A DNA stretch of 64,000 nt, from the NCBI RefSeq assembly GCF_000744815.1, contig NZ_JQMQ01000005.1, positions 2,178,055-2,242,054 of the forward strand, read 5' to 3'. The notes under the pieces were generated by a model that was given only the letters and a program-made list of their open reading frames with translations, was not told the origin of the DNA and did no database searches. Source of the DNA: Phaeacidiphilus oryzae TH49. Lineage in GTDB: Bacteria > Actinomycetota > Actinomycetes > Streptomycetales > Streptomycetaceae. Below, one piece after another: positions 1 to 64,000 of this stretch. Position numbers and translations under genes: made by a program. Position 1 is the first letter of the stretch, and every line of letters begins with the position of its first letter.

Positions 1-39
1 CCGCTGCGCGGCCGGGCGCGCGAGTGGCTGGCCCGGTAG
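1..39 (+). CDS. C-terminal fragment of an upstream gene
   Basis: The first twelve codons read in frame 1 and end at a TAG at 37-39, only 10 bases before the next start. The tail ends in REWLAR. A tight stop-to-start spacing suggests the end of a gene cotranscribed with the PucR-type regulator, but the fragment is too short to identify. Confidence 0.35.
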   Translation, partial: PLRGRAREWLAR

Positions 40-49
40 GCGGCGCCGG

Positions 50-1765
50 ATGGACCCCGTCCCCGAGAACCGCCCGGCCGCGCCTGCCGGACCCGCCGGG
101 CCGCCCGCGCCGCCTGGGCCGCCTGGGCCGCCCGGGCCGCCCGGGCCGCCCGGCCTCGGCGAGGTTCTGCGGCTGCTGCCGCCGGGCGCCGTCGAGCTCG
201 CCTCGGCCGCGCCGGAGGGCCTGGCCGCCGAGGTGTCGGACGCGGTGGTCTTCGACCCTGGCGATCCGTCGGCCGAAGAGGCGCTGAGGCCGGGTCTGAT
301 CCTCCTCGCGGTCGGGGTGGCGGCCGGCTCGCCCGCCGCCGAGGCGGCCTGGGCCGCGGCCGCCCGCACGGGCGCGGCCGCGCTGGTCCTCCGCCGGGCC
401 GTACCGCCCGCCGGCGCCGAACCAGCGGCCGGCGCCGAACCGCCCGCCGGCGGCCGCCCCGCGCTGCTCCTCCGCGGCCCGGGCCAGGGCTGGACCGAGC
501 TCCTCGGCGCGCTGCGCAGCGCCCTGGCGTACCACGGCGCGCCCCGGCCCGCCGAGCTCGGCGGGCTGCCGCTGGGCGACCTCCCCGCCCTCGCCAACAC
601 GGTGGCCGACCTGGTCGGCGGCGCGATCACGGTGGAGGATCCGCAGTCCCGGGTGCTCGCCTACTCCCGGATGGACGGCGAGCCCGACGCGATGCGCCGG
701 CAGACCATCCTCGGCCAGCAGGTGCCGCGCTGGCGGGTCGAGGAGCTGCGGGAGCGCGGCTTCCTGCGGGAGTTGTGGAACAGCGGCGACGTCCTGCGGC
801 TGCCCGCCGACGGGCGCTACGCCGAGCGGCTGGCGATCGCCGTCCGGCACGGCTCGGAGGTGCTCGGCTCGCTGTGGGCGGCGGGCACCGGCCGCCCCCT
901 GGACGAGGAGTCGGCGGCCGCCCTGCGCACCGCGGCCCGGGCCGCCGTGCCGCATCTGATCCACCACCGGTCCTGGGGGCGGGCGGCGGCCGTGCAGCGC
1001 GAGCGCGCGGTCCGGGCGCTGCTGGACGGCGGCGAACTGGCCGGCCAGGCCGCGTACGAGGCGGGGCTCGCGCCCGACCTGCCGTACACCGTGCTGGTCG
1101 CGGAGGTCCTGGCGGAGGAACCGCGGGTGCTGGACGTCCTCGCGCTGCAGATCGCGGCCTACGGCCCCGGCTGCCTCACCGCCAGGACCGGACGCCGGCT
1201 GCTCGCGCTGATCCCGGCCGACGTCGCCGATCCGGCGCGACGGCTGCCGGCCACCGTCCGCTCGCTGCCGCGCGGCGCCGTCCTCGCCGGGCTCGGCCCG
1301 GTGGCCGCCGACCTGGCCGCGCTGCCGTCCTCCAAGGAGGGCGCGGAGCTGGTGCTCCGGGTCCTGCGGGAGCGGGCGTCGGCGGCCGACGCGGAGTCGG
1401 CGGCGGCGGCCGACGGGGAGCGGGCCGTCCCGGCGTTCGCCGCCTATCCGGAGGTCCTCCCCGAGATCGCGGCGCTGCGCCTGCTGGACCGGGTGGAGCC
1501 GCTCTGGCCGCAGCTCTCCGGACCCGTCCACGAGCTGGTGGCCCACGACCTCGCCCACGGCTCCGAGTACGGCCGGACGGTCGCCGCCTATCTGGACGCC
1601 TTCGGCGACACCAGCAGCGCGGCGGAACGGCTCGGGGTCCATCCCAACACCCTGCGCTACCGGCTCCGGCGGGCCCGGGAGCTGTTCGGGGTGGACCTCT
1701 CGGACCCGACGACGCGGCTCCTCGCCGAGATCGGCCTGCGGCTGGCCCGCCGTTCCGGACCATGA
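50..1765 (+). CDS. PucR-family transcriptional regulator
   Basis: A 571-residue cytoplasmic regulator of the PucR/CdaR type. The last ~65 residues are a PucR C-terminal helix-turn-helix: a helix around DAFGDTSSAAERLGVHPNT followed by LRYRLRRARELFGVDL, the hallmark of the family. The middle holds a degenerate ligand-sensing domain, and residues ~35-170 match the usual N-terminal PucR domain position. Before it sits a proline-rich leader with repeated GPP triplets (about residues 10-35), which is unusual and has a simple-repeat DNA basis. PucR proteins usually activate a nearby catabolic gene in response to a small molecule, so the downstream PLP decarboxylase is a possible target, by inference only. 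The ATG at 50 has a weak ribosome site, so a start inside the repetitive leader is possible. Confidence 0.85.
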   Translation: MDPVPENRPAAPAGPAGPPAPPGPPGPPGPPGPPGLGEVLRLLPPGAVELASAAPEGLAAEVSDAVVFDPGDPSAEEALRPGLILLAVGVAAGSPAAEAAWAAAARTGAAALVLRRAVPPAGAEPAAGAEPPAGGRPALLLRGPGQGWTELLGALRSALAYHGAPRPAELGGLPLGDLPALANTVADLVGGAITVEDPQSRVLAYSRMDGEPDAMRRQTILGQQVPRWRVEELRERGFLRELWNSGDVLRLPADGRYAERLAIAVRHGSEVLGSLWAAGTGRPLDEESAAALRTAARAAVPHLIHHRSWGRAAAVQRERAVRALLDGGELAGQAAYEAGLAPDLPYTVLVAEVLAEEPRVLDVLALQIAAYGPGCLTARTGRRLLALIPADVADPARRLPATVRSLPRGAVLAGLGPVAADLAALPSSKEGAELVLRVLRERASAADAESAAAADGERAVPAFAAYPEVLPEIAALRLLDRVEPLWPQLSGPVHELVAHDLAHGSEYGRTVAAYLDAFGDTSSAAERLGVHPNTLRYRLRRARELFGVDLSDPTTRLLAEIGLRLARRSGP

Positions 1766-1893
1766 TCGTTCACCTGTCGGGCCGCACAGCGGATCCGCCG
1801 GTTCCTGGTCCGGCCGGTGGATGACGCCGCCCGCCGACCCGGCCGAGACTGTCCGGGCAGGCGGGGTCGGGCACGGCGGTGGAGGGTGGACAC

Positions 1894-3330
1894 ATGGCTT
1901 CCGAGCAGGCGAGGACGCGGCGGCGGGCGCGGGACGCGGCGCTGGCGAGCGCCGTCGGGCAGGGGCTGCTCGGCCCGGAGAGCCCGCTGATCGGGCTGCT
2001 GGACGTGGACTCCGTCCTCCACGCGGTGGAGTCACTGCATTCCGCCTTCCGGGACGCCTTCCAGGACGCCTCCCCCGCCGCTGCGGGCCCGGCCGCCGAC
2101 GGCCCGGCCGCCGACGCCGCCCCCGCCCTCGAACCCGCCCCGGTGCAGCACACCTTCGCCGCCAAGGCCTGCGCCCTGGTCCCGGTGCTGCGGCTGCTGG
2201 CCGAGGCCGGGATGGGCTGCGAGGTCGCCTCGGCGGGCGAGCTGGAACAGGCCCTGGCGGCGGGCTTCACCCCGGACCGGCTGGTCTTCGACAGCCCGGC
2301 GAAGACCCTGCCCGAGCTGGAGTTCGCGCTGCGCAACGGCGTCGCGATCAACCTGGACAACTTCCAGGAGCTGGCCCGGGTCGACCGCCTCCTCGAAGGG
2401 GCCGCCACGGGCAGCCCCGCGGGCCCGGTCGGCATCCGGGTCAATCCACAGGTCGGCGGGGGCAGCATCGGCGCCATGAGCACCGCCACCGACACCTCCA
2501 AGTTCGGTGTGGCGCTGCGCGATCCAGGCGCGGAGGAGGCGGTGGCGGCGGCCTTCGCCGGCCGCCCGTGGCTCAACCGGCTGCACGCCCACGTCGGTTC
2601 GCAGGGCTGCCCGCTGCCGCTGATCGCCGAGGGCGTCCGGGCCGCGTACGAGCTGGCCGAGCGGATCAACGCGGGGCTCGGCCGCCGGCAGATCACCGGC
2701 CTGGACATCGGCGGCGGACTCCCCGTCGACTTCGAGAGCGAGGAGGACCGGCCGGGCTACGCCGCGTATGTGGCCGCGCTGCGGGCCGCCGCCCCCGGGC
2801 TCTTCGACGGCCGGTACCACCTGGTGACCGAGTTCGGCCGGTCACTGGTGGCGAAGAGCGGGACGATCGCCTCCCTCGTGGAGTACACCAAGTCGGCCGG
2901 CGGCCGCAGTATCGCCGTCACCCACGCCGGCGCCCAGGTCGCCACCAGGACGGTCTTCATGCCGGCCGCCTGGCCGCTGCGGGTCGGCGTCTTCGACGCG
3001 TCGGGCCGCCCCAAGACCGGGCCGGCCCGGACCACCGACATCGCCGGCCCGGCCTGCTTCGCCGGCGACCTGGCCGCCACCGCCCGCGAGCTCCCGCCGA
3101 TCGACCCGGGCGACGTCGTCGCCCTCTACGACACCGGCGCCTACTACTTCTCCACCCACTACACCTACAACTCGCTCCCCCGCCCCGCCGTCTACGGCTA
3201 CCGCACGACCCCGTCCGGCGAGGTCCGCTTCGCACTGATCCGAGAGCCCCAGACCGTCCGTTCCCTCCTCGACGACAGCGGTCTGGCCCAGGCCAAGTCC
3301 CTGGTGGCGCTGAGCGCCGGACGCCCCTGA
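1894..3330 (+). CDS. PLP-dependent decarboxylase, DapDC/OrnDC (fold III) family
   Basis: A 478-residue alanine-racemase-fold PLP enzyme. Lys91 in AAKACALVPVL is the expected Schiff-base lysine; EVASAGELE, SKFGV, LHAHVGSQ and LDIGGGLPVDF are the barrel and phosphate-binding signatures, and EFGRSL follows. The C-terminal active-site motif reads CFAGD (Cys388), where diaminopimelate decarboxylases have CESGD, so the substrate-binding Glu is Phe here; this points to a substrate other than diaminopimelate. YDTGAYYFSTHY near the end is the other C-terminal signature. The ATG at 1894 is preferred because GGAGGG at 1881-1886 stands 7 bases upstream; the frame also has an in-frame GTG at 1879. It may decarboxylate an amino acid or act in a siderophore, polyamine or natural-product route; the exact role is unknown. 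Confidence 0.8.
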   Translation: MASEQARTRRRARDAALASAVGQGLLGPESPLIGLLDVDSVLHAVESLHSAFRDAFQDASPAAAGPAADGPAADAAPALEPAPVQHTFAAKACALVPVLRLLAEAGMGCEVASAGELEQALAAGFTPDRLVFDSPAKTLPELEFALRNGVAINLDNFQELARVDRLLEGAATGSPAGPVGIRVNPQVGGGSIGAMSTATDTSKFGVALRDPGAEEAVAAAFAGRPWLNRLHAHVGSQGCPLPLIAEGVRAAYELAERINAGLGRRQITGLDIGGGLPVDFESEEDRPGYAAYVAALRAAAPGLFDGRYHLVTEFGRSLVAKSGTIASLVEYTKSAGGRSIAVTHAGAQVATRTVFMPAAWPLRVGVFDASGRPKTGPARTTDIAGPACFAGDLAATARELPPIDPGDVVALYDTGAYYFSTHYTYNSLPRPAVYGYRTTPSGEVRFALIREPQTVRSLLDDSGLAQAKSLVALSAGRP

Positions 3331-3333
3331 CGC

Positions 3334-3389
3334 GCGCCCCGAAGGGGCAGGCGCCTCAGGGGCGGAGCAGGGGCGCGGAGAACTGCGCG
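3334..3389. repeat. degenerate copy of a dispersed GC-rich palindromic element
   Basis: GCGCCCCGAAGGGGCAG at 3334-3350 is identical to 32147-32163, and GGGGCGCGGAGAACTGCGCG at 3370-3389 differs by one base from the arm sequence of the copies at 32171 and 46318. The element fills the gap between the decarboxylase stop and the S53 peptidase stop, so it may serve both as a bidirectional terminator. Confidence 0.6.
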
Positions 3390-3419
3390 CCGAAGGCCGA
3401 CCGCCGAACGGCCGACCGC

Positions 3420-4775
3420 TCAGCGCGCCGCCCGGGCCAACTCCGGGACGAAGGACGGAGCCCAGACCGTGCCGACCCCGGTGACCAGGCTGTAGCCCGC
3501 CTTCGCCGAGTAGCCCTGGACCGTGTAGGTCTTGCCGCCCTGGGTGAAGGTGGCGGTGTTGTTCCCGCTGGTCACCGGCACCACCCCGGGCGCCTTCGTC
3601 GCCGACATCCGGTACAGCGCCGGGTTGATCAGGCCCAGCCTGTGGTGCCCGTACTGCTCGGCGAGCGCGACGATCCCGGCGAACTCCGGGGTCGCCTCGC
3701 TGGTTCCGCAGATCAGCTCCCACCTGCCCGGCTTGCCGGCCGACGACTGGTAGACGTCGACCGCCCCGTCGCAGGCCCCGCTCATCGAGACGTCCGGCAC
3801 CCCGCGGCTGCCGCCGGTGTCCGCACGCACGCCGTCCTGGTACCACGGGCGGGAGAACACCGAGGAGACCCCGCCGCCGCTGCCGCTCCACGCGCTGTCC
3901 GGCGTGGTGTGGTTCCCGGCCGCGTCCAGGTGCAGCTGGGTGCCGCCTATCCCGGTGACCAGCGGGTCGCTGGAGGGCCAGCCGACGACCGGGTAGGTGT
4001 AGAGGTCGGTACCGTCGAGCTGCTGGCTGGTGGCGCCGTTGTCGCCGGAGGCGGCGAGGACGGTGACGCCGGCCCGGGCCGCGTCGATGTAGGCGCTCCG
4101 CAGGCCGAGCAGCGACCCCTTGCTCGGGAAGGTCTCCTCGGTGGCCGAGAAGCTCTGGCTGATCACCCCGCCGAGGTGGTGCTTGATCACGTACTCCTCG
4201 GCCTTGACGATCTCCGGGAAGCCGGCCGTGCCCTCGGTCTCGTCGGTCGGCGTCTCCACCAGGACGATCTTCGCCTTGGGCGCGATCGCGTGGGCGTACT
4301 CGACGTCCAGGGTGGTCTCGCCGGCCCAGTCGTCCTGGTACACGACCTTTCCGGCGGGCTGGATGATGCTCAGCTGCGGGTCCGGCAGTCCGTACGCCTT
4401 GTCGAAGACGGCGAGGTCGCCGCGTATCGTCTGGGAGCCGAAGGCGTCGACTATCACGATGGTCTGGCCCTGCCCCTGGTAGCCGCGCTGGTAGAGCTGC
4501 GGCAGGCCGTACGCCTCCTCGACCTGGCGGGCGCCGTAGCAGGCGATCTGGTAGGAGCTCTCGCACTGCGCGGTGGTCGGCGGGTCGGCGAACGAGGCGC
4601 CGGGCACCTGGTGGAGGTCCGGCCGGACCTCCACGGCGGCGGCGGTCTTGCCGCCGGTGGCTGCGACGGCGGTGGCTGCGGTGGTGCCGGCGGTGCTGAA
4701 GCCGAGGCTCAGCGCCCCCGCGGTGGCGAGGGCCAGCGAGCAGGCGGCGGCGAGCAAGGGTCGGGTACGACGCAC
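3420..4775 (-). CDS. secreted sedolisin-type (S53) serine peptidase
   Basis: A 451-residue secreted endopeptidase. An RR-containing, alanine-rich signal peptide covers residues ~1-40. Sedolisin catalytic residues are visible: Glu153 and Asp157 in AGETTLDVEYAHAIAP (the E-x3-D pair), Asp245 in AASGDNGAT (oxyanion), and Ser359 in CGTSEATPEFAGI. GVPDVSMSG precedes the serine, as in the family. Kumamolisin-type enzymes usually carry a ~150-residue inhibitory pro-domain; here only about 50 residues lie between signal peptide and catalytic domain, so the pro-domain is missing or very short. The GTG at 4775 is supported by GGAGGT six bases upstream. It should act outside the cell on protein, possibly at acidic pH as the family does. 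Confidence 0.9.
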   Translation of the reverse strand: MRRTRPLLAAACSLALATAGALSLGFSTAGTTAATAVAATGGKTAAAVEVRPDLHQVPGASFADPPTTAQCESSYQIACYGARQVEEAYGLPQLYQRGYQGQGQTIVIVDAFGSQTIRGDLAVFDKAYGLPDPQLSIIQPAGKVVYQDDWAGETTLDVEYAHAIAPKAKIVLVETPTDETEGTAGFPEIVKAEEYVIKHHLGGVISQSFSATEETFPSKGSLLGLRSAYIDAARAGVTVLAASGDNGATSQQLDGTDLYTYPVVGWPSSDPLVTGIGGTQLHLDAAGNHTTPDSAWSGSGGGVSSVFSRPWYQDGVRADTGGSRGVPDVSMSGACDGAVDVYQSSAGKPGRWELICGTSEATPEFAGIVALAEQYGHHRLGLINPALYRMSATKAPGVVPVTSGNNTATFTQGGKTYTVQGYSAKAGYSLVTGVGTVWAPSFVPELARAAR

Positions 4776-4861
4776 GAGGAGACCTCCGGCCGATGGAAGT
4801 TGACGTCCCGTCAGAGACGCCGACCGGACCCGCCGGATGAGGCGAACCGGTCAACTCCCGG

Positions 4862-4891
4862 ACGCTAGCGACTCGTACGCCTGTTTGTCAC
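4862..4891 (-). promoter_or_regulatory. possible promoter of the S53 peptidase gene
   Basis: On the minus strand GTGACA (4886-4891) and TAGCGT (4862-4867) are separated by 18 bases and lie about 90 bases upstream of the peptidase GTG. The match to -35/-10 consensus is moderate only. Confidence 0.3.
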
Positions 4892-4926
4892 CACTGCCAT
4901 CAGGGACATCTTCCGGCCGAAACGGC

Positions 4927-5535
4927 TCAACTCGGACCCGGCAGTCCCGCCTCGATCTCGGCGAACGCCTCCCGCAGATGCCGCTGCAGCCCCTTCACCC
5001 CGGTCCGCGGCGCCCAGGTCACCAGAGTGGTGCGCAGCGCGGTCATGGCCGCCCCGGCGAGGAGCATCGGATGCAGGCTCTCGGCCGGGACGCCGAGCCG
5101 CCGGCCGAGCTCGGCCGCGGTGAGGTCCTCGCTGGTGCGCAGGCTGTGGGCGAGCCGGCCGACCAGCTCCGGGTGCTCGGCCAGCAGCCGCCGCCGGGCC
5201 GGCCAGTTCTCGTCGGCGCCGGCGGCCGGCAGCACCTCCTCGATGGCCGCCCGGAGCGAGGCCATCGGCGGCTCGTCGAGTGGGCGCCGGGCCAGCTGGG
5301 CCAGCATCATGCGGGTCAGCTGCTGGTCCCAGACGAAGAACGCGTCCTCTTTGCAGTCGAAGTAGTTGAAGAAGGTACGCGGGGAGACACCGACCTCCCG
5401 GCAGATGTCCTGGACGGTGACCCCGCCGGGCCCGTGCTCGGAGGCCAGCCGGATCGCCGCGTCGCGCAACTGCCCGCGGGTGCGGCGCTTCTTCCGCTCG
5501 CGCAGCGAGGGCTCAGGGGACGACTCCGGGATCAC
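4927..5535 (-). CDS. TetR/AcrR-family repressor
   Basis: A 202-residue regulator with a TetR N-terminal DNA-binding domain at residues ~15-60: TRGQLRDAAIRLASEHGPGG, VTVQDICREVGVS, then PRTFFNYFDCKEDAFF. The C-terminal part is a helical ligand-binding domain without a recognisable subfamily. The gene starts with GTG at 5533-5535 and appears leaderless, since the -10-like TAGGGT ends six bases before it. It is transcribed away from the membrane-protein gene at 5621, with 85 bases between them that hold two TGCA-N4-TGCA palindromes, so it probably represses both its neighbour and itself. Confidence 0.88.
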   Translation of the reverse strand: MIPESSPEPSLRERKKRRTRGQLRDAAIRLASEHGPGGVTVQDICREVGVSPRTFFNYFDCKEDAFFVWDQQLTRMMLAQLARRPLDEPPMASLRAAIEEVLPAAGADENWPARRRLLAEHPELVGRLAHSLRTSEDLTAAELGRRLGVPAESLHPMLLAGAAMTALRTTLVTWAPRTGVKGLQRHLREAFAEIEAGLPGPS

Positions 5536-5541
5536 GGGCCC

Positions 5542-5547
5542 ACCCTA
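5542..5547 (-). promoter_or_regulatory. -10 element of the tetR-type gene (leaderless)
   Basis: Read on the minus strand this is TAGGGT, followed by six bases (GGGCCC) and the GTG start. The TANNNT-N6-start spacing is that of leaderless actinobacterial promoters. No clear -35 box is seen. Confidence 0.5.
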
Positions 5548-5570
5548 GCCGCTCGCCGACGGCCCACCTT

Positions 5571-5598
5571 TGCAGGAGTGCAACTTTGCAGTCGTGCA
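5571..5598. promoter_or_regulatory. paired TetR operator: two TGCA-N4-TGCA palindromes
   Basis: TGCAGGAGTGCA at 5571-5582 and TGCAGTCGTGCA at 5587-5598 are two copies of the same palindrome 16 bases apart, each preceded by TT. The second overlaps the -35 box of the rightward gene. The position between divergent tetR and target genes makes these the likely repressor sites. Confidence 0.7.
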
Positions 5599-5614
5599 TT
5601 TTTATGACTACTCT
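5586..5614 (+). promoter_or_regulatory. promoter of the membrane-protein gene
   Basis: TTGCAG (5586-5591), a 17-base spacer, and TACTCT (5609-5614) form a good sigma-70-type promoter. Only six bases separate the -10 from the ATG at 5621, so the transcript should be leaderless. Confidence 0.65.
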
Positions 5615-5620
5615 GCGGCC

Positions 5621-7063
5621 ATGCCGACGTCTGCGTCGCCCACGACGCCCAGAGATCCCAGCACCCCCGGCACCGTCCGCATCCTGGCCGAGAACCTGTG
5701 GCTGCCCGCGGTCTTCCTGATCGGCGTGCTCTGCTGCTACATACCGGCGTTCTTCCACGCCCGACCGCACCGGGTGGTCCTGGACGTGGTCACCGGCGGC
5801 CCCGGCGGCGGCAGCCGTCTGGCCGCGCTGCAGCGCGCCTTCGACGCGGTCTCCCCCGGCGGCTTCCGCCTCCACGGGGTCGCGGGACTGGCGGCCGGCC
5901 GGCACGACGTCCTCCACCAGCACGCCGTCGCCGCCTACGCGCCGGGCGGCCCCGGCACGGCACCCCGGCTGCTCACCGCACGGGCCGACGGCAGCTCGCT
6001 GGAGTCGGTGGTGCAGAACACCGTGCGGGCCGTGGGGCAGCTCACCGCCCCGCCCGCCCACGCCGGCGGCGCACTGCCGCTGCGGCCGCAGGAGCTGATC
6101 CCCACACTGTCCGGCGACGCCGCCGGGACCTGCGCGCTCTACATCGCCCTGGCCTGCACCCTGCCCTGCTACTTCATGGTGGTCTCGATGCTGCGGGCGG
6201 TCGGCTTCAGCCGCGCCAAGCACGTCCTCACCTATGTGCTGGGGGCGTTCGTCATCGCCGCGCTCTGCTACCTGATCGGCGGGCTCGGCCTGCAGGCGAT
6301 CAGCCGGGACCCGCTGGTGCTGGTCTACCTGGTGATGATGGCCGAGGCGGTGGCACTGACCTCGTACGGGCTGGTCTGGGTCTTCGGGCGGTTCTTCCCC
6401 GGGGTGGCGGTCACCGTCTTCATGATGCTGGGGATGCCGTCCAGCGGCGGAGCCGTGCCGACGGACATGCTCCCGACGCTCTTCCACCGGCTCCACCCGG
6501 TGCTGCCGGGCGGCAACCTGGTGGACGCGCTGCACTCGATCGCCTACTTCGGCAGCGAGGACCTGACCCGGCCGACGCTGGTGCTGGCCGCCTGGGTCGT
6601 CGGCGGCGCACTGCTGACCGCCGGGGGCGCGCTGCGCGACCGCGTACGCCTGCGCCGGGCGGCGGAGCCGGAGGCGCGACCCGCCCCGGTGGTGGAGGAC
6701 CCCATGCTGGAGCTCCCCGCCCCGGCCGCCCTGGTGCCGCACGCCCGGCATCGCTTCGGCGACCAAGTCCCGGTGCTCACCGGGCGGTTGACGGACGACC
6801 TGGGCGATCCGCCGGCCGGCGCGGTGGTCACCGTCACCACCCCGCACGGGCGGCAGCTCGTCCGCGCCCGCACCGACGCCTCCGGCGAGTACGCCGTCGG
6901 CGGCCTGCCGGACGGGGCGGTGATCGTCCTCGGCACGGCGCCGGGCCATCTGCCCGCGGTGACCCGCGAGATCGTCCGCAACGCCCGGCCCTCCCGGCTC
7001 GACCTCCAGCTCCCCCGGCGGGCCGCGGAGGCCGCGGAGCCGGCCGGAGCGAGCGGTCGCTGA
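5621..7063 (+). CDS. YhgE/Pip or ABC-2-like membrane protein with a carboxypeptidase-regulatory-like tail
   Basis: A 480-residue integral membrane protein. A first transmembrane helix (residues ~20-40) is followed by a ~130-residue extracytoplasmic part, then a cluster of about five helices from residue ~165 to ~345. The motif MPSSGGAVPTDMLPTLF with LHPVLPGGN is typical of the C-terminal part of YhgE/Pip and ABC-2-type permeases. The last ~90 residues (VLTGRLTDDLGDPPAGAVVTV and on) form a beta-sandwich resembling carboxypeptidase-D regulatory domains, an uncommon fusion. The ATG at 5621 is preferred over upstream TTG/GTG codons because the promoter places the transcript start there. It is divergent from a TetR gene, a layout common for drug or lipid exporters; its substrate is unknown. 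Confidence 0.75.
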   Translation: MPTSASPTTPRDPSTPGTVRILAENLWLPAVFLIGVLCCYIPAFFHARPHRVVLDVVTGGPGGGSRLAALQRAFDAVSPGGFRLHGVAGLAAGRHDVLHQHAVAAYAPGGPGTAPRLLTARADGSSLESVVQNTVRAVGQLTAPPAHAGGALPLRPQELIPTLSGDAAGTCALYIALACTLPCYFMVVSMLRAVGFSRAKHVLTYVLGAFVIAALCYLIGGLGLQAISRDPLVLVYLVMMAEAVALTSYGLVWVFGRFFPGVAVTVFMMLGMPSSGGAVPTDMLPTLFHRLHPVLPGGNLVDALHSIAYFGSEDLTRPTLVLAAWVVGGALLTAGGALRDRVRLRRAAEPEARPAPVVEDPMLELPAPAALVPHARHRFGDQVPVLTGRLTDDLGDPPAGAVVTVTTPHGRQLVRARTDASGEYAVGGLPDGAVIVLGTAPGHLPAVTREIVRNARPSRLDLQLPRRAAEAAEPAGASGR

Positions 7064-7087
7064 GCCGGGCGCCCGCCCCCGACGGCC

Positions 7088-7771
7088 TCAGCCCGCGAGT
7101 TCCGCCGCCTTGCGCTCCCGCTTGGCGAGCACGGCCTCGCGGGCCTCGGCGGACTCCCGCAGGACGGCCCGGCGATCGCGCTTGGAGAGGCGGGAGAGGT
7201 AGAGCCGCCCGTCCAGGTGGTCGGTCTCGTGCTGGAGGCACCGGGCGAAGTACCCCCGGCCCTCGATGACCAGGGGGTTGCCGTCCTTGTCGAAGCCGCG
7301 GGCGACCGCGCGGTCCGCGCGCGGCACGGTGATCGCCGCGCCCGGCACCGAGAGGCAGCCCTCGCTCTCCTCGAGCAGCCGGCGCTCGCCCGGGTCCGCC
7401 TCGTCCAGCACCGGGTTGAGGATGTGCCCGACATGGCGCACCCCCTCCTCGTCCCAGCAGTCGTAGACGAACAGCCGCAGGTCCACACCGACCTGGTTGG
7501 CCGCGAGCCCGGCGCCGTCGGCGATGTACTGGGTGGCGAACATGTCGTCGATCAGCGCGGCGAGCTCCGCACTGCCGAACTCCCCGGCCGGCACCGGGCG
7601 GCAGGCGCGCTCCAGCACCTCCTCGCCCACCTCGGTGATCCGCCGCACCGTGCCCCGCCGGGCCTCCGGCGGAACGACGGGGTGGCTGTCGACGAGACGA
7701 CCGAGGACGCGCACGGGCACGAGGGACTCCCTGGGTGGACGAGGTTCTGAACCGCCTTGGCGGCGAACCAT
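7088..7771 (-). CDS. def: peptide deformylase
   Basis: A 227-residue cytoplasmic metalloenzyme that removes the formyl group from new polypeptides. All three signatures are present: GAGLAANQ (86-93), EGCLSVP (137-143, metal ligand Cys139) and HETDH (181-185, two His ligands and catalytic Glu). The ~45-residue N-terminal leader and basic C-terminus (RERKAAELAG) make it longer than a minimal deformylase, as seen in actinobacterial paralogues. The ATG at 7771 has GGCGGGA about seven bases upstream; an in-frame GTG at 7789 has no such site. It is transcribed away from the secreted hydrolase gene. Streptomycetes usually carry several deformylases, so this may not be the only one. Confidence 0.92.
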   Translation of the reverse strand: MVRRQGGSEPRPPRESLVPVRVLGRLVDSHPVVPPEARRGTVRRITEVGEEVLERACRPVPAGEFGSAELAALIDDMFATQYIADGAGLAANQVGVDLRLFVYDCWDEEGVRHVGHILNPVLDEADPGERRLLEESEGCLSVPGAAITVPRADRAVARGFDKDGNPLVIEGRGYFARCLQHETDHLDGRLYLSRLSKRDRRAVLRESAEAREAVLAKRERKAAELAG

Positions 7772-7818
7772 TTTGCCATCCCGCCTCACCCGGCACGGGA
7801 GGAATGATGTGCAATCTC

Positions 7819-7847
7819 TTGACCGCTGTCACGGATCAGCCTAATTT
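7819..7847 (+). promoter_or_regulatory. promoter of the secreted hydrolase gene
   Basis: TTGACC (7819-7824), a 17-base spacer and TAATTT (7842-7847) closely match the housekeeping consensus. The ATG at 7855 lies seven bases after the -10, so the mRNA is predicted to be leaderless. Confidence 0.75.
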
Positions 7848-7854
7848 CGCGCGC

Positions 7855-9261
7855 ATGCCGAAACGAATCGTGTTGCGCGCACTGGCCGCCGGGAGCGCCG
7901 CGCTGCTCGCCTCCGCCGCACTGCCGGCGGCCGGCGCCCTCGCCGACAGCGGAACGGCGGCGACGGCCGCCGCCCACTACAGCGGAACCCTCGCGGACGG
8001 CGCCCAGTGGATCGCCGACGTCCCCCCGGGCACCGCCTGGAACGGCACCGTTCTGCTCTTCAGCCACGGCTTCGGCCCGACCGTCGCACAGGACTCCCCC
8101 AGCGACGGCGTCGCCCAGGCACTGCTGGCCCGCGGCTACGCCCTGGCCGGCTCCTCCTACGACCCCAACGGCTCCTGGTGGGCGCTGAACAGCGCCGAGC
8201 ACGACCAGTTCGCCACCCTCGACGCCTTCGACGCCACCGTGGGCGCGGCCACCGGCCACCGCCCGAGCCGGGTGATCGCGGTCGGCGAGTCGATGGGCGG
8301 GCTGGTCAACGCCCAGCTGGCGCGGGACGGCGGCGGCCGGATCGACGGCGCCCTGGGCCTCTGCGGACTGGTCGCCGGCGGCGTCGACCTGGACGAGTAC
8401 CAGCTGGACGGGGAGTACGCGATCGCCCGGCTGCTGGACCCGGCGGGCGGCGTGAAGCTGGTGGACTTCTCCTCGGCGGCGGACGCCCAGGCCACCGCGG
8501 ACCGGCTGGCGGCGCTGGTGACCGCGGCCCAGCAGACGCCCGCCGGGCGGGCCCGGATCGCCCTCGCCGCCGCGTACCTGAACACCGCCGACTGGGCGCC
8601 GGGCCTCAACCCGCCCGCCGCCGGCGACTATCCGGGACAGGAGGCGCAGCAGTACGACTGGCTGGTCACCCAGGGCGTCCTGGCCTTCGTCGAGTTCGGC
8701 CGGTACGAGGTCGAGCAGTCGGCCGGCGGCAACACCTCCTGGACCACCGGCGTGGACTTCCGCCGGCTGCTGGACTCCTCCGTCCACCTCCGCGAGGTGC
8801 GCGGGCTGTACCGGGCGGCCGGGCTGGACCTGGACGCGGACCTGTCCGCGCTGGACAGCGGGCCGCGGGTGGCCGCGGATCCGGCGGCGGTGGCCCGGCT
8901 CCGGACCTCGTCGACGGCCGGCCAGTCGCTGGCCGTACCGCTCCTCGACCTCCACACCACGGCCGACCAGCTGGTGCCGGTCGAGCAGGAGAACGCCTTC
9001 GCGCGCCGGGTGGCGCGGTCCGGGGACGGCGGCCTGCTGCGGCAGGCGTACGTGTCCCGGCAGAGCCACTGCAACTTCACCACCGCCGAGGTGGTGGCCG
9101 GCCTGGAGGCCGTCGACTCCCGTGTCAGCACCGGCCGTTGGGGCGCCTCGGCGACCGCGGGGGCCCTGCAGACCGCGGCGGAGGCGATGGGCCCCGCGGC
9201 CGGTGGAGCGGCGTTCACCGACTTCCGTCCGCCCCGGCTGGTGGGAGCCGACGCCCGCTAG
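7855..9261 (+). CDS. secreted alpha/beta hydrolase
   Basis: A 468-residue exported hydrolase. Residues ~1-32 are a signal peptide with a KR pair, an alanine-rich core and an ALADS cleavage region. HGF at 71-73 is the oxyanion loop and GESMGG carries nucleophile Ser146; an Asp in DLHTTADQLVP and a His in SRQSHCNFT are the likely remaining triad members. The family covers esterases, peptidases and PHB-depolymerase-like enzymes, so the substrate cannot be told. The open frame extends upstream to 7735, but the ATG at 7855 is chosen because it begins the signal peptide and sits seven bases after a good -10. Confidence 0.85.
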   Translation: MPKRIVLRALAAGSAALLASAALPAAGALADSGTAATAAAHYSGTLADGAQWIADVPPGTAWNGTVLLFSHGFGPTVAQDSPSDGVAQALLARGYALAGSSYDPNGSWWALNSAEHDQFATLDAFDATVGAATGHRPSRVIAVGESMGGLVNAQLARDGGGRIDGALGLCGLVAGGVDLDEYQLDGEYAIARLLDPAGGVKLVDFSSAADAQATADRLAALVTAAQQTPAGRARIALAAAYLNTADWAPGLNPPAAGDYPGQEAQQYDWLVTQGVLAFVEFGRYEVEQSAGGNTSWTTGVDFRRLLDSSVHLREVRGLYRAAGLDLDADLSALDSGPRVAADPAAVARLRTSSTAGQSLAVPLLDLHTTADQLVPVEQENAFARRVARSGDGGLLRQAYVSRQSHCNFTTAEVVAGLEAVDSRVSTGRWGASATAGALQTAAEAMGPAAGGAAFTDFRPPRLVGADAR

Positions 9262-9272
9262 CGCCGCGGGCT

Positions 9273-9297
9273 CGCCAGCGCCGGGGGCCCGCTGGCG
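9273..9297 (+). terminator. terminator hairpin after the hydrolase gene
   Basis: CGCCAGCG (9273-9280) and CGCTGGCG (9290-9297) form a perfect 8-bp stem, without a T-run, eleven bases after the stop codon. It lies between convergent genes. Confidence 0.55.
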
Positions 9298-9427
9298 CCG
9301 CGGTGGCCGCGAAGCGGACGGGCTCCGGTCCTGGGGGCGGTCGTCCCGTGGTCGCTTTTGTACAAGACCCACGGCTTCGGTTCGCGCACCCTGGTTCCGG
9401 GCGCGGGGGACGCGCCCGGGTGCAGCA

Positions 9428-9525
9428 CGGCGGTGGAAGGTACGGGCCCGGCCGGCAGCAGGGGGAGCTACGTGCCTGACCGGGGAGGGCGCGTACCGGC
9501 GGGCCGCGGGTACCTCCCACCGCCG
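9428..9525. repeat. long-range inverted repeat between convergent genes
   Basis: Arms at 9428-9443 (CGGCGGTGGAAGGTAC) and 9510-9525 match at 15 of 16 positions with a 66-base loop. The rest of the stretch 9298-9553 shows no gene. The repeat could form a stem downstream of the mce operon or be a relic of a small mobile element. Confidence 0.5.
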
Positions 9526-9553
9526 CGCTGACACCCACGGCCGGGGCCGGAGC

Positions 9554-10309
9554 TCAGAGGGCGTCCACGGCCTCGACCCGCCACCCGCCCGAGGTGTGCG
9601 CCATGGTGAACCGCACCCGGTCGAGGTCGACCCTGGACCCCGCCACCTTGGTGCTGGTGGTGGTCTGGTTGACGAACAGCAGGACCACCACCCGGTTCCG
9701 CGTCGCGGAGACCACCGAGACGGCCGGAGCCCCGCCGATCGGCGCCTTCGCCACCACGGCCCGTACGACGCCGTGGTACCGGCCGGCCGTCGGCCCGACC
9801 ACGGACGCGGTGGTGCGGGCGTACTCGCTGCGGAAGCCGCCGGTGATGTACGTCCGCGCGGTGGCGAAGTCCCTGTTCAGATGCCGGTAGTCATAGGAGA
9901 GGACGGCCGGTGCGGCGAGCCGCGCGGCGGCGCTCGCGGCGGTCGCGGCCCGCGCGGTCTCCCGCGCGTTCCACCAGTCGCGGGCCGCCACCCCGGCCGA
10001 GGCGAGCGCCACCGCGCAGGCGACGGCGAGCCCGGCGCACACCGCCGCGCGCCCGCGCGAGGGCGCGCGGGGGGTCGCGGTCTCCGCCGCCACCTCCGCC
10101 ACCTCCTCCGCCTGCTCCGTCGTCTGCCCCCTCGTCTCCTTCTCTGCTTCGGCGGGCGGCTCCGGCCGCTCCAGGAGGTCCGACGGCGCCGCCGCCGGCG
10201 CCGCCGGTGCCACCGGCGCGGACCGCGCGCGCTCGCGCCGCTTGCGCGCGGCCCGCTGGGCGGCCGCCAGCCGGCCGGAGGTGGTGCGCGGGGAGTCGGA
10301 GTCAGCCAT
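9554..10309 (-). CDS. Mce-associated membrane protein (second)
   Basis: A 251-residue single-pass protein: a basic, Ala/Pro/Glu-rich cytoplasmic stretch (1-~85), one transmembrane helix (AAVCAGLAVACAVALASAGVA, split here only by eye, ~88-108) and a ~140-residue outer domain with the YDYRHLNRDF pattern and final GGWRVEAVDAL. This architecture, a NTF2-like outer domain after one helix, is that of Mce-associated proteins (Mam/Mas), which support Mce transporter stability. It is the last gene of the mce operon, six bases after its paralogue. Confidence 0.8.
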   Translation of the reverse strand: MADSDSPRTTSGRLAAAQRAARKRRERARSAPVAPAAPAAAPSDLLERPEPPAEAEKETRGQTTEQAEEVAEVAAETATPRAPSRGRAAVCAGLAVACAVALASAGVAARDWWNARETARAATAASAAARLAAPAVLSYDYRHLNRDFATARTYITGGFRSEYARTTASVVGPTAGRYHGVVRAVVAKAPIGGAPAVSVVSATRNRVVVLLFVNQTTTSTKVAGSRVDLDRVRFTMAHTSGGWRVEAVDAL

Positions 10310-10315
10310 CGTCCA

Positions 10316-10894
10316 TCAGCTCACAAACGCGAGGTCGGAGGTCAGCCAGCGCCCGCCGCTGCGGGTGAGGTCCAGCTGCAGCCGGTAGTTGAGGGTCTGC
10401 CCCTTCGGCGTCCGGGTGTTTCTGACCTGGCTGTCCGCCACCACCAGCACCCGCGCCGAACCGTCGTCGGCGCGGAGGATCCCGGCCTCGATCACCTGCC
10501 CCTGGGAGACCGATCTGTTCTGCGCCACCAGTGCGGACAGCTCCTGCGACTGCGAGCTGAACTGCTGCTTGAAACCGCCGGTGGCGCCGCTGAGCACGTT
10601 CTTCAGGTCGCGGTCGTAGGAGTGGTAGTCCAGGGAGAGGAAGTCGACCGCGGTCTGCCGGGCGGCGGCCAGCACCGCCTGGTCGCGCTCCGCGCGGGCC
10701 TGCGCCTCGCGCGCCTGGACGGCCGCCCAGCCGCCTCCGGCGAGCACCAGCGCCAGCAGCACGGCCAGCGCGTACGGCAGCGGGCCCGCCGTCCAGCGCG
10801 CCCACGCGCCTCGCACGCGCGGGAGTCCGCGCGCCAGTCCGCGCGGGAGTCCGCGCGGTCGGCTCACGCCGAGGTGGGGCCGACGAGCAGCCAT
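10316..10894 (-). CDS. Mce-associated membrane protein (first)
   Basis: A 192-residue paralogue of the next gene. It has a basic N-terminus rich in R-G-L-P repeats, a transmembrane helix (LPYALAVLLALVLAGGGWAA) and an outer domain with DFLSLDYHSYDRDLKNVL and GGRWLTSDLAFVS, matching the YDYRHLNRDF and GGWRVEAVDAL regions of the neighbour. The ATG at 10894 is preferred: AAGGA lies nine bases upstream and the start overlaps the end of mceF by 31 bases. The same frame continues upstream over mceF but has no coding character there. It probably stabilises the Mce complex in the cell envelope. Confidence 0.8.
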   Translation of the reverse strand: MAARRPHLGVSRPRGLPRGLARGLPRVRGAWARWTAGPLPYALAVLLALVLAGGGWAAVQAREAQARAERDQAVLAAARQTAVDFLSLDYHSYDRDLKNVLSGATGGFKQQFSSQSQELSALVAQNRSVSQGQVIEAGILRADDGSARVLVVADSQVRNTRTPKGQTLNYRLQLDLTRSGGRWLTSDLAFVS

Positions 10895-12081
10895 TTCCAC
10901 GAGTCCTTTCCGAAGAGGTTCTGCTGTCCACCGGTCGAGCCGAGCTCCACCGAGCCGGTCGGGGCCGCGGTCTGGTCCGTCTCCTTCGGCGCGTTCTGCG
11001 CGCCCCGGACGTCGGTCCCGCTGCTCGGTGCGGCGGTGCAGCGGGCGGCGGTGTTCGGCGTCCGCGGGGCGGTGTCCGCCGGGCTCCGCCACCGGGTGCC
11101 CTGGTAACCGGTGGTGCACGGCGCCGGCGACTCGGAGTTCAGCTCGACGCCGAGCCGGATGGAGAGGTCCGGGGTGAGCACCGAGTCCGCCGCGGCGGCG
11201 GCCAACGGGACCAGCACCAGCAGCTGCCGGATCCCGGCCACGTGCGCGGTGGTGATCCGGCTGCCGGTCAGCAGGTTCGCCAGCATCATCGGCACCGCCG
11301 AACGCACCTGCTGGAGCAGGCCGTTGAGCTGCTCGGCGGCGACCGGTCCCTGCTGGAGGATCTTCCGCAGATCGCCGTCGCCGGCCTTGACCGTGGCGGT
11401 CAGCCGGTCGAGATCGCGGGAGAACCCCAGGATGGCGGAGCCCGAGTCGGCCTGGGTGGTCAGCACCGTACGGGCCTGCCGCAGCAGGCCGATGGTCTGC
11501 GGCAGGTTGGCCTGGGCGGAGTCGATCAGCCGGTCCCCGGAGTCGATCAGCTGCCGCAGCCGCGGCCCCTCGCCCGCGAACGCCTTACCCAACTCGTCCA
11601 CGGTGATCCGGAGTTGGTCCGGCGGCACGGATCCGGCCAGCCGGTCCAGACTGGTGATCAGCGTCTCCGGCGGCAGCGGCGTACGGGTGTCGACCCGCGC
11701 GATGGCGCTTCCCGCGTGCAGGTAGGGGCCGCCCGAGCTGCGCGGCTGGAGGTCGAGGTACGGCTCGCCGACCGCGGACCGGTCGGCGACGACGGCGAGG
11801 GTGTCGGCCGGGACCCGGCTGCCGTGGTCCAGCTGGAGGTCGGCGTCCACGCCGTCGGCGGTGAGCCGGAGCGCGGCGACCTTGCCGACGTCGGTGCCGC
11901 GGTAGGTGACCTCGGAGCCCTCGTAGACCCCGCCGGTCTCCGGGAGGTGGACGGTGACCCGGTAGCCGGAGGGCGCGATCGCGTCGGCGAGGCCGGCGTA
12001 GCGGGCGCCGACGTAGCCGATGCCGAGGACGGTGACGGCGGTGAAGGCGATCAGCTGGTTGCGCGCCATGCGGCCGATCAT
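10864..12081 (-). CDS. mceF: Mce-family protein, last of six (MceF position)
   Basis: A 405-residue MlaD-domain protein anchored by one N-terminal helix (QLIAFTAVTVLGIGYVGARY). The MlaD domain spans residues ~35-115 (YRVTVHLPETGGVYEGSEVTYRG broken into strands; VGKVAALRL; YLDLQP). A long helical region follows (~120-290), then a low-complexity Thr/Ala-rich tail. In mycobacterial Mce systems six such subunits build a hexameric channel across the periplasm. Its ATG overlaps the restored TGA of mceE in an ATGA, which is strong support for both the start and the operon. Confidence 0.88.
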   Translation of the reverse strand: MIGRMARNQLIAFTAVTVLGIGYVGARYAGLADAIAPSGYRVTVHLPETGGVYEGSEVTYRGTDVGKVAALRLTADGVDADLQLDHGSRVPADTLAVVADRSAVGEPYLDLQPRSSGGPYLHAGSAIARVDTRTPLPPETLITSLDRLAGSVPPDQLRITVDELGKAFAGEGPRLRQLIDSGDRLIDSAQANLPQTIGLLRQARTVLTTQADSGSAILGFSRDLDRLTATVKAGDGDLRKILQQGPVAAEQLNGLLQQVRSAVPMMLANLLTGSRITTAHVAGIRQLLVLVPLAAAAADSVLTPDLSIRLGVELNSESPAPCTTGYQGTRWRSPADTAPRTPNTAARCTAAPSSGTDVRGAQNAPKETDQTAAPTGSVELGSTGGQQNLFGKDSWKWLLVGPTSA

Positions 12082-13441
12082 GTGGTCATCCCCCTCGTCA
12101 TCATCCCGGCGAAGGCCGCCTCACCGTCGCCGGTGCGGTAGCCGCTGTCGCAGAGCAGCGGGCAGAGGACCCCGCCGTTGCCGCCGGAACCCGAACCGGA
12201 ACCCGAGCCCGAGCCGCCCGCGCCGCCGGAACCCCCGGAACCCCCGGAACCCCGGAGCCGGAACCCCCCGACCCCGAGCCTCCGCCCAGCAGCCCGCCGA
12301 CCCCGCCGAGAAGGCCGCCCGAGCCGCCCGCTCCACCCGGGCCGCCCCCTCCGGAGCCGCCCTTGCCGCCCTTGCCGCCACCCGATCCGCCGGACCCCCG
12401 CGGATCGGTCAGCCCACCGACGACCGTCCGGTAGAGGCTGGTGAAGTCCAGGTTCACGGTCGCATCGGTGTTGATGTAGTCGCCCTTCATCGCCGCGACC
12501 ACGTCCTCCGGGAGCGGGAAGGTCTCCAGGATGTCCAGCGCCGGGACCAGGTTCTTCCCGGCCTGGTCGAGCCGGGTCAGGATCGGCCGCAGATCGGCCA
12601 GGTCGCCGAGGAGGTCCGCCTGGGAGGCGTTGATCACCCGGGTGCCGACGATGCCGAGCCGGGCGAGCGAGGTGACCATCCCGGTGAGGTTCCGCCGCTG
12701 GTCGGCGAGGAGCCGAAGGGCCTGCGGCAGGGTGTCCAGCGCCTGGTCGACGGTGCCGCTCTCGCGGTCGATCCGGGCGGTGAGCCGGTCCATCCCGGCC
12801 AGCGCCCGGACGATCTGGTCACGCTGCCCGTCGAGCCCGCCGACCAGCCGGTCAAGCTGCTGGAGGAGGTCCCGGGCCCGGTCCGTGCGCCCTCCCAGCA
12901 CGTCGTTCAACTCCGAGGCGATGGTGTGCAGTTGGGCCACCCCGCCGCCGTTGAGCAGGGCGGAGAGGGCGGCGAGCACCTGCTCCACCGAGACGTCCTG
13001 GGTGGTCCGGGAGAGCGGGATGACGGCACCGTCGCGCAGCTCCCCGGCGGCCGGCCGGCCGATCGGGGGCTCCAGGGCCACGTACTTCTCGCCCAGCGGG
13101 CTGGTCTGGCGCAGCTCGGCGACGGCGTTCGCGGGCAGCCGCGTACGGTCCGAGACGGCCAGCCGCACATCCGCGTGCCAGCCGTCCAGCGAGACGCTGC
13201 GCACCTGGCCGACCGGCACCCCGCCGACCTTGACGGCGGACTGCGGCACCAGGTCCATCACGTCCGGGAACTGCACCGTCACCGCGTAGGTGCGCCCGCC
13301 GGAGCCGGCCCCGCCGGGCAGCCGCAGCGACTCCGCTCCGGCGCCGAGCCCGCAGCCGGAGACCAGCAGCGCGCCGCCGAGGACGAGCGCCCCCGCGCCC
13401 AGCCCGCGCCGGCGCACGGCCGCCTGCCGTCGTCTCGCCAT
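12078..13441 (-). CDS. mceE: Mce-family lipoprotein (MceE position), frameshifted near the end
   Basis: An Mce lipoprotein like mycobacterial LprK. After the start (ATG at 13441, overlapping the mceD stop as TGATG) comes a basic stretch and a lipobox, LLVSGC, so the protein is lipid-anchored. The MlaD domain follows (TYAVTVQFPDV, VGQVRSVSLDG, KYVALEP), then helices and a Gly/Ser-rich tail. As written the frame stops at 12101 (446 residues). In the Gly/Ser repeat the C-run at 12250-12253 has four bases, whereas the two sister units at 12232-12236 and 12241-12245 have five. Adding one base restores a tail ending in VLCPLLCDSGYRTGDGE and then MMTRGMTT, with a TGA at 12078-12080 that overlaps the mceF ATG. 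The coordinates given are those of the restored gene. Confidence 0.82.
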
Positions 13442-14748
13442 CAGGACCCGCCCTTCCCGCCGAGGATCCCGCCCAGCGTCCGGTCCAGCCCGCCGCCGCT
13501 GCCGGAGGCACCCGGGCCGCCGGCACCCGAGCCGCTCACGCCGCCGTTCCCGGTGACGGGCGCGGTCAGCTCGCCGAGCGGGTCGAGGATTCTCCGCAGC
13601 AGCGGGCAGTCGGGGTCCCGCCCCCCGGTCTTCAGCAGCGAGCAGACGAACAGCCCGGGGCTGCGCAGCTCCGCGTAGTTGGGCCGCACCATGACGGCGG
13701 CCGCGTTCGGGTCGTAGGCGCGGGCCAGGTCGTCCAGGCCGACCGGGGCCACGTCCAGGATCTCCTGGAGCGCGGAGCGCTCGTCCACCAGCACCTTGCT
13801 CACCTGGGTCAGCTCGCCCACCGAGCCGGCCATCCGGTCCCGGTTGTCCGCCACGAAGCCGGCCAGCTGGGTCAGCACGTCCGCCAGGCCGTGGAGCATC
13901 GCGGCCAGGTCCTGCCGCTCGCCGGCCAGCTGGCCGGAGACCTGCTGCAGGCTGGTGGCGAACTGCCGTACCTGGGAGTCGTTCCGGGCCAGCGCGGTGG
14001 TGAAGGTCTGGAGCTGCCGCACCGTTGCGAAGAGGTCGCCACGGCCGCCGGAGAGGGTGCCGACCGCCTGGGCCAGGTCCTCGATGGCCTGGTTGGCCTT
14101 GGCGCCCTGGCCGTTCAGGTTGGCCGAGCCGGTGGCGAGCAGCCGGGAGAGAGCGCCGTCCCGGTTGGCGCCGGAGGGGCCGAGCGCCTGGGCGAGGGTG
14201 TTCAGGCTGGCGAGGGTGGTGTCCAGTTCGACCGGGACGGCGGTGCGCCGCTCGGGGATGACGGCCCCGGAGCTCAGCACGGGCCCCTTGGTCCAGGCCG
14301 GGATCAGCTGCAGGTACCGGTCGCCGACCAGGGAGGAGCTGATCAGCCCGAGCCGCGCGTCGGCCGGCACCCGGACCCTCGCGTCGTACTCCAGGTCCAC
14401 CCGCACCCGGGTGCCCTCCGGGGTGATCCGGGTGACCTTCCCCACCGGCACCCCCATCACCTTGACGTCCGAGCCGGTGTAGAGCCCCACCGTCCGCGAG
14501 AAGTAGGCCGTCACCCGCACCTGGGCCGGCCCCGGCCGCAGCACCACGCCCAGCCCGACGCCGCCGCCGCCGACCAGCCCCAGCGCCACCACCGCCGCCA
14601 GCACCCGCCCGCGCCGGCTCCGCGGCCGCCACCACTTCCGCCCCCGCTCCCGCTGGTTTCCGGCCGTCCCGGCCGTCCCGCCGGAGCCCAGGAGCGACTT
14701 CGCCGTCCGGCGGAGACCGCCGGCGATCCGCCTCACCGCTGCCCGCAT
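13441..14748 (-). CDS. mceD: Mce-family protein (MceD position)
   Basis: A 435-residue Mce subunit. A basic N-terminus leads to a transmembrane helix (VLAAVVALGLVGGGGVGLGV), the MlaD domain (RVTAYFSRTVGLYTGSDVKV, VGKVTRI, GDRYLQLIP), a long alpha-helical part with regular Gln/Leu spacing, and a Gly/Ser-rich end. VCSLLKTGGRDPDCPLL carries a conserved-looking pair of cysteines. It starts at ATG 14748 in a TGATG overlap with mceC and ends in another with mceE, so translation is coupled on both sides. The open frame continues far upstream, opposite real codons of mceC, and is not coding there. Confidence 0.88.
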   Translation of the reverse strand: MRAAVRRIAGGLRRTAKSLLGSGGTAGTAGNQRERGRKWWRPRSRRGRVLAAVVALGLVGGGGVGLGVVLRPGPAQVRVTAYFSRTVGLYTGSDVKVMGVPVGKVTRITPEGTRVRVDLEYDARVRVPADARLGLISSSLVGDRYLQLIPAWTKGPVLSSGAVIPERRTAVPVELDTTLASLNTLAQALGPSGANRDGALSRLLATGSANLNGQGAKANQAIEDLAQAVGTLSGGRGDLFATVRQLQTFTTALARNDSQVRQFATSLQQVSGQLAGERQDLAAMLHGLADVLTQLAGFVADNRDRMAGSVGELTQVSKVLVDERSALQEILDVAPVGLDDLARAYDPNAAAVMVRPNYAELRSPGLFVCSLLKTGGRDPDCPLLRRILDPLGELTAPVTGNGGVSGSGAGGPGASGSGGGLDRTLGGILGGKGGS

Positions 14749-15839
14749 CACCCACCGCCCTTCGCCGCCGCGCCCACGACCGGCGGGGCGCCGGCGGATC
14801 CGCCGCCCGGCGCGGAGGCGCCCAGCGTCTGAGGTGGGGTGGCCAGGTTCTGGATGTAGGCGTCGAACCAGCGGCCGCTGCCGAACGCGTTGGTGTAGAG
14901 CCGGAGGAACGGCGCCATCAGCCGGATCCCCTTCTCCAGCGACGCCCTGTTCCGCCGCAGCATGTCCAGCACCTGGTTCAGCCGGTCCAGCGCGGGCGCG
15001 ACCTGGCCGCGGTCCTCCCCGATCGCGGCGCTGATCTGGCTGCCCAGCCGGGTGGTGTCCCGCAGCAGGGCGTCGATCACCTGCCGGCGGGCGGACAGCT
15101 CGGCGAGCAGCTGGTCGCCCTCCTTCACCAGCTCGGTGACCTGCCCGCCGCGGTCCGCCAGCACCCGGCTGACCCGGTCGGCCCGGGCCAGCAGCTCGCG
15201 CAGCTCGCCGTCCCGCGAGGCGATCGTCCGGGACAGCCGGGAGAGCCCGTCGACCGTCCCGCGCACCGCCGCCGGGGTGTCCTGGAAGGCGGCGGAGACG
15301 GTGTCCAGCGAGCGCGCCAGCTGCGCGGTGTCGATCCGCCCGGTCTCGGTGGAGAGCTGCCCGATCGCCGCCACCACGTCGTACGGCGGGGTGGTGCGCG
15401 CCACCGGGATCGTCCCGTCCGAGGGCAGCCGCCCGGAGCCCGCCGGGACGAGCGCCAGCACGTCCTGCCCGAGGAGCGTCTTGACCTTGATCGCGGCGGT
15501 CGTCCGGTCGCCCAGCCGCGGGCCGCCCTTGACCCGGAAGACGACCGTCACCCGCCCGCCGTCCAGCGAGAGTCCGCGCACCTCTCCCACCCGCACCCCG
15601 GCGATGGTCACGTCGTCCCCGCTGTGCAGCCCGCCGACCTCGGTGAACTCGGCCCGGTAGGCGGTGCCGGAGAGGATCGGCAGATTCTGCGCGTTGAACG
15701 CGAGCAGCGTGAGCAGCCCGACCGCGACGAGCCCGACGGTCCCCACGACCAGCGGGTTGCGATCCCGGAAGGGCCGCCCGAACCATCCCCTCAGCCCGGA
15801 GACCAGCCGGGGACCCAGCTCTCGCGCGAAACCGCTCAC
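14748..15839 (-). CDS. mceC: Mce-family protein (MceC position)
   Basis: A 363-residue Mce subunit with a transmembrane helix near residues 28-48 (PLVVGTVGLVAVGLLTLLAF), an MlaD domain (YRAEFTEVGGLHSGDDVTI, VGEVRGLSLDGG, DVLALVPAG) and a helical region with repeated Leu/Asp/Arg heptads. FGSGRWFDAYIQNLATPP near the end matches the end of MceC-type proteins. The GTG at 15839 overlaps the mceB stop as GTGA and is the natural start; the ~35 codons before it lie inside mceB. Confidence 0.88.
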   Translation of the reverse strand: MSGFARELGPRLVSGLRGWFGRPFRDRNPLVVGTVGLVAVGLLTLLAFNAQNLPILSGTAYRAEFTEVGGLHSGDDVTIAGVRVGEVRGLSLDGGRVTVVFRVKGGPRLGDRTTAAIKVKTLLGQDVLALVPAGSGRLPSDGTIPVARTTPPYDVVAAIGQLSTETGRIDTAQLARSLDTVSAAFQDTPAAVRGTVDGLSRLSRTIASRDGELRELLARADRVSRVLADRGGQVTELVKEGDQLLAELSARRQVIDALLRDTTRLGSQISAAIGEDRGQVAPALDRLNQVLDMLRRNRASLEKGIRLMAPFLRLYTNAFGSGRWFDAYIQNLATPPQTLGASAPGGGSAGAPPVVGAAAKGGG

Positions 15840-16921
15840 TGCGGGCACCTCGCCGTCGTGTACCGCAGCGCGGGGATCCTGACCTGCCCCAGCGTCGGCA
15901 GGGTGACCGCCCCCCGCAGATCGCACAGGTAGAAGTTGAACCACGAGCCGTAGGAGGCCGCCCCGATCAGCGACTGGGCCCGCCCCGGCAGCTGCCGCAC
16001 GGTCTGCTGGAACTGCCCGTCGTTCGCGGCCAGCGCGCCGGCGAGGGTGTTCAGCTGCGACAGGTCGGCCCGCAGGTCCGGGCGGGCCTGCTGGGTGAGC
16101 CCCGCGGTGGCGCTCGCCAGCGAGTCGATGCCGCCGAGCGAGTCCCCGACGGCCTGCCGGTCCTGCGCCAATCCGCCCACCAGCCGCTGGAGTTGGGTGA
16201 GCAGCCCGTCGAACTGACTGCTCCGCCGGTCGAGGGTGCCGAGCAGCCGGTCGAGGTTGTCCACCACCGAGCCGATCAGCTGGTCCCGGTCGGCGAGAGT
16301 GCCGGTGAGCTGCGCGGTCTGGGTGAGAAGGGTGGTCATGGTGCCGCCCTCACCCTGGAAGACCTGGATGATCTCGCTGGCCAGCTGGTTGACGTCGCCC
16401 GGGCTGAGCGCGGCGAAGAGCGGTTTGAAGCCGTCCAGCAGGACGTCGAGGTCGAGGGCGGGCCGGGTCCTGGACAGCGGGATGGTCGATCCCCCGGGCA
16501 GCTCGGCCCCGTCTCCCGGCCCCTCGGTGAGGGCCAGGTACCGGCGGCCGAGGAGGTCGCGGTAGCGGATCACCGCTCCGGTGCTCACCAGCAGCGGCCG
16601 GCTGGTGGAGACGGTGAAGCTGACCTCGGCCTGGTCCTCCCCGTGGACGCCGATCCCGGTCACCTTGCCGACCCGCACCCCGGCGACCCGTACGTCGTCC
16701 CCGTCCGAGAGCCCGGTGACGTCCGTGAAGACCGCGTGGTAGGTGCGGACCGGACCGGAGTCCGCGTTCGACACCAGCACCGCGAGCCCGCCGGTGACCA
16801 GCACCATCAGCAGGGCGAAGACACCGAACCTGATCGCTGCCCCCACCGGGCGGCCGCGCCTGGGGCCACCGCCGGAAAGACCCGAGAGACCGGGGAGACC
16901 GGAGAGACCGGGGATCCTCAC
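15836..16921 (-). CDS. mceB: Mce-family protein (MceB position)
   Basis: A 361-residue Mce subunit. The first 20 residues carry a short G-L-S repeat, then a transmembrane helix (FGVFALLMVLVTGGLAVLV), an MlaD domain (YHAVFTDVTGLSDGDDVRV, VGKVTGIGV, RRYLALTEG), and a helical needle region. GSWFNFYLCDLRGAVTLP near the C-terminus is the usual MceB ending. The ATG at 16921 overlaps the mceA stop (ATGA). Confidence 0.9.
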   Translation of the reverse strand: MRIPGLSGLPGLSGLSGGGPRRGRPVGAAIRFGVFALLMVLVTGGLAVLVSNADSGPVRTYHAVFTDVTGLSDGDDVRVAGVRVGKVTGIGVHGEDQAEVSFTVSTSRPLLVSTGAVIRYRDLLGRRYLALTEGPGDGAELPGGSTIPLSRTRPALDLDVLLDGFKPLFAALSPGDVNQLASEIIQVFQGEGGTMTTLLTQTAQLTGTLADRDQLIGSVVDNLDRLLGTLDRRSSQFDGLLTQLQRLVGGLAQDRQAVGDSLGGIDSLASATAGLTQQARPDLRADLSQLNTLAGALAANDGQFQQTVRQLPGRAQSLIGAASYGSWFNFYLCDLRGAVTLPTLGQVRIPALRYTTARCPQ

Positions 16922-18351
16922 TGGAGGGTCACCTCCGTCCCCCGGACCAGCGGTCCGAGCAGCAGGGCGGCCGAGGAGGGCACCCGGTCCGGGGTGGTGT
17001 CCAGGATCGGCGCGGCCAGCCGGTCGACGGCGGACCGCTCGGCGGCGGCCCCGGTCACCTTGCCCAGCGCGTCCAGCACACCGAGCCCCTTGAGCAGCTT
17101 GGCGGCGGACGGCGGCAGGGTGACCAGTTCACCGTCGCCCCTGGTCCCGTCGCCGGAGATGTCCGGCACCGGGAACGGGTCGGCCGGGTTCGGCAGCCCC
17201 CAGCAGCTGGGCGGCGCCTGCACCGCGACCTTGGGCGCCTCGTCGGTGTGGTACCGGTCGTGCGGCATCGCGGCGACGATCGTGACGTGGAGCAGTCCGC
17301 CCCGGAAGACCCGCTGCAGCCGCGGCCGCTCCTCCGCCAGCTTGTCGATCACGCACGGGAAGGTCGGTGAGTAGCGGGAGAACACGTCCAGCGTCGGCCG
17401 CGCGCTGCCGACCAGTCCGACCAGCCGCTGGGCGTTCTGCTGGAGCACCGCCTGCGCGGTGCCGGCCGTCCCGCTGGCGGCGGTGAGGAGGCGGGTGAGG
17501 TTCTGCCGCTCGGCGAGGAGGGTCCGGGCGGTGGCGGTGGTGTTCCGCAGGGTGTCCAGGAGCTGCGGCGCCGCCGCCGAGTAGACGTCGGCGGTGCGGG
17601 CGAGCTGCGTCAGATCCTCGCGCAGCAGGGGCAGTTGCGGGTTGGTCCGGCCGAGCAGCCGGTCCAGCTTGTCCATGCCGTCGCCGATCCGGGCGCCCTG
17701 GCCCTCCAGGGCATCCGCGATCGCGGAGAGCGCGGCGTCCAGCTCGCCCGGCCGCACCGCGGTGAGCAGCGGCTCCAGGTCGTCCATCAGCCGCTGGACC
17801 TCGATCCCGGCCTCCGTCCTGTCCTGCGGGATCACCGCTCCGCTGCGGATCGGGGTGAACCGGGCGGCGGTCGAGGCCGCGCCCGCGGCCGAGGCCGGAG
17901 ACGACTGCCCGGACTCCGACTCCGGCGCGACCAGGTCCACGTACTTCTGGCCGAAGAGGGTCTTCGGCAGCAGCCGCGCCCTTACGTCCGCCGGGACGTG
18001 CGCGGCGTAGGAGGGCTTGAGGGCGAGCTCGATGTCGGCACCGGTGCCGTCCGGGCGGATCGCGGTGACCTGCCCGACCACCACCCCGCGCAGTTCCACG
18101 TCGGCGTGGTCGTCCAGCTGGTCGCCGAGGGTGGCCGCGCGCAGGCTCACCCGCACCGAGTCCTGGAACCGTCCCTGGTAGACGGCGACCGCGAGGCCGA
18201 GGAGCAGCGCCAGCCCCACGAGGTAGGCCAGCCCGTACAGCCGGAAACGGATCCGCTGGTTGCGCCGGCCGCGCAGCACCCGCGGGTCGGCCGGCGGGCG
18301 CCCGCGCTGGGCCGGGATACGGGCGGTCCTGTCCGCGGCTCCGGTACTCAT
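16918..18351 (-). CDS. mceA: Mce-family protein (MceA position)
   Basis: A 477-residue Mce subunit, first of the six. It has a basic N-terminus, a transmembrane helix (LYGLAYLVGLALLLGLAVAV), an MlaD domain (VRVSLRAATLGDQLDDHADVELRG in parts; VGQVTAIRPDG; GQKYVDLV) and helices up to residue ~330. The C-terminal third (YSPTFPCVIDKLAEERP, then PPSCWGLPNP) matches MceA proteins, whose two cysteines may pair. It starts at ATG 18351, 18 bases after the second YrbE permease. Confidence 0.9.
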   Translation of the reverse strand: MSTGAADRTARIPAQRGRPPADPRVLRGRRNQRIRFRLYGLAYLVGLALLLGLAVAVYQGRFQDSVRVSLRAATLGDQLDDHADVELRGVVVGQVTAIRPDGTGADIELALKPSYAAHVPADVRARLLPKTLFGQKYVDLVAPESESGQSSPASAAGAASTAARFTPIRSGAVIPQDRTEAGIEVQRLMDDLEPLLTAVRPGELDAALSAIADALEGQGARIGDGMDKLDRLLGRTNPQLPLLREDLTQLARTADVYSAAAPQLLDTLRNTTATARTLLAERQNLTRLLTAASGTAGTAQAVLQQNAQRLVGLVGSARPTLDVFSRYSPTFPCVIDKLAEERPRLQRVFRGGLLHVTIVAAMPHDRYHTDEAPKVAVQAPPSCWGLPNPADPFPVPDISGDGTRGDGELVTLPPSAAKLLKGLGVLDALGKVTGAAAERSAVDRLAAPILDTTPDRVPSSAALLLGPLVRGTEVTLQ

Positions 18352-18369
18352 CCTCGCCTCCCCCGCCCG

Positions 18370-19257
18370 CTACCCGGCGATCCGGACGGTGGTGCTGGAG
18401 CCCCAGATCGCCAGCGAGAGGAAGAAGTCCAGCACGGTGATCGCGACGATCGAGGTGCGGACCGCCCGGCCGACGGCGATGCCCACCCCGGCCGGGCCGC
18501 CCTTGGCGTGGAACCCGTAGTAGCAGTGCACCAGGATCACCACGACGGCGAAGACGATCGCCTTCCCGAACGACCACAGGACGTCGTGCGCGGGCAGGTA
18601 CTGGTGGAAGTAGTGGTCGTAGGTGCCGGTGGACTGCCCGTACCAGGTGGTGGTGACGAACCTGGCCGCCAGGTACGAGGTGAGCAGCCCGATCACATAC
18701 AGCGGGATCACCGCGAGGAAGCCGGCGATCATGCGCGCGGTGACCAGGAACGGCAGCGAGGGGACCGCCATCACCTCCAGGGCGTCGATCTCCTCGCTGA
18801 TCCGCATGGCGCCGAGCTGCGCGGTGAAGCCGGCGCCGATGGTGGCGGCCAGCGCGATCCCGGAGACCAGGGGGGCGATCTCCCGGGTGTTGAAGTACGA
18901 GGACAGAAAGGCGTTGAAGTTCGTGGTGCCCAGCTGGTTGAGCGCGCTGTAGCCCTGCAGTCCGACCTCGGTGCCGGTGAAGAAGGAGAGGAAGGCGATC
19001 ACGCCGACCGTGCCGCCGATCACCGCCAGCGCGCCCCGGCCGAAGCTGACCTCGGCCAGCAGGCTGAGCACCTCCCGGCGGTAGCGCCGCAGGGTGCGGC
19101 CGGTCCAGCCCAGCGAGCGGGCGTAGAAGGACAGTTGGCCGCCGAGCTGCTCCAGCCCGGCGAGCGGCCGCCGCACGGACGCGGCCACCGCCCGGCCCGC
19201 GGCGCCGCCGAGCCGCGCCGGCCCCGTCGGCTCCCCCCGCTCCCCCCGTTCCGTCAT
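18370..19257 (-). CDS. yrbEB: YrbE/MlaE-type permease B of the Mce transporter
   Basis: A 295-residue inner-membrane permease with about five helices. GFTAQLGAMRISEEIDALEVMAV (shown in two parts: GFTAQLGAMRISEEIDA, LEVMAV) is the MlaE coupling segment that contacts the ATPase, and HAKGGPAGVGIAVGRAVR precedes the last helix as in the family. Paired with the other YrbE protein it forms the membrane pore that passes substrate to or from the Mce channel. ATG at 19257, seven bases after the upstream stop. Confidence 0.92.
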   Translation of the reverse strand: MTERGERGEPTGPARLGGAAGRAVAASVRRPLAGLEQLGGQLSFYARSLGWTGRTLRRYRREVLSLLAEVSFGRGALAVIGGTVGVIAFLSFFTGTEVGLQGYSALNQLGTTNFNAFLSSYFNTREIAPLVSGIALAATIGAGFTAQLGAMRISEEIDALEVMAVPSLPFLVTARMIAGFLAVIPLYVIGLLTSYLAARFVTTTWYGQSTGTYDHYFHQYLPAHDVLWSFGKAIVFAVVVILVHCYYGFHAKGGPAGVGIAVGRAVRTSIVAITVLDFFLSLAIWGSSTTVRIAG

Positions 19258-19264
19258 CCCCGGC

Positions 19265-20035
19265 TCACCCCCGCTGCGGAATCAGCTGGAGGAAGACCGC
19301 GGTGAGCACGAAGTTGACGAGGAAGAGCAGCATCACGGAGATGACCACGGTCTGGTTGACCGCCTCGCCGACGCTCTTCGGGCCGCCTTCCACCGCGAGG
19401 CCCTTGTAGCAGGCGACCACGGCCGAGATGGCGCCGAAGACCAGCGCCTTGAACTCGGCCGCCCACAGGTCGGCCGGCTGGGCCAGCGCGGTCATCGAGG
19501 CCAGGAAGCCGCCGGGTGTGCCGCCCTTCATCACCACGCTGAAGACATAGCCGCCGCCCATCCCGACCACCGAGACCAGGCCGTTGAGCAGCACCGCCAC
19601 CACCATCGAGGCCAGCACCCGGGGCACCACCAGCCGCTGCACCGGGTCGATGCCGAGCACCCGCATGGCGTCGATCTCGTCCCGGATCCGCCGGGCCCCC
19701 AGGTCCGCGCAGATGGCGGTGCCGCCCGCGCCGGCGATGACCAGCGCGGTCACCATCGGGGCCGCCTCCTTGAGCACGGCCAGCACGGAGGCCGCCCCGG
19801 CGAACGACTCCGCGCCCAGTTGGTCGGCCAGGTCGCCGATCTGGAGGGAGATCACCGCTCCGAACGGGATGGCCACCAGTGCGGTCGGCAGAATCGAGGC
19901 GGAGGCGACGAACCACGCCTGCTCGACGAACTCGCGCACCTGCCAGGGCCTACGGGGCAGTGCCCGGACGACGTCCAGCGCCAGCGCGAACAAGTTGCCG
20001 GTGTGCCGGAGTCCGGCGACCGGACTGGCCGTCAC
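19265..20035 (-). CDS. yrbEA: YrbE/MlaE-type permease A of the Mce transporter
   Basis: A 256-residue MlaE-family permease. The coupling segment reads TAICADLGARRIRDEIDAMR followed by VLGIDPVQRLVVPR, and GLAVEGGPKSVGEAVNQTVV sits before the final helix; both match YrbEA. The GTG at 20035 overlaps the ATPase stop as GTGA and fixes the start. Upstream codons in the same frame lie inside the ATPase gene. Confidence 0.92.
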   Translation of the reverse strand: MTASPVAGLRHTGNLFALALDVVRALPRRPWQVREFVEQAWFVASASILPTALVAIPFGAVISLQIGDLADQLGAESFAGAASVLAVLKEAAPMVTALVIAGAGGTAICADLGARRIRDEIDAMRVLGIDPVQRLVVPRVLASMVVAVLLNGLVSVVGMGGGYVFSVVMKGGTPGGFLASMTALAQPADLWAAEFKALVFGAISAVVACYKGLAVEGGPKSVGEAVNQTVVISVMLLFLVNFVLTAVFLQLIPQRG

Positions 20036-21093
20036 CTGCTCGCCTCCGGCCCCACTGCCGCACTGCCGTTCCGCCGCCCCCGGGCCTCTTCGTCCTGGAG
20101 CCGGGCGATCAGCTGCCAGCGCTCGGGCCGCTCCACCCCCGGCCCCGGCAGCATCCTCGGCGCCCAACTGCGCCCGGCCACCGGCGTGTTCGGCCCGATG
20201 CCGGCCACCACCCCGGCCTCCGCCTCGGCCTCGGCCGCCGCCAGTGAGGCGAGCTCGGACTCCACGGTGGCGGCGTCCTTCTCCTCCGCCATCCCGATCG
20301 GTCCCTGCATCCTGCCGCCCAGGAACTGCCTGACGACCGGCTCGTCACTGTCGAACACCTCGTCCCGGCTGCCGAACACGACCAGGCGGCGGTTGAAGAG
20401 CAGCCCGATGTTGTCCGGCAGCGCACGGGCGCTGGCGATGTCGTGGGTGACCACCAGGAAGGTGGCCCCGGTCTGCGCGTTGAGGTCGACGATCAGCTGG
20501 TTGAGGAAGGTCACCCGGACCGGGTCGAGACCGGAGTCCGGTTCGTCGAAGAGGACGATCTCCGGGTCCAGCATCAGCGCCCGGGCCAGCCCGGCCCGCT
20601 TCCGCATCCCGCCGGAGATCTGCCCGGGCAGCTTGCGCTCGGCGCCGACCAGCCCGACCATCTCCATCTTCTCCATGACGGCCCGTCTGATCTGCGACTC
20701 GGACCGCCTGGTGTGCTCGCGCAGCGGGAAGGCGATGTTGTCGTAGAGGTTCATGGAGCCGAAGAGCGCGCCGTCCTGGAACAGCACCCCGAACCGCTTC
20801 CGCACCTCGTACAGCTGGTGCTCGCGGAGCCGGGTGATGTCCGTCCCGGCGACCTGGACGGAACCGGCGTCGGGCCGGAGCAGTCCCACCAGCGTCTTGA
20901 GGAAGACGGACTTCCCGGTCCCCGAGGGGCCCAGCAGGACGGAGATCTCCCCGGCGGGGAGGGTGAAGGTGACGTCCTGCCAGACCACGTCCTCCCCGAA
21001 GGACTTGGTCAGACCCTGCACACAGATTTCGGCACCCAAGGGGAGCGCCTCCAGGTCGGCGGGCTGAAGCGTGCGCGCAACATACCGGCCCAT
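20032..21093 (-). CDS. mceG: ATP-binding subunit of the Mce transporter (Mkl/MlaF type)
   Basis: A 353-residue ABC ATPase. Walker A is GPSGTGKS (55-62), the signature is ISGGMRKRAGLARA (159-172) with Met in place of Gln as in MlaF/Mkl proteins, Walker B is IVLFDEPD (179-186), and the switch His is in VVTHD. Residues after ~260 form an extra tail with an Ala/Glu-rich helix, as in actinobacterial MceG. It leads the operon; in mycobacteria the equivalent gene is usually elsewhere. No clear ribosome site precedes ATG 21093. A perfect 12-bp palindrome lies 34 bases upstream. Confidence 0.92.
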   Translation of the reverse strand: MGRYVARTLQPADLEALPLGAEICVQGLTKSFGEDVVWQDVTFTLPAGEISVLLGPSGTGKSVFLKTLVGLLRPDAGSVQVAGTDITRLREHQLYEVRKRFGVLFQDGALFGSMNLYDNIAFPLREHTRRSESQIRRAVMEKMEMVGLVGAERKLPGQISGGMRKRAGLARALMLDPEIVLFDEPDSGLDPVRVTFLNQLIVDLNAQTGATFLVVTHDIASARALPDNIGLLFNRRLVVFGSRDEVFDSDEPVVRQFLGGRMQGPIGMAEEKDAATVESELASLAAAEAEAEAGVVAGIGPNTPVAGRSWAPRMLPGPGVERPERWQLIARLQDEEARGRRNGSAAVGPEASR

Positions 21094-21126
21094 GAGTGAG
21101 AGGGACCACAGGCCTCGGCAACAAAT

Positions 21127-21138
21127 ACCCGATCGGGT
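21127..21138. promoter_or_regulatory. perfect 12-bp palindrome upstream of the mce operon
   Basis: ACCCGATCGGGT is fully symmetric and lies 34-45 bases before the ATG of the first mce gene, in the 197-base gap behind the GT2 gene. It is well placed as an operator of the operon. No regulator gene is adjacent. Confidence 0.45.
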
Positions 21139-21290
21139 TTCACCCCGCCACAGTCGCCCACGAGTTCCTGCCGCCTACCCGGAATCAGCCCCCCGCCTCC
21201 GCAGTCCCCCCTCCACCCCTGCACCCGGCCCACGATTCCGGCCGGCCCCGGGCGCCGCCCGGTAAGTCGCGCGGCGACTCGCTCGGCCCC

Positions 21291-22364
21291 CTAGGCGCGC
21301 CCCTTCTCGTAGACGGACAGCCCCCGCGCCAAGCCCAGAGGCACCAGCACCAGCTCCACCCCCACCGCCTTCCACGCGTACCAGATGTTCACCGCCTTCA
21401 CGGCGTACAGGCACGGCAGATTCCGCAGCACCCGCCCTATCGGCACCCTCCTCCGCCGGGCCGCGTACACCAGCACCGGGAGGGTGAACCCCAGCTCCGT
21501 CCCGGCCCACCACTCCAGCGCCGCCCGCCCCGCCCGCGCGGACAGCACCATCGGCGCGACGACCGGTGTCGCCCACCACACCGGCGCGGTCACCACCTCC
21601 AGCAGCGCCAGCACCACCCAGAGCCCCAGCATCGGCCGCCGCCGCACCAGCGCGCCGCCCTGCAGCCGGACGTTCTGGCAGAACCCCGCCATCCACCGCC
21701 ACACCTGCCGCCGCAGATACGCCAGGGTCTCCGGATCCGCCGCCCAGGCGACCGCGTCCGGCACGTATGCGGCCCGCCGCCCGGCCAGCTGCCGCGCCCA
21801 GGTGTGGTCCATGTCCTCCACCACGGTCCGCTCCGGGAAACCCCCGGCGCCGACCAGATCGTCCCGCCGGAAGACCGAGCAGCACCCGGAGCAGACCATC
21901 GGGCTCCCCGCCGCCGCCTGGATCGGCCGGTTCCAGTGGAAGCCGAAGAGGTACTCCACCGACCGGCCGCGCTCCCAGACCGTCCGGTCGTAACGGGTCT
22001 GCACGGCCCCGGCCGCGATCACCACCGCCTCGTCCCCGAAGGCCGCGGCGACCAGCTCCAGGTAGTCCGGCGCCAGCACGGTGTCCGCGTCCACCGCCAG
22101 CACCAGCTCGCCCTCGCACCAGGGCAGCGCGTGGTTCTGCGCCCGCGCCTTGCTGCCCAGGTTCCGCTCCGGCCGCAGCACCGTCGCCCCCCACTCCCGG
22201 GCGATCTCCCCGGTGCGGTCGGAGGAGCCGTCGTCCACCACGATCACCTGCCGCGGCCTCAGGGTCTGCGCCGAGAGCGAGGCGAGGGTGGCCGGCAGCC
22301 CCGCCTCCTCGTTGTACGCGGGCACGATCACCGAGACCTTCCAGTCCCTCCGCTCAGCACTCAT
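21291..22364 (-). CDS. family 2 glycosyltransferase, membrane bound
   Basis: A 357-residue inverting GT-A glycosyltransferase. VSVIVPAYNEE (9-19), VVDDGSSDR and LAVDADTVLAP (the DxD metal motif) are the nucleotide-sugar site; EDMDHTWARQLAGRR and QVWRWMAGFCQN correspond to the ED and QxxRW regions of processive and polyprenyl-linked GT2 enzymes. Hydrophobic helices fill the C-terminal third. The ATG at 22364 overlaps the stop of the 45-residue membrane protein, so both are translated together. Substrate unknown. Confidence 0.85.
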   Translation of the reverse strand: MSAERRDWKVSVIVPAYNEEAGLPATLASLSAQTLRPRQVIVVDDGSSDRTGEIAREWGATVLRPERNLGSKARAQNHALPWCEGELVLAVDADTVLAPDYLELVAAAFGDEAVVIAAGAVQTRYDRTVWERGRSVEYLFGFHWNRPIQAAAGSPMVCSGCCSVFRRDDLVGAGGFPERTVVEDMDHTWARQLAGRRAAYVPDAVAWAADPETLAYLRRQVWRWMAGFCQNVRLQGGALVRRRPMLGLWVVLALLEVVTAPVWWATPVVAPMVLSARAGRAALEWWAGTELGFTLPVLVYAARRRRVPIGRVLRNLPCLYAVKAVNIWYAWKAVGVELVLVPLGLARGLSVYEKGRA

Positions 22365-22491
22365 CGCCGAGGCCCCCCGTCCCCCGTCGGCCCCGGAGCC
22401 TCCCCAGCCCGGCTCTTCCCATCACCCACACCGCCACCGCCCCGTACACCAGCGTGCTCAGCCCCAGAAAGGGCAGCCCCCCACCCTGCAT
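22354..22491 (-). CDS. tiny membrane protein coupled to the GT2 gene
   Basis: A 45-residue protein: one transmembrane helix (LPFLGLSTLVYGAVAVWVM) and a basic tail (GRAGLGRLRGRRG). The ATG at 22491 has GGAGGGG five bases upstream, and the gene overlaps the GT2 start by 11 bases. Small partners of this kind can help fold or anchor a glycosyltransferase, but no family is recognised. Confidence 0.6.
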   Translation of the reverse strand: MQGGGLPFLGLSTLVYGAVAVWVMGRAGLGRLRGRRGTGGLGDEC

Positions 22492-22663
22492 CGCGACCCC
22501 TCCGCCACTCGCGCCGACACGGAGGACGCTAGCCCGGCCGGCCCCCCTCGGCCGTCCGGAAACTGACGGTTTGTGGAAAACCCGGCCCGGTCGGCACCGC
22601 CGTCCCCCGAAGGGACCGCTTCGCCTCGCCGCAGGCCCTGATCCGGCTGAGCATGTGGAAGGA

Positions 22664-22690
22664 GTCGATGGATTCATGTGATCCACCGAC
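22664..22690. promoter_or_regulatory. 27-bp imperfect palindrome upstream of the mreB-like gene
   Basis: Arms GTCGATGGAT (22664-22673) and ATCCACCGAC (22681-22690) match at 9 of 10 positions around a 7-base centre. The site lies 73 bases before the mreB-like ATG in the 271-base divergent gap and looks like a dimeric operator. Confidence 0.45.
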
Positions 22691-22762
22691 GATCTGACTG
22701 CCCTTCAGAAAAATGACCCGTCCCGGTCCGCCCCGCCGCGGGCCGCCGCTTGGAGCCGTCAC

Positions 22763-23824
22763 ATGCCCCGCAGGTTCAGCTTCCTCGGCCGCGATCTCGC
22801 CGTCGACTTCGGCACCAGCCGCCTCCGCATCCTCGCCCCCGGCGAGGGCGTGGTCTTCGATGTCCCCTCAGCCGTCGCCTACGACACCCGCAGCGGACGC
22901 ATCCTCGCCTACGGCGACGACGCCCTCCGGATGCGCGGCCGCACCCCACCGAGCGTGGAGACCGTCCATCCGATCAAGGAGGGCACGGTCGCCGAGTTCG
23001 AGATCGCCCGCTGGCTGCTCGGCCACGGACTGGCCGCCGTCTGCGGCCCCAGCCGCCTCAACCGCCCGCGCGCGGTGCTGAGCATCCCCCAGGGCGGCAC
23101 CGACGTCACCCGCCGCGCCCTGGCGGACACCTGCCTCCAGGCCGGGGCCCGGGACGTCCAGCTGGTCGACTCCTCGCTGGCCGCGGCCTACGGCGCCGGC
23201 CTGCCCATCCACGAGGCCAGCGGCGCCATGCTGGTGGACATCGGCGCGGGCAGCACCGAGATGGCCGTCCTCGCCCTCAACGAGGTGATCGGCTGCCGCC
23301 GCAGCACCGTCGCCGGGGACGCCTTCGACGCCGCGATCATGGACCACTTCCGCCACGAGCACTGCCTCGGTCTCAGCCGCTCCGCCGCCGAGGACCTCAA
23401 GATCAGGATCGGCGCCGCCGCGGACAGCCCGACCATCCCGCCGGAGAAGTTCCCCGTGCACGGCCGCCAGCTGCGCACCGGCCTCCCCGCCACGGTGCGG
23501 GTGACCTCGGACGAGATCGCCCGCGCCGTCCGGCGCCCGCTGCTCTCCCTGATCGACTCGGTCGGCCAGGTGCTCGACGGCTGCCCGCCGGAGCTCTCCC
23601 AGGACCTCGCCGACCGCGGGATCGTCCTCACCGGCGCCGGCGCCCTGCTGCACGGCCTCCGCGAGCAGCTCGAGGAGGCCACCGGCCTGCCCGTCCTGCT
23701 CGCCGAGGACCCCGGCACGGCGACCGTGCGCGGCAGCGGGATGTACGCCGCGGCCTACCAGACCACCCGCAAGGAGCGCGCGCGGGCGTCCGAGGTCCGG
23801 GTCCCGGAGAACGTCGCCAGCTGA
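22763..23824 (+). CDS. mreB: MreB/Mbl-like actin homologue
   Basis: A 353-residue actin-fold ATPase. Phosphate-1 loop is LAVDFGTSRLRI (residues 11-22), the phosphate-2 region is LVDIGAGSTEMAVL, and GIVLTGAGALLHGL is the adenosine motif. IKEGTVAEFEIA and VLSIPQGGTDVTRRAL are MreB-specific. Streptomycetes carry MreB and a shorter Mbl, both acting in spore-wall rather than vegetative growth; this copy stands alone, not in the mreBCD cluster, so it is more likely the Mbl-type paralogue. ATG 22763 with GGAG upstream. Confidence 0.85.
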   Translation: MPRRFSFLGRDLAVDFGTSRLRILAPGEGVVFDVPSAVAYDTRSGRILAYGDDALRMRGRTPPSVETVHPIKEGTVAEFEIARWLLGHGLAAVCGPSRLNRPRAVLSIPQGGTDVTRRALADTCLQAGARDVQLVDSSLAAAYGAGLPIHEASGAMLVDIGAGSTEMAVLALNEVIGCRRSTVAGDAFDAAIMDHFRHEHCLGLSRSAAEDLKIRIGAAADSPTIPPEKFPVHGRQLRTGLPATVRVTSDEIARAVRRPLLSLIDSVGQVLDGCPPELSQDLADRGIVLTGAGALLHGLREQLEEATGLPVLLAEDPGTATVRGSGMYAAAYQTTRKERARASEVRVPENVAS

Positions 23825-23861
23825 GGCTGCGGCTGAGCCTGAGCACGCGGGCCGAGCCCGC

Positions 23862-23921
23862 AGGCCGAAGCCCAATCCCGGGGGCCGAGGCCCACCCCGG
23901 GGGCCGAGGCCCAGCCCCGGA
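23862..23921. repeat. three imperfect 19-20-bp tandem repeats
   Basis: The unit GGCCGAGGCCCACCCCGGG appears three times in a row with small changes, between the mreB-like stop and the hairpin at 23938. It holds no coding frame of interest. Confidence 0.55.
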
Positions 23922-23937
23922 ACCGGCCCCCGAAGCC

Positions 23938-23979
23938 CACGGCCGCGGCGCCCGGAGTCACTCCGGCGCCGCGGCCGTG
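23938..23979. terminator. strong bidirectional hairpin
   Basis: A 19-20-bp stem: left arm 23938-23957 begins CACGGCCGCGGCGCC, right arm 23961-23979 is its complement except for one extra C; the loop is TCA. The loop is the stop codon of the minus-strand gene, so the hairpin covers the C-terminal codons of that gene and can also end mreB-like transcription. Confidence 0.7.
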
Positions 23980-24269
23980 GGCTGTTCGGCGGCCTCGTCC
24001 GGCTCCGCCGCCGGCGGCTCCGGTCGCCTCCGCCGGCGCCTGAGCCGGCGCCACCGGGTCGCATGCACCGGCAGCAGCGTCAGCGTCCAGCCCCCCGCGA
24101 GCACCAGTGCGCCCCCGCGCCCGCTGAGCGCCCCGCTCAGCAGCGCCCACCACAGCAGCCCGGTGGCCGCCACCGCGAGCGCCCACCGGAACGACGAACG
24201 CCCCCGGCGGATCGGATGATCCGCCGGGGGCAGCGCTCGTCGGGTGTCTCGCGTGCGGTGCGGGCCCAT
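23958..24269 (-). CDS. small two-helix membrane protein
   Basis: A 103-residue protein with two hydrophobic segments (ALAVAATGLLWWALLSGALS and GGALVLAGGWTLTLLP), an arginine-rich stretch (RRLRRRRRRPEPP) and an acidic Ala/Glu tail. The basic part should face the cytoplasm. No family is recognised. It lies 64 bases downstream of clgR and may be cotranscribed with it. Confidence 0.6.
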   Translation of the reverse strand: MGPHRTRDTRRALPPADHPIRRGRSSFRWALAVAATGLLWWALLSGALSGRGGALVLAGGWTLTLLPVHATRWRRLRRRRRRPEPPAAEPDEAAEQPTAAAPE

Positions 24270-24333
24270 GGACCCAGGCTGCGGTCCACCGGCCGGACCG
24301 GCAATCCCGGGTAGGCCATAGGCCGTCCGCGGT

Positions 24334-24714
24334 TCAGGCGGCGACCACGTCCACCGCGTTGGTCTTGGAGTTCTTGGAGAGGGCGCTGACCCGGTCGCCC
24401 GGCACGGACACCGGGACGGGCTCCAGCACCGGCCGGCCGCCCTCGCGGACGGGCTCCGGAACGGTCTCGGCGGCGGCCAGCTCGGCGAGCGCCAGCTCGT
24501 CGCTGACCGCCCGCATCACCTCGGACATCCGCACGTCCAGCGCGTCGCAGATCGCGGCCAGCAGTTCGGACGAGGCCTCCTTCTGGCCTCGCTCCACCTC
24601 GGAGAGGTAACCGAGCGATACGCGTGCGTTGGCCGAGACCTCGCGCAGCGTGCGGCCCTGACGCTGGCGCTGCCGACGCAGCACGTCACCCAGCAGGCGA
24701 CGGAGCAGGATCAT
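24334..24714 (-). CDS. clgR: ClgR, XRE-type activator of Clp protease genes
   Basis: A 126-residue DNA-binding protein. Residues ~10-65 are an XRE helix-turn-helix: [29 protein letters not shown] in two parts ([29 protein letters not shown]), followed by [20 protein letters not shown]. This matches ClgR, which activates clp and lon genes in Streptomyces. The protein ends in VDVVAA; a C-terminal Ala-Ala is known to be the signal by which ClpP proteases degrade ClgR, a feedback loop. ATG 24714 is fixed by GGAGGGAG six bases upstream. The gene follows cinA in the same direction with 196 bases between, so it likely has its own promoter. Confidence 0.92.
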
Positions 24715-24790
24715 CGGTGGCTCCCTCCTCGGACCGCGGCTCGTCGTGACCTCACAGGCCCACCGTACCGCCTCGCCCGCATCACGTGGC

Positions 24791-24832
24791 GGGACCATGG
24801 TCGTGTTCGCCGGGGGCTGCGTTCATGGTCCC
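24791..24832. promoter_or_regulatory. dyad upstream of clgR
   Basis: GGGACCATG (24791-24799) and CATGGTCCC (24824-24832) are perfect complements 24 bases apart, centred about 97 bases before the clgR start. GTTCGC half-sites, the half of the published ClgR box, occur at 24805-24810 and 24842-24847. Suggests control, possibly by ClgR itself. Confidence 0.4.
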
Positions 24833-24910
24833 TCCCCTGTCGTTCGCGCTATGGGGCGGCTGCCCGCCCGTTACCGGTCTACTGACATCTTCCCGGATCC
24901 GCCCGGAGCA

Positions 24911-25432
24911 CTAACCCCGGTCGGCCGGATCGCACACACGCCCGCAGCGAACAAAGCCATCCAGCAAGGACAGGGCGTCCGCCACAGCCATGCGTCGGAT
25001 TGTGGCACGGTCCCCTGACAACCGGGGCGAAGAGACCATTGTTCCCTCCGGACCGGCGACGGCGGTGTAAACAGTCCCCACCGGGCGTCCGTCCTGCGGC
25101 TCCGGCCCCGCCACGCCCGTGGTGGCCAGCCCGTAGTCCGCGCCCATCAGCCGCCGTACGCCGGCGGCCATCTGGCGGGCCACCTCGGGGTGGACGGCGC
25201 CCTCCGCGGCCAGCAGCGCCCGGTCCACGCCCAGCACGCTGCCCTTGAGCTCGGTGGCGTACGCGGTCACCGAGCCCCGGAAGACCCGGGAGGCGCCCGG
25301 CACCTGGACGAACTCGGCGGCCAGCAGCCCGCCGGTGAGCGACTCCGCGACGGCGAGCGTCGTCCCCGCGCCGGCCAGCCGCTCCAGCACGGCGGCGGCC
25401 GGTTCGGCCCCGCTCACCCCCGCGCCGCTCAC
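24911..25432 (-). CDS. cinA: CinA C-terminal domain protein (NMN amidohydrolase type)
   Basis: A 173-residue stand-alone CinA C-terminal domain. AESLTGGLLAAEF, GSVTAYATELKGSVLGV and YGLATTGVAGPEPQDGRPVG are the family motifs. Such proteins deamidate nicotinamide mononucleotide (PncC activity). The gene sits 13 bases after pgsA, as in other actinobacteria. The GTG at 25432 is taken as start; a second GTG at 25417 is also possible because the region is a short GTGAGCGGGGC repeat. Confidence 0.9.
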   Translation of the reverse strand: MSGAGVSGAEPAAAVLERLAGAGTTLAVAESLTGGLLAAEFVQVPGASRVFRGSVTAYATELKGSVLGVDRALLAAEGAVHPEVARQMAAGVRRLMGADYGLATTGVAGPEPQDGRPVGTVYTAVAGPEGTMVSSPRLSGDRATIRRMAVADALSLLDGFVRCGRVCDPADRG

Positions 25433-25445
25433 GCCCCCGCCCCGC

Positions 25446-26153
25446 TCACGCCGCCGCCCCGTTCGAGCGGCCGCCCTGGTCGGAGCCGCCGGCGTGGGCG
25501 GCCCCGGCGGTGGCGTCCGCCCGCTCTCCGCGCTCCCCGCGCGCTGCCGAGCGCCGCAGGACGACCGCCTGCCGCACGTAGTCCAGACCGCTGCCCACCG
25601 TGAGGATCACGGCCACCGCCATCAGCCAGGCCCGCAGGCTGGCCAGCGGCCCGGTCAGCACCAGGATGTACATCCCGACCGCGACGCCCTGGGTCAGGGT
25701 CTTGGCCTTGCCGCCCCGGCTGGCCGGGATGACGCCGATCCGGATCACCCAGAAGCGCATCAGCGTGATGCCCAGCTCACGGACCAGGATCACCACCGTC
25801 ACCCACCACGGCAGGTCGCCGAGGGCGGAGAGGCCGAGCAGCGCCGCCCCCATGATCGCCTTGTCCGCGATCGGGTCGACGATCTTGCCGAAGTCGGTGA
25901 CCAGGCCCATCCGCCGGGCGAGCTCGCCGTCGAAGAGGTCGGTGATCATGGCCACCGCGAAGGCCGCCCAGGCCACCGAGCGCCACTTCGGGTCGTGCCC
26001 GCCGCCGGCCAGCAGCAGGAGCACGAAGACCGGGACGAGCACCACCCGGACCATGGTCAGCAGGTTGGCCACGTTCAGCAGCGGAACGGCAGGTTCCACC
26101 GGGCGCTCGGCCGTACGCTCGGCCGACCGTCCCGCCGTGGACTCGCCGCTCAT
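25446..26153 (-). CDS. pgsA: CDP-diacylglycerol-glycerol-3-phosphate phosphatidyltransferase
   Basis: A 235-residue integral membrane enzyme that makes phosphatidylglycerol phosphate. The CDP-alcohol phosphatidyltransferase motif is complete: D72, D75-G76, A79-R80, G89, D93 and D97 ([12 protein letters not shown], then [10 protein letters not shown]). Several hydrophobic helices surround it. ATG 26153 overlaps the rimO stop in an ATGA. The C-terminal ~35 residues are polar, rich in Arg, Ala and Gly. Confidence 0.93.
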
Positions 26154-27811
26154 GCCCCGCCTCCCGGGCGCCCGCCCGCGGCGGCGCCCAGCACTCGGGT
26201 GTCCAGCACTTGGGTGTCCAGCACTTCGGCGACCAGGTCGACGCCCTCGCTGTCCACGACCTTCGCCCGCACCAGATCGCCCCGCCGCAGGCCCTCGCCG
26301 CCGACCAGCACGGTGATCCCGTCGGTCTCCGGTGCCTGGTGGGCGGCCCGGCCCTCGACCGCACCGGCCTCGTCCGAGCCGGAATCGAAGTCGGTATCGG
26401 CGTCGAAGTCGGAGTCGGCGCCCTCGCCGCCGACCGATTCGACCAGCACCACGACCTCGCTGCCGATCCGCTCCTCGGCGCGCTGCGCGGTCAGCTCCTC
26501 GGCCAGCGCGGAGATCCGGGCCAGCCGCTCGGCGACCACGTCCTCCGGCAGCTTGCCCTGGTACCCGGCCGCCTCGGTGCCCTCCTCGTCGGAGTAGCCG
26601 AAGACGCCGATGGCGTCCAGCCGGGCGCCGGTGAGAAACCGTTCCAGCTCGGCGAGGTCGTCCTCGGTCTCGCCGGGGAAGCCGACGATGAAGTTGGAGC
26701 GGGCGCCGGCCTCGGGCGCCTTGGCCCGGATGCCGTCCAGCAGCTCCAGGAAGCGGTCGGTGTCGCCGAACCGCCGCATCCGGCGGAGCACGGCCGGCGC
26801 GGAGTGCTGGAAGGACAGGTCGAAGTACGGGACCACGCCGGGGGTGCCGGTGAGGACGTCGATCAGCCCGGGCCGCATCTCGGCCGGCTGGAGGTAGCTG
26901 ACCCGCACCCGCTCGATGCCGTCCACCGCGGCCAGCTCCGGCAGGAGCGACTCCAGCAGCCGGATGTCGCCGAGGTCCTTGCCGTACGAGGTGTTGTTCT
27001 CGCTGACCAGCATGACCTCCTTGACGCCCTGCTCGGCCAGCCAGCGGGTCTCGTTGAGGACGTCCGAGGGCCGCCGGGAGAGGAAGGAGCCGCGGAAGCT
27101 GGGGATGGCGCAGAACGAGCAGCGCCGGTCGCAGCCGGAGGCCAGCTTGACCGAGGCGACCGGGCTGTCGTCCAGCCGGCGGCGGAGGGTGCGCGGACCG
27201 GAGGCGGGGGCCAGGCCCTCCGGCAGGTCCGCGATCCCGTCGGCGACGGAGACGGCGGCGGTCCCGCCCCCGGCGGTCCCGCCCCCGGCGGTCGCGCCCG
27301 CGGCCGGTGCGCCGCCGGCCGGTGCGCCGCCGTGGCCGGGCACGGCCACCTCACCGGTGGCGCTGGCCGCCTGGCGCTCGACCGGGCTCAGCGGCAGCAG
27401 CGTCCGGCGGTCGCGCGGCACGTGCGAGGTGTGGTGGCCGCCGGAGAGGATGGTCTGCAGCCGGTCGGCGATGTCCGCGTAGTCGTCGAAGCCGAGCACC
27501 GCGTCGGCCTCGGGCAGCGAGTCGGCGAGCTCCTTGCCGTACCGCTCGGCCATGCAGCCGACGGCGACCACGGCCTGGGTGCGGCCGCCCTGGCGGCCCT
27601 TCAGATCGGACGCCTCCAGCAGGGCGTCGACCGAGTCCTTCTTGGCGGCGTCGACGAAGCCGCAGGTGTTGACGACGGCTACGTCTGCGTCCTCGGCGTC
27701 CTGGACCAGCTCCCAGCCGTCGGCCTCCAGACGCCCGGCGAGCTCCTCGGAATCGACCTCGTTGCGGGCGCATCCGAGCGTGACAAGGGCGACTGTGCGG
27801 CGATCGGGCAT
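26150..27811 (-). CDS. rimO: ribosomal protein S12 methylthiotransferase RimO
   Basis: A 553-residue radical-SAM enzyme that methylthiolates an aspartate of ribosomal protein S12. The N-terminal UPF0004 domain has [26 protein letters not shown] and VGCMAERY; the radical-SAM cysteines are C227, C231 and C234 in CDRRCSFC; a TRAM domain ends the protein. Two low-complexity inserts are lineage features: a Gly/Ala/Pro stretch around residues 160-185 and an acidic [16 protein letters not shown] in the TRAM region. The last residues include a duplicated VLDT(Q/R) from a 15-bp tandem repeat. Confidence 0.95.
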
Positions 27812-27919
27812 GGGCGCAAGGTTACAGAGGTTCGCGCGCCGATGCCGCGCCCCCCGTCGCCGAAGGGCGCGATGTCGCCCCCGAGCGGGCCCGGAGGGCG
27901 GCCCGGGAGCGGTCGCGGA

Positions 27920-28975
27920 TCAGCCGGCCTGGGGGTTGCCCGGGGTGTACGCGAGGCGCACGACCTGGCCGTTGCTGCCGGGGCTGCCGAGGTCCTTGCC
28001 GTTGACGAAGAGGTGGACGGCCGCCGCGTTGCCCAGCACCAGGTTGATCCGCTTGTCGTCGGTGAAGGTCTTGGACTGGCCGCTGCCCAGGTCGCCCTGG
28101 AAGAGCTGGTTGCCGGAGCTGCCGGTGATCGACATCCAGGTGGTCCCGGAGTCGGCGACCAGCTTCACCGTCACCTTGTCCGTCGGGACCGCGGCGATGG
28201 CGCTGCCGCTCGGCGTGGGCACCCCGCCGTTGGCGGTGGGGGTCGGGGTGAGGGTGCGGCCGGTGGTGGGGTGGGTGCCGGCGGTCGGCGAGGCGTTGGT
28301 GGGGTTCACCTCGGCGGTGGTCTGGTGCTTGCCGCTGACCAGGTTGAAGCCGATCACGGCGACCACCACGGCGATCGCGGCGACCATCGCGATGGTCCAG
28401 TTCGGCCTGCGCCGGTCGGTCTGGACCCGCTCGGACTCGAAGCTGATCGGCACCGGACGGGTCGCCGCCGGGGCGCCGTGCTCCGCGTCGTACCTGGCCA
28501 CCAGGGCCTCGCCGTCCACGCCGACCGCCCGGGCGATGGCCCGGATGTGGCCGCGGGCGTAGAAGTCGCCGCCGCAGCGGGTGAAGTCGTCCGCCTCGAT
28601 CCCCCGGACGATCGGGACCCGGACCCTGGTCTGGGAGCTGACCTGCTCCACCGTCAGATTCGCCGCCCGGCGCGCGGAGGAGAGCGTCGCGCCGATCCCC
28701 TGCTGCTGCCCTGCGGCGGCTCCCGCCGCGGCACCGGCACCCGTGGCGGCGCCGGCCGCAGGGGCGCCCACAGGGGCGCCCGCAGAGCCCTGCACGCCCC
28801 CAGCGGCGGCCTGCGCCGGGGTGTCGGTCGGCTCGGGGGTCCGGGGCGGGCCGACGCTCGCCGCGCCCGGATCGCCGGTCGCGGCGGTGGTGCCGGACTC
28901 GTCGGAGGTGCCTGCGGGCGTACCGGCCTGACCGGGCCGGTCGGGCTCGTCGCGAGGGGACTTGCCGAGGGTCAC
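27920..28975 (-). CDS. RodZ-like HTH membrane protein
   Basis: A 351-residue protein: a long Ala/Pro/Gly-rich leader (~1-90), a helix-turn-helix (GATLSSARRAANLTVEQVSS, TRVRVPIVRGIEADDF, FYARGHIRAIARAVG), one transmembrane helix (WTIAMVAAIAVVVAVIGF), a Thr/Pro-rich linker, and a C-terminal DUF4115-type beta domain (KVTVKLVADSGTTWMSI). RodZ links the MreB skeleton to the wall machinery in rods; in actinobacteria the role is less clear. The GTG at 28975 (AAGG seven bases upstream) is preferred to the GTG at 28981. It lies between ftsK and rimO in the same direction. Confidence 0.85.
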   Translation of the reverse strand: MTLGKSPRDEPDRPGQAGTPAGTSDESGTTAATGDPGAASVGPPRTPEPTDTPAQAAAGGVQGSAGAPVGAPAAGAATGAGAAAGAAAGQQQGIGATLSSARRAANLTVEQVSSQTRVRVPIVRGIEADDFTRCGGDFYARGHIRAIARAVGVDGEALVARYDAEHGAPAATRPVPISFESERVQTDRRRPNWTIAMVAAIAVVVAVIGFNLVSGKHQTTAEVNPTNASPTAGTHPTTGRTLTPTPTANGGVPTPSGSAIAAVPTDKVTVKLVADSGTTWMSITGSSGNQLFQGDLGSGQSKTFTDDKRINLVLGNAAAVHLFVNGKDLGSPGSNGQVVRLAYTPGNPQAG

Positions 28976-29195
28976 GAGCACGCCTTTCGAGCGTTGGCCA
29001 CCTGCTGGGTTACCAGTCTAGAGGCGGGTGGAAAGCCTTGTTCAACCCAGCGGCATCACGATTGAGCCGCGTGGAGGAGCCGTACCCGGAAGGCGCGCTG
29101 ACACCCCGTCGGCCGGCGCCTCGGCCGGCACCCCCTTCAGGTGGACGCACCGGCCCCCGAACCGGTTCCCCGGCCGCCGAGGAGCTGACCCGGCG

Positions 29196-32027
29196 TCAGC
29201 CACCGCCCTTGATACGGGTGATGACCTCGTCCAATTCATCCGGTTTGACCAGCACGTCGCGGGCCTTGGAACCCTCGCTGGGGCCGACCACCCCCCGGGT
29301 CTCCATCAGGTCCATCAGCCGGCCGGCCTTGGCGAAACCCACCCGCAGCTTGCGCTGGAGCATCGAGGTCGAGCCGAACTGGCTGCTCACCACCAGTTCG
29401 CAGGCCTGGAGCAGCAGGTCGAGGTCGTCGCCGATCTCCTCGTCGATCTCCTTCTTGGGCCCGCCGCCGACGGTGACGTCGTTGCGGAACTCGGGCTCCA
29501 TCTGCCCCTTGCAGTGGTCGACGATCCTCTCGATCTCGGCCTCGGTGACATAGGCGCCCTGCATCCGGATCGGCTTGCCGGCGCCCATCGGCAGGAAGAG
29601 CGCGTCGCCCTTGCCGATCAGCTTCTCCGCGCCCTGCTGGTCCAGGATGACCCGGCTGTCGGCCAGCGAGGAGGTGGCGAAGGCCAGCCGGGACGGCACG
29701 TTCGCCTTGATCAGGCCGGTGACCACGTCCACCGAGGGGCGCTGGGTGGCCAGCACCAGGTGGATGCCGGCCGCGCGGGCCAACTGGGTGATCCGGACGA
29801 TGGCGTCCTCGACGTCCCTCGGCGCGACCATCATCAGGTCGGCCAGCTCGTCCACGATGACCAGCAGATACGGGTACGGGCGCAGCTCGCGCTCGCTGCC
29901 CTCCGGGAGCCGGATCTTCCCGGCCCGTACCGCCTTGTTGAAGTCGTCGACGTGCCGGAAGCCGAAGGCGGCCAGGTCGTCGTAGCGGAGGTCCATCTCG
30001 CGGACCACCCACTGCAACGCCTCGGCGGCCTTCTTGGGGTTGGTGATGATCGGGGTGATCAGATGCGGGATGCCCTCGTAGGAGGTGAGCTCGACCCGCT
30101 TGGGGTCGACCAGCACCATCCGCACCTCGTCCGGGGTGGCCCGCATCAGGATCGAGGTGATCAGGCAGTTGATGCAGGAGGACTTGCCCGCTCCGGTGGC
30201 GCCGGCGACCAGGATGTGCGGCATCTTGGCGAGGTTGGCCACCACCGTGTGGCCCTCCACGTCCTTGCCCATCCCGACCAGCATCGGGTGGTGGTCCTCG
30301 ACGGCCGCGCGGGCGCGCAGGTTGTCGCCGAGGTTGACCATCTCCCGGTCGCTGTTCGGGATCTCGATGCCGACGGCGGACTTGCCCGGGATCGGCGAGA
30401 TGATCCGGACGTCCGCGCTGGCCACCGCGTAGGCGATGTTCTTGGCCAGGGCGGTGATCCGCTCCACCTTCACGGCCGGGCCGAGCTCGATCTCGTAGCG
30501 GGTGACCGTCGGGCCCCGGGTGAAGCCGGTGACCGCGGCGGCCACCTTGAACTCGGAGAACACGCCGGTGAGCGCGGCCACCACGTCGTCGTTGGCCTTG
30601 CTGGCTGCCTTCGCCGCCGGGCCGGAGCGCAGCAGCTCGGGAGGCGGCAGTCGGTACTCGGTGCCGCCGGGCAGCCTCAGCTGCTCGGTCCGCAGGGGGC
30701 CGTCCGCGGTCTCGGCCGGGGCCGCGGTGTTGTCCCGCACGGTGCTGTCCGGCACGGTGTCGTCCGGCACCGTGTTGTCCCGCACGGTGTTGTCCCGAAC
30801 GGTCGGCGCCGCGGCGGCGTCGTCCTCCAGCGGCGGCTTGTCGAAGGAGACCTTCCCGCGCCGCTCGCCGGGCGCCGGCCTCCCCGGCTCCGCTGCCGGC
30901 GACTCGGCGGGCGGACGGCCGCCCACCCCGCCCAGCATGTCCGCGAGGGCGGCGGACGGCTGCACCCCGTGCAGCAGGGCGCCGTCCAGCTCGGCGGCGG
31001 CCGCGGCGGCCACGTCGATCGGATTGGCCGGATCCCGCTGCTCGGCGGAGGCTCCCACCCGCCGCCGGGTGGACCGCCGCCGGGGCGCGGGCGGACCCGC
31101 GTTCTCGGCGCCGGGGCCGGGGCCGGCGGTGCCTGACGCGTCGTCACCGCGCTCCAGCCGCACCGGCGAATCGTCGAACCCCGGCTCCTCCTGCGGCTCC
31201 TGCCCGTCCTCGAACTCGTCGAACTCCGGTCCGCCCTGCTGCGCTCGGCCGTCCGGATGGACGACGCCGAGCTTCATCCCCAGCAGCCGCAGCCGCTCGG
31301 GGATCTGGTTGACCGGGGTCGCGGTGACCACCAGCAGTCCGAAGAAGCCGAGGATCAGCAGCAGGGGCACCGCGAGCGCGGGCCCGGCCGCCGCCATCAG
31401 CGGGCGCGAGGCGGCGAGCCCGATCAGGCCGCCCGCCTCCCGCAGCCGGGTCGCACCGGAGTGGAGACCCGGCGCGCCGCAGCCGATGTGCACCAGCCCG
31501 AGGATGCCGACGGTGAGCGCGCCCAGCCCGATCACGATCCGGCCGTTGGCCTCCGGCCGCTCGGGATGCCGCATCAGCCGGATGGCGATCCCGGCCAGCA
31601 GGGCGGGGATCAGGATGTCCAGCCGCCCGAAGGCCCCGCTGACCACAGCGGTCGCCGCGGCGCCCAGCCAGCCCTGCGGGTCCGTCCAGGTCCCGGCCGC
31701 GACCACCAGGGCGAGGCCGAGCAGCAGCAGCGCCAGGCCGTCCTTGCGGTGCGCCGGGTGCAGCCCCTTCCCGCTGCGCCCCACACCGCGGACTATCGCC
31801 CCGACGCCGCGCGCCGAGCCCATCCAGGCTCCGCGCACCGCGCGGTACGCCACGGGTTTCGGCGGAGCCGGGGGCGCCTTCTTGGCGACCGCCTTCTTGG
31901 CCGGCGCCTTCTTCGGGGGCGCCTTCTTGGCCGGCGCCTGCCTCCCCGGCTGGGCCTTCGCCGCCGCGGCCTTCTTCGCGGGCGCCTTCTTCGCGCGGGG
32001 ACCGCTTCCGGACGTGCGTGTGGCCAT
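29196..32027 (-). CDS. ftsK: DNA translocase FtsK/SpoIIIE
   Basis: A 943-residue septal DNA pump. A Lys/Ala/Pro-rich start (histone-H1-like KKAPAKKA repeats, residues ~12-60) precedes four to five membrane helices (~85-250), a long disordered linker, and the motor: Walker A GATGAGKS with Lys615, Walker [15 protein letters not shown], and a gamma DNA-reading domain at the end. The linker holds a fivefold T-V-x-D-x pentapeptide repeat (DNA about 30718-30805). In streptomycetes FtsK acts in chromosome clearing of sporulation septa. Start ATG 32027. Confidence 0.95.
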
Positions 32028-32146
32028 GCACCGAGGTTACCCGTGCGCCGCATGCGACAACATGCGACCAGCCGTCAGCTTCACAGGAGCCGCGCGAACG
32101 GCCCCGCCTGACGCCCCGTCGGGTCCTCGACCCGCGCGCCGGGAAC

Positions 32147-32299
32147 GCGCCCCGAAGGGGCAGCGATCAAGGGGCGCGGGGAACCACGCGCCCAGCCACG
32201 CATCCTGCCGCGCCCTGCGACGTAGTACGGGGTTGCCACCCGATGCCCGACGCCGGGTGCGGTGCCGTAGCGGGCTGGTCGCGCAGTTCCCCGCGCCCC
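32147..32299 (-). repeat. dispersed palindromic element, full copy A
   Basis: GGGGCGCGGGGAAC (32171-32184) and GTTCCCCGCGCCCC (32286-32299) are perfect 14-bp inverted arms around 101 bases. Read on the minus strand, its first ~47 bases match those of the copy at 46318 at all but two positions. A short GCGCCCCGAAGGGGCAG at 32147-32163 is shared with 3334-3350. The element occupies the 305-base gap between the osaB and ftsK genes, which holds no coding frame I can support; it may act as terminator for osaB. Confidence 0.75.
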
Positions 32300-32332
32300 T
32301 AGCTCGCACCTGCGGCGCTGCGGCCGGGCCGC

Positions 32333-33052
32333 TCAGTCCTCCGGCAGCGCCGCCGAGGACGCCCCCGGCTCCAGCGCGTCCAGCGCCCGCCGCAGCCCGG
32401 ACAGCTTCCGCTCCAGATGCGAGGCGGTCGCCACCGCAGCGCCGTCCGCCGTCCCGTCCAGCTGCTTGGTCAGCGCCTCGGCCTGCTCCTCGACCGCCGC
32501 CAGCCGCGCGGACAGCTCCGCCAGCAGTCCGCTTCCGCGGCGCGCGGCCGCGGTCGCCGCAGCCGCCCCGCTCTCGGCGGGCCGGCCGCCGCCGTTCCCG
32601 TTCGCCACCCCGCCGGGGCTGTTCTCCAGCTGCAGCCGCAGCAGCGCCGCCTGCTCCTTGAGCTGGCAGTTCTTCATGTACAGCTCGACGAAGACGGACA
32701 CCTTGGCCCGCAGCACCCATGGGTCGAACGGCTTGGAGATGTAGTCGACCGCTCCGGCCGCGTACCCGCGGAAGGTGTGGTGCGGGCCATGGTTGATCGC
32801 CGTCAGGAAGATGATCGGGATGTCCCGCGTCCGCTCCCGCCGCTTGATGTGCGCGGCGGTCTCGAAGCCGTCCATGCCCGGCATCTGGACGTCCAGCAGG
32901 ATCACCGCGAACTCGTCGGTGAGCAGCGCCTTCAGCGCCTCCTCCCCCGAGGACGCGCGGACCAGCGTCTGATCCAGCGCGGAGAGGATTGCCTCCAGAG
33001 CCAGCAGGTTCTCCGGACGGTCGTCAACCAGGAGAATCTTGGCCTTCTGCAC
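32333..33052 (-). CDS. osaB: response regulator OsaB
   Basis: A 239-residue response regulator without a DNA-binding output. The receiver domain fills residues 1-125: Asp10-Asp11 in ILLVDDRPEN, phospho-acceptor Asp54 in ILLDVQMPGMDGF, and Lys in DYISKPFD. The rest is helical with a coiled-coil look (KNCQLKEQAALLRLQLEN, then LAAVEEQAEALTKQL). This matches OsaB of S. coelicolor, which pairs with OsaA in osmoadaptation and lacks a standard output domain. The GTG at 33052 is chosen since GGAGG is six bases upstream; the frame also has a GTG at 33073. Confidence 0.88.
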   Translation of the reverse strand: MQKAKILLVDDRPENLLALEAILSALDQTLVRASSGEEALKALLTDEFAVILLDVQMPGMDGFETAAHIKRRERTRDIPIIFLTAINHGPHHTFRGYAAGAVDYISKPFDPWVLRAKVSVFVELYMKNCQLKEQAALLRLQLENSPGGVANGNGGGRPAESGAAAATAAARRGSGLLAELSARLAAVEEQAEALTKQLDGTADGAAVATASHLERKLSGLRRALDALEPGASSAALPED

Positions 33053-33287
33053 CGCACCCCTCCCTTCGCGCACATCCCGGGCGTAAGTCCGCCAGCCATG
33101 CTAGCCGCCGGTCATGCTAGTCGTACTCGGGCTCCCGTCACATCGCCCGGCGGAGTCACCACTGCAACGCCGGGCGACCCTACCGGGTTCCCGGGGCGGG
33201 GATCCAACACGGTGATCGCCCCGCTGCGCGGACTCCGGCGGGCCGGGGTCTCCGGGTTCTTCCCAGTAGTGGTGCGAAGTGAACCCA

Positions 33288-33316
33288 GGGGCGCTCGTAC
33301 GGGTACGAAGCGCCCC
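33288..33316 (-). terminator. hairpin downstream of osaA
   Basis: GGGGCGCTCGTAC (33288-33300) pairs with GTACGAAGCGCCCC (33303-33316) with one bulged base. It lies 57 bases past the osaA stop and ahead of osaB. The rest of 33053-33372 holds no gene; direct repeats of CATGCTAG occur near 33098 and 33113. Confidence 0.6.
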
Positions 33317-33372
33317 CAGGCTCCCCGGACCGCTGGACGATTGGCTCGGCGGGCCCGGCTCCGCGGGCCCCG

Positions 33373-39222
<5,850 letters not shown>

Positions 39223-39357
39223 CGGGGTTCCCTCCCGCGTCGTGGACCGTGCCGCGTCATCACCAGGCAGCGCCCGGTCCGTGCTTCTCACACCTGTCAC
39301 CATGTCGCGGAGTCCCCAGTCTTCCAGCTAGCTCCGTGCGAGCCTAAGGGTCGGGCG

Positions 39358-39383
39358 GGTTGAGTGGCCGCTCAGACGGGGTA
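39358..39383 (+). promoter_or_regulatory. candidate SigB-type promoter ahead of osaC
   Basis: GGTT (39358-39361), 16 bases, then GGGTAT (39378-39383) fits GNNT-N14-16-GGGTAY, the SigB-type consensus of Streptomyces, pointing towards osaC 330 bases away. The whole stretch 39223-39712 is a divergent intergenic region without another gene. Confidence 0.4.
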
Positions 39384-39712
39384 TCGCCATGTCGTCCACA
39401 CCCGAGCGTCACCGCCTTCCAACGTACCGACCTCCCGACCCGCCACTCGCGTACCGCCAGAGGGAAACAACCGACACCGCACCACACGACCACCTCGGTG
39501 GAAAGTAACCTGGCGCCCGTACGGCATCGCCACGGCGGTCATCCGGCCTTGGTGATGCCCGTCACCGCGCCCCGCCATGCACCCTGGAGAGCACCCCGGA
39601 GGGTCCGCCTCCACAGGGTGGCCCGGCGGAGCCGGTGAAGACGGTCTGAATTCGGTGTGAAATCGCACACCGTCCGGGAGCAGAGAGCAGAGGAAGAGGA
39701 GGGGAACCGCAC

Positions 39713-42502
39713 GTGGTCACCGCGCGGGCAGCCGCCACCTTCGAGCCGGTGGGCCGGTCTGTCGCCGCCGCTCGCGGCTTCGTCCGGGACACCCTTCAGG
39801 GCTGGGGGTTCTCCGACGTCGTCGACGACGCCGTGGTGCTGGCCAGCGAACTCGTCACCAACGCGGTGGTGCACGCCGGCACCAACGCGGAGGTGACCTG
39901 CCTGCGGTACCCCGACGCGGTCCGGATCGAGGTGGCCGACCGGTATCCGGAGCGCGAGCTTCCGATGATGGCGGTGGGCGGCCCGCCGGTCCCGCAGGCG
40001 GCCGGCGCCGCGGCCGGGGCGGGCATGGAGGCCCTCCACGCCGGCGGCCCGGGCCCGACGGCCGGCGGTGCCCCTGGCATCGGCGGCTTCGCCGGGATCG
40101 CCGAGGAGGCGCACCCGGCCGCATACCTCCCCGCGGACCGCGAGGGCGGCCGCGGGCTGCTGCTCTGCGCCGCCCTGGCCGAGAAGTGGGGGGTGGAGTA
40201 CACCCCGACGCACAAGCGGGTCTGGTTCCACCTCGGGCTGCCGCTGCGGGTGGCCGGCACCCGGCTGGCCGGGCCGGTCGTGCCGGACTCCGAGCTCCCG
40301 GCGGGCGCCGAGGGCCCGGTGCTGGTCGCGGTGGTGCAGGCGGACGCGGACGGCGTGGTCCGGCGCTGGAACGCGGACGCCGAGAGCCTCTTCGCCACCG
40401 AGGCGGACAAGGCGCTCGGCCACCCCTTCGCCGACTTCGCCGCCTGGCCGCAGACGCCGGGCACCGGCCTCGGCCTGGCGGAGGCGCTGCGGCTGTCCCG
40501 CTGGGAGGGCAACTACGGGATGCGCTGCGGCGACGGCCGGGTCATCCCGGTCTACGGCACGCATCTGCGTGTACGGGACGCCTCCGGCATCCCCACCACC
40601 GTCTGCCTGCTGGTCCGCGAGGCCGAGCGGGCCGTGCTGCAGTCGCCGATGCGCCCGCCGGGCGGCGTCGAGGGGGTCCCGGCGCAGCGCGGGGACTCCC
40701 AGGGCCGGCGCGGCCCCACCGACCACTTCGACCAGTTCCTCGGCTCCCCCGCCCCGGACGACCTGGACGGGCTGCTGCAGCGCACGGTCGAGCGCGCCCG
40801 GGACATGCTCGACGGCGACGCCGCCTACCTGCTGCTGGCCACCGACGACGAGACCGAGCTCGAGGTGCGGGCCAGCGCCGGGCTGCCCTCCGGCCGCCAG
40901 CGCTTCGCCCGGGTGCCGGTGGACGCCGGCCTCGGCCGCTACAGCTCGGCCCGGATGCCGTCCGTCCACGACGACCTGACCGCCCAGCCGGCCGCCGTGC
41001 CGCTGCTGGCCGGGACCGGGATGCGCTCGGTGGTGACCGTCCCGCTCAAGGTGGAGGGCCGGCTGACCGGCTCGCTCGGGGTGGCCGCGCAGTCCCCCGG
41101 CCGGTACACCAACGACGACGCGCTGCGGCTGCAGTTCGCCGCCGACCGGATCGCGCTGGCGGTGGAGTCGGCCCGGCTGACCGAGCTGGAGAAGCTCCGC
41201 CGCGGCTCGCTCTCCTACCTGGTGGAGGCCTCCGACCTGCTGGCCGGCACCCTCGACCGGGACCAGACGCTGGCCCTGATGGCGCAGATGACCGTGCCCA
41301 CCCTGGCCGGCTGGTGCGCCGTCTACACGATGCCCTCGGGCGCCGATTCGGCCGGCCCGCCGGAGCTGGCCTTCGTCCTCCACGAGGACGAGGACCGGAT
41401 CGACGGGCTGCGGGCGCTGCTGGAGGCCATCCCGGCGCCCGAACCGGTGCCCACGCCCGGCGCGCGCACCTGGAAGGAGCCCGCGGAGGCGGCGCACGCG
41501 ACCGCACTGCGCGCCTCCCTGCGCTCCCTCGGCCTCGGCGAGAGCGCCCAGCCGGCCGGCGGCCCCGGCACCGCGCTGGCCACCGCGGCCGCGGTCGGGG
41601 GCGAGGCGGTGGTCCTCCCGCTGGTCGCCCGCAACCGGGTGATCGGCATGCTCACCCTCGGCAAGGCGGCGGACGAGAAGTTCCGCCGGGAGATCCTGGA
41701 GCTGGCCGAGGACCTCTCCCGCCGGGCCGCGCTTGCCCTGGACAACGCCCGGCTCTACTCCGAGCGCACCGCCATCAGCCGCTCCCTCCAGCGCTCGCTG
41801 CTGCCCCCGGAGCTGCCCAGCATCCCGGGCCTCGAGTTCGAGGTGGTCTACCAGGCGGCGGGCGAGGGCAACGAGGTCGGCGGCGACTTCTACGACGTCT
41901 TCCCGATCCGCGAGGGCACCTACGGCTTCGCCATCGGCGACGTCTGCGGCACCGGACCGGAGGCCGCCGCGGTGACCGGTCTGGCCCGGCACTCGCTGCG
42001 GCTGCTGGCCCGCGAGGGCCTCTCCGGCCCGGAGGTCCTGCAGCGGCTCAACTCGGCCATCCTGGACGAGGGTTCGCGCTCCCGCTTCCTCACCCTGCTC
42101 TACGGGGAGCTCACCCCGCGCGAGGACGGCTCGGTGCAGCTGCGCACGGTCTGCGCCGGCCACCCGCTGCCGCTGCGCCTCCGCCCGAGCGGCGAGGTCG
42201 CCCCGTACGCCGAGCCGCAGCCGCTGCTCGGCGTGCTGGACGACCTCGAACTCTCGGAGGAGGTGCGCGAGTTGGCCCCTGGCGACGTACTGCTCTGCGT
42301 CACCGACGGGGTCACCGAGCGGCGCGAGGGGGCGCGGATGCTGGGCGACGACGGTCTGGCCGAGGTGCTGGCGCAGTGCACCGGGCTCACCGCGGGGGCG
42401 GTCGCGGCCCGCGTGCAGCGCGCGGTGGAGCGCTTCGCGCCGGAGCCGCCCTCGGACGACATGGCGATCCTCAGCCTGCGGGTGCCGGAGACGCAGGGGT
42501 GA
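39713..42502 (+). CDS. osaC: OsaC, RsbW/PAS/GAF/SpoIIE multidomain regulator
   Basis: A 929-residue cytoplasmic regulator. Residues ~10-170 are an RsbW-like ATPase (VLASELVTNAVVHAG is the N-box, EGGRGLLLCAALAEKWG the G-box region), interrupted by a Gly/Ala insert. A PAS domain follows (~200-310; GVVRRWNADAESLF), then one or two GAF domains (~340-650; DGDAAYLLLATDDE, VVTVPLKVEGRLTGSLGV), and a SpoIIE-type PP2C phosphatase (FEVVYQAAGEGNEVGGDFYD; IGDVCGTGPEAA; LCVTDGVTER). OsaC of S. coelicolor binds SigB and resets it after osmotic stress. The GTG at 39713 has an AGGAGGGG upstream. Divergent from osaA. Confidence 0.9.
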   Translation: MVTARAAATFEPVGRSVAAARGFVRDTLQGWGFSDVVDDAVVLASELVTNAVVHAGTNAEVTCLRYPDAVRIEVADRYPERELPMMAVGGPPVPQAAGAAAGAGMEALHAGGPGPTAGGAPGIGGFAGIAEEAHPAAYLPADREGGRGLLLCAALAEKWGVEYTPTHKRVWFHLGLPLRVAGTRLAGPVVPDSELPAGAEGPVLVAVVQADADGVVRRWNADAESLFATEADKALGHPFADFAAWPQTPGTGLGLAEALRLSRWEGNYGMRCGDGRVIPVYGTHLRVRDASGIPTTVCLLVREAERAVLQSPMRPPGGVEGVPAQRGDSQGRRGPTDHFDQFLGSPAPDDLDGLLQRTVERARDMLDGDAAYLLLATDDETELEVRASAGLPSGRQRFARVPVDAGLGRYSSARMPSVHDDLTAQPAAVPLLAGTGMRSVVTVPLKVEGRLTGSLGVAAQSPGRYTNDDALRLQFAADRIALAVESARLTELEKLRRGSLSYLVEASDLLAGTLDRDQTLALMAQMTVPTLAGWCAVYTMPSGADSAGPPELAFVLHEDEDRIDGLRALLEAIPAPEPVPTPGARTWKEPAEAAHATALRASLRSLGLGESAQPAGGPGTALATAAAVGGEAVVLPLVARNRVIGMLTLGKAADEKFRREILELAEDLSRRAALALDNARLYSERTAISRSLQRSLLPPELPSIPGLEFEVVYQAAGEGNEVGGDFYDVFPIREGTYGFAIGDVCGTGPEAAAVTGLARHSLRLLAREGLSGPEVLQRLNSAILDEGSRSRFLTLLYGELTPREDGSVQLRTVCAGHPLPLRLRPSGEVAPYAEPQPLLGVLDDLELSEEVRELAPGDVLLCVTDGVTERREGARMLGDDGLAEVLAQCTGLTAGAVAARVQRAVERFAPEPPSDDMAILSLRVPETQG

Positions 42503-42556
42503 GCGGAAGGGGCCCGGCGAGGGGCCCGGCGCCTTGTTAGACGAAGTGTCAGCAAA

Positions 42557-42584
42557 TCTCGGCGAACCCCTTGCCGAGAGTTTT
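42557..42584 (+). terminator. rho-independent terminator of osaC
   Basis: TCTCGGC (42557-42563) and GCCGAGA (42573-42579) form a 7-bp stem with a 9-base loop, followed by GTTTT. It is 54 bases past the osaC stop. Confidence 0.75.
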
Positions 42585-42596
42585 ACCGCTCAGTAA
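42583..42596. promoter_or_regulatory. operator-like palindrome upstream of the metal-dependent hydrolase
   Basis: TTACCGCTCAGTAA has symmetric TTAC/GTAA ends and TTAC(C/T)G half-sites, a pattern common for TetR-type operators. It lies 38 bases before the ATG at 42635 and touches the T-run of the osaC terminator. Confidence 0.45.
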
Positions 42597-42634
42597 GTTC
42601 AGCCTCGTCAGGATGCCTCGACGAGGAGGCGGCA

Positions 42635-43582
42635 ATGCTCCCCAGCCCGAACGACCACACCGATACGGACAACCTCCAACTCCAGCCCAGGGACGTCCGG
42701 TTCGACTGGTCCGACCTGCCCATCCACTGGGTCCCCGGCGAGCCGCAGGTCACCCACTCGCTCAACGTGCTGCACATCCTGCTGCCGGAGGGCGAGCGCT
42801 GGTTCTGCCGGACCTTCACCGAGGCGCTGCCGCTGATCAGCGACGAGCGGGTGCGCGAGCGGGTGCTCGGCTTCATCGGCCAGGAGGCCATGCACGCCAA
42901 GCTCCACCAGGAGGTCCAGGACCTGCTGCGGGAGCGCGGTCTTGACGCCGGCGCGTACGTCCGGCAGGCCGAGTACCTCTTCCGCCGGGTGCTCAGCCCC
43001 CGCGAGGGGCTCACCCCGCAGCAGCGCAAGGAGGAGATCCTGGAGGCGGTCGCGCTGATCGCGGCCATCGAGCACGTCACCGCCTTCCTCGGCGACTGGA
43101 TCCTCAACACCCCTCAGCTGGACCGGGCCGGCGCCCACCCCGCCATGCTCGACCTGCTGCGCTGGCACGGCGCCGAGGAGGTCGAGCACCGCAGCGTCGC
43201 CTTCGACCTCCTCAAGCACCTCGACCCGGGCCGGGCCCGCCAGCTGCGGGCGGCCGTGCTGGCCGGACCGATCGTGCTCTGGCTGCTGATCCGCGGCACC
43301 CGCTGCCTGATGGCGGTGGACCCCGCGCTGCGCGGCGGTCCGGCGGGCCGGGCCAGCTGGCGGGCGTACCAGCGGGCGGCCAGGCGCGGGCTGCTGCCCG
43401 GCATGGGGCATTTCGTCAAGTCCTACCTGCGGTACGCCAAGCCGGGCTACCACCCCACCCAGGAGGGCTCCACCGAGCAGGCCGTCGCGTACCTCGCGAG
43501 CTCGCCCGCCGCCCGCGCGGCCGACGCGCTGGCCGCTCCGGCCGTCCCGGCCGACCCGGCCGCCCCCGCCGAGCAGCACTGA
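42635..43582 (+). CDS. metal-dependent hydrolase-like protein (PF10118 type)
   Basis: A 315-residue protein with ferritin-like di-iron motifs: FIGQEAMHAKLHQE, ALIAAIEHVTAFLGD and HGAEEVEHRSVAFD, each with the E-x2-H pattern. The C-terminal tail is Ala/Pro-rich. The family is named metal-dependent hydrolase, but its genes often stand beside ferredoxin-type reductases, as here, so an oxygen-dependent reaction is possible. The ATG at 42635 has GAGGAGG upstream. It heads a three-gene set with the VanB-type oxidoreductase and the M24 peptidase. Confidence 0.85.
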   Translation: MLPSPNDHTDTDNLQLQPRDVRFDWSDLPIHWVPGEPQVTHSLNVLHILLPEGERWFCRTFTEALPLISDERVRERVLGFIGQEAMHAKLHQEVQDLLRERGLDAGAYVRQAEYLFRRVLSPREGLTPQQRKEEILEAVALIAAIEHVTAFLGDWILNTPQLDRAGAHPAMLDLLRWHGAEEVEHRSVAFDLLKHLDPGRARQLRAAVLAGPIVLWLLIRGTRCLMAVDPALRGGPAGRASWRAYQRAARRGLLPGMGHFVKSYLRYAKPGYHPTQEGSTEQAVAYLASSPAARAADALAAPAVPADPAAPAEQH

Positions 43583-43629
43583 CCCGGACGCCGACGTACG
43601 CCCGCTGACCGCCCACCGACGGAGCCGCG

Positions 43630-44742
43630 ATGCCCAGCAACCCACCGGTGCCCGCAGAGCGCCCCGGCAACATCTTCCACCCCGAGCGCCCGGACCGGCT
43701 GATGAGCGCGCTCACCCTCCTCAACGACGCGCTGGTCCCCCGGCTCACCCTGCCCGGGCTGCGGCGCAGCCGGCGGCTGCCGGACCCGCGCCCGGCCCCG
43801 CCGCTCCGGCTCGCGGTCCGTGAGCGGCGCCAGGTCGCCGAGGACGCGGTGGAGCTGACCCTGGCCCGGCCCGCGGGCGCCGGCGGGCCGCTGCCGTCCT
43901 GGCAGCCCGGCTGCCATCTGGACGTCACCCTGCCCTCCGGCCGGGTCCGGCAGTACTCGCTCTGCGGGGACCCCGACGACCGCGGCTGCTACCGGATCGC
44001 CGTCCGCCGCCTCGACGGCGGCCGCGGCGGCTCCCTGGAGGTCCACCAGGAGCTGGCGCCCGGGCGGGAGTTGACGGTCTCCGGGCCGCGCAACGCCTTC
44101 CCCTTCGCCGCCGAGCCGGCCGTCCTCCTGCTCGCCGGCGGGATCGGCATCACCCCCGTGCTGCCGATGGCCAGGGAGGCCGCCCGGCGCGGACTCGACT
44201 GGCGCCTGGTGCACACCGGCCGCTCCCGGGACAGCCTGCCGTTCCGCGCGGAACTGGAGGAGCTCTCGGGGGACTCCGGGCGGGTCCGCTTCCACACCTA
44301 CGACACCGACGGCTTCCCGGACGCCGCAGAACTGCTCGCGCAAGCCCCGCGCCCGGACGCCGCCGTCTACTGCTGCGGCCCCACCGAGCTGCTGGACGAC
44401 GTCCGGCTGGCGCTCCCCGGCACCCGGCTGCGCGCGCTCCACGCCGAGCGCTTCTCCCCCGCCCCGGTGGTCGGCGGGAAGCCGTTCCGGCTCCGCCTCG
44501 GCGACGGCACCGAGGTGGCGGTCCCCGCCGACCGGACCGCCCTGGACGCCCTGCTGGAGGCCCGCCCGCAGGCGCCGTTCTCCTGCCGCCAGGGCTTCTG
44601 CGGCACCTGCCGGGTCACCGTCCGGCAGGGCACCCCCGAGCACCGCGACCACCGCCTCACCGACCAGGAGCGGGCCGACGGATCCATGCTGATCTGCGTC
44701 TCCCGCGCCCCCGAGGGCCACACCCTGGAGATCGACGCATGA
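43630..44742 (+). CDS. PDR/VanB-type oxidoreductase with [2Fe-2S] domain
   Basis: A 370-residue flavin-iron-sulphur reductase. The flavin-binding motif is RQYSLCGDP, the NAD(P) domain has LLLAGGIGITPVLPM and YCCGPTELL, and the C-terminal ferredoxin domain has CRQGFCGTC plus a later Cys (ICVSRAP) as iron-sulphur ligands. Such enzymes pass electrons from NAD(P)H to an oxygenase; the di-iron protein just upstream (47 bases) is a natural partner by context. Its stop overlaps the next start (ATGA). Confidence 0.9.
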   Translation: MPSNPPVPAERPGNIFHPERPDRLMSALTLLNDALVPRLTLPGLRRSRRLPDPRPAPPLRLAVRERRQVAEDAVELTLARPAGAGGPLPSWQPGCHLDVTLPSGRVRQYSLCGDPDDRGCYRIAVRRLDGGRGGSLEVHQELAPGRELTVSGPRNAFPFAAEPAVLLLAGGIGITPVLPMAREAARRGLDWRLVHTGRSRDSLPFRAELEELSGDSGRVRFHTYDTDGFPDAAELLAQAPRPDAAVYCCGPTELLDDVRLALPGTRLRALHAERFSPAPVVGGKPFRLRLGDGTEVAVPADRTALDALLEARPQAPFSCRQGFCGTCRVTVRQGTPEHRDHRLTDQERADGSMLICVSRAPEGHTLEIDA

Positions 44743-45680
44743 CCGCGACCGCGCCCGCGAGCGCAACCGAGAGCGCCGCCCGCCCCCTCCCGCCCTTCCC
44801 GTGGACCGACCGCGACCTCGACCGCTTCCGCGAGGTCCAGCAGCTCGCCTACCGCTGCGCCGAGGGCGTGGCCGCCTGGATCGGACCGGGCGTGACGGAG
44901 CGTCAGACCGCCGCCGAGCTGCGCCGCCGGCTGATCGCCGAGGGCGTGCGGGACTTCTTCCACATCCCCTTCGCCTGGTTCGGCGAGCGCACCGCCTTCC
45001 GCCGGTTCCGCACCCCGCTGCAGTTCTTCCCCACCGACCGCAGGCTCTCCGAGGGCATGCCGTACGTGCTGGACTGCGCGCCGATCGTGGACGGCTACAC
45101 CGCGGACATCGGCTACGGCGGCCGGATCGGCGGCACCGGCGCCAACCCGGTCTGGGACAAGCTCACCGAGGACCTGGCCGGCTACCGCGAGCTGATCCTC
45201 GCCGAGGTCCGCGCCGGCCGGCCGCTGGCCGACGTCTACCGGGCCGTCGACGAGCGGATCATCCGGGACGGCTACGAGAACCGCCACCAGGTCTACCCGG
45301 GCCGGGTCATCGGCCACCAGGTCACCCGGCTGCACAGCCGGCTCCCCAGCGGGGTCAACCTCTTCGGCTTCGGCGTCCGCACCCTCCAGACCCTGGGGCG
45401 GGAACTGGTCGGCGAGCGGATCCAGGGCCGCTCCCCGCTGTGGGCCGACGGCCGCGCCTCCCGGCACCCCGCCACCCCCGGCCTGTGGGCGGTGGAGCCG
45501 CATATCGCCTTCCGCGACACCGGCACCAAGTTCGAGGAACTCCTCGTCGTCACCGGCGACCCGGCGAACCCGGCCTACTGGCTGGACGACGACCTGCCCC
45601 ACGTCCGCCGCTGGACGGCCGGCCCGAGCGGCCAGGCGGCGGCGACCAGCGCCGCCCCCGCCACCCCGTCCAGCCAGTAG
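44739..45680 (+). CDS. M24-family (Xaa-Pro aminopeptidase-like) protein
   Basis: A 313-residue creatinase/aminopeptidase-fold protein. All five metal ligands of the family can be placed: two Asp in VLDCAPIVDGYTADIGYG (ten residues apart), His in GRVIGHQV, and Glu in VEPHIAF and KFEELLVV. It lacks the N-terminal domain of full-length aminopeptidase P. Its start overlaps the reductase stop. Its last 106 bases overlap the 3' end of the PAP2 gene on the other strand; the tail coded there (SGQAAATSAAPATPSSQ) looks non-conserved. Confidence 0.85.
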   Translation: MTATAPASATESAARPLPPFPWTDRDLDRFREVQQLAYRCAEGVAAWIGPGVTERQTAAELRRRLIAEGVRDFFHIPFAWFGERTAFRRFRTPLQFFPTDRRLSEGMPYVLDCAPIVDGYTADIGYGGRIGGTGANPVWDKLTEDLAGYRELILAEVRAGRPLADVYRAVDERIIRDGYENRHQVYPGRVIGHQVTRLHSRLPSGVNLFGFGVRTLQTLGRELVGERIQGRSPLWADGRASRHPATPGLWAVEPHIAFRDTGTKFEELLVVTGDPANPAYWLDDDLPHVRRWTAGPSGQAAATSAAPATPSSQ

Positions 45681-46549
45681 TGGTTCGCCGTCACCACGAC
45701 CACCAGCACGGTCAGCGCCACATGCAGCAGCGCCAGCCATCGCCAGCGCGACCGCGAGACGGACAGCACGCAGGCGGCCACCAGCACACACCAGGCCACA
45801 TGCACCGAGGGCATGGCGGCCAGCCCGTCGGCGGTCACCCCGGCCGCGCCCGCCCCGGCGTAGACGGACTGGCCGTACGCCAGCCCGGTGTCCACCATCC
45901 CCGTCCCGCTCACCAGCCGGGGCGGGGCCACCGGTAGCAGCTGCACCAGCAGGGACGCCCCCGTGACGGTCACCAGCAGCGCGCGGACGCGCGGATACGC
46001 CGACCGATGCCGCAGGAACACCCAGAGGAGGAAACCGATCATCACCCCGAAGTGCATGACCGCGTAGTAGTAGTTGGCCCCCTGGATCAGCCAGTGCTGC
46101 GGCAGCAGCGCGCTCTGCAGCCACGCCTCGCTGGGCAGCCGCAGCGCCCGCTCGGCGCCCCAGATCGCCTGCCCGCGCGCGACCGCGTCGTCCCCCTGCC
46201 CCAGCGACCACTGCCCCGCGAACTCCCAGAGCGCGAAGAGCAGCAGCATCAGCCCGGCCTCCCGCAGCAGCGCCCCGAGCCCACGCGCCCCGGGCGCAGC
46301 GCCGCGGGCGCGAGCAAGGGGCGCGGGGAACTGCGCGACCGGCCCGCTACGGCGCCGCACCCGGGAACGGCCACCGGGTTGCAGCTCAGGCTCCGTGGCC
46401 GAGTACGGCAGGTCACGGGCTGAGCGCGCCGTTCCCCGCGCCCCCTGAGTTGCTGCGCAACTCACGCGCCGCGCAGCGGCAGAGCCCAGCACGAACGCGG
46501 CCGCCCCCGCGCCCGCAGCCACCTGCCAGGACAGCATCAGATTCCGCAT
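45575..46549 (-). CDS. PAP2/Aur1-like membrane phosphatase or transferase
   Basis: A ~324-residue polytopic membrane protein. MPSVHVAW and ANHYWLDGVAGAA are the second and third phosphatase motifs of the PAP2 superfamily, in the inositolphosphotransferase (Aur1-like) arrangement, with six hydrophobic helices between residue ~105 and the end. The N-terminal part has one helix (QVAAGAGAAAFVLGSAA), then ~60 residues translated straight through a dispersed palindromic element (46318-46444). The ATG at 46549 is taken; ATG 46249 (LMLLLFALWEF) would start after the element and give a normal-length enzyme. May act on lipid-linked polysaccharide intermediates, given the neighbouring locus. Confidence 0.75.
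   Translation of the reverse strand: MRNLMLSWQVAAGAGAAAFVLGSAAARRVSCAATQGARGTARSARDLPYSATEPELQPGGRSRVRRRSGPVAQFPAPLARARGAAPGARGLGALLREAGLMLLLFALWEFAGQWSLGQGDDAVARGQAIWGAERALRLPSEAWLQSALLPQHWLIQGANYYYAVMHFGVMIGFLLWVFLRHRSAYPRVRALLVTVTGASLLVQLLPVAPPRLVSGTGMVDTGLAYGQSVYAGAGAAGVTADGLAAMPSVHVAWCVLVAACVLSVSRSRWRWLALLHVALTVLVVVVTANHYWLDGVAGAALVAAAWPLGPAVQRRTWGRSSSSQ
46318..46444 (+). repeat. dispersed palindromic element, full copy B, inside the PAP2 frame
   Basis: GGGGCGCGGGGAAC (46318-46331) and GTTCCCCGCGCCCC (46431-46444) are perfect 14-bp arms around 99 bases, the same design as copy A at 32171-32299 but in reverse orientation. It has no stop codon in the PAP2 frame. Confidence 0.8.
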
Positions 46550-46591
46550 GCCGGCGGCACCCCCCACTCCACCGGCACACAGTAAGACCGC

Positions 46592-47878
46592 CTACCCCCC
46601 GATGACGACCCTCCGAACCCCCTCCCACCGCGTGGGGTCCGTCACCCGCCGCCCGTCCACCAGCACCTGAAGCCCGCTCAGATCCGCCGCCCCCAGCGTC
46701 CGGTACTCCGCGTGGTCCGCCTGCACGATCGCCGCGACCACCTCCCGCTCCCCGTCCCAGGCCGGAAGCCCCAGCTCCGCCAGCTCCTCCGCACCGTACA
46801 GCGGGTCACTGACATACGGCCGCGCCCCGCGCTCCCGCAGCGCATCCACCACGCCGAACACCCCGGAGAACGCGGTCTCCTTGACCCCGCCCCGGTAGGC
46901 CGCGCCCAGCACCAGCACGTCCACCCCGTCGAGCTCCCCGAAAGCGCCTTCCAGCAGCCCGACCGCGTACGCCGGCATCTCCCGGTTGGCGGTCCGCGCC
47001 GCCCGCACCACCGTCGCGTCCGGGTCGTTCCACAGGTACATCTGCGGGTAGATCGGGATGCAGTGCCCGCCGACCGCGATCCCGGGCTGGTGGATGTGGC
47101 TGAACGGCTGCGAGTTGCAGGCCTCGATCACCTTGAGGACGTCGACGCCCATCCGGTCCGCGTACCGCGCGAACTGGTTCGCAAGACCGATGTTGACATC
47201 CCGGTAGGTGGTCTCGGCGAGCTTCGCCAGCTCGGAGGCCTCCGCGGAGCCGAGGTTCCACACCCCGTTCTCCCGCGCCAGGTCGCCCCGCCGGTCGAAG
47301 TCGAGCACCGCCTCGTAGAACTCGACCCCGCGCCGGCCGGAGGCGGCGTCGATCCCGCCCACCAGCTTCGGGTAGCGGCGCAGGTCGGCGAAGACCCGCC
47401 CGGTGAAGACCCGCTCGGGGCTGAAGACCAGCGAGAAGTCGGTGCCGGCCCGCAGCCCGCTGCCCTCCTCCAGCATCGGCGCCCAGCGCTCCCGGGTGGT
47501 GCCGACCGGCAGCGTGGTCTCGTAGGAGACCAGCGTCCCCGGTCGCAGACCGGCCGCGATCTCCTTGGTGGCGGAGTCCATCCACCCGAAGTCGGGCACC
47601 CCGTCCTCGTCCACGAAGAGCGGCACGACCACCACGACGGCCTCCGACCTGGCCACCGCCTCCCGGGTGGCGGTGGTCGCGGTCAGCCGGCCGGCCAGGA
47701 CGTTCTCCTTGAGCCTGACGTCCAGGTCGGTCTCGCCGGGGAACGGCTCGACCCCCTCGTTCACCGCCCGCACGACCCGCTCGTCCACGTCCGCACCGAT
47801 CACCTGGTGCCCCTTGGACGCGAACTGCACGGCCAGCGGCAGGCCGATCTTCCCGAGCGCCACCACACAGATCCGCAT
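46592..47878 (-). CDS. wecC: UDP-N-acetylhexosamine 6-dehydrogenase (WecC/WbpA type)
   Basis: A 428-residue NAD-dependent enzyme that oxidises C6 of a UDP-HexNAc to the uronic acid. The Rossmann motif is VVALGKIGLPLAVQ (GxGxxG variant), and GGHCIPIYPQMYL carries the catalytic Cys; SYETTLPVGTT and LAETTYRDVNIGLANQ are family signatures. It may use UDP-ManNAc (WecC) or UDP-GlcNAc (WbpA); the downstream-acting enzymes in the cluster favour the second. ATG 47878 with GGAGG upstream; last gene of the locus. Confidence 0.88.
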   Translation of the reverse strand: MRICVVALGKIGLPLAVQFASKGHQVIGADVDERVVRAVNEGVEPFPGETDLDVRLKENVLAGRLTATTATREAVARSEAVVVVVPLFVDEDGVPDFGWMDSATKEIAAGLRPGTLVSYETTLPVGTTRERWAPMLEEGSGLRAGTDFSLVFSPERVFTGRVFADLRRYPKLVGGIDAASGRRGVEFYEAVLDFDRRGDLARENGVWNLGSAEASELAKLAETTYRDVNIGLANQFARYADRMGVDVLKVIEACNSQPFSHIHQPGIAVGGHCIPIYPQMYLWNDPDATVVRAARTANREMPAYAVGLLEGAFGELDGVDVLVLGAAYRGGVKETAFSGVFGVVDALRERGARPYVSDPLYGAEELAELGLPAWDGEREVVAAIVQADHAEYRTLGAADLSGLQVLVDGRRVTDPTRWEGVRRVVIGG

Positions 47879-47895
47879 GTTGCCCTGTTCCTCCG

Positions 47896-48975
47896 TCACA
47901 TCTCTTCTGTCAGCGCGGCGGCCGCACGCGCTGCCGCCCGCCCGTCCCCGTACGGCTCGCCGCGCGAGCCCTCCGGGGCCGGGCGCAGGGCGATCTCCGA
48001 CCACTCGGCCGCGCTGAGCCGGTGCGGATCGGCGACCAGCCGGTTCCAGCCGCCGGCCATGGTCTCCGGCCACTCGGTCTCGGTGCGGAGCGTCGTGCAG
48101 ACCCGGCCCAGCAGATAGGCCTCCTTCTGCAGCCCGCCCGAGTCGGTGACGACCCCGGCCGAGCCGAGCACCGCGCCCACCATCGCCGCGTACGGCAGCG
48201 GGCGGCCGACGCGGATGGCGCCCTGCTGGAGCTTCAGCCCCTGCCGCTCGGCCCGGTCCACCAGCCGCGGGTGCGCCATCAGCGCCACCGGGTACGGCAG
48301 TGCCGCCAGCGCGCCGATCAGCGCGGCCAGCCGCTCGGGGTCGTCGGTGTTCTCCGCCCGGTGGAGGGTGGCCAGCAGGTAGGTCTCGCGCGGGTTGACG
48401 TCCTCCGGCAGGCCCCGCACCTGCGCCCCGGCGACCTGGTCGCGGACCCGCAGGCAGACGTCCACCATCACGTCGCCGACCAGCCGGGTCCGCTCGGCGA
48501 GGCCCTCGGCGGCGAGGTGCCGGACGGCCTCCTCGGTGGGGGCCAGCAGCAGGTCGGCGCAGTGGTCGGTGAGCACCCGGTTGTGCTCCTCGGGCATCCG
48601 CCGGTTGAAGGACCGCAGCCCGGCCTCCAGATGGGCCACCGGCAGGCCCAGCTTCACCGCCGCGAGGGCGCCGGCCAGCGTGGAGTTGGTGTCGCCGTAG
48701 ACCAGCACCCGGTCCGGCCGGGTGTGTTCGAGCACCGGGTCGAGGCCGGCCAGCACCGCTCCGGTCTGCGCCCCGTGGCTGCCGGATCCGGCGCCGAGGT
48801 GGACGTCGGGCTCGGGGATGCCGAGGCCGTCGAAGAAGACGTCGGACAGGTCGGCGTCGTAGTGCTGCCCGGTGTGCACGATCAGGTGCTCGTGCCCGGC
48901 CGCGGTCAGCGCCTCCGCCATCGGTGCCAGCTTGACCAGCTGCGGCCGGGCCCCGACCACGCTCATCACCTTCAC
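47896..48975 (-). CDS. wecB: UDP-N-acetylglucosamine 2-epimerase family (WecB/WbpI type)
   Basis: A 359-residue non-hydrolysing epimerase. SVVGARPQLVKLAPM, HTGQHYDADLSDVFF, VYGDTNSTLAG, AHLEAGLRSFNRRMPEEHNR and TDSGGLQKEAYLLG are the family motifs. It inverts C2 of UDP-GlcNAc or of a diacetamido-uronate. The GTG at 48975 overlaps the preceding stop as GTGA; an ATG at 48966 is also possible. Confidence 0.9.
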   Translation of the reverse strand: MKVMSVVGARPQLVKLAPMAEALTAAGHEHLIVHTGQHYDADLSDVFFDGLGIPEPDVHLGAGSGSHGAQTGAVLAGLDPVLEHTRPDRVLVYGDTNSTLAGALAAVKLGLPVAHLEAGLRSFNRRMPEEHNRVLTDHCADLLLAPTEEAVRHLAAEGLAERTRLVGDVMVDVCLRVRDQVAGAQVRGLPEDVNPRETYLLATLHRAENTDDPERLAALIGALAALPYPVALMAHPRLVDRAERQGLKLQQGAIRVGRPLPYAAMVGAVLGSAGVVTDSGGLQKEAYLLGRVCTTLRTETEWPETMAGGWNRLVADPHRLSAAEWSEIALRPAPEGSRGEPYGDGRAAARAAAALTEEM

Positions 48976-50078
48976 GGAGCGACCGCCTCCTCGTGCTTGT
49001 GCTCGGGCGTCTGTTCCCCGCGCTGCTCCGGGGTCGCCGGGGTGACCGGCGGCTCCGGCTCCAGGTCGACCGTCCCGCCGAGCCGCGCCGAGCGCAGCAC
49101 CGCCTCCGCCACCTCGACGGTGCGCAGCCCCTGACGGAGCGTCACCAGCTCGCTGGGCAGCCCGGCGACCGCGTCCCGGAAGGCCAGGTGCTCGGCGAGC
49201 AGCGGCTCCCGCTTGTTGATCGCGTACCGCACCATGTCGCCCTCGCTGACCCCGCGGAACGCCCGCAGCGCCTCCCACTCGGTGGTGAGCGCGCCGTTGG
49301 CGTAGTAGGTGAGGTCGGCGGTGAGGGTGTCGGCGACGAAGCAGCCGCGCTCGCCGGTCACCACGGTGACCCGCTCCTTGAGCGGGGACAGCCAGTTGAC
49401 CAGGTGGTTGGCGATCGCCCCGCCGTCCAGCCGGCCGACCACCGCGACCATGTCCTCGTGCTCGCGTCCGCTGCGGTGCGCGGTGTGCGCGGCCACCGAG
49501 TGGTACGCCTGGCCGGTGACCCAGGCGGTGAGGTCGATGTCGTGGGTGCCGAGGTCCTTGACCACGCCGACGTCGGCGATCCGGTGCGGGAACGGGCCCT
49601 GACGGCGCGTCACCACCTGGAAGACCTCGCCCAGGTCGCCGTTCTCCAGCCGCGCCCGCAGCGCGACCAGCGCCGGGTTGTAGCGCTCGATGTGGCCGAC
49701 GGCCGCGACCAGCTGCTGCGCCTCGAAGGCGTCCACCAGCCGGCGGGCGGCCTCCACCGAGTGCGCCAGCGGCTTCTCGATCAGGGCGTGCACCCCGTTC
49801 ACCGCCAGCTTCAACCCGATCTCCTCGTGGTACGCGGTCGGGCAGGCCACCACCGCGTAGTCCACGCCGAGGGCCAGCAGCTCCTCGACGGTGGAGAGCA
49901 CCGGCACCCCGGTGGCCGCCCCGTGGGGGTCGCCCAGGGGGTCCACCACGCCGACCAGCTCGACCCCGTCCAGGCCGCGCAGCACCCGGCAGTGGTTGCG
50001 GCCCATCGCCCCCAGCCCGACGAGGCCCGCCCGCAGCCTGACCCCGGTCTCGGAGATCCGCTCGTCTCCCTTGCTCAC
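48972..50078 (-). CDS. Gfo/Idh/MocA oxidoreductase (WlbA/WbpB type)
   Basis: A 368-residue NAD-dependent sugar oxidoreductase. GLVGLGAMGRNHCRVL is the dinucleotide loop, EKPLAHS holds the catalytic Lys, and GHIERYNPALVAL with DLGTHDIDLTAW match the sugar-nucleotide subgroup. In the WlbA/WbpB role it oxidises C3 of UDP-GlcNAcA to the keto sugar for transamination. GTG 50078 overlaps the aminotransferase stop. A charged tail (EQRGEQTPEHKHEE) extends past the domain. Confidence 0.87.
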   Translation of the reverse strand: MSKGDERISETGVRLRAGLVGLGAMGRNHCRVLRGLDGVELVGVVDPLGDPHGAATGVPVLSTVEELLALGVDYAVVACPTAYHEEIGLKLAVNGVHALIEKPLAHSVEAARRLVDAFEAQQLVAAVGHIERYNPALVALRARLENGDLGEVFQVVTRRQGPFPHRIADVGVVKDLGTHDIDLTAWVTGQAYHSVAAHTAHRSGREHEDMVAVVGRLDGGAIANHLVNWLSPLKERVTVVTGERGCFVADTLTADLTYYANGALTTEWEALRAFRGVSEGDMVRYAINKREPLLAEHLAFRDAVAGLPSELVTLRQGLRTVEVAEAVLRSARLGGTVDLEPEPPVTPATPEQRGEQTPEHKHEEAVAP

Positions 50079-51193
50079 AGCACTCCTCCCAGCGCGTTCA
50101 CCGCACTGATCACCCGGTCGAGTTCGCTCCGTGTCAGGGACGGATGGACCGGCAGGGACAGCACCTCGGCCGCCGCCCGCTCGGTCTCCGGCAGGTCCGC
50201 GCCGTTCCGACCGGTCACAGCCGCGCGGAACGGCGCGAGCCGGTGGATCGGCGTCGGGTAGTAGACGGCGCTGCCGACCCCGCGGCCGGCCAGCGCCTGC
50301 TGCACGGCGTCCCGGTCCGGCCGGCCGTTGCCGGGGACCCGGACCGTGTACTGGTGGTAGACGTGCTGGGCCCCATCCGCCACCGGCGGGGTGACCAGCC
50401 GCCGGATGCCGGCGTCCAGCGCCTTGGCGTTGGCCCGCCGCTGGTCCGTCCAGCCGGGCAGCCGGCCGAGCTGCACCCGGCCGATGGCCGCGGAGACGTC
50501 GGTCATCCGCAGGTTGGCGCCGACCACCTCGTTGGCGTACCGGCGCTCCATCCCCTGGTTGCGCAGCAGCCGCAGCTTCCGGGCGAGTTCGGGGTCGGCG
50601 ACGGTGACCATGCCGCCCTCCAGGGCGTGCATGTTCTTGGTCGGGTAGAAGGAGAAGCAGCCGGCCGCCCCGAAGGCGCCGACCGGGCGGCCGTGGAGGG
50701 TGGCGGCGTGCGCCTGGGCGGCGTCCTCCACCAGGGCCAGCCCGTGCTTCTCGGCGATCGGCGTGATCCGGTCCATCGCCGCCGGATGCCCGTAGAGGTG
50801 CACCGGCATGATCGCCGCGGTGAGCGGGGTGATCGCGGCCGCGACCGCCTCCGGGTCGAGGCAGAACGAGCCGCGCTCGATGTCCGCGAACACCGGCGTG
50901 GCCCCGACCAGCCGGACCGCGTTGGCGGTGGCGGCGAAGGAGAAGGAGGGGACGATCACCTCGTCCCCCGGCCCGATGCCGAGACCCATCAGCGCCAGCC
51001 ACAGCGCCGAGGTGCCGGAGTTGACGGCGACGCAGTACCGGCCGTCCACCAGCTGCCCGAACTCCTCCTCGAACGCGGCCACCTCGGGCCCCTGGACGAC
51101 CTGGCCGCTGCGCAGCACCCGCACCGCGGCCTCGATCTCCTCCTCGCCGATGACCGGCTTCGCGGCCGGTACCTGGTCCACCGGACGGCTCAT
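50075..51193 (-). CDS. DegT/DnrJ/EryC1 sugar aminotransferase (WlbC/WbpE type)
   Basis: A 372-residue PLP enzyme that aminates a keto sugar. VNSGTSALWLAL binds phosphate, EDAAQAHAA carries the Asp that contacts the PLP ring nitrogen, and the Schiff-base Lys is in FSFYPTKNMHALEGG. YHQYTVRV and the C-terminal GVGSAVYYPTPIH are typical. Set between the WlbA-like oxidoreductase and the WlbB-like acetyltransferase, it likely makes the 3-amino group. ATG 51193 overlaps the next upstream stop in an ATGA. Confidence 0.9.
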   Translation of the reverse strand: MSRPVDQVPAAKPVIGEEEIEAAVRVLRSGQVVQGPEVAAFEEEFGQLVDGRYCVAVNSGTSALWLALMGLGIGPGDEVIVPSFSFAATANAVRLVGATPVFADIERGSFCLDPEAVAAAITPLTAAIMPVHLYGHPAAMDRITPIAEKHGLALVEDAAQAHAATLHGRPVGAFGAAGCFSFYPTKNMHALEGGMVTVADPELARKLRLLRNQGMERRYANEVVGANLRMTDVSAAIGRVQLGRLPGWTDQRRANAKALDAGIRRLVTPPVADGAQHVYHQYTVRVPGNGRPDRDAVQQALAGRGVGSAVYYPTPIHRLAPFRAAVTGRNGADLPETERAAAEVLSLPVHPSLTRSELDRVISAVNALGGVL

Positions 51194-51861
51194 CCCGCCA
51201 CCTCCGTCGTCGACTCCAGCTCCATCAGCAGCTCCCGCTCCGGGCCGCCGTCCACATCCAGGCCGTCCGACCCCTCGGGGCCGAGGGCGGCGAGGCCGTC
51301 GGCGGCCTCGCGGTACCGCTCCCCGGTGGTCGGGCAGACCCACTCGCCCGGCCGCTCGGGGTCCTCCGTCAACCGGGCGCCGGCCCGCCCGACCCAGCCG
51401 ATCCGGCGCGCCGGGACCCCGGCCACCAGCGCGTGGTCCGGGACGTCCCGGGTCACGACGGCGCCGGCGCCGACCATCGCCCAGCGGCCGATCCGCAGCG
51501 GCGCCACGCAGACCGCGCGGGCGCCGATCGCGGCGCCCTCACCGATCACGACGCCGACCAGGTCCCAGTCCGCAGAGCCCTTGAGCCGCCCCTCCGGGTC
51601 GACCGAGCGTGGATACTGATCATTCGTCAGTACCGCCGCCGGGCCGACGAAGACCCCGTCGCCCAGCTCCGCCGGCTCGTACACCAGCGCGTAGTTCTGC
51701 AGCTTGACCCGGTCGCCGATGCGCACGTCGGTGCCGACATAGGCGCCCCGGCCGACCACGCACTCCTCGCCCAACCGGGCGCCCTCCCGGATCTGCGCGA
51801 GATGCCACACCGTGGTGCCCTCGCCCAGCTCCGCGCGCGGATCCACGTCCGCGCTCACCAT
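51190..51861 (-). CDS. left-handed beta-helix N-acetyltransferase (WlbB/WbpD type)
   Basis: A 223-residue hexapeptide-repeat acyltransferase. Repeated [LIV]-G-x-x-x units run from residue ~10 to ~150 (GEGTTVWHLAQIREGARLGE, RGAYVGTDVRIGD, GVFVGPAAVLTND, GAGAVVTRDVPDHALVAGVP). NDQYPRS is a hallmark of WlbB/WbpD enzymes, which acetylate the 3-amino group of UDP-sugars. The C-terminal ~50 residues are acidic. ATG 51861 overlaps the upstream glycosyltransferase stop in a TGATG. Confidence 0.9.
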   Translation of the reverse strand: MVSADVDPRAELGEGTTVWHLAQIREGARLGEECVVGRGAYVGTDVRIGDRVKLQNYALVYEPAELGDGVFVGPAAVLTNDQYPRSVDPEGRLKGSADWDLVGVVIGEGAAIGARAVCVAPLRIGRWAMVGAGAVVTRDVPDHALVAGVPARRIGWVGRAGARLTEDPERPGEWVCPTTGERYREAADGLAALGPEGSDGLDVDGGPERELLMELESTTEVAG

Positions 51862-53204
51862 CACCCTGCCGCCCACTGCCGCCTCGTCCCGTCCTCTCCG
51901 AATTCGTCCTCACCGCGCTCGCCGCCGGCCGCCCTAGGGCCGCCGGCACTGTCGGCCTCGCCACCGCGCCGGCGTCCGCCGCCGGCACTGGCGGGCGCGG
52001 GCGCGGCCGCCGACACCGCCTCCGCGACCTCCGCCGCGGCACCGGCCACGGCATCCGCCATCGCCGCCACCGACTGCGCCAGCGGCGGCCTGCGGTCCAG
52101 CAACTCGGCCACCGCGAAGGCCAGTTCGTCGTACGGCGTGGGCGCCCCGCGCTGTGCCGCGGACCAGCGCAGTGCGGCCGCCCGGGCGGCCCTGTGGGCC
52201 TCCCGGCGCTGCCCGCTCCAGCCGGCCAGCACCGCGCCGGCCGCCTCGCCGTCCGCCGCCACAGCTCCGGCGCCCGCGTCCTCGACCAGCCGCGCCGCCC
52301 GCGGCAGCGGCGAGGTCAGCACCGGCAGCCCGCAGGCCAGATACTCGTAGACCTTGGACGGGATGGCCTCGCTGAACGCCCGAGTGCCCTCCAGCAGGGC
52401 TATCCCGGCCCAGGCGCCCCTGGCCAGCGCCCAGGCCTTCTGCGGGGGCATCCGGCCGTGGAACCGCACCCGGCCCGCCGCCGGGCTGGTGGCCCGCCAG
52501 CGCTCCACGGTCCGCTCGGCGGCCGGCGCCAGCGGGCCGACGATGTCCAGCTCCCAGTCGGGCGCCGCCTCCAGTGCCCACAGCATCGCGCTCAGCCCGC
52601 GGCTCTCCCGGACGTCGCCGACATAGAGCGCCCGCGGCACCGGGTCGAGCGCCGAGGGGCTGGGCAGCAGGCCGAAGTCCGGCAGGTTGCGGACCACCAT
52701 CCGGCGCACGGCCGCCAGCGGCGGCACGTGCTCGTCGGCGACCGCGGTGACGTCCGCGCCCCGGCTGAGGAGGGTCGCGCTGCGGGCCCAGCCGCGGGCC
52801 ACCGCCCCGGCCGCGCCGCGGGCCCAGGCCCGGTCGGCGAGCAGCGCCAGGTAGTCCTCGTGGACGTCCACCACCAGCCGCCGCCCCGGCCACAGCGCCC
52901 GGCGCAGCCGCGCGGAGGGGACCAGTTCGGGGTCGAGGGTGACCATCACCCGGCCGCGCGCCCGGATCGGCAGCACCAGCGCGCTGAGCCCCCGGCGGAC
53001 CCGGCCGCGCCCCGGCAGCGGGCGGAAGTCCGCTCCCACCGGGGCGTCCCCGGCCGCGCCGCGGGCGATCACCTCCACGCTGAGCCCGGCCCTGCGCAGT
53101 GCGGCGCAGTGCCGGTGCAGTCGCGCATCGGCCACATGGTGGCCGCTGCTCACCACCGAGACGTCCACGGCCCGCCGGCCGGAGGCAGCTTGGCGCCCGT
53201 CCAC
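51861..53204 (-). CDS. GT4-like glycosyltransferase
   Basis: A 447-residue GT-B-fold enzyme. The N-domain has SSGHHVADARLHRHCAALRR, VVDVHEDYLALLADRA; the C-domain has ALYVGDVRESRGL, VRFHGRMPPQKAWA and EAIPSKVYEYLACGLPVLTS, the nucleotide-sugar E-x7-E region. After residue ~370 comes a low-complexity Ala/Gly/Arg tail. The GTG at 53204 follows the ABC gene's stop by two bases and has GGAGG ten bases upstream; a GTG at 53168 is an alternative. Confidence 0.8.
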   Translation of the reverse strand: MDGRQAASGRRAVDVSVVSSGHHVADARLHRHCAALRRAGLSVEVIARGAAGDAPVGADFRPLPGRGRVRRGLSALVLPIRARGRVMVTLDPELVPSARLRRALWPGRRLVVDVHEDYLALLADRAWARGAAGAVARGWARSATLLSRGADVTAVADEHVPPLAAVRRMVVRNLPDFGLLPSPSALDPVPRALYVGDVRESRGLSAMLWALEAAPDWELDIVGPLAPAAERTVERWRATSPAAGRVRFHGRMPPQKAWALARGAWAGIALLEGTRAFSEAIPSKVYEYLACGLPVLTSPLPRAARLVEDAGAGAVAADGEAAGAVLAGWSGQRREAHRAARAAALRWSAAQRGAPTPYDELAFAVAELLDRRPPLAQSVAAMADAVAGAAAEVAEAVSAAAPAPASAGGGRRRGGEADSAGGPRAAGGERGEDEFGEDGTRRQWAAG

Positions 53205-53206
53205 GG

Positions 53207-54106
53207 CTACACGTCCTCCATGACGACGGCGTCCTCGACGACGCCCTGGAACTCCAGGTACTCCTTGAGCACCTCGTCGGGGGTGCCCCGGGTGAGGAGC
53301 TCGCCCTTGTGCAGCCAGACGCAGTCGTTGCACAGGTCGCGGATGGTGCCGGCGGCGTGGCTGACGATGAAGATCGTCCGCGCCTGGTCGCACAGCTCCT
53401 GCATCTTGTCCTGCGACTTGCGCTTGAACTTGGCGTCGCCGGCCGACAGGGCCTCGTCGATCAGCAGCACGTCCGGCTCCATGTGGGTGGAGACCGCGAA
53501 CGCGAGCCGGCCGTACATCCCGGAGGAGTAGGTCTTCATCGGCAGGTCGATGAAGTCCCCGAGGTCCGCCCAGGCGGCGATCTCCTCGTACTTCTCGGCG
53601 ATCTGCTTGCGGGTCAGCCCGGCGGCGAGGCCGCCCAGCACCACGTTCTCCCGCCCGCTGAGGTTGCCGTTGAAGCCGACGCCGAGCGCCAGCAGCGTGG
53701 AGATCCGGCCGTTCACCTCGATCTGGCCGGTGGACGGCGGAAGGATCCCGGCGACCGCCCGCATCAGGGTGGACTTGCCGGCGCCGTTGGCCCCGACGAT
53801 GCCGAGGACGGTGCCGGGCTGCACGTCGAAGCTGACCCCGCGCAGCGCCTTGACCTCGTGCACCAGCTTCTCCCGGCGGCCGAGCCGGGTGACCTTGTGC
53901 CGGAAGGTGTTGGCCCGCGGATCGATCGCGGTCCGGTAGGTGATGTGGACGTTCTCGACGCGGACGGCGAAGTCGGTCTCGGCGGACGGCTTCGGGCCGG
54001 TCGACGGTTCCTCCCCCGCCGCCGGGCCCTGGACGACCGTGGGACCTGCGGACGGTGCGGCTTCCTGCGTCGCGAGTTCGAGCTCAGAGGCGGACAGAGA
54101 ACTCAC
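53207..54106 (-). CDS. polysaccharide ABC exporter, ATP-binding subunit (Wzt/TagH type)
   Basis: A 299-residue ABC ATPase. Walker A is GANGAGKST, the signature region is YSSGMYGRLAFAV (SSGM variant typical of glycan exporters) and Walker B is VLLIDEALSAGD; HAAGTIRDLCNDCVWLHKG follows. The N-terminal ~45 residues are a Ser/Pro/Glu-rich leader. It lacks the C-terminal carbohydrate-binding domain of some Wzt proteins. The GTG at 54106 overlaps the permease by 23 bases but its ribosome site is very close (GGAG one base away), so the exact start is uncertain. Confidence 0.9.
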   Translation of the reverse strand: MSSLSASELELATQEAAPSAGPTVVQGPAAGEEPSTGPKPSAETDFAVRVENVHITYRTAIDPRANTFRHKVTRLGRREKLVHEVKALRGVSFDVQPGTVLGIVGANGAGKSTLMRAVAGILPPSTGQIEVNGRISTLLALGVGFNGNLSGRENVVLGGLAAGLTRKQIAEKYEEIAAWADLGDFIDLPMKTYSSGMYGRLAFAVSTHMEPDVLLIDEALSAGDAKFKRKSQDKMQELCDQARTIFIVSHAAGTIRDLCNDCVWLHKGELLTRGTPDEVLKEYLEFQGVVEDAVVMEDV

Positions 54107-54974
54107 GCTCCTTCCACATGAACGCGAATGTGCCGACCACGAAGGCGCCGAGCGCCCAGCAGCCACCGGCGAGCAGCCAGTGGAGGTTGGCGGGCTTGTT
54201 CCGGACCAGGGCGTCCCCCCAGACGCCGAGCATCGGGGAGATCGGGTTGGCGCCGATGATCAGCGCCTCCGTCCGCCCCTTGTGCAGCCCCTGCTCCAGC
54301 GAGTACATCACCGGGGAGAGGAAAAGCCAGATCCGCATCAGGTAGGGCAGGAAATTCGAGAAGTCCCGGAAATAGACCTGCACCGTCGCGAAGAGGAATC
54401 CGAGCCCGGCCCCGAAAAGGGCCACGCAGAGGAAGGCCGGCAGCGCCCACACCGCGTTCACCGACCACGGCACATGCTGCAGCCAGTGCACCACCACGAA
54501 GACCAGCAGTGAGGGCAGGAAGCGCATGAACGCGATGACGAACTGGGTGATCGGCAGCAGTAGCCGGGGGAAGTGGCTGTTCATGATCAGCCTGCTGCTG
54601 CCGATCACCGAACCGGCCCCCTGGGTCAGGCAGCCGGAGAAGAAGTTGAACAGGAACAGGCCGGACAGCAGCGTCACAAAGTAGTACTGCTGATGCTTGG
54701 CCGCGTTGCCCAGGACGTCCCCGAGCATGAAGTAGACGAAGCCGAGCAGCAGTGGGCTGATCACCAGCCAGAGCTGCCCGAAGAAGGTTGCGTAGTTCTG
54801 GGCCCGGAGGGTGGACCTGGCCATCTCCAGGACGAACTGCCGCCGCTGCCACAACTGCCGCAGGTACGTGGGCAGGTGGGGAAGTCCCGAGCGCTGGGAG
54901 CGAAAGATCTGGTGCTCGAGGCGACGGCCGGTCTGGCCCGGCGCGGTAGCGGCGGCCGGAGCGGTCGGATTCAT
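54084..54974 (-). CDS. polysaccharide ABC exporter, permease (Wzm/TagG type)
   Basis: A 296-residue ABC-2-type permease with six membrane helices. ARSTLRAQNYATFFGQLWLV is the amphipathic entry segment; SSRLIMNSHFPRLLLP and QVYFRDFSNFLPYLMRIWLF are typical of Wzm/TagG. With the ATPase it exports a lipid-linked or free glycan. It is the first gene of the minus-strand locus that runs to 46592. Confidence 0.9.
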   Translation of the reverse strand: MNPTAPAAATAPGQTGRRLEHQIFRSQRSGLPHLPTYLRQLWQRRQFVLEMARSTLRAQNYATFFGQLWLVISPLLLGFVYFMLGDVLGNAAKHQQYYFVTLLSGLFLFNFFSGCLTQGAGSVIGSSRLIMNSHFPRLLLPITQFVIAFMRFLPSLLVFVVVHWLQHVPWSVNAVWALPAFLCVALFGAGLGFLFATVQVYFRDFSNFLPYLMRIWLFLSPVMYSLEQGLHKGRTEALIIGANPISPMLGVWGDALVRNKPANLHWLLAGGCWALGAFVVGTFAFMWKEREFSVRL

Positions 54975-55386
54975 GGGGCGAGCTGCTCTTCCGAATAGTC
55001 CGAACAGAAGAATTCCTCGAACGGGGAGGGGGTTTTCGCCGTGCTCTCATGAGCGCTCCCCGGCCGCGACCACGCTACCGAGGGAGCCATGAACCCCGAC
55101 TCCTCGGTAAGTGAACATTCGGCATCGGGCAATGAATCAGGAAAGAAATCGCTAAGAGCCGCCCCACGCACCACCGCGTACCACCGCCTCTCGCCGGGAT
55201 CGGCGTACGGGACCCGCCCCGGGTACCGTCTTACCTACGCACCGTAACCAGGCCCCGGGCAGCCCGCACTCCTGAGCCCGGCGCACGGGTGCCCGGCGTA
55301 GCCCGTTCGGTGGGCCGGGCCGAGTTCGGCGCGGCTGCTCAGGCGGGCGCACAGCACGACTGCCCAGCAGACCCCGGCGCGTCCGC
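54975..55386 (-). promoter_or_regulatory. 412-base gap upstream of the exporter operon
   Basis: No coding frame is credible here. The part 55086-55160 is AT-richer than the surroundings. An inverted repeat has arms ACCGAGGGAG (55077-55086) and CTCCTCGGT (55100-55108) with one bulge, and on the minus strand TTGCCC, 17 bases, TACCGA overlaps it. This is the probable promoter region of the operon starting at 54974. Confidence 0.4.
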
Positions 55387-56955
55387 TCAGCCGGCCGAGC
55401 CGACGGGACACAGCGTCAACCCGCCCGCGGGCAGCCCCTGCTCACCGTCCGTCAGCTCCGGCCGCCGGCCCAGCAGCCGGGCGTAGAGGGCGTCCAGCGC
55501 CTCCGCCTGCCGGGACCACCGGTACTCCTCGGCGGCCGCCGCGCCGGGCCGCCCCGGCAGGTACTGCGCCCGGTACCGCTCGATCCCGTCCAGCACCCGG
55601 CCGGCCGCCTCGGCGAACCCGGCCGGATCGCCGGCCGGGTAGACCTCGCCGACGCCCAGCTCCTCCGTGGTCCGGGCCATCGTCCTGACGTCGCTGCAGA
55701 CGATCGGCAGCCCCGCGTGGAGGTACTCCAGGTACTTGGTGATCAGCGAGAGCTCGTGGTTGGGCCGGTGAAGGATCGGGATCAGCCCGGCGTCCGCGGA
55801 GGCGATGTACTCCACCACCCGATCGGGCGAGACGTACGGCGCCGTATGGACCCGCCCGGCCACCCCGAGCCGTTCCGCCAGCGTCAGCAGCGCGGGCACG
55901 TCCGGGTCGTCCTCCCGCGCCACCAGGGCGAGGTGGGCCCGCTCCAGCCGGGCCAGGCCCTCGACCACCGAGGCGACCCCGCGCCGGGGCGCCATCCCCC
56001 CGCTGTAGACCAGAAGCGGGGTCTCCGGCCCCAGGCCGACGGCCTCGCGCAGCGAGACCGCCGCCCCGGCGGCGCCCTCTCCGGCCGTGCTCTCCTGCTG
56101 CGGCGCCGCCTCCGCGCCGCCGTGCCGCATCGGCGCGTTGGCGATCACCAGCGGCTCCGCCGCCAGCCCGTGGTCCGCGCGCAGCCGCTCGGCGATCCCC
56201 CGGGAGACCGTCACCACGGCGTCCGCCCGGCCGATGTACTCCCGCTCGACGCCCACCAGCATCCGCCGCCGCAGCAGCCCGCGAAGCTCGCTCCGCCGGT
56301 ACCACCGGCCCGGCACGTCGATCCCGGCCAGGTACTCATGGGCGTCGTACACCCAGGGCACGCCGAGCCGCCCGGCGGCCCGCGCCCCGATCCCCACCAT
56401 GTGGAAGTCGTGGGCGTGGATCAGATCCGGCCTCAGCTCCGCGAGCACCGGCGCGAAGGCCAGCTCCAAGTCCCGGAACCAGGGATTGAACGACCGCCAG
56501 CCGCCGTTCCGGTCCGCCAGCCCGCGGACCGCGCCCGCCGCAAGCGCCGCCGGACCGCCGACCCGCCCGCTGCCCAACCGCCCGACCAACGCGTCGCCGG
56601 CCGGCCAGCGCTCCAGCCGCCCGCGCGCCGCGGCCGCCGCCCGCACCGCGGGACCGCCGCTGTCCGCCGCGTCCCAGCGCGCGGTACGCGCCCGGGCCGC
56701 GCGGTAGGCCGCCCGCCTCCGCACCGCCTCCGACCGCCTGGGGCGCACCTTCTGATAGCCCGACAGCTCGTCCTCGAGCGGCACCAGCAGCACCCTCGCG
56801 CGCCCCAGCGCGTACTCCTCGCGCCGGTCGCCGGCGGCCCGTCCGACCAGCACCACGTCCCAGCCGGCCTCCGCCATCGACCAGGCGGCCTTCTGCACCC
56901 GGGAGTCCCCCGCGACCCCGTTCGCCACCAGCATCGCCACCCGCGGCGCGCTCAT
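55387..56955 (-). CDS. GT4-like glycosyltransferase
   Basis: A 522-residue GT-B enzyme. The N-domain begins VAMLVANGVAGDSRVQKAAW and includes LIHAHDFHMVGIG and WVYDAHEYLAGIDVP; the C-domain has LLVYSGGMAPRRGV and NHELSLITKYLEYLHAGLPIV, the donor-binding Glu region. An arginine/alanine-rich insert of ~100 residues (about 75-160) separates parts of the N-domain. ATG 56955 overlaps the stop of its upstream neighbour (ATGA). Possibly adds sugars to the glycan exported by the ABC pair. Confidence 0.85.
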   Translation of the reverse strand: MSAPRVAMLVANGVAGDSRVQKAAWSMAEAGWDVVLVGRAAGDRREEYALGRARVLLVPLEDELSGYQKVRPRRSEAVRRRAAYRAARARTARWDAADSGGPAVRAAAAARGRLERWPAGDALVGRLGSGRVGGPAALAAGAVRGLADRNGGWRSFNPWFRDLELAFAPVLAELRPDLIHAHDFHMVGIGARAAGRLGVPWVYDAHEYLAGIDVPGRWYRRSELRGLLRRRMLVGVEREYIGRADAVVTVSRGIAERLRADHGLAAEPLVIANAPMRHGGAEAAPQQESTAGEGAAGAAVSLREAVGLGPETPLLVYSGGMAPRRGVASVVEGLARLERAHLALVAREDDPDVPALLTLAERLGVAGRVHTAPYVSPDRVVEYIASADAGLIPILHRPNHELSLITKYLEYLHAGLPIVCSDVRTMARTTEELGVGEVYPAGDPAGFAEAAGRVLDGIERYRAQYLPGRPGAAAAEEYRWSRQAEALDALYARLLGRRPELTDGEQGLPAGGLTLCPVGSAG

Positions 56956-58193
56956 CGGCCCAGCCCCTCGTACACCGCGACCAGCCGTTCGGCGTCCCGC
57001 TCCCAGCTCAGCTCCGCCGCCGCGTCCCGCACCCCCGCGCACAGCTCCGGATAGCGCTCCACCGCGCGCTCCACCGCGGCCCGGTAGGAGCGGGGGTCGG
57101 CCGGCCGGTACAACTCCCCGATGCCGTGCCCGCGCACCACCCGACGGATCTCCGGCAGGTCCGCCGCGACCACCGGCACCCCCGCCCGCACGGCGTGGAA
57201 GAGCTTGTTGGGCAGCGCCATCCGATGGTTCTCGCAGGTGTCCGTGAGGGTCACCACCGAGATCCCGTAGGCCCGCAGCACCTCGTCCACCCGGTCCCCG
57301 TCCAGCGGCGGGCGCAGCTCGGCCCGCGCCCCCGTCCGGTCCAGCCCCAGCCGGGTCACGTACGCCCGGTCCGCCGGCCCCATCAGCACAGTGGTCAGCG
57401 AACCGCCGGCGCCGGCCAGCACGGTCTCCAGATCCCGGCCGCCCCCGATCCGCCCGGCGTACACCACCCCCCTCGGCGTGTCGACCTCCGCGGCCCCGCT
57501 CCGCGGCACCGAGGGAAAGGTGTTGCGCACCACCGACACCGGGCTCGACGTCCAGCGCCCCAACCGCTCGGCGATCCCCTGACTGACCGTCAGCACCGCG
57601 TCGGCGCGCCGGACCAGCTGCGCCTCCACCCGCCGCTCGCGCAGCCGCTCGCGCGGGGTCGGCCGCCCGTGCCGCTGCCGCCCTGACCACCACTCGTGGG
57701 AGTCGTACACCAGCCGCGCCCCCCACCGCTCGGCCAGCCTGGCCGCCAGCGGCAGTGTGTTGAAGTCATGTGCGTGGACCACCTGGTACGCGGCGCCCTC
57801 CGACGAGAGCGCCGCCTCGGTCTCCCGCGACCACTCCGCCCACACCCTGCGCCGGTGCTCCGGCAGCAGCGCCCACCGGGCGGCCCGCCATACCAGGCCG
57901 TCGCGGGCGCGACCGGCCTCGCCCGCGCCCTCTCCTCCGGCCGCCGCGCTCCCGCCGGGCGACGCGCCCCCGCTGGGCATCGCGCTCCGGCCGGGCGTCG
58001 CGCCCCCGCCGCGTAGCCCGGTCCCCCCGCTCACCCCGGCGACCTCGAACGCGCCCCCCGACGGACTCCACTCCTCGGGCACGTCCTTGCCCCACACCCG
58101 CACCCGGTGGCCGGCGGCGCTCAGCGCAGCGGCCTCCCGTACCACCCGCGCATCGTGCGCCACATCAGTAGTCACCAGCATCAGCACGTTCAA
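56952..58193 (-). CDS. GT4-like glycosyltransferase
   Basis: A 413-residue GT-B enzyme, related to its neighbour. VLMLVTTDVAHDARVVREA, VVHAHDFNTLPLAARLA and LVYDSHEWWSGRQ lie in the N-domain, VVYAGRIGGGRDLETVL and MALPNKLFHAVRAGVPVVAA in the C-domain. A Gly/Ala/Ser-rich insert (residues ~55-95) comes from short DNA repeats near 57945-58015. First gene of the two-gene unit; an ATG at 58193 begins it. About 120 bases without a gene separate it from the membrane protein at 58312. Confidence 0.85.
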   Translation of the reverse strand: MNVLMLVTTDVAHDARVVREAAALSAAGHRVRVWGKDVPEEWSPSGGAFEVAGVSGGTGLRGGGATPGRSAMPSGGASPGGSAAAGGEGAGEAGRARDGLVWRAARWALLPEHRRRVWAEWSRETEAALSSEGAAYQVVHAHDFNTLPLAARLAERWGARLVYDSHEWWSGRQRHGRPTPRERLRERRVEAQLVRRADAVLTVSQGIAERLGRWTSSPVSVVRNTFPSVPRSGAAEVDTPRGVVYAGRIGGGRDLETVLAGAGGSLTTVLMGPADRAYVTRLGLDRTGARAELRPPLDGDRVDEVLRAYGISVVTLTDTCENHRMALPNKLFHAVRAGVPVVAADLPEIRRVVRGHGIGELYRPADPRSYRAAVERAVERYPELCAGVRDAAAELSWERDAERLVAVYEGLGR

Positions 58194-58311
58194 CGGGCGG
58201 CCGTCCTTCCTTCGTTCTCACCACCCTCCCCCAAGGCCGCCGGGCATGCTCCTCCCATCACCTGAACGAGAACCGACGTTTCCCCGACCCGCAGGTGGCC
58301 ACCGCCCACCG

Positions 58312-58851
58312 TCAAGCGGACGAGACCCCGACCGGCGCGGCGGCCCTCGCCGTGACGGTCCCGCGCGCCCGCAGCCAGAGGCTCCCGCGCTGCACCAGCA
58401 GCATCGCGAAGCCGGTGAACATCACCGCGTCCGCCAGCGCGTTCACCGCGATGTGATGGGTCACCAGGAACTCGCCCAGATCCCGCTGGAACCCGACCGA
58501 GTGCGAGGACGCCCAGGTGAACCAGAGCCGTGCCCCCGCCACCAGCAGCCAGACCACCGCGTACGGCGCCCCGGCCACCGTCACCGGCCGGCCGTCCGCG
58601 TCACCGCTCGCCTCCACCCGCATGGTCACCGCGGCCAGCACGCCGAGCAGCACCCCGGCCACCACCCCGGCGACCTCCAGCCACAGCCCGTCCCCGCCGA
58701 AGGCGAACCCCGGCATCACGAACGGCACCACCAGGGCGGTGAACAGCACCGGCCGCAGCAGCCGGAACAGCGTCAGCCTGCGCCGCCCCAGGTCCACGAA
58801 GAGCACCGCCACCGGAATCACCAGACACGCCACGAGCAGCGAGATCGACAC
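58312..58851 (-). CDS. conserved-type membrane protein of unknown function
   Basis: A 179-residue protein with about five hydrophobic helices (ISLLVACLVIPVAVLFV; LLRPVLFTALVVPFVMP; LEVAGVVAGVLLGVLAAV; APYAVVWLLVAGARLWFT; ALADAVMFTGFAMLLV). It resembles small DUF1453-type membrane proteins in layout, but I am not sure of a family. The GTG at 58851 has a GGAGGGG-like site upstream. It is divergent from the LysR gene, so it may be that regulator's target. Confidence 0.65.
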   Translation of the reverse strand: MSISLLVACLVIPVAVLFVDLGRRRLTLFRLLRPVLFTALVVPFVMPGFAFGGDGLWLEVAGVVAGVLLGVLAAVTMRVEASGDADGRPVTVAGAPYAVVWLLVAGARLWFTWASSHSVGFQRDLGEFLVTHHIAVNALADAVMFTGFAMLLVQRGSLWLRARGTVTARAAAPVGVSSA

Positions 58852-58988
58852 CCGCCACCCCTCCTCCCCGTTCCGCGGACACCACGAAGGGCCACGCCCC
58901 CCGTGGGAGGGGCGTCGGACCCGATCGTCTCTGCACACACCGTGCCCGCAGCACGGTCACGGATAAAGACCGATTCGCTCGACCACTG

Positions 58989-59016
58989 TTGAGCGGGGCT
59001 CAATAATCCGTACCAT
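58989..59016 (+). promoter_or_regulatory. LysR box and promoter of the LysR-type gene
   Basis: TTGAGCGGGGCTCAA (58989-59003) is a perfect palindrome around GGG with the T-N11-A layout of LysR sites. Its first six bases are also the -35 box; TACCAT (59011-59016) is the -10 after 16 bases. The GTG start at 59023 is six bases further, so the mRNA should be leaderless. Confidence 0.65.
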
Positions 59017-59022
59017 CTCGCT

Positions 59023-60054
59023 GTGCCCAGCCTGCCGAGCACCTCCGAGTTGGAGGCCTTTCTGGTCTCCGCGGAAACACTGCACTTCGGCCGCGCCGCC
59101 GAACGGCTGCGCATCTCCCCGTCCCGGGTCAGCCAGCTGATCCGCCGCATGGAGTCCAGGGTCGGCGCCCCGCTCTTCCAACGCACCACCCGCAGCGTCG
59201 AGTTGACCCCCATCGGCGCCCGCCTCCGCACCGACCTGACCGCCGTCCACAGCGCCCTGCTCAACGCCCTCGACCAGGCCAGGTCCACCGCCCGCGGCCT
59301 CGCCGGCCCCCTGCGGCTCGGCTACCTCACCCACTGCGGCGACCCCGAACTCGCCCGTCTGCTGGCCCGGTTCCGCACCGACTGCCCGGCGGCCCGGCTC
59401 ACCACCACCGACGTCACCGGCACCGGATACTTCGACGTCCTGCGCTCGGAGCAGATAGACGTCCTGGTCGGCCGGTTCACCCAGGAGATCCCCGACGACC
59501 TGACGCCCGGCCCGGTGGTCGCCGAGGAGGACTGGATCCTGGCCCTCGCCGCCGACCATCCGCTGGCCGCGGCCCCCGGCCTGGACGTCGAGGTACTCGC
59601 CGACCTCGGCATCTTCGGCGTCCCCCGCCCGACCGGAGCCGACGGGGACGGCAGCGGTGTCGGCAGCCGGGACGGCAGCGGCGACGGTAGCGGGGAGCTG
59701 TTCAACCCGCTCTACCCGGAGACCACGCCGTCCGGTCGCCCCATCCCCCGCCGCGGCGTGGCCCGGACCTTCGCCGAGGTCCTCACCCAGGTCGCCCGCC
59801 AGGAGAACGCCTTCCCGACCGCCGTCTCCTTCCCCCGCTACTACACCCACCCAGACGTGGTCTTCGTCCCCCTAAACGGCTGGCCGCCCGCCGTCCGCCG
59901 GCTGGTCTGGCGCTCCGACCCGGCGGCCAACTCGGCGGTGGTGGAGGCCTTCACGGCCCTGGCCCGGCAGCTCTCCGCGCCGAGCCGAGCCAAGGAGCCC
60001 GGGCCCGCCCCCTACCGCGCCCGCACCCTCGACGAGGGCCTGCCGGCCGGCTGA
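59023..60054 (+). CDS. LysR-family transcriptional regulator
   Basis: A 343-residue regulator. The winged helix-turn-helix is at residues ~8-65 (SELEAFLVSAETLHFGRAAE, RLRISPSRVSQLIRRME, GAPLFQRTTRSVELTPIG). The effector domain follows (GPLRLGYLTHCGDPELARLL) with a Gly/Asp/Ser-rich insert at ~205-225 (GADGDGSGVGSRDGSGDGSG). A perfect LysR box at its own promoter suggests autoregulation, and the divergent membrane gene is the likely second target. Confidence 0.9.
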   Translation: MPSLPSTSELEAFLVSAETLHFGRAAERLRISPSRVSQLIRRMESRVGAPLFQRTTRSVELTPIGARLRTDLTAVHSALLNALDQARSTARGLAGPLRLGYLTHCGDPELARLLARFRTDCPAARLTTTDVTGTGYFDVLRSEQIDVLVGRFTQEIPDDLTPGPVVAEEDWILALAADHPLAAAPGLDVEVLADLGIFGVPRPTGADGDGSGVGSRDGSGDGSGELFNPLYPETTPSGRPIPRRGVARTFAEVLTQVARQENAFPTAVSFPRYYTHPDVVFVPLNGWPPAVRRLVWRSDPAANSAVVEAFTALARQLSAPSRAKEPGPAPYRARTLDEGLPAG

Positions 60055-60065
60055 CCCGCCACCCG

Positions 60066-60875
60066 CTAGAGCGGCTTGCGGCCCCATGCGGTCACCATCG
60101 GGGAGGTCGCCAGGTCCAGCCGCCCGGACTCCACCGCCTCCAGATGCCGGTCGATCTCCTCCTCGGTCGCCAACCCGTTCTCCACCAGCCGGCCCCGGAT
60201 GTGACGGACCGTCGCCGCCTCCAACCGATCGCAGGCCGGCGAGGTGATCGGGAAGTAGGAGTCGGCGTGGACGTCCGCCAGCCCCGCCTCCCGCAGCAGC
60301 CGCGGCAGCGTCCTGCCGTACTCGAGGTCCGCGCCGCGGCCCGCCATCAGTTCGCGGAAGCCGCGCCGCAGCCGGTTGGCCAGCTCCTGTTCGGGCCCGT
60401 ACTCGTCGATGCAGATCAGCGGTTGAAGGCCGGGGTCGGCGTCCTCCAGCATCAGCCATCCGCCGGGCCGCAGGGCGTCGATCATGGTCCGCAGAGCCTG
60501 CTCCCGCTGCTCCACGTGCACCAGCACCAGGCGGGCGTGCACCAGGTCGAAGTTCCGGCCGGGCGGCGGCTCGACGCCCACGTCATGCCGCCGCACCTCG
60601 ACGTTCTCGCTCACCGCGGACTCGGTCCAGGAAACGTCGATGTCAGTCGCTACGACCACCCCGCCGATCCCGACGTGGCGTCCCAGCCAGGCCGGGACGC
60701 TCGGCCCGCCGGCCCCTACCTCCCAGCAACGCCAGCCCTCGCCGATACCCACCCGCCGGAAGTGCCGGAAGGTCGACTCGTCGAACAGCTCGGACAGGGC
60801 CTCGAACCGCTCGCCGGCTTCTCGCTGCCGATTGTCCAGCAGGTATCCGCCGGCCTCCGCCTCGTCGTCGCTCAT
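60066..60875 (-). CDS. SAM-dependent methyltransferase
   Basis: A 269-residue class I methyltransferase. Motif I is CWEVGAGGPSVPAWLG, followed by VVATDIDVSW (acidic residue for the ribose), FDLVHARLVLVHV and LRPGGWLMLED. The substrate cannot be told. ATG 60875 is chosen as the domain begins soon after; a further in-frame start at 60920 lies within the rRNA terminator stem. The gene is just past the rRNA operon terminator, in the same direction. Confidence 0.8.
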   Translation of the reverse strand: MSDDEAEAGGYLLDNRQREAGERFEALSELFDESTFRHFRRVGIGEGWRCWEVGAGGPSVPAWLGRHVGIGGVVVATDIDVSWTESAVSENVEVRRHDVGVEPPPGRNFDLVHARLVLVHVEQREQALRTMIDALRPGGWLMLEDADPGLQPLICIDEYGPEQELANRLRRGFRELMAGRGADLEYGRTLPRLLREAGLADVHADSYFPITSPACDRLEAATVRHIRGRLVENGLATEEEIDRHLEAVESGRLDLATSPMVTAWGRKPL

Positions 60876-60898
60876 ACCCCGATGATCGCACAGACGAC

Positions 60899-60942
60899 AA
60901 AAAGGGGCTGCCCCCGACATAAAGTCGGGGGCAGCCCCTTTT
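60899..60942 (-). terminator. rRNA operon terminator
   Basis: A perfect long stem: left arm 60901-60918 (AAAGGGGCTGCCCCCGAC) and right arm from 60924, with a 5-base loop, flanked by A/T runs. On the minus strand it ends in a T-run, directly downstream of the 5S gene. Confidence 0.85.
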
Positions 60943-60950
60943 CAATATTT

Positions 60951-61069
60951 GTTCGGCGGCGTCCTACTCTCCCACACCCTCCCGAGTGCAGTACCATCGG
61001 CGCTGGCCAGCTTAGCTTCCGGGTTCGGAATGTAACCGGGCGTACCCTGACCGCCATGACCACCGAAAC
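60951..61069 (-). rRNA. rrf: 5S ribosomal RNA
   Basis: About 119 nt. The 5' end GTTTCGGTGGTCATGGCGG and the 3' end GACGCCGCCGAAC pair as the terminal helix. The middle (CCGAACCCGGAAGCTAAG) is the conserved loop region. Lies 3' of the 23S gene. Confidence 0.95.
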
Positions 61070-61074
61070 ACTAT

Positions 61075-61106
61075 GAAGAAATCTGCCTGTGGCAGGCTGT
61101 TTCTTC
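61075..61106 (-). other. processing stem in the 23S-5S spacer
   Basis: GAAGAAA (61075-61081) pairs with TTTCTTC (61100-61106), and GCCTG (61085-61089) with CAGGC (61093-61097). A spacer hairpin of this kind is a probable RNase processing site between 23S and 5S RNA. Confidence 0.6.
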
Positions 61107-61134
61107 AGAACAACACAGTGGACGCGGAGCAACT

Positions 61135-64000
<2,866 letters not shown>

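Follow-up and report, generated by a model that had tools for sequence, protein, structure and literature searches.

Introduction

Palindromic repeats that are translated as part of a protein are already in print for Rickettsia and for the REPs of some other bacteria. In PMC10969869, Rickettsia palindromic elements (RPEs) are described as palindromic sequences of about 150 bp that occur in the frames of unrelated genes, with 44 such instances in R. conorii, and RPEs in frame within genes also feature in PMC3733652. The latter source (Di Nocera 2013, PMC3733652) also covers REPs, including the intragenic GTAG/CGTC repeats: these 20-40 bp sequences are placed between convergent and unidirectional genes, near 3' ends, are sometimes wholly intragenic, and can form clusters that encode 43 to 82 residues. 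RAYT transposases are discussed there as well.

For Streptomyces avermitilis, RNA 3' ends have been reported to carry a GC-rich palindrome upstream, usually with no U tract (PMC8780764). As presented in the available part of that paper, these palindromes are a general 3'-end feature, not a dispersed repeat with fixed ends or intragenic copies. The main text of Di Nocera 2013 (PMC3733652) contains neither "Streptomyces" nor "Actino", and that of the RepRanger paper (PMC12306157) does not mention Streptomyces. No account of the element family described below was found among the titles and abstract openings listed by searches of the openly licensed PMC literature, where six exact pieces of its sequence also had no match.

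Here we describe a repeat that normally sits behind genes, where it apparently serves as a terminator or RNA end, and that has become part of the open coding frame of a PAP2_3-family gene. Two further genes of this genome are likely cases as well. Because RPEs and intragenic REPs are in print, the phenomenon is known in kind; the lineage and the repeat differ here. A repeat in a coding frame also allows the passage from non-coding repeat to protein sequence to be tested in culturable relatives. Our preferred reading, to which we give a probability of roughly 80%, is that a composite hairpin repeat inserted in this lineage into the linker of the PAP2_3 gene, kept the frame, and is most likely translated.

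As with RPEs, the sequence points to a palindromic element in frame in a protein gene and absent from its orthologues. Unlike RPEs, only 1 of 88 full-length copies lies in a called gene, and the host is a high-GC actinomycete. The initial annotation had likened the element to RPEs, and as an analogy this holds: the element may work as they do. It resembles REPs in sitting near 3' ends, between convergent or tandem genes, and once inside a gene, but differs in that the palindrome is 127 bp, the unit is about 180 bp, and the genome has no Y1_Tnp match at E<=0.001.

Table 1. Coordinates of the PAP2 locus, the element copies, and two further candidate genes (window positions unless a contig or stretch is given)
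Feature	Position	Strand	Remarks
PAP2_3-family membrane enzyme gene with insert	45575..46549	-	start ATG 46547-46549, stop 45575-45577; 324 aa
Conserved N-terminal segment MRNLMLSWQ...AARR (first helix)	46466..46549	-	matches relatives' (M/V/L)xNLTLSWQ...R
PAP2 core, downstream of insert	45578..46249	-	E<=1e-30 match in 166/200 family genomes (own included)
Palindromic element	46318..46444	.	127 bp; exact 14-bp inverted ends 46318-46331 / 46431-46444
Composite unit (hairpin + 127-bp palindrome + hairpin)	46282..46470	.	approximate; edges inferred
Bracketing hairpin	46446..46464	.	TGAGTTGC pairs with GCAACTCA; GCA loop on minus strand
Other-side bracketing hairpin	46285..46311	.	inner stem GCGCC-GCG-GGCGC 46299-46311
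Intergenic copy	32171..32299	.	exact 14-bp inverted ends; only other full copy in window
Nucleotide-sugar dehydrogenase gene	46592..47899	-	Pfam UDPG_MGDP_dh; directly upstream of PAP2 gene
PcaB-like gene	C5 ~1.278 Mb, L287:5039-6781	-	apparently element-derived 43-residue tandem units in loop
NuoC-like gene	C5 ~4.175 Mb, L297:2712-3854	+	three element arms in frame in C-terminal tail

Element copies in the window and the composite unit

The window, i.e., the whole 64,000-nucleotide stretch analysed, corresponds to positions 2178055-2242054 of contig C5 in a 7.8-Mb genome. The initial annotation had described a 127-bp element with perfect 14-bp inverted ends that shares its design with an intergenic copy (Table 1), and both descriptions were accurate: the ends are exact in each, and 45 of the first 47 bases are equal when the intergenic copy is reversed (33/47 in the same orientation). 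That copy follows a minus-strand gene, 33 bp behind its 3' end, and is accompanied by a hairpin, GCCCC-GAA-GGGGC, at 32149-32161. When the 14-mer was searched in the window alone with up to 2 mismatches, 10 matches were found against 5.96 expected, which is hardly above chance; exact matches number four, and these are the two ends of each copy. Covariance model R1 scores the PAP2 copy, which is among the 44 used to build it, at 108.6 bits on the plus strand and 101.6 bits on the minus strand. An Rfam gathering search of the window returned rRNA only, and the 5S and 23S rRNA genes lie at the window's end (60951-64000, minus strand).

The palindrome is not the whole unit. Across 90 flanks, weak conservation extends to about 31 bases beyond each element end, and in 48 of them the best hairpin has a GNA loop and a stem of at least 5 pairs, with stem sequences that differ. 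Such hairpins were found in 19/1800 shuffled sequences, 56/2904 random genome stretches, and 1/229 element-free gene 3' flanks. With roughly every second flank carrying a GNA-capped hairpin, the unit comes closer to 180 bp, so the extent of 127 bp given in the initial annotation is right for the palindrome and too short for the unit, which includes the bracketing hairpins. In the PAP2 copy, one of the two hairpins is of the GNA type, their loops being GCA and GCG. The PAP2 unit has a three-domain centroid fold as RNA (z -3.59), and as DNA its z is -4.88.

A dispersed repeat family

The element end GGGGCGCGGGGAACNNCGCG has 322 matches in the 7.8-Mb genome (156 forward, 166 reverse) and its reversed control has none, so the ends are not there by chance. 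A genome search for paired ends about 100 bases apart, as the initial annotation had proposed, recovered 80 copies with exact ends and 88-112 bases between them. Element length is 126-130 bp in 43 of 45 copies and 118 and 135 bp in the other two. A consensus fold of 44 copies has the outer 20 bases paired, with double-sided changes in 3/25 pairs; the constancy of the 14-bp ends in that fold follows from how the copies were selected.

The family is not confined to this genome. The exact 20-mer GGGGCGCGGGGAACTGCGCG is present in 116 of 200 sampled genomes of the taxonomic family (own included), spread over 9/17 genera, with 1 to 471 matches per positive genome. When the shorter pairing of ends was taken in 20 stretches from relatives, 17 gave elements of 125-129 bp, with identical ends and different interiors, and three gave no pairing. 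A plasmid BLAST search gave partial matches in 7 Streptomyces plasmids, with no annotated feature beneath them among the matches listed. In our own genome the elements seem to change strand near 2.2 Mb, but this looks like a listing artefact, since the listing covers 50 places per strand and its minus-strand entries stop there.

The family is dispersed and high in copy number, it has terminal inverted repeats as MITEs do, and the site in PAP2 relatives is empty, all of which would suit spread by a transposase, as a RAYT-type REP or as a MITE, with the PAP2 copy an ordinary recent transposition. However, Y1_Tnp (PF01797, RAYT-type), the sole transposase family searched, had 0 matches in the genome at E<=0.001 while 5 of 14 control genomes were positive, and a RAYT origin of the family is thus unsupported. 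Nor was there an excess of target duplications over the 88 full-length copies, whose edges are only roughly known: the longest word shared by the two flanks averaged 6.45 for a copy's own flanks vs 6.36 for mismatched flanks, and shared words of at least 8 bp numbered 16 vs 13.3 expected. We regard movement by a transposase as unlikely. At the PAP2 locus itself, the direct repeat CACGCGCC (46282 and 46463) might be read as a target duplication. We rejected this because its two occurrences are 181 bases apart, a number not divisible by three, and because target duplications are not in excess in the family.

Placement relative to genes

We took a census of element placement in 73 stretches, i.e., 72 picked for holding a full copy plus the window, which together contain 88 non-overlapping copies. 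Genes came from a home-made caller run with the element masked and the overlap limit relaxed. Fifty-two copies lie between convergent genes, 33 between tandem genes, and 2 between divergent genes, and the PAP2 copy alone (1/88) is inside a called gene. By comparison, among element-free gaps of at least 60 bp, 18 were between convergent genes, 166 between tandem genes, and 71 between divergent genes. Adjacent 3' ends lie at a median distance of 43 bp from a copy (n=137), and adjacent 5' ends at a median of 180 bp (n=37). Another copy, in stretch L077, seemed to lie inside the end of a weak gene and was rejected: it has no two-sided coding signal and is outside genes when these are called with the element masked.

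The placement of the element is terminator-like. Extragenic positions near 3' ends, as in REPs, account for the 85/88 copies between convergent or tandem genes, and a stable hairpin stands behind stop codons, as in intrinsic terminators, with single-copy folding covering the PAP2 copy only. The intergenic copies most likely act as a two-way transcription terminator or a 3'-end RNA stabiliser, and would thus end or protect transcripts arriving from both sides. In four other genomes, 22 element pairings (some of which reuse arms) comprised 12 tandem, 5 convergent, and 5 divergent, with 0 inside genes; the 3' bias is less clean there (17/22) because 5 of the 22 are divergent.

The PAP2_3 gene

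The minus-strand frame 45575-46567 has no stop and, as had been claimed, is open across the element. Pfam PAP2_3 matches residues 134-313 of 330 with E 4.6e-42 and 144.4 bits (cut-off 27). The PSVH and NH.W.D columns, which we take to be the catalytic motifs of PAP2_3, are invariant among 40 aligned sequences. The caller predicted a single gene, 45575-46549, across the masked element; an earlier caller missed the gene, probably owing to the 106-bp overlap with a convergent gene. The coding signal upstream of the insert is weak: it was 3.0 and 2.6 in two scans and below the threshold of 2 in two others.

The overlapping convergent gene encodes an M24 peptidase (44739-45680, overlap 45575-45680). 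At its two ends, the overlap carries a perfect 14-bp inverted repeat (45575-45588 / 45667-45680), with the SSQ-stop of each gene opposite the YWLD codons of the other. The last PAP2 residues are not conserved. On the other side, a nucleotide-sugar dehydrogenase gene precedes the PAP2 gene. Among 109 relative loci, many with short flanks, the same arrangement recurs in five, which look like two species, each in two collections.

In an AlphaFold model of the PAP2 protein (mean pLDDT 74.1), helices 8-45 and 86-117 flank a low-confidence stretch. Averaged in blocks of ten, pLDDT drops to 47-67 over residues 41-90, and residues 62-64 and 69-81 are below 50. Because the first helix extends to residue 45, the model does not show the beginning of the insert as disordered. 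A second low-confidence stretch, 209-244, is within the core. Foldseek against the PDB gave weak matches only, the best being LpxE (E 0.56).

Comparison with PAP2 relatives

We assembled 109 relative loci from two sources (29 + 80), of which 66 carry the N-terminal motif and were compared in length; the 43 others are more distant, lack the motif, and were left out of that comparison. The 66 are not all independent, since the two sources overlap in species, and our own genus is represented by one genome. The closest named relatives are in Streptacidiphilus, Kitasatospora, and Peterkaempfera, which suggests that the host belongs to the Streptomycetaceae. Mean identity to 39 aligned relatives is 0.49 for the N-terminus and 0.58 for the core, so the N-terminus has not decayed.

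The distance from motif to core is 98 residues here vs 40-78 in the 66 relatives (mode 40; Streptacidiphilus group 45). Every motif-bearing relative is thus shorter, and the orthologue alignment that the initial annotation had suggested as a check comes out in favour of an insertion. Against the Streptacidiphilus group the motif-to-core stretch has 53 extra residues, and against the mode it has 58 (a range of 159-174 nt), so the original estimate of about 43 added residues was too low. Judged by length, the composite unit accounts for this excess better than the palindrome of 127 bp would by itself.

The relatives also indicate where the gene most probably starts. In 66/66 the start codon is exactly at the equivalent of ATG 46549 (31 ATG, 19 GTG, 16 TTG), in agreement with the gene caller, and the GTG at 46567 is most likely not the start. 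The initial annotation had offered an alternative in which the element split the gene: the functional enzyme would begin at ATG 46249, and the old N-terminus plus the element would be an untranslated or wasted leader. This has some appeal, as GGGAGG lies 8 bases upstream of that ATG, the Pfam PAP2_3 match begins after it, and the strong mRNA hairpin formed by the unit could hinder ribosomes. However, the uniform start of the motif-bearing relatives means that ATG 46249 is not the family start, many relatives have V or L at its position, and the N-terminal helix is conserved and still in frame. We consider a split gene quite improbable. The proposal of an in-frame insertion between the first helix and the core, by contrast, gains support from these conserved starts and from the relatives' shorter linkers.

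Could the stretch instead be a variable linker that drifted into resembling the repeat, with no insertion at all? Linker length does vary among relatives, and in two of them, L047 and L125 (Streptacidiphilus sp. ASG 303), the linker is expanded by an unrelated KDRPATDRSA-like tandem repeat to a motif-to-core distance of 78 residues. Drift would nevertheless have to produce exact 14-bp inverted ends, a high score with the family model, and bracketing hairpins, all matching a family whose ends number in the hundreds in this genome, and none of the 109 relative loci gave a convincing match to the element model (best E 0.63). We give this explanation next to no weight. One relative, L049, has a single exact element arm outside its PAP2 gene, 19 bases past the stop codon, which is the usual place for the family.

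Given the length difference, the conserved start, and no element in relatives, the insert is most simply derived in our own lineage. We propose that the composite repeat inserted between the first transmembrane helix and the PAP2_3 core. Because the net insertion is in frame and without a stop, the ribosome most likely reads through it, and the product would contain an arginine-rich linker, mostly disordered and about 53-60 residues long. An in-gene copy may be tolerated when it is in frame and in a linker because the ribosome would keep the hairpin open inside a translated gene. Retention of the frame should be roughly a one-in-three event, and the palindrome's frames are mostly open anyway: 221 of 270 frame-by-copy combinations (45 copies) are open vs a fraction of 0.667 in shuffles.

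Further in-frame cases

A scan for open frames with coding signal on both sides covered 112 element clusters (248 arms) from 94 stretches, one of them the window. There were three matches: a PcaB-like gene, a NuoC-like gene, and an arm in stretch L223. The last, a lone arm matched with up to one mismatch, lies in an ordinary gene and was not counted as a case. The scan undercounts, as the PAP2 gene itself falls below its threshold. The PcaB-like and NuoC-like genes are likely two more in-frame cases, as far as their sequences indicate.

The PcaB-like protein matches TIGR02426 with 375.5 bits (cut-off 355.75). A nitrosuccinate-lyase model scores higher, 528.3, but under its own cut-off of 650, and the best PDB match is CreD. 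The loop after GTLAAF is 117 residues long vs -2 to 39 in 29 relatives, these being the best-scoring loci from a search that matched 41/61 genomes (own included). It contains two complete arms 129 bp apart and in the same phase.

In the NuoC-like protein, Complex1_30kDa occupies residues 31-155 of 380, and the best PDB matches stop by about 165. The arms in the tail are spaced by 99 and 135 bp, and the start of nuoH overlaps the stop codon of this gene.

Together with PAP2, these genes suggest, tentatively and at somewhat less than even odds, that in Streptomycetaceae a terminator-like hairpin repeat may be a recurrent source of new protein sequence, translated as disordered loops or tails, and an independent counterpart of RPEs. 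The same tentative reading would cover both whole units (PAP2) and part-units amplified in three-base steps (129 bp in the PcaB-like gene, 99 and 135 bp in the NuoC-like gene). Tandem arrays other than the NuoC-like one had no coding signal on both sides in the open-frame scan. The tandem same-orientation part-element arrays in stretches L288-L301 have spacings of 83 to 135 bp.
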